In this document: one piece after another, positions 1 to 5,740 of the stretch
How the letters are laid out: the number at the start of each line of letters is the position of its first letter
How positions within the stretch are numbered: the stretch's first letter is position 1
NCBI GenBank assembly: GCA_030637775.1
Contig: DAOWFY010000175.1
Location: forward strand, 1 to 5,740
Reading direction: 5' to 3'
Length of the DNA stretch: 5,740 nt
Source of the DNA: DAOVGU01 sp030637775 [NCBI: bacterium]
GTDB taxonomy: Bacteria > Ratteibacteria > UBA8468
Notes under the pieces: generated by a model
Seen by the model: the letters and a program-made list of their open reading frames with translations, nothing else
Database searches by the model: none
Told to the model about the DNA's origin: nothing
Translations under genes and position numbers: made by a program

Positions 1-87
1 ACTGTTCTTCTGGTAGCCCTGACCGCTGCCAAAACAGGCAACAAAGACAAGATTCGCTTTGTTAAATCTTTCCTCCCTAATATTTAG
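1..87 (+). CDS. Possible 3' end of a truncated gene, unknown product
   Basis: Frame 1 is open from the window edge to a TAG at 85-87, giving 28 residues that end in FVKSFLPNI. The composition looks protein-like: a hydrophobic stretch (VLLVALTAA) followed by a basic segment (KTGNKDKIRF). I recognise no family. The opposite strand of the same stretch is also partly open and carries a good Shine-Dalgarno-like GGGAGG, but no ATG or GTG follows it at a usable distance, so the plus-strand reading is preferred. Such a short open frame can occur by chance. The sequence upstream of the window would settle it. Confidence 0.3.
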   Translation, partial: TVLLVALTAAKTGNKDKIRFVKSFLPNI

Positions 88-175
88 TTTTCAAAGAGCG
101 AGTTTTCTGAAACCCTATTTAATCAACTAATATCTCTTTAATAATAGATTTTATCTTGTTAATGGTATTAATTCA

Positions 176-583
176 TTAGGTTACGCTGATTATAAAGCTA
201 ACAATCTTCTCTGTTGCTTCAATTGCCTCTTTTGCCTCCTTTTTTGAATATACCTTGGGTTCCCCCAATGGATAACGAGGCTCAATATAATACCCATTTA
301 AGACAATGCATTCTTCTTCAATTGACTTAAAATTTCTATTTAATTTATTACATTCTTTCCATAGTTTGGGTAATTCGTGAATTTGCCACTTTTTTAATTT
401 TCCAATATTTACTCCCTGGCTAACGAGAAAACCTTTTAAATATTTCTCAGCTGCCTGTTGGCAATGGAAGCAGATTATATCCGTCCAACCGCCATGTTCA
501 AATGATAATTTCGCTTCATCAAGATCGTGATTTCCTTTCTCAAACCATTCTTTCGCTAAAATTATCAGATTATTTTGCTTCAT
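176..583 (-). CDS. HEPN domain protein, partner of the MNT nucleotidyltransferase
   Basis: This is a 135-residue, mostly helical protein of the HEPN type (PF05168-like). The family signature is visible: the W33-T-D to Q43-A-A-E-K-Y-L-K helix, an IHELPKLW segment (residues 68-75), and a late ARYP-like motif (P102-R-Y-P). HEPN proteins are commonly encoded next to minimal nucleotidyltransferases. In characterised pairs such as HepT/MntA, the HEPN protein is an RNase toxin that its partner AMPylates. Here the RNase motif R-x4-6-H is not evident, so toxin activity is uncertain. The ATG at 583 is chosen over an upstream TTG at 631 because GAGG lies 6 nt before it and because it overlaps the MNT gene by only 14 nt, which suggests translational coupling. 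No clear terminator hairpin is seen after the stop. The pair looks richer in A+T than the operon that follows, as is common for mobile toxin-antitoxin-like cassettes. Confidence 0.85.
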   Translation of the reverse strand: MKQNNLIILAKEWFEKGNHDLDEAKLSFEHGGWTDIICFHCQQAAEKYLKGFLVSQGVNIGKLKKWQIHELPKLWKECNKLNRNFKSIEEECIVLNGYYIEPRYPLGEPKVYSKKEAKEAIEATEKIVSFIISVT

Positions 584-899
584 ATAATACCTCGCCTTCT
601 TCAAGAATATTCTTGACAAAAAAATCGCCAAGCGCTAGCCGAACCTTAAACTCTTTCGGAGTATAGATAATAAAATCCGCCGGATATTCCCGATCTAAAT
701 CTCGTAATAAATAGAAAATTTCGATCGCTCGGCGATGCCGTGGCAATTTTGTCTGTTTTATGATAAAAAAATCAAGGTCACTTCCCTCTTCAAATTCATC
801 TCTTGCTGCTGAGCCAAACAAAATAATCTTTTCCGGATGATACTTTTTTATAATCCTCTCAGCAATTATCTGGACATCTCTGCTTAATTTTTTAGTCAT
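570..899 (-). CDS. MNT-type minimal nucleotidyltransferase
   Basis: This 109-residue protein has the compact nucleotidyltransferase fold of the MNT/MntA group (pol beta superfamily). The active-site signature is intact: G29-S30, ten residues, then D41-L-D43, with a third acidic residue at D75 in the PADFIIYT strand. In studied HEPN/MNT pairs this enzyme transfers AMP to the HEPN partner and neutralises it. By analogy it would be the antitoxin here, which is inference. It is the first gene of the pair and overlaps the HEPN gene by 14 nt. The start is ambiguous. The ATG at 899 gives the usual family N-terminus, but the AAGG directly before it is too close to act as a normal ribosome site. A TTG at 911, just after an in-frame TAA, would add four residues. 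Translation may be coupled to the 26-codon leader ORF that ends 4 nt upstream of the ATG. Confidence 0.85.
   Translation of the reverse strand: MTKKLSRDVQIIAERIIKKYHPEKIILFGSAARDEFEEGSDLDFFIIKQTKLPRHRRAIEIFYLLRDLDREYPADFIIYTPKEFKVRLALGDFFVKNILEEGEVLYEAK
590..593 (-). promoter_or_regulatory. Ribosome binding site that fixes the HEPN start
   Basis: GAGG on the minus strand, 6 nt before the ATG at 583, lies inside the last codons of the MNT gene. It supports the 583 start over the upstream TTG at 631. Confidence 0.6.
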
Positions 900-903
900 C
901 CTT

Positions 904-984
904 TTAACCAATTACCAAGTCTAAACTGATGACCCGGAAAGGGGTATTTGCATCCTTCCGGTAGATTTTTTCTAAATACCTCAT
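904..984 (-). pseudogene. 26-codon leader ORF, possible PqqD-like N-terminal remnant
   Basis: A minus-strand ATG at 984 opens a 26-codon frame ending in TAA at 904-906, 4 nt before the MNT ATG. The peptide contains LEKIYRKDANTPFRVIS. This resembles the start of PqqD-like proteins as I recall it (roughly 'YxrdpdtPFRvIdgeavIv'), after which the frame ends where about 60-70 more residues would be expected. Two readings fit. It may be a PqqD-like gene cut short, perhaps by arrival of the MNT/HEPN pair, or it may be a genuine short leader peptide coupled to MNT translation. Inside it, CCGGAA (934-939) and TTCCGG (956-961) form a weak 6-bp inverted repeat. The family match is from memory and rests on few residues. 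Confidence 0.3.
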
Positions 985-1038
985 AATATCTTCAATCTAT
1001 GGGCATAAAATATTTTAATTTTTTCATTTTCTGTTTTT

Positions 1039-1067
1039 ATTATACCACCCTAGAGAAAGGAAATCAA
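1039..1067 (-). promoter_or_regulatory. Sigma-70-type promoter for the MNT/HEPN transcript
   Basis: On the minus strand, TTGATT (1067-1062) is followed after exactly 17 nt by a perfect TATAAT (1044-1039). A TG one base upstream of the -10 makes it an extended -10. Transcription should start near 1032, leaving a leader of about 130 nt before the MNT ATG. The leader contains the 26-codon ORF. Confidence 0.65.
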
Positions 1068-1076
1068 AATAATTTT

Positions 1077-1104
1077 TTGTCATCTTAGCTTTTTATGGTA
1101 AAAT
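1077..1104 (+). promoter_or_regulatory. Sigma-70-type promoter for the ATPase/kinase operon
   Basis: TTGTCA (1077-1082), a 16-nt spacer, then TAAAAT (1099-1104) preceded by TG at 1096-1097 (TGnTAAAAT, extended -10). Only 7 nt separate the -10 from the ATG at 1112, so the expected transcription start falls on or next to the start codon. The message would then be leaderless. The -35 lies 9 bp from the -35 of the divergent promoter. Confidence 0.6.
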
Positions 1105-1111
1105 TAAGGCA

Positions 1112-1927
1112 ATGTATGAAGAGTATTGGGGCTTAAAGGAGAAACCCTTCGAGAATACCCCTGACCCGAAGTTTCTCTATCTCTCCAAGCAACATGAAGA
1201 GGGTTTATCCCGATTGCTCTATGTGGTCAAGGAGAGAAAGGGTGCGGGAATCTTAACCGGAGTATTTGGTTGCGGGAAGACGGTTTTGGCCCAGGCTCTT
1301 CTTAAGGAATTAAGTGAAAATATCTACAGGATAGCTCTGATCAATAATCCTCACCTCAAGGCAATTGAGCTTCTCCGCGCCATTGGCCGGCAATTAGGCG
1401 CCGAGGACTTACCGCAGAGAATAACCGAGATGTCGGCCGACTTCTTCCTCGAGTTAATCGAGGGGATCCTCTTAAATAATACCAAGGATGGAAAGGAAAC
1501 TCTCCTCATCATTGATGAGGCCCACATCATCAAAGATGAGGAGGTCCTGGAGGAATTAAGGTTGCTTTTGAACTTCCAGTCAGAGAAAAGGTTCCTCTTA
1601 ACCCTTTTGTTGTTGGGACAACCGGAGTTAAGCAAGAGAATCCAGAAGAATAAGCAGTTGGTCCAGAGAATTGCGATGGGCTTTCACCTTACCCCATTGA
1701 ATAAGAAGGAAACAAAAAACTACATCATTCATCGATTAAATGTGGCTCAAAGACCGAAGCCAGTTTTCTCTGAAGATGGTCTCAATTCAATCTATGAGAA
1801 TTCTGGAGGTATTCCCAGAAGAATAAACCAGATCTGCGATATAGGTCTCCTTACCGGCTTTAGTAAAAAGGTGGAAAGGATAGATAAAAAGATTATTCAG
1901 GAATCCGTAGACAGTTTAGGAATCTAA
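1112..1927 (+). CDS. ExeA/GspA-like AAA+ ATPase
   Basis: This 271-residue cytoplasmic P-loop ATPase is of the ExeA (GspA) type. The N-terminus MYEEYWGLKEKPFENTPDP is typical of the family, which fixes the start. Walker A is G50-VFGCG-K56-T57 and Walker B is LLIID135-E136-AH. A sensor-1-like segment, LLLLGQPEL (165-173), and a sensor-2-like GGIPRRINQ (232-240) follow. There is no C-terminal peptidoglycan-binding domain or membrane helix, so this is the short form. ExeA itself helps assemble the type II secretin through the cell wall, and related ATPases appear in many export and transposition settings. No secretion gene is visible here, so the client is unknown. It heads an operon with a histidine kinase starting 5 nt after its stop and two receivers. 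The only SD-like sequence, AAGG, sits 2 nt from the ATG, too close to work normally, which agrees with a leaderless message. Confidence 0.88.
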   Translation: MYEEYWGLKEKPFENTPDPKFLYLSKQHEEGLSRLLYVVKERKGAGILTGVFGCGKTVLAQALLKELSENIYRIALINNPHLKAIELLRAIGRQLGAEDLPQRITEMSADFFLELIEGILLNNTKDGKETLLIIDEAHIIKDEEVLEELRLLLNFQSEKRFLLTLLLLGQPELSKRIQKNKQLVQRIAMGFHLTPLNKKETKNYIIHRLNVAQRPKPVFSEDGLNSIYENSGGIPRRINQICDIGLLTGFSKKVERIDKKIIQESVDSLGI

Positions 1928-1932
1928 ATGTA

Positions 1933-3111
1933 ATGGAGAAAAAAAGAGCATCTCTTTCCTTAAAGAATCAAGGCATTAAGAAAAAGGCGGTGATCCTCTA
2001 TATCCTTGGTTCCCTCATTCCTTTATTGTTCTCCGGGTATCTCATTGCCAGATACATTCTCCCCTCCATCTCTCCGGCCGAAAATCTGCCAATCATAATT
2101 TTACTGATTCTTTTTCTTTCCTTTTTAGGGATTTTACCGCTCTCAAGGATGATGAGTACCATCTCCCGGATAGTAAAAGGGTCCGAGAAGGTAGCGCAAG
2201 GGGAAAAATTAAAGCCTCTGGAGATTGAGGAGGATGAGCTCGGAAGGCTTGCCACATCTCTAAATCTCACTGCGGAAAGGATCCAGAAGGATGCCCGAGA
2301 GTTACAGAGTAATACGCAAGCCCTCCAGGAGGCGCGTTATCAGTTAAATAAAAGCAATCAGGATCTAAAAAGAGTAAACCAAGAATTGGAAAGATTAAGC
2401 AAGGCAAAGACTTTATTCATCTCCAAGGCCTCTCACGAATTACGCAATCCTCTGAGCGTAATTAAGGAGTCCATTTCCCAGATTTTAGAAGGGGTGAAGG
2501 GAAAGGTTAATAAGGAGCAAGAGGAATTCTTAGGTATGGCTTACAGGAATACGAATAGGCTTACATTGTTGATTAACAATTTATTGGACCTTTCTCAAAT
2601 AGAGGCCGGAAGAATTGAGTATCGAAGAACTCTTGTAGATATTTCTGAGGTGGTTAAGGAAGTGCTGGATGCTACCCGGATGCAGGCCGATAAAAAGAGG
2701 ATTAAAATCATTAATAATCTTCCGGCAAACCTTCCTTCCTTATGGCTTGATAAGAGCAGAATAACCCAGGTCTGTACCAATCTCCTTGATAATGCCATTA
2801 AGTTCAGTAAAGAGGGGGGAAGAGTGATCGTGGAGGCCCGGGAAGAAGAAAAGGATGTTGAGATTAGTATCCGCGATTTCGGAGCCGGCATCAAACCACA
2901 AAATATTGACCTGATTTTTGATCGCTTCCGTCGTATTGATTCCGGGTACTTACCTACCCAGGGGCTTGGTCTGGGACTGCCAATCTGCAAAGAGATTGTT
3001 GAGAACCATCAGGGAAGGATCGGGGTAGAAAGCAAATTGGGAGAGGGAAGTAAGTTTATCTTTACCTTACCCAAAGAAAAAAATGAGCAAGAGAATTCTG
3101 GTGGTGGATGA
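1933..3111 (+). CDS. Membrane sensor histidine kinase (HAMP-HisKA-HATPase)
   Basis: This is a 392-residue kinase. Two membrane helices lie at about 19-42 and 52-71, with only about ten residues between them, so there is almost no periplasmic sensor. A HAMP-like linker (about 71-125) and a coiled coil (about 120-158) follow. The HisKA H-box is S-H168-ELRNPL. The ATPase domain shows the N box (NLLDN287AIKFS), G1 box (D315-FGAGI), F box (IFDRFRR, 329-335) and G2 box (GLGLGLPI, 344-351), so all catalytic motifs are present. It should autophosphorylate H168 and pass phosphate to a receiver, most likely the one encoded next. The input signal is unknown; it could be sensed within the membrane or supplied by the upstream ATPase (inference). 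The gene starts 5 nt after the ATPase stop, with a poorly spaced AGGA about 12 nt upstream. Its last 29 nt overlap the next gene and encode an unstructured-looking tail ending SGGG. Confidence 0.92.
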   Translation: MEKKRASLSLKNQGIKKKAVILYILGSLIPLLFSGYLIARYILPSISPAENLPIIILLILFLSFLGILPLSRMMSTISRIVKGSEKVAQGEKLKPLEIEEDELGRLATSLNLTAERIQKDARELQSNTQALQEARYQLNKSNQDLKRVNQELERLSKAKTLFISKASHELRNPLSVIKESISQILEGVKGKVNKEQEEFLGMAYRNTNRLTLLINNLLDLSQIEAGRIEYRRTLVDISEVVKEVLDATRMQADKKRIKIINNLPANLPSLWLDKSRITQVCTNLLDNAIKFSKEGGRVIVEAREEEKDVEISIRDFGAGIKPQNIDLIFDRFRRIDSGYLPTQGLGLGLPICKEIVENHQGRIGVESKLGEGSKFIFTLPKEKNEQENSGGG

Positions 3112-3484
3112 CGAGCCGGATGTGGTGAAGGCGATTGTCTCAAGACTGAAGGGAGAAGGTTATGAGGTAATTACTGCCTCTGGAGGTAAAGAGGCATTGG
3201 ATAAAGTCCGCAGTCAAAGACCTGACTTGATGCTTTTAGATATTATTATGCCGGGGATGGATGGAATAGAGGTTCTCCAGCAACTGAAGGAGATAGATCC
3301 TGATCTTCCGGTAGTTATCATCACCGCCCATCCTTCTCTGGAACCTAAGGATATTTTAAAATATGGAGCCTCCGGTTATATAAAAAAGCCATTTGAGTCC
3401 GAGGAATTGAAAGGGGCCATTAAGGAAGGGCTCGAGGAAAAAAAGGAGACAAAAGATGTCCAAAAAAATTTTAGTCATCGATGA
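3083..3484 (+). CDS. Single-domain response regulator (receiver)
   Basis: This 133-residue receiver protein has a complete active site: acidic pair D9-D10, phosphoacceptor D53 in LMLLDIIMPGMDG, T81 and K102 in IKKPF. No DNA-binding or enzymatic output domain follows. The last residues (about 119-133) are a charged tail partly encoded by the overlap with the next gene. By count, the segment between T81 and G95 is one residue shorter than in classical receivers. It is the probable phosphate acceptor from the preceding kinase and likely acts by binding another protein. The ATG is well supported by the family start (SKRILVVDDEPDV) but has no Shine-Dalgarno sequence, only an A-rich run. It lies 29 nt inside the kinase gene, so translation probably depends on ribosomes reading the kinase. 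Confidence 0.9.
   Translation: MSKRILVVDDEPDVVKAIVSRLKGEGYEVITASGGKEALDKVRSQRPDLMLLDIIMPGMDGIEVLQQLKEIDPDLPVVIITAHPSLEPKDILKYGASGYIKKPFESEELKGAIKEGLEEKKETKDVQKNFSHR
3443..3448 (+). promoter_or_regulatory. Strong ribosome binding site of the second receiver gene
   Basis: AAGGAG lies 7 nt before the ATG at 3456 and inside the coding end of the first receiver. It contrasts with the first receiver, which has no such site, and suggests that the second receiver is initiated independently, perhaps at a higher rate. Confidence 0.65.
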
Positions 3485-3827
3485 TGACCCTGATATCAGG
3501 GAAATGATAAAAAGCAGGTTAAAGGCAAACGGTTATACGGTTATTGTAGCTTCTGATGGATCGGAAGGGTTGGAGATGGCAAAGAGGGAACATCCTGATT
3601 TGATCCTTCTTAATGTCATGATGCCAAAATTAAGCGGGGTAACAGCCGCGATTAGACTGAAGGAGACCAAGGAGACAGAATCCATACCCATTATCTTAAT
3701 TACCGGGATTAGTGAGAGTGAGGCGCGCGCCCTCGCTCTCCGCTTTGGGGCAGAGAATTATATTATAAAACCTTTTGAAGGATCAGAATTGGTTAATAAG
3801 ATTGAAAAGGTACTAAAGGGTTTCTGA
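3456..3827 (+). CDS. Receiver-like protein with Asp-to-Asn phosphoacceptor
   Basis: This 123-residue protein is a single receiver domain. The acidic pair D9-D10, T83 and K105 (IIKPF) are in place, but the phosphoacceptor position reads LILLN53VMMPKLSG, with asparagine (codon AAT) in place of aspartate. It therefore should not be phosphorylated in the usual way. Asp-to-Asn in receivers generally mimics the unphosphorylated state, so it may be a constitutive partner, a decoy or a competitor of the first receiver (inference). The usual Asp after the Pro turn is also changed (KLSG versus GMDG in the neighbour). The fold is otherwise well kept, so this is not an obviously decaying gene. It starts 29 nt inside the previous receiver gene behind a strong AAGGAG site, and its 3' end overlaps the convergent HD-GYP gene by 15 bp. 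Confidence 0.9.
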   Translation: MSKKILVIDDDPDIREMIKSRLKANGYTVIVASDGSEGLEMAKREHPDLILLNVMMPKLSGVTAAIRLKETKETESIPIILITGISESEARALALRFGAENYIIKPFEGSELVNKIEKVLKGF

Positions 3828-4862
3828 TTTTTCGTAGATTCTACCTATCTCCTTATCCGTCAATGTCCTCCTGATGGAATAGAGGGAGTCCTGACAAAGA
3901 TTGATTCTTTTTGGAGTTTCCAACTTCCGGCCCTGGGAATCAAAGTAAATCTCCACCTCCGGTTTAAGAGGAGAATCGGGAATGGTTCTGCACACCCTCC
4001 CTATCTCACCGGTACTCAATCTTAGCCAGGTATCCATGGGGTAAAAGGTAATCTGGCGCAGAAGCACCTTCAGGATAGACCTAGCAAACTGCCTTTCACT
4101 ACCGGTCTCAATAATCCTTAAGATTGCCTCCTCGGGAGGCACTCTTCTTCGGAAAGCTCGGGAATGGGTCAGAGCCTCAAAGGTATCGGCCAATCCAATG
4201 ATCTTTGCCCACTCATGGATTTGCTCATCCTTATACCCACCGGGATAACCTCTCCCATCTCCCCTTTCATGCTCCTGATGAACCGCCAATAGAATATCCT
4301 TGTTTATTCCCTCAATTTCCTTTAATCTGTCGCGTCCATGGAGGGGATGTAGATTGATGTGTGTCCTCTCGCCGGGAGTAAGTTTCCCATTTTTGAAGAG
4401 AATCTTTTCGGGAAGGGCACTCATTCCCGCCTCGTGAAGAAGGGAGGCAATTCCCAAATCTACGAGCTGGGCTGTGGGGTATTTAAGTTCCATCCCCATC
4501 GCCAGGGAAAGAAGGCAGACATTCAGTGAATGATTAGGGAAATATGCTCTCGCGACAGGATAGTCCTTGATGATATTTTCCCAGTATTCTGAGAGAAGGT
4601 TTGAAGAGGAGAAAGAATCGACAATCTTTGCTGTTCTATCCTCTAAATCTTCAAGATTGATCTTCTCTTTCTTTTCGATCTTACTCCAGATTCTCCGGGA
4701 AAAATTAAGAAGTTCCGGGTAAGATTCCCTCTCCTTTGTCAATGAAGGAAGTTTCTTCTCTCTTATAGGTATTGTGAATTTCTCTTCCTTTTTTAACTTT
4801 TCCGGAGAAGGTTCTCTCCTTAAGGCTCTTTCTTTCTTAATAATCTTTGAGAACTTAATCAT
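3813..4862 (-). CDS. HD-GYP domain protein with divergent metal-site residues
   Basis: This 349-residue protein has no visible signal peptide or membrane helix. A lysine/glutamate-rich N-terminus (about 1-60) and a helical region precede an HD-GYP domain (about 105-260). A strand-rich C-terminal module (YPMDTWLRLSTGEIGRV, 274-290, to the end) often follows HD-GYP domains. The family hydrolyses cyclic di-GMP. The signature is recognisable: H111, then LLH143-E144-AGM where LLHDIGK is usual, H172-PLHG, EH198-ERGDG-RGYP where HHERxDGxGYP is usual, and D226 in LADTFEA. Two probable metal ligands thus become glutamate, so activity may be altered but need not be lost. The ATG at 4862 is preferred to a GTG at 4913 because the extra 17 residues would come from a palindromic repeat. 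A TATAAA lies 7 nt upstream of the ATG. The gene converges on the two-component operon and overlaps its last gene by 15 bp. Confidence 0.88.
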   Translation of the reverse strand: MIKFSKIIKKERALRREPSPEKLKKEEKFTIPIREKKLPSLTKERESYPELLNFSRRIWSKIEKKEKINLEDLEDRTAKIVDSFSSSNLLSEYWENIIKDYPVARAYFPNHSLNVCLLSLAMGMELKYPTAQLVDLGIASLLHEAGMSALPEKILFKNGKLTPGERTHINLHPLHGRDRLKEIEGINKDILLAVHQEHERGDGRGYPGGYKDEQIHEWAKIIGLADTFEALTHSRAFRRRVPPEEAILRIIETGSERQFARSILKVLLRQITFYPMDTWLRLSTGEIGRVCRTIPDSPLKPEVEIYFDSQGRKLETPKRINLCQDSLYSIRRTLTDKEIGRIYEKSETL

Positions 4863-4869
4863 AATAATC

Positions 4870-4875
4870 TTTATA
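4870..4875 (-). promoter_or_regulatory. Possible -10 element of the HD-GYP gene
   Basis: TATAAA on the minus strand ends 7 nt before the ATG at 4862, so transcription from it would give a leaderless or nearly leaderless message. No good -35 is found; the expected position falls inside the palindromic element. The gene could instead be read through from the small membrane protein promoter upstream. Confidence 0.35.
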
Positions 4876-4879
4876 CAGG

Positions 4880-4954
4880 TGTAGTGGCCGAGTTTACTCG
4901 GCTGGAGTAGCACTGCTTGCAGTGCGAGACAAGTCTCGCTACTCCGCCACTACA
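4880..4954. repeat. 75-nt nested palindromic (cloverleaf-like) element
   Basis: Almost every base can pair. An outer 9-bp stem TGTAGTGGC/GCCACTACA (4880-4888 with 4946-4954) encloses one hairpin and an inner 7-bp stem GGAGTAG/CTACTCC (4904-4910 with 4939-4945), which encloses two more hairpins. The three hairpins are perfect 7-2-7 palindromes of the same design: GCCGAGTTTACTCGGC (4887-4902), GCACTGCTTGCAGTGC (4910-4925) and GCGAGACAAGTCTCGC (4924-4939). It lies directly against the TAA of the small membrane protein gene and 17 bp before the HD-GYP start. There is no T tract on either side, so it is not a standard intrinsic terminator, and I see no clear target-site duplication. It resembles REP/BIME or MITE-like intergenic repeats. 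There is no second copy in this window. Confidence 0.8.
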
Positions 4955-5131
4955 TTACTTCTTTGCCAATAACATCAGGGCAATGGCAAAGAACAAACAG
5001 GTGTTGGTGAACTGGGCGAAGGACCTTGCTACCAGACCCCGAGGAAATGGTACAAGAGTAACCCGGGAGACAAGACCTAAAAGGAAACTTATCGCCGCCA
5101 CAATAATCAGAGCATTAACCAATTTCTTCAT
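4955..5131 (-). CDS. Small two-helix membrane protein, unknown function
   Basis: This 58-residue minus-strand ORF runs from the ATG at 5131 to the TAA at 4955-4957. Two hydrophobic segments (about residues 4-21, LVNALIIVAAISFLLGLV, and 43-56, NTCLFFAIALMLLA) flank a loop containing PFPRGLVARSFAQF. Lysines at both ends (MKK and AKK) suggest that both termini face the cytoplasm. Support that it is real: GGAG 5 nt before the ATG (5140-5137), a good promoter upstream, and a sensible hairpin-type topology. I do not recognise a named family. It is transcribed in the same direction as the transferase gene upstream and the HD-GYP gene downstream. Its stop codon abuts the palindromic element, which could protect the 3' end of its message. 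Confidence 0.75.
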   Translation of the reverse strand: MKKLVNALIIVAAISFLLGLVSRVTLVPFPRGLVARSFAQFTNTCLFFAIALMLLAKK

Positions 5132-5160
5132 TTTTTCTCCATCACCCCCATAATTTTTAA

Positions 5161-5189
5161 ATTGTACTACCCTTTAAGAAAAAAATCAA
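5161..5189 (-). promoter_or_regulatory. Sigma-70-type promoter of the small membrane protein gene
   Basis: On the minus strand, TTGATT (5189-5184), a 17-nt spacer, then TACAAT (5166-5161). The expected start near 5154 leaves a leader of about 22 nt carrying the GGAG site. The same -35 sequence and spacing occur in the MNT/HEPN promoter. Confidence 0.6.
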
Positions 5190-5195
5190 ACTTGT

Positions 5196-5740
5196 TTATT
5201 CTTTCCCTCTTTTAGCGACATTCATCAGAACAACAATCACCAGGAGAATAAAAGCGACCTGAACTAAGATTAAGAAGATTTCCCCGCGATTGATGCTCCG
5301 AAGGATCAGAGAGCCGATGCTCAAGGTAAAGGCTAAAAGATAGAGAAAGAATACTGCCTCCTTTTGACTAAAGCCTAAGTTCAAAAGCCGGTGGTGAAGA
5401 TGGTCTTTTCCCACATATTTAATCCATTCCAAAAAGTTGGTGGTCTCTTTCCTTCTAATCCGGGAAATTGTAATATAAATCATGTCAAAGATAGGAATAC
5501 TTAAGATAAGGATTGGGGTGCCCAATGCTATAACCGGATTATTCTCTGCCCATCCACCCATCACCGCTAAACTGGCTAAAGAAAAACCGATGAATGTGCT
5601 GCCACTATCACCTAAAAATATTTTTGCCGGATGAAAGTTATACCATAAAAATCCTAAAAGGGCACCCGCAAGCACAATTGATAGATAAGCAAGATAGGTC
5701 TGCCCGGTCTCTAAGGCGATTATCAAGAAGAATAAGGAGC
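5196..5740 (-). CDS. Polyprenyl-phosphate sugar-1-phosphate transferase (WecA/MraY family), 3' part
   Basis: This is the C-terminal part of an integral membrane glycosyltransferase-4 family enzyme that moves a sugar-1-phosphate from a UDP-sugar to undecaprenyl phosphate, the first step of cell-surface polysaccharide assembly. Counting from the first complete codon (5738), the motifs are [12 protein letters not shown]44SGS, the family's cytoplasmic catalytic segment; PIFD85M, the second conserved Asp; and D112-HLHHRL, the histidine loop typical of WecA/TagO/WbpL-type members rather than MraY. About five membrane helices are visible (roughly 15-31, 46-64, 70-88, 127-146 and 152-174). The frame stays open to the window edge and the residues there match mid-protein sequence, so the TTG at 5726 is not the start. 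The N-terminal part lies outside. No clear terminator follows the stop. The sugar specificity cannot be read from this part. Confidence 0.88.

What the first reader, a model, noticed from the sequence alone, without database searches (positions are those of the whole stretch)
4880..4954. Nested palindromic element built from three identical-design 7-2-7 palindromes
Three perfect 16-bp palindromes, each starting and ending in GC with a TT or AA centre, are held in two further stems so that nearly all of 75 nt can pair as a cloverleaf. It abuts a stop codon and lies just upstream of the HD-GYP start. This is more ordered than a usual REP and has no U tract. It could be a non-autonomous mobile repeat, for example moved by a REP-associated Y1 transposase, an RNA processing or stability element, or a protein-binding DNA cruciform. 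All functions are inference.
Basis: partly seen in the sequence, partly recalled or inferred. Interest (0 to 1): 0.65.

Follow-up and report, generated by a model that had tools for sequence, protein, structure and literature searches.

The report
GTAG-tagged repeat cluster (REP element)
The palindrome cluster is one copy of a family of short, probably mobile DNA repeats (GTAG-tagged REP elements) scattered between genes of an uncultured bacterium and apparently spread by a known kind of single-strand transposase, so it is a new member of a known class rather than a new system.

Summary
In detail: 4881-4953 holds three perfect 7-2-7 palindromes inside two further stems, in a 92-nt gap between two minus-strand genes. 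Palindromes 2 and 3 share two bases, and the cloverleaf is a near-optimal fold, not the optimum. Each palindrome has a 5' GTAG or GGAG foot and a TT loop: the element is a GTAG-type REP cluster, a GGAG inverted dimer nested in a GTAG dimer. The window's genome, a family-level relative of a Ca. Ratteibacteria MAG, holds at least 45 perfect units of this design, mostly in inverted pairs, with strong stem covariation. Dimers sit inside another repeat whose empty form exists in the same genome; 10 of 11 orthologous-site comparisons in relatives lack any unit. RAYT transposases occur in the genome and relatives; in one relative a RAYT gene carries two in-frame units of this type and one just downstream. 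In-frame REP units in RAYT genes are already published for subclass 2.4 (PMC6006769). No RAYT linked to the window's unit type was found in its own incomplete assembly, and movement is inferred. New member of a known kind.

The parts
4881..4953 (.). whole REP cluster (GGAG inverted dimer nested in a GTAG inverted dimer)
4881..4902 (+). unit 1: foot GTAG, TG, hairpin GCCGAGT-TT-ACTCGGC
   Evidence: the same 22-mer occurs 4 times in the genome
4904..4925 (+). unit 2: foot GGAG, TA, hairpin GCACTGC-TT-GCAGTGC
   Evidence: 2 copies in the genome
4924..4945 (-). unit 3: foot GGAG, TA, hairpin GCGAGAC-TT-GTCTCGC; shares 4924-4925 with unit 2
   Evidence: 3 copies in the genome
4946..4953 (-). bare foot GTAGTGGC, taken as the remnant of a fourth, outer unit; pairs with 4881-4888
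   Evidence: sequence; 'remnant' is inference
4955..5131 (-). 58-aa ORF (MKKLVNALII...), upstream neighbour in the direction of transcription; stop codon 1 nt from the cluster
   Evidence: no NCBIfam match
3813..4862 (-). HD-GYP-type gene (HD_5), downstream neighbour; start chosen at ATG 4862-4860

Best explanation
The feature is a cluster of GTAG-type REP units (REP/BIME), a non-autonomous repeat family. Each unit is a four-base foot (GTAG, or the variant GGAG), two bases, and a perfect 7-bp hairpin with a TT loop. By analogy with characterised TnpA-REP/REP pairs, a RAYT recognises the folded single strand by its foot and loop, cuts and joins it, and units move or are copied, mostly as inverted pairs, into intergenic sites. 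In the window a GGAG inverted dimer lies inside a GTAG inverted dimer whose second unit is reduced to its foot. Shown here: multicopy family, covariation, variable presence between relatives, RAYT genes in the genome and relatives. Inferred: the cutting and joining steps, that the relative's RAYT type is the mobiliser, and the order of the nested events.
For: 45 of 55 pattern hits in the genome are perfect 7-2-7 palindromes, all with TT loops. Stem covariation on 27 distinct units: 96.8% of cells paired, score 0.826 vs 0.271 shuffled and at most 0.170 slid, 61 doubly changed cells vs 19 shuffled, 0 of 500 shuffles as high. 19 of 25 close neighbour pairs are inverted (12 HH, 7 TT, 6 HT). GTAG units start directly after GATACAAT (GATTCAAT once) in three copies of another repeat that exists empty at C157. 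10 of 11 orthologous-site comparisons lack any unit. RAYT genes: G003 gene with two in-frame units and one just downstream; both in-frame 22-mers also occur in the window's genome, 1 and 6 times. Relatives of that RAYT in 6 of 8 genomes searched; NCBIfam REP_Tyr_transpos passed by L110 (86.1 vs 80); best PDB match 4er8, TnpA-REP; published GTAG-reading residues W, Q, E, H, R invariant at the same spacing in 9 of 9 proteins aligned.
Against: The only RAYT of this type found in the window's assembly (L113) is flanked by GTAGGGG-type units, not the window's type, and scores below the NCBIfam cut-off (64.9 vs 80). G002 has an excess of pattern hits (38 vs 13 control, texts not listed) but no such RAYT at E <= 0.01, so co-occurrence is imperfect. 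The three filled copies of the other repeat could descend from one insertion. At several orthologous sites the intergenic DNA does not align or holds other repeats, so absence there does not fix a junction. The window's own site could not be tested. One measure (number of pairs with a change on both sides, 6) is no better than shuffles (130 of 500). No cleavage or transposition was observed.
Confidence: 0.85

Rival explanations
1. The cluster acts mainly as RNA: in a transcript running from the 58-aa ORF into the HD-GYP gene (minus strand) it folds into a stable multi-hairpin that protects the upstream message or tunes the downstream gene.
For: Both neighbours are on the minus strand and the cluster lies 1 nt after a stop codon; the fold is strong. 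REPs are known to be transcribed and proposed to stabilise mRNA (PMC3733652, abstract).
Against: Most of 11 orthologous-site comparisons lack units (10 of 11), so no conserved role at a site is seen; the repeats are dispersed next to unrelated genes; no Rfam match; no terminator-like site.
Confidence: 0.1
2. The units are binding sites for a host DNA-binding protein, as double-stranded palindromes or cruciforms.
For: Perfect palindromes; REPs and BIMEs are reported as binding sites of several host proteins (PMC2817692, start of abstract in the listing).
Against: Stem sequence varies while pairing is kept and only foot, loop and the base pair are constant, which fits recognition of a folded strand better than a fixed duplex site.
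Confidence: 0.04
3. Chance or local inverted repeats with no family.
For: None beyond the fact that single 7-2-7 palindromes occur by chance (0.54 per window).
Against: Three in 60 nt never seen in 500 null windows; multicopy and covarying family.
Confidence: 0.01

Closest known systems
GTAG-tagged REP superfamily (Di Nocera 2013, PMC3733652; abstract, sections 5, 7, 16 and passages seen)
   Same: GTAG foot, short stem of 5-13 bp, short loop (many fit TY), HH/TT dimers and clusters, mainly intergenic, sometimes inserted in other palindromes, RAYTs in the same genomes
   Different: I could not match it to one of the 24 listed families (the figure is not held); GGAG feet occur here; dimer nested within dimer; Elusimicrobia not named in that paper (0 occurrences)
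Perfect-palindrome REPs of group 3 TnpA-REP, e.g. Stenotrophomonas maltophilia REPtron Sm and Marinomonas Mb (PMC8266576; abstract, sections 10, 17, 29 seen)
   Same: perfect palindrome next to GTAG; Mb also has 2 bases between foot and stem
   Different: stem 7 bp and loop TT here; the RAYTs here carry E and H at the guide positions and the WQ / YIxNNP motifs listed for subclass 2.4 rather than 2.5
TnpA-REP subclass 2.4 / RAYT group 4 (Quentin 2018, PMC6006769; section 12 and passages seen)
   Same: WQ and YIxNNP motifs, in-frame REP units inside the transposase gene, double-foot (GTAG...CTAC) arrangements, scattered across phyla
   Different: the paper puts insertions generally between HuH and Y; here 11 of 22 genes have a sense unit before and an antisense unit after the HUH codons; several proteins have TH or EH in place of NH in the HUH motif
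REPINs (Bertels and Rainey 2011, PMC3116915; seen only in search listings)
   Same: inverted REP pairs as the apparent unit of spread
   Different: population dynamics not tested here

Membership tests
GTAG REP superfamily | GTAG-type tetranucleotide at the 5' foot of a short hairpin | tested here: met
   unit 1 and the outer remnant have GTAG; units 2 and 3 have GGAG, a variant not in the GYAG/GYRG/GTRG/GTMG list of PMC3733652 section 5
GTAG REP superfamily | stem 5-13 bp, loop 2-20 nt | tested here: met
   7 bp and 2 nt, 45 of 55 hits perfect
GTAG REP superfamily | many copies, mainly outside genes, often as dimers | tested here: met
   32 of 38 units in 19 held loci lie outside ORFs of 100 aa or more, the other 6 within 50 nt of an ORF end
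GTAG REP superfamily | RAYT in the same genome | tested here: met
   L113 in G000; scores under the NCBIfam cut-off
GTAG REP superfamily | that RAYT is flanked by units of the same type (REPtron) | tested here: inconclusive
   in G003 a RAYT has units of this type inside and downstream; in the window's own genome the RAYT has GTAGGGG-type flanks and the assembly is 83.5% complete
GTAG REP superfamily | processing of the single-stranded unit by the RAYT | not testable with these tools
   needs biochemistry
TnpA-REP subclass 2.4 (for the RAYTs) | motifs NH[IFV]H, WQ, YIxNNP | tested here: inconclusive
   L110, L111, L125, L126 have NH[IV]H; L112, L113, L127 have TH, L114 EH, L116 and L133 NHLH; WQ is invariant in A2; no placement on the published tree was made
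TnpA-REP subclass 2.4 (for the RAYTs) | REP units inserted in frame in the transposase gene | tested here: met
   17 of 22 genes, leaving out L112 and L113 whose unit precedes the likely start; not met by L113, the RAYT of the window's own genome
Intrinsic terminator | hairpin followed by a T run | tested here: not met
   0 found in 4700-5200
Structured RNA of Rfam 15 | match at gathering score | tested here: not met
   0 matches in the window
TIR-associated Y1 element (TIRtron) | unit next to a Y1 protein with DnaA-like C-terminus | tested here: not met
   L015 and L016 have that C-terminus but no unit of the family in their 3330-nt loci

The most novel reading that the evidence does not exclude
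In this RAYT group the transposase gene itself carries, in frame, an inverted pair of its own clade's REP units, often one on each side of the codons for the HUH motif, and the unit type follows the RAYT clade even where one genome holds several clades. The in-gene pair would then be a working part of the system (cis target, self-regulation through the folded gene strand or message, or the source from which dispersed units are copied) rather than accidental insertions tolerated in loops.
Probability: 0.2. Interest if true: 0.55.

Novelty: new member of a known kind. Interest (0 to 1): 0.3.

Why it matters
It carries the RAYT/REP system into Ratteibacteria-family genomes and some Elusimicrobia, with a same-genome empty site that places the insertion point at the GTAG foot. 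The side results (unit type following RAYT clade, inverted in-gene pairs around HUH) offer natural matched RAYT/REP pairs for the open question of how REPs spread.

Tried and rejected
Set aside: a known structured RNA (no Rfam match in the window); an intrinsic terminator; the two long Y1 proteins of G000 as mobilisers. The latter (L015 and L016, 312 and 314 aa) have a DnaA-like C-terminus, GGGGTCAG-like sequence beside them (by eye) and no unit of the family in their loci, which fits the TIR-associated group of PMC3733652 and PMC6006769. The Pfam Y1 search did not list the RAYT later found in G000.

An orthologous empty site for the window copy was sought and not found: the best HD-GYP match outside the genome is 35% identical, and the G003 contig with the neighbouring glycosyltransferase ends shortly after that gene, with no counterpart of the 58-aa ORF in the stretch read.

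I first took the in-gene REP units of RAYT genes for unreported; PMC6006769 section 12 reports them for subclass 2.4, so the claim was cut back. phmmer of one long Y1 protein against PDB sequences gave nothing; the profile of the RAYT type gave 4er8. The cloverleaf with 2-nt loops has no defined RNA energy and was recomputed with 4-nt loops.

Full report
What is there. The window is contig C11 of a 1.40-Mb assembly, 83.5% complete. Bases 4881-4953 contain three perfect 7-2-7 palindromes (4887, 4910, 4924); the only other one in the window is at 601. A Markov-1 null gives 0.54 per window and no case of three within 60 nt in 500 trials. The region folds far better than shuffles (z -4.3). The cloverleaf is a close second to the best fold on either strand (-33.3 against -34.6 and -35.4 kcal/mol), and palindromes 2 and 3 share two bases. 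The cluster lies in a 92-nt gap between a 58-aa ORF (4955-5131, minus) and an HD-GYP-type gene (ATG 4862-4860, minus), with no terminator-like site.

What it is made of. Read on the proper strand, each palindrome follows a four-base foot and two bases (GTAG-TG, GGAG-TA and, on the minus strand, GGAG-TA) and has a TT loop. The right end is a bare foot, GTAGTGGC on the minus strand. So the cluster is a GGAG inverted dimer inside a GTAG inverted dimer whose second unit lacks its hairpin; the order of events is inference.

The family in the genome. BLAST with the 79-mer finds 14 places at E <= 1: one full, one 92% identical over 66 nt, the rest shorter parts. The pattern GKAGTNGYNNNNNWWNNNNNRC finds 55 places against 38 for its reversed control, a weak excess as a bare count; but 45 of the 55 are perfect 7-2-7 palindromes, all with TT loops. 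The control hits were not listed, so their palindromes were not counted. Hits against control are 186 vs 41 in G001, 94 vs 24 in G003 and 38 vs 13 in G002; only part of the G001 matches and none of G002 or G003 were printed. On 27 distinct units, 21 perfect and 6 with mismatches, 96.8% of cells pair, the covariation score is 0.826 against 0.271 shuffled and at most 0.170 slid, and 61 cells change on both sides against 19 shuffled (0 of 500 as high for these three); the bare number of pairs with a double change (6 of 7) is not above shuffles (130 of 500). Among 50 units, close neighbours form 12 HH, 7 TT and 6 HT pairs and 5 are isolated. Of 38 units in 19 held loci, 32 lie outside ORFs of 100 aa or more and 6 within 50 nt of an ORF end.

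Distribution. In 61 genomes including its own, the 79-mer matches at E <= 0.001 in 3, all in the window's family of 4 genomes. An exact scan of genome contigs for GTAGTNGCCGAGTNNACTCGGC gives 24 stretches: 4 in Candidatus Ratteibacteria CG_4_9_14_3_um_filter_41_21, 9 in MAG CSMAG_1143, 8 in Elusimicrobia UBA9627, and one each in Elusimicrobia RIFOXYD2_FULL_34_15, Elusimicrobia UBA5214 and an Omnitrophota MAG. Equal contig lengths and positions identify the first two with G003 and G001.

Evidence for insertion. A second repeat family of the genome (GTGGGAAA feet) serves as a target. At C157 it reads GATACAAT|ATCAAGG; at C131, C30 and C115 GTAG units start directly after the same bases (GATTCAAT in C115, where a single unit with one stem mismatch is present). 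These could descend from one insertion followed by spread of the composite. For 14 loci I sought the flanking genes in G001-G003 and compared 8 sites (L002, L004, L010, L011, L012, L013, L018, L023) in 11 site-by-genome comparisons. 10 show no unit (GTAG or GGAG foot, at most one stem mismatch); one, the L004 site in G003, shares the same dimer at the same place. Clean gaps are seen at the L013 site (G003), the L012 and L011 sites (G002) and, by eye, the L010 site (G003). At the others the intergenic DNA does not align well or holds other repeats, so they show absence, not a precise junction. The window site could not be tested.

The transposase. Y1 genes occur in 4 of 4 family genomes. A 156-aa RAYT of G003 has two units of the window's type inside the gene, in frame, and one 25 nt after its last codon; the in-gene 22-mers also occur in the window's genome, once and six times. 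Relatives of this protein occur at E <= 0.01 in 6 of 8 genomes searched (G000, G001, G003 and three Elusimicrobia), not in G002 or the Omnitrophota MAG. NCBIfam REP_Tyr_transpos (cut-off 80) is passed by L110 (86.1) and L126 (94.8) and missed by L113 of G000 (64.9), L133 (70.9), L015 (68) and L016 (75.2). The best PDB match of the profile is 4er8, TnpA-REP. Residues W, Q, E, H, R at the published spacing for GTAG reading are invariant in 9 of 9 aligned proteins. Against the simple story, the only RAYT of this type in the window's assembly is flanked by GTAGGGG-type units, so the enzyme for the window's unit type in this organism is lost, unassembled or a different one.

In-gene units. From (11 of 198 genomes drawn from the phylum of G064 had a match at E <= 1e-15) I took 24 RAYT loci, leaving out weaker or partial hits, and dropped two with frames under 120 aa (L128, L135). 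The 22 other stop-to-stop frames hold 39 GTAG hairpin units against 1.24 expected from synonymous shuffles (maximum 4 of 300). Three (L117, L127, L132) have none; in L112 and L113 the unit precedes the likely start; that leaves 17 of 22. In 11 of 22 a sense unit lies before and an antisense unit after the HUH codons. Density is 3.74 per kb in RAYT frames (41 in 10,953 nt, edge-crossing units counted), 0.21 in other ORFs of the same loci (11 in 52,110) and 2.29 between genes (23 in 10,063). In the tree, four genes from G063, G075 and G169 with 3-4 nt loops form one clade (99/100), although G075 and G169 also hold genes of other types; but L110 and L111 do not join the other TT-loop genes with support, and L117 and L132 are long branches. 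Units of one clade at one position may be inherited from one insertion. A pattern for that clade's unit occurs 67, 22, 21, 16 and 13 times in G075, G061, G169, G063 and G080, and 0-1 times in the other 17 of 22 genomes, control 0; in G080 no RAYT of that clade was found at the threshold, which is against a strict match.

Comparison with what is known. GTAG REPs, HH/TT dimers, clusters, insertion inside other palindromes, in-gene REPs and RAYT association are published (PMC3733652: abstract, sections 5, 7, 16 and passages), as are perfect-palindrome REPs cut by their TnpA-REP (PMC8266576: abstract, sections 10, 17, 29). In-frame REP insertions in tnpA-REP genes and double-foot REPs are published for subclass 2.4 with motifs NH[IFV]H / WQ / YIxNNP (PMC6006769: section 12 and passages). 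Term searches inside single papers found no 'elusimicrob' in PMC3733652 and PMC12306157 and no 'omnitroph' in PMC6006769. Literature searches were made, open-licence papers only, so a report elsewhere may exist. The element is a new member of a known kind; GGAG feet, the dimer-in-dimer nesting and in-gene units before HUH are variations.

Verdict. Interest is moderate to low.

Noticed in passing
L110, L111, L114, L115, L116, L125, L126, L129-L131, L133, L134, L136-L140 (RAYT genes): RAYT genes with in-frame GTAG hairpin units, in 11 of 22 genes as an inverted pair around the HUH codons; unit type tends to follow RAYT clade. In-frame units as such are published for subclass 2.4.
   Followed up: partly
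G000 contigs, e.g. L005 1470-1590, L061, L067, L076: A second repeat family with GTGGGAAA feet and short palindromes, in inverted pairs, which serves as a landing site for the GTAG units.
   Followed up: partly
L113 1434-1489 and 1935-1995; L112: GTAGGGG-type REP units with 9-bp stems on both sides of the RAYT genes of G000 and G001.
   Followed up: no
L010 about 1500-1560 with riboswitch at 1682-1910 (-); L183 448-691: In G000 a REP pair lies between a cobalamin riboswitch region (RF00174, 72.4 bits) and the next start codon; G003 has the riboswitch (49 bits) and no units.
   Followed up: partly
L015 925-1863 (-), L016 1468-2412 (+): Two long Y1 proteins with DnaA-like C-terminus in G000, of the TIR-associated kind.
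   Followed up: partly
window 176-911 (-): Overlapping HEPN-domain and nucleotidyltransferase ORFs (PF05168; PF18765/PF01909), the layout of a HEPN/MNT toxin-antitoxin pair (the pairing is recalled knowledge).
   Followed up: no
window 1112-3827 (+): AAA ATPase, histidine kinase and two response-regulator ORFs in a row.
   Followed up: no
L018 site, G001 stretch L172: The same intergenic site holds GTAG units in G000 and a different GTCATTGCGAGCG-type repeat in G001.
   Followed up: no
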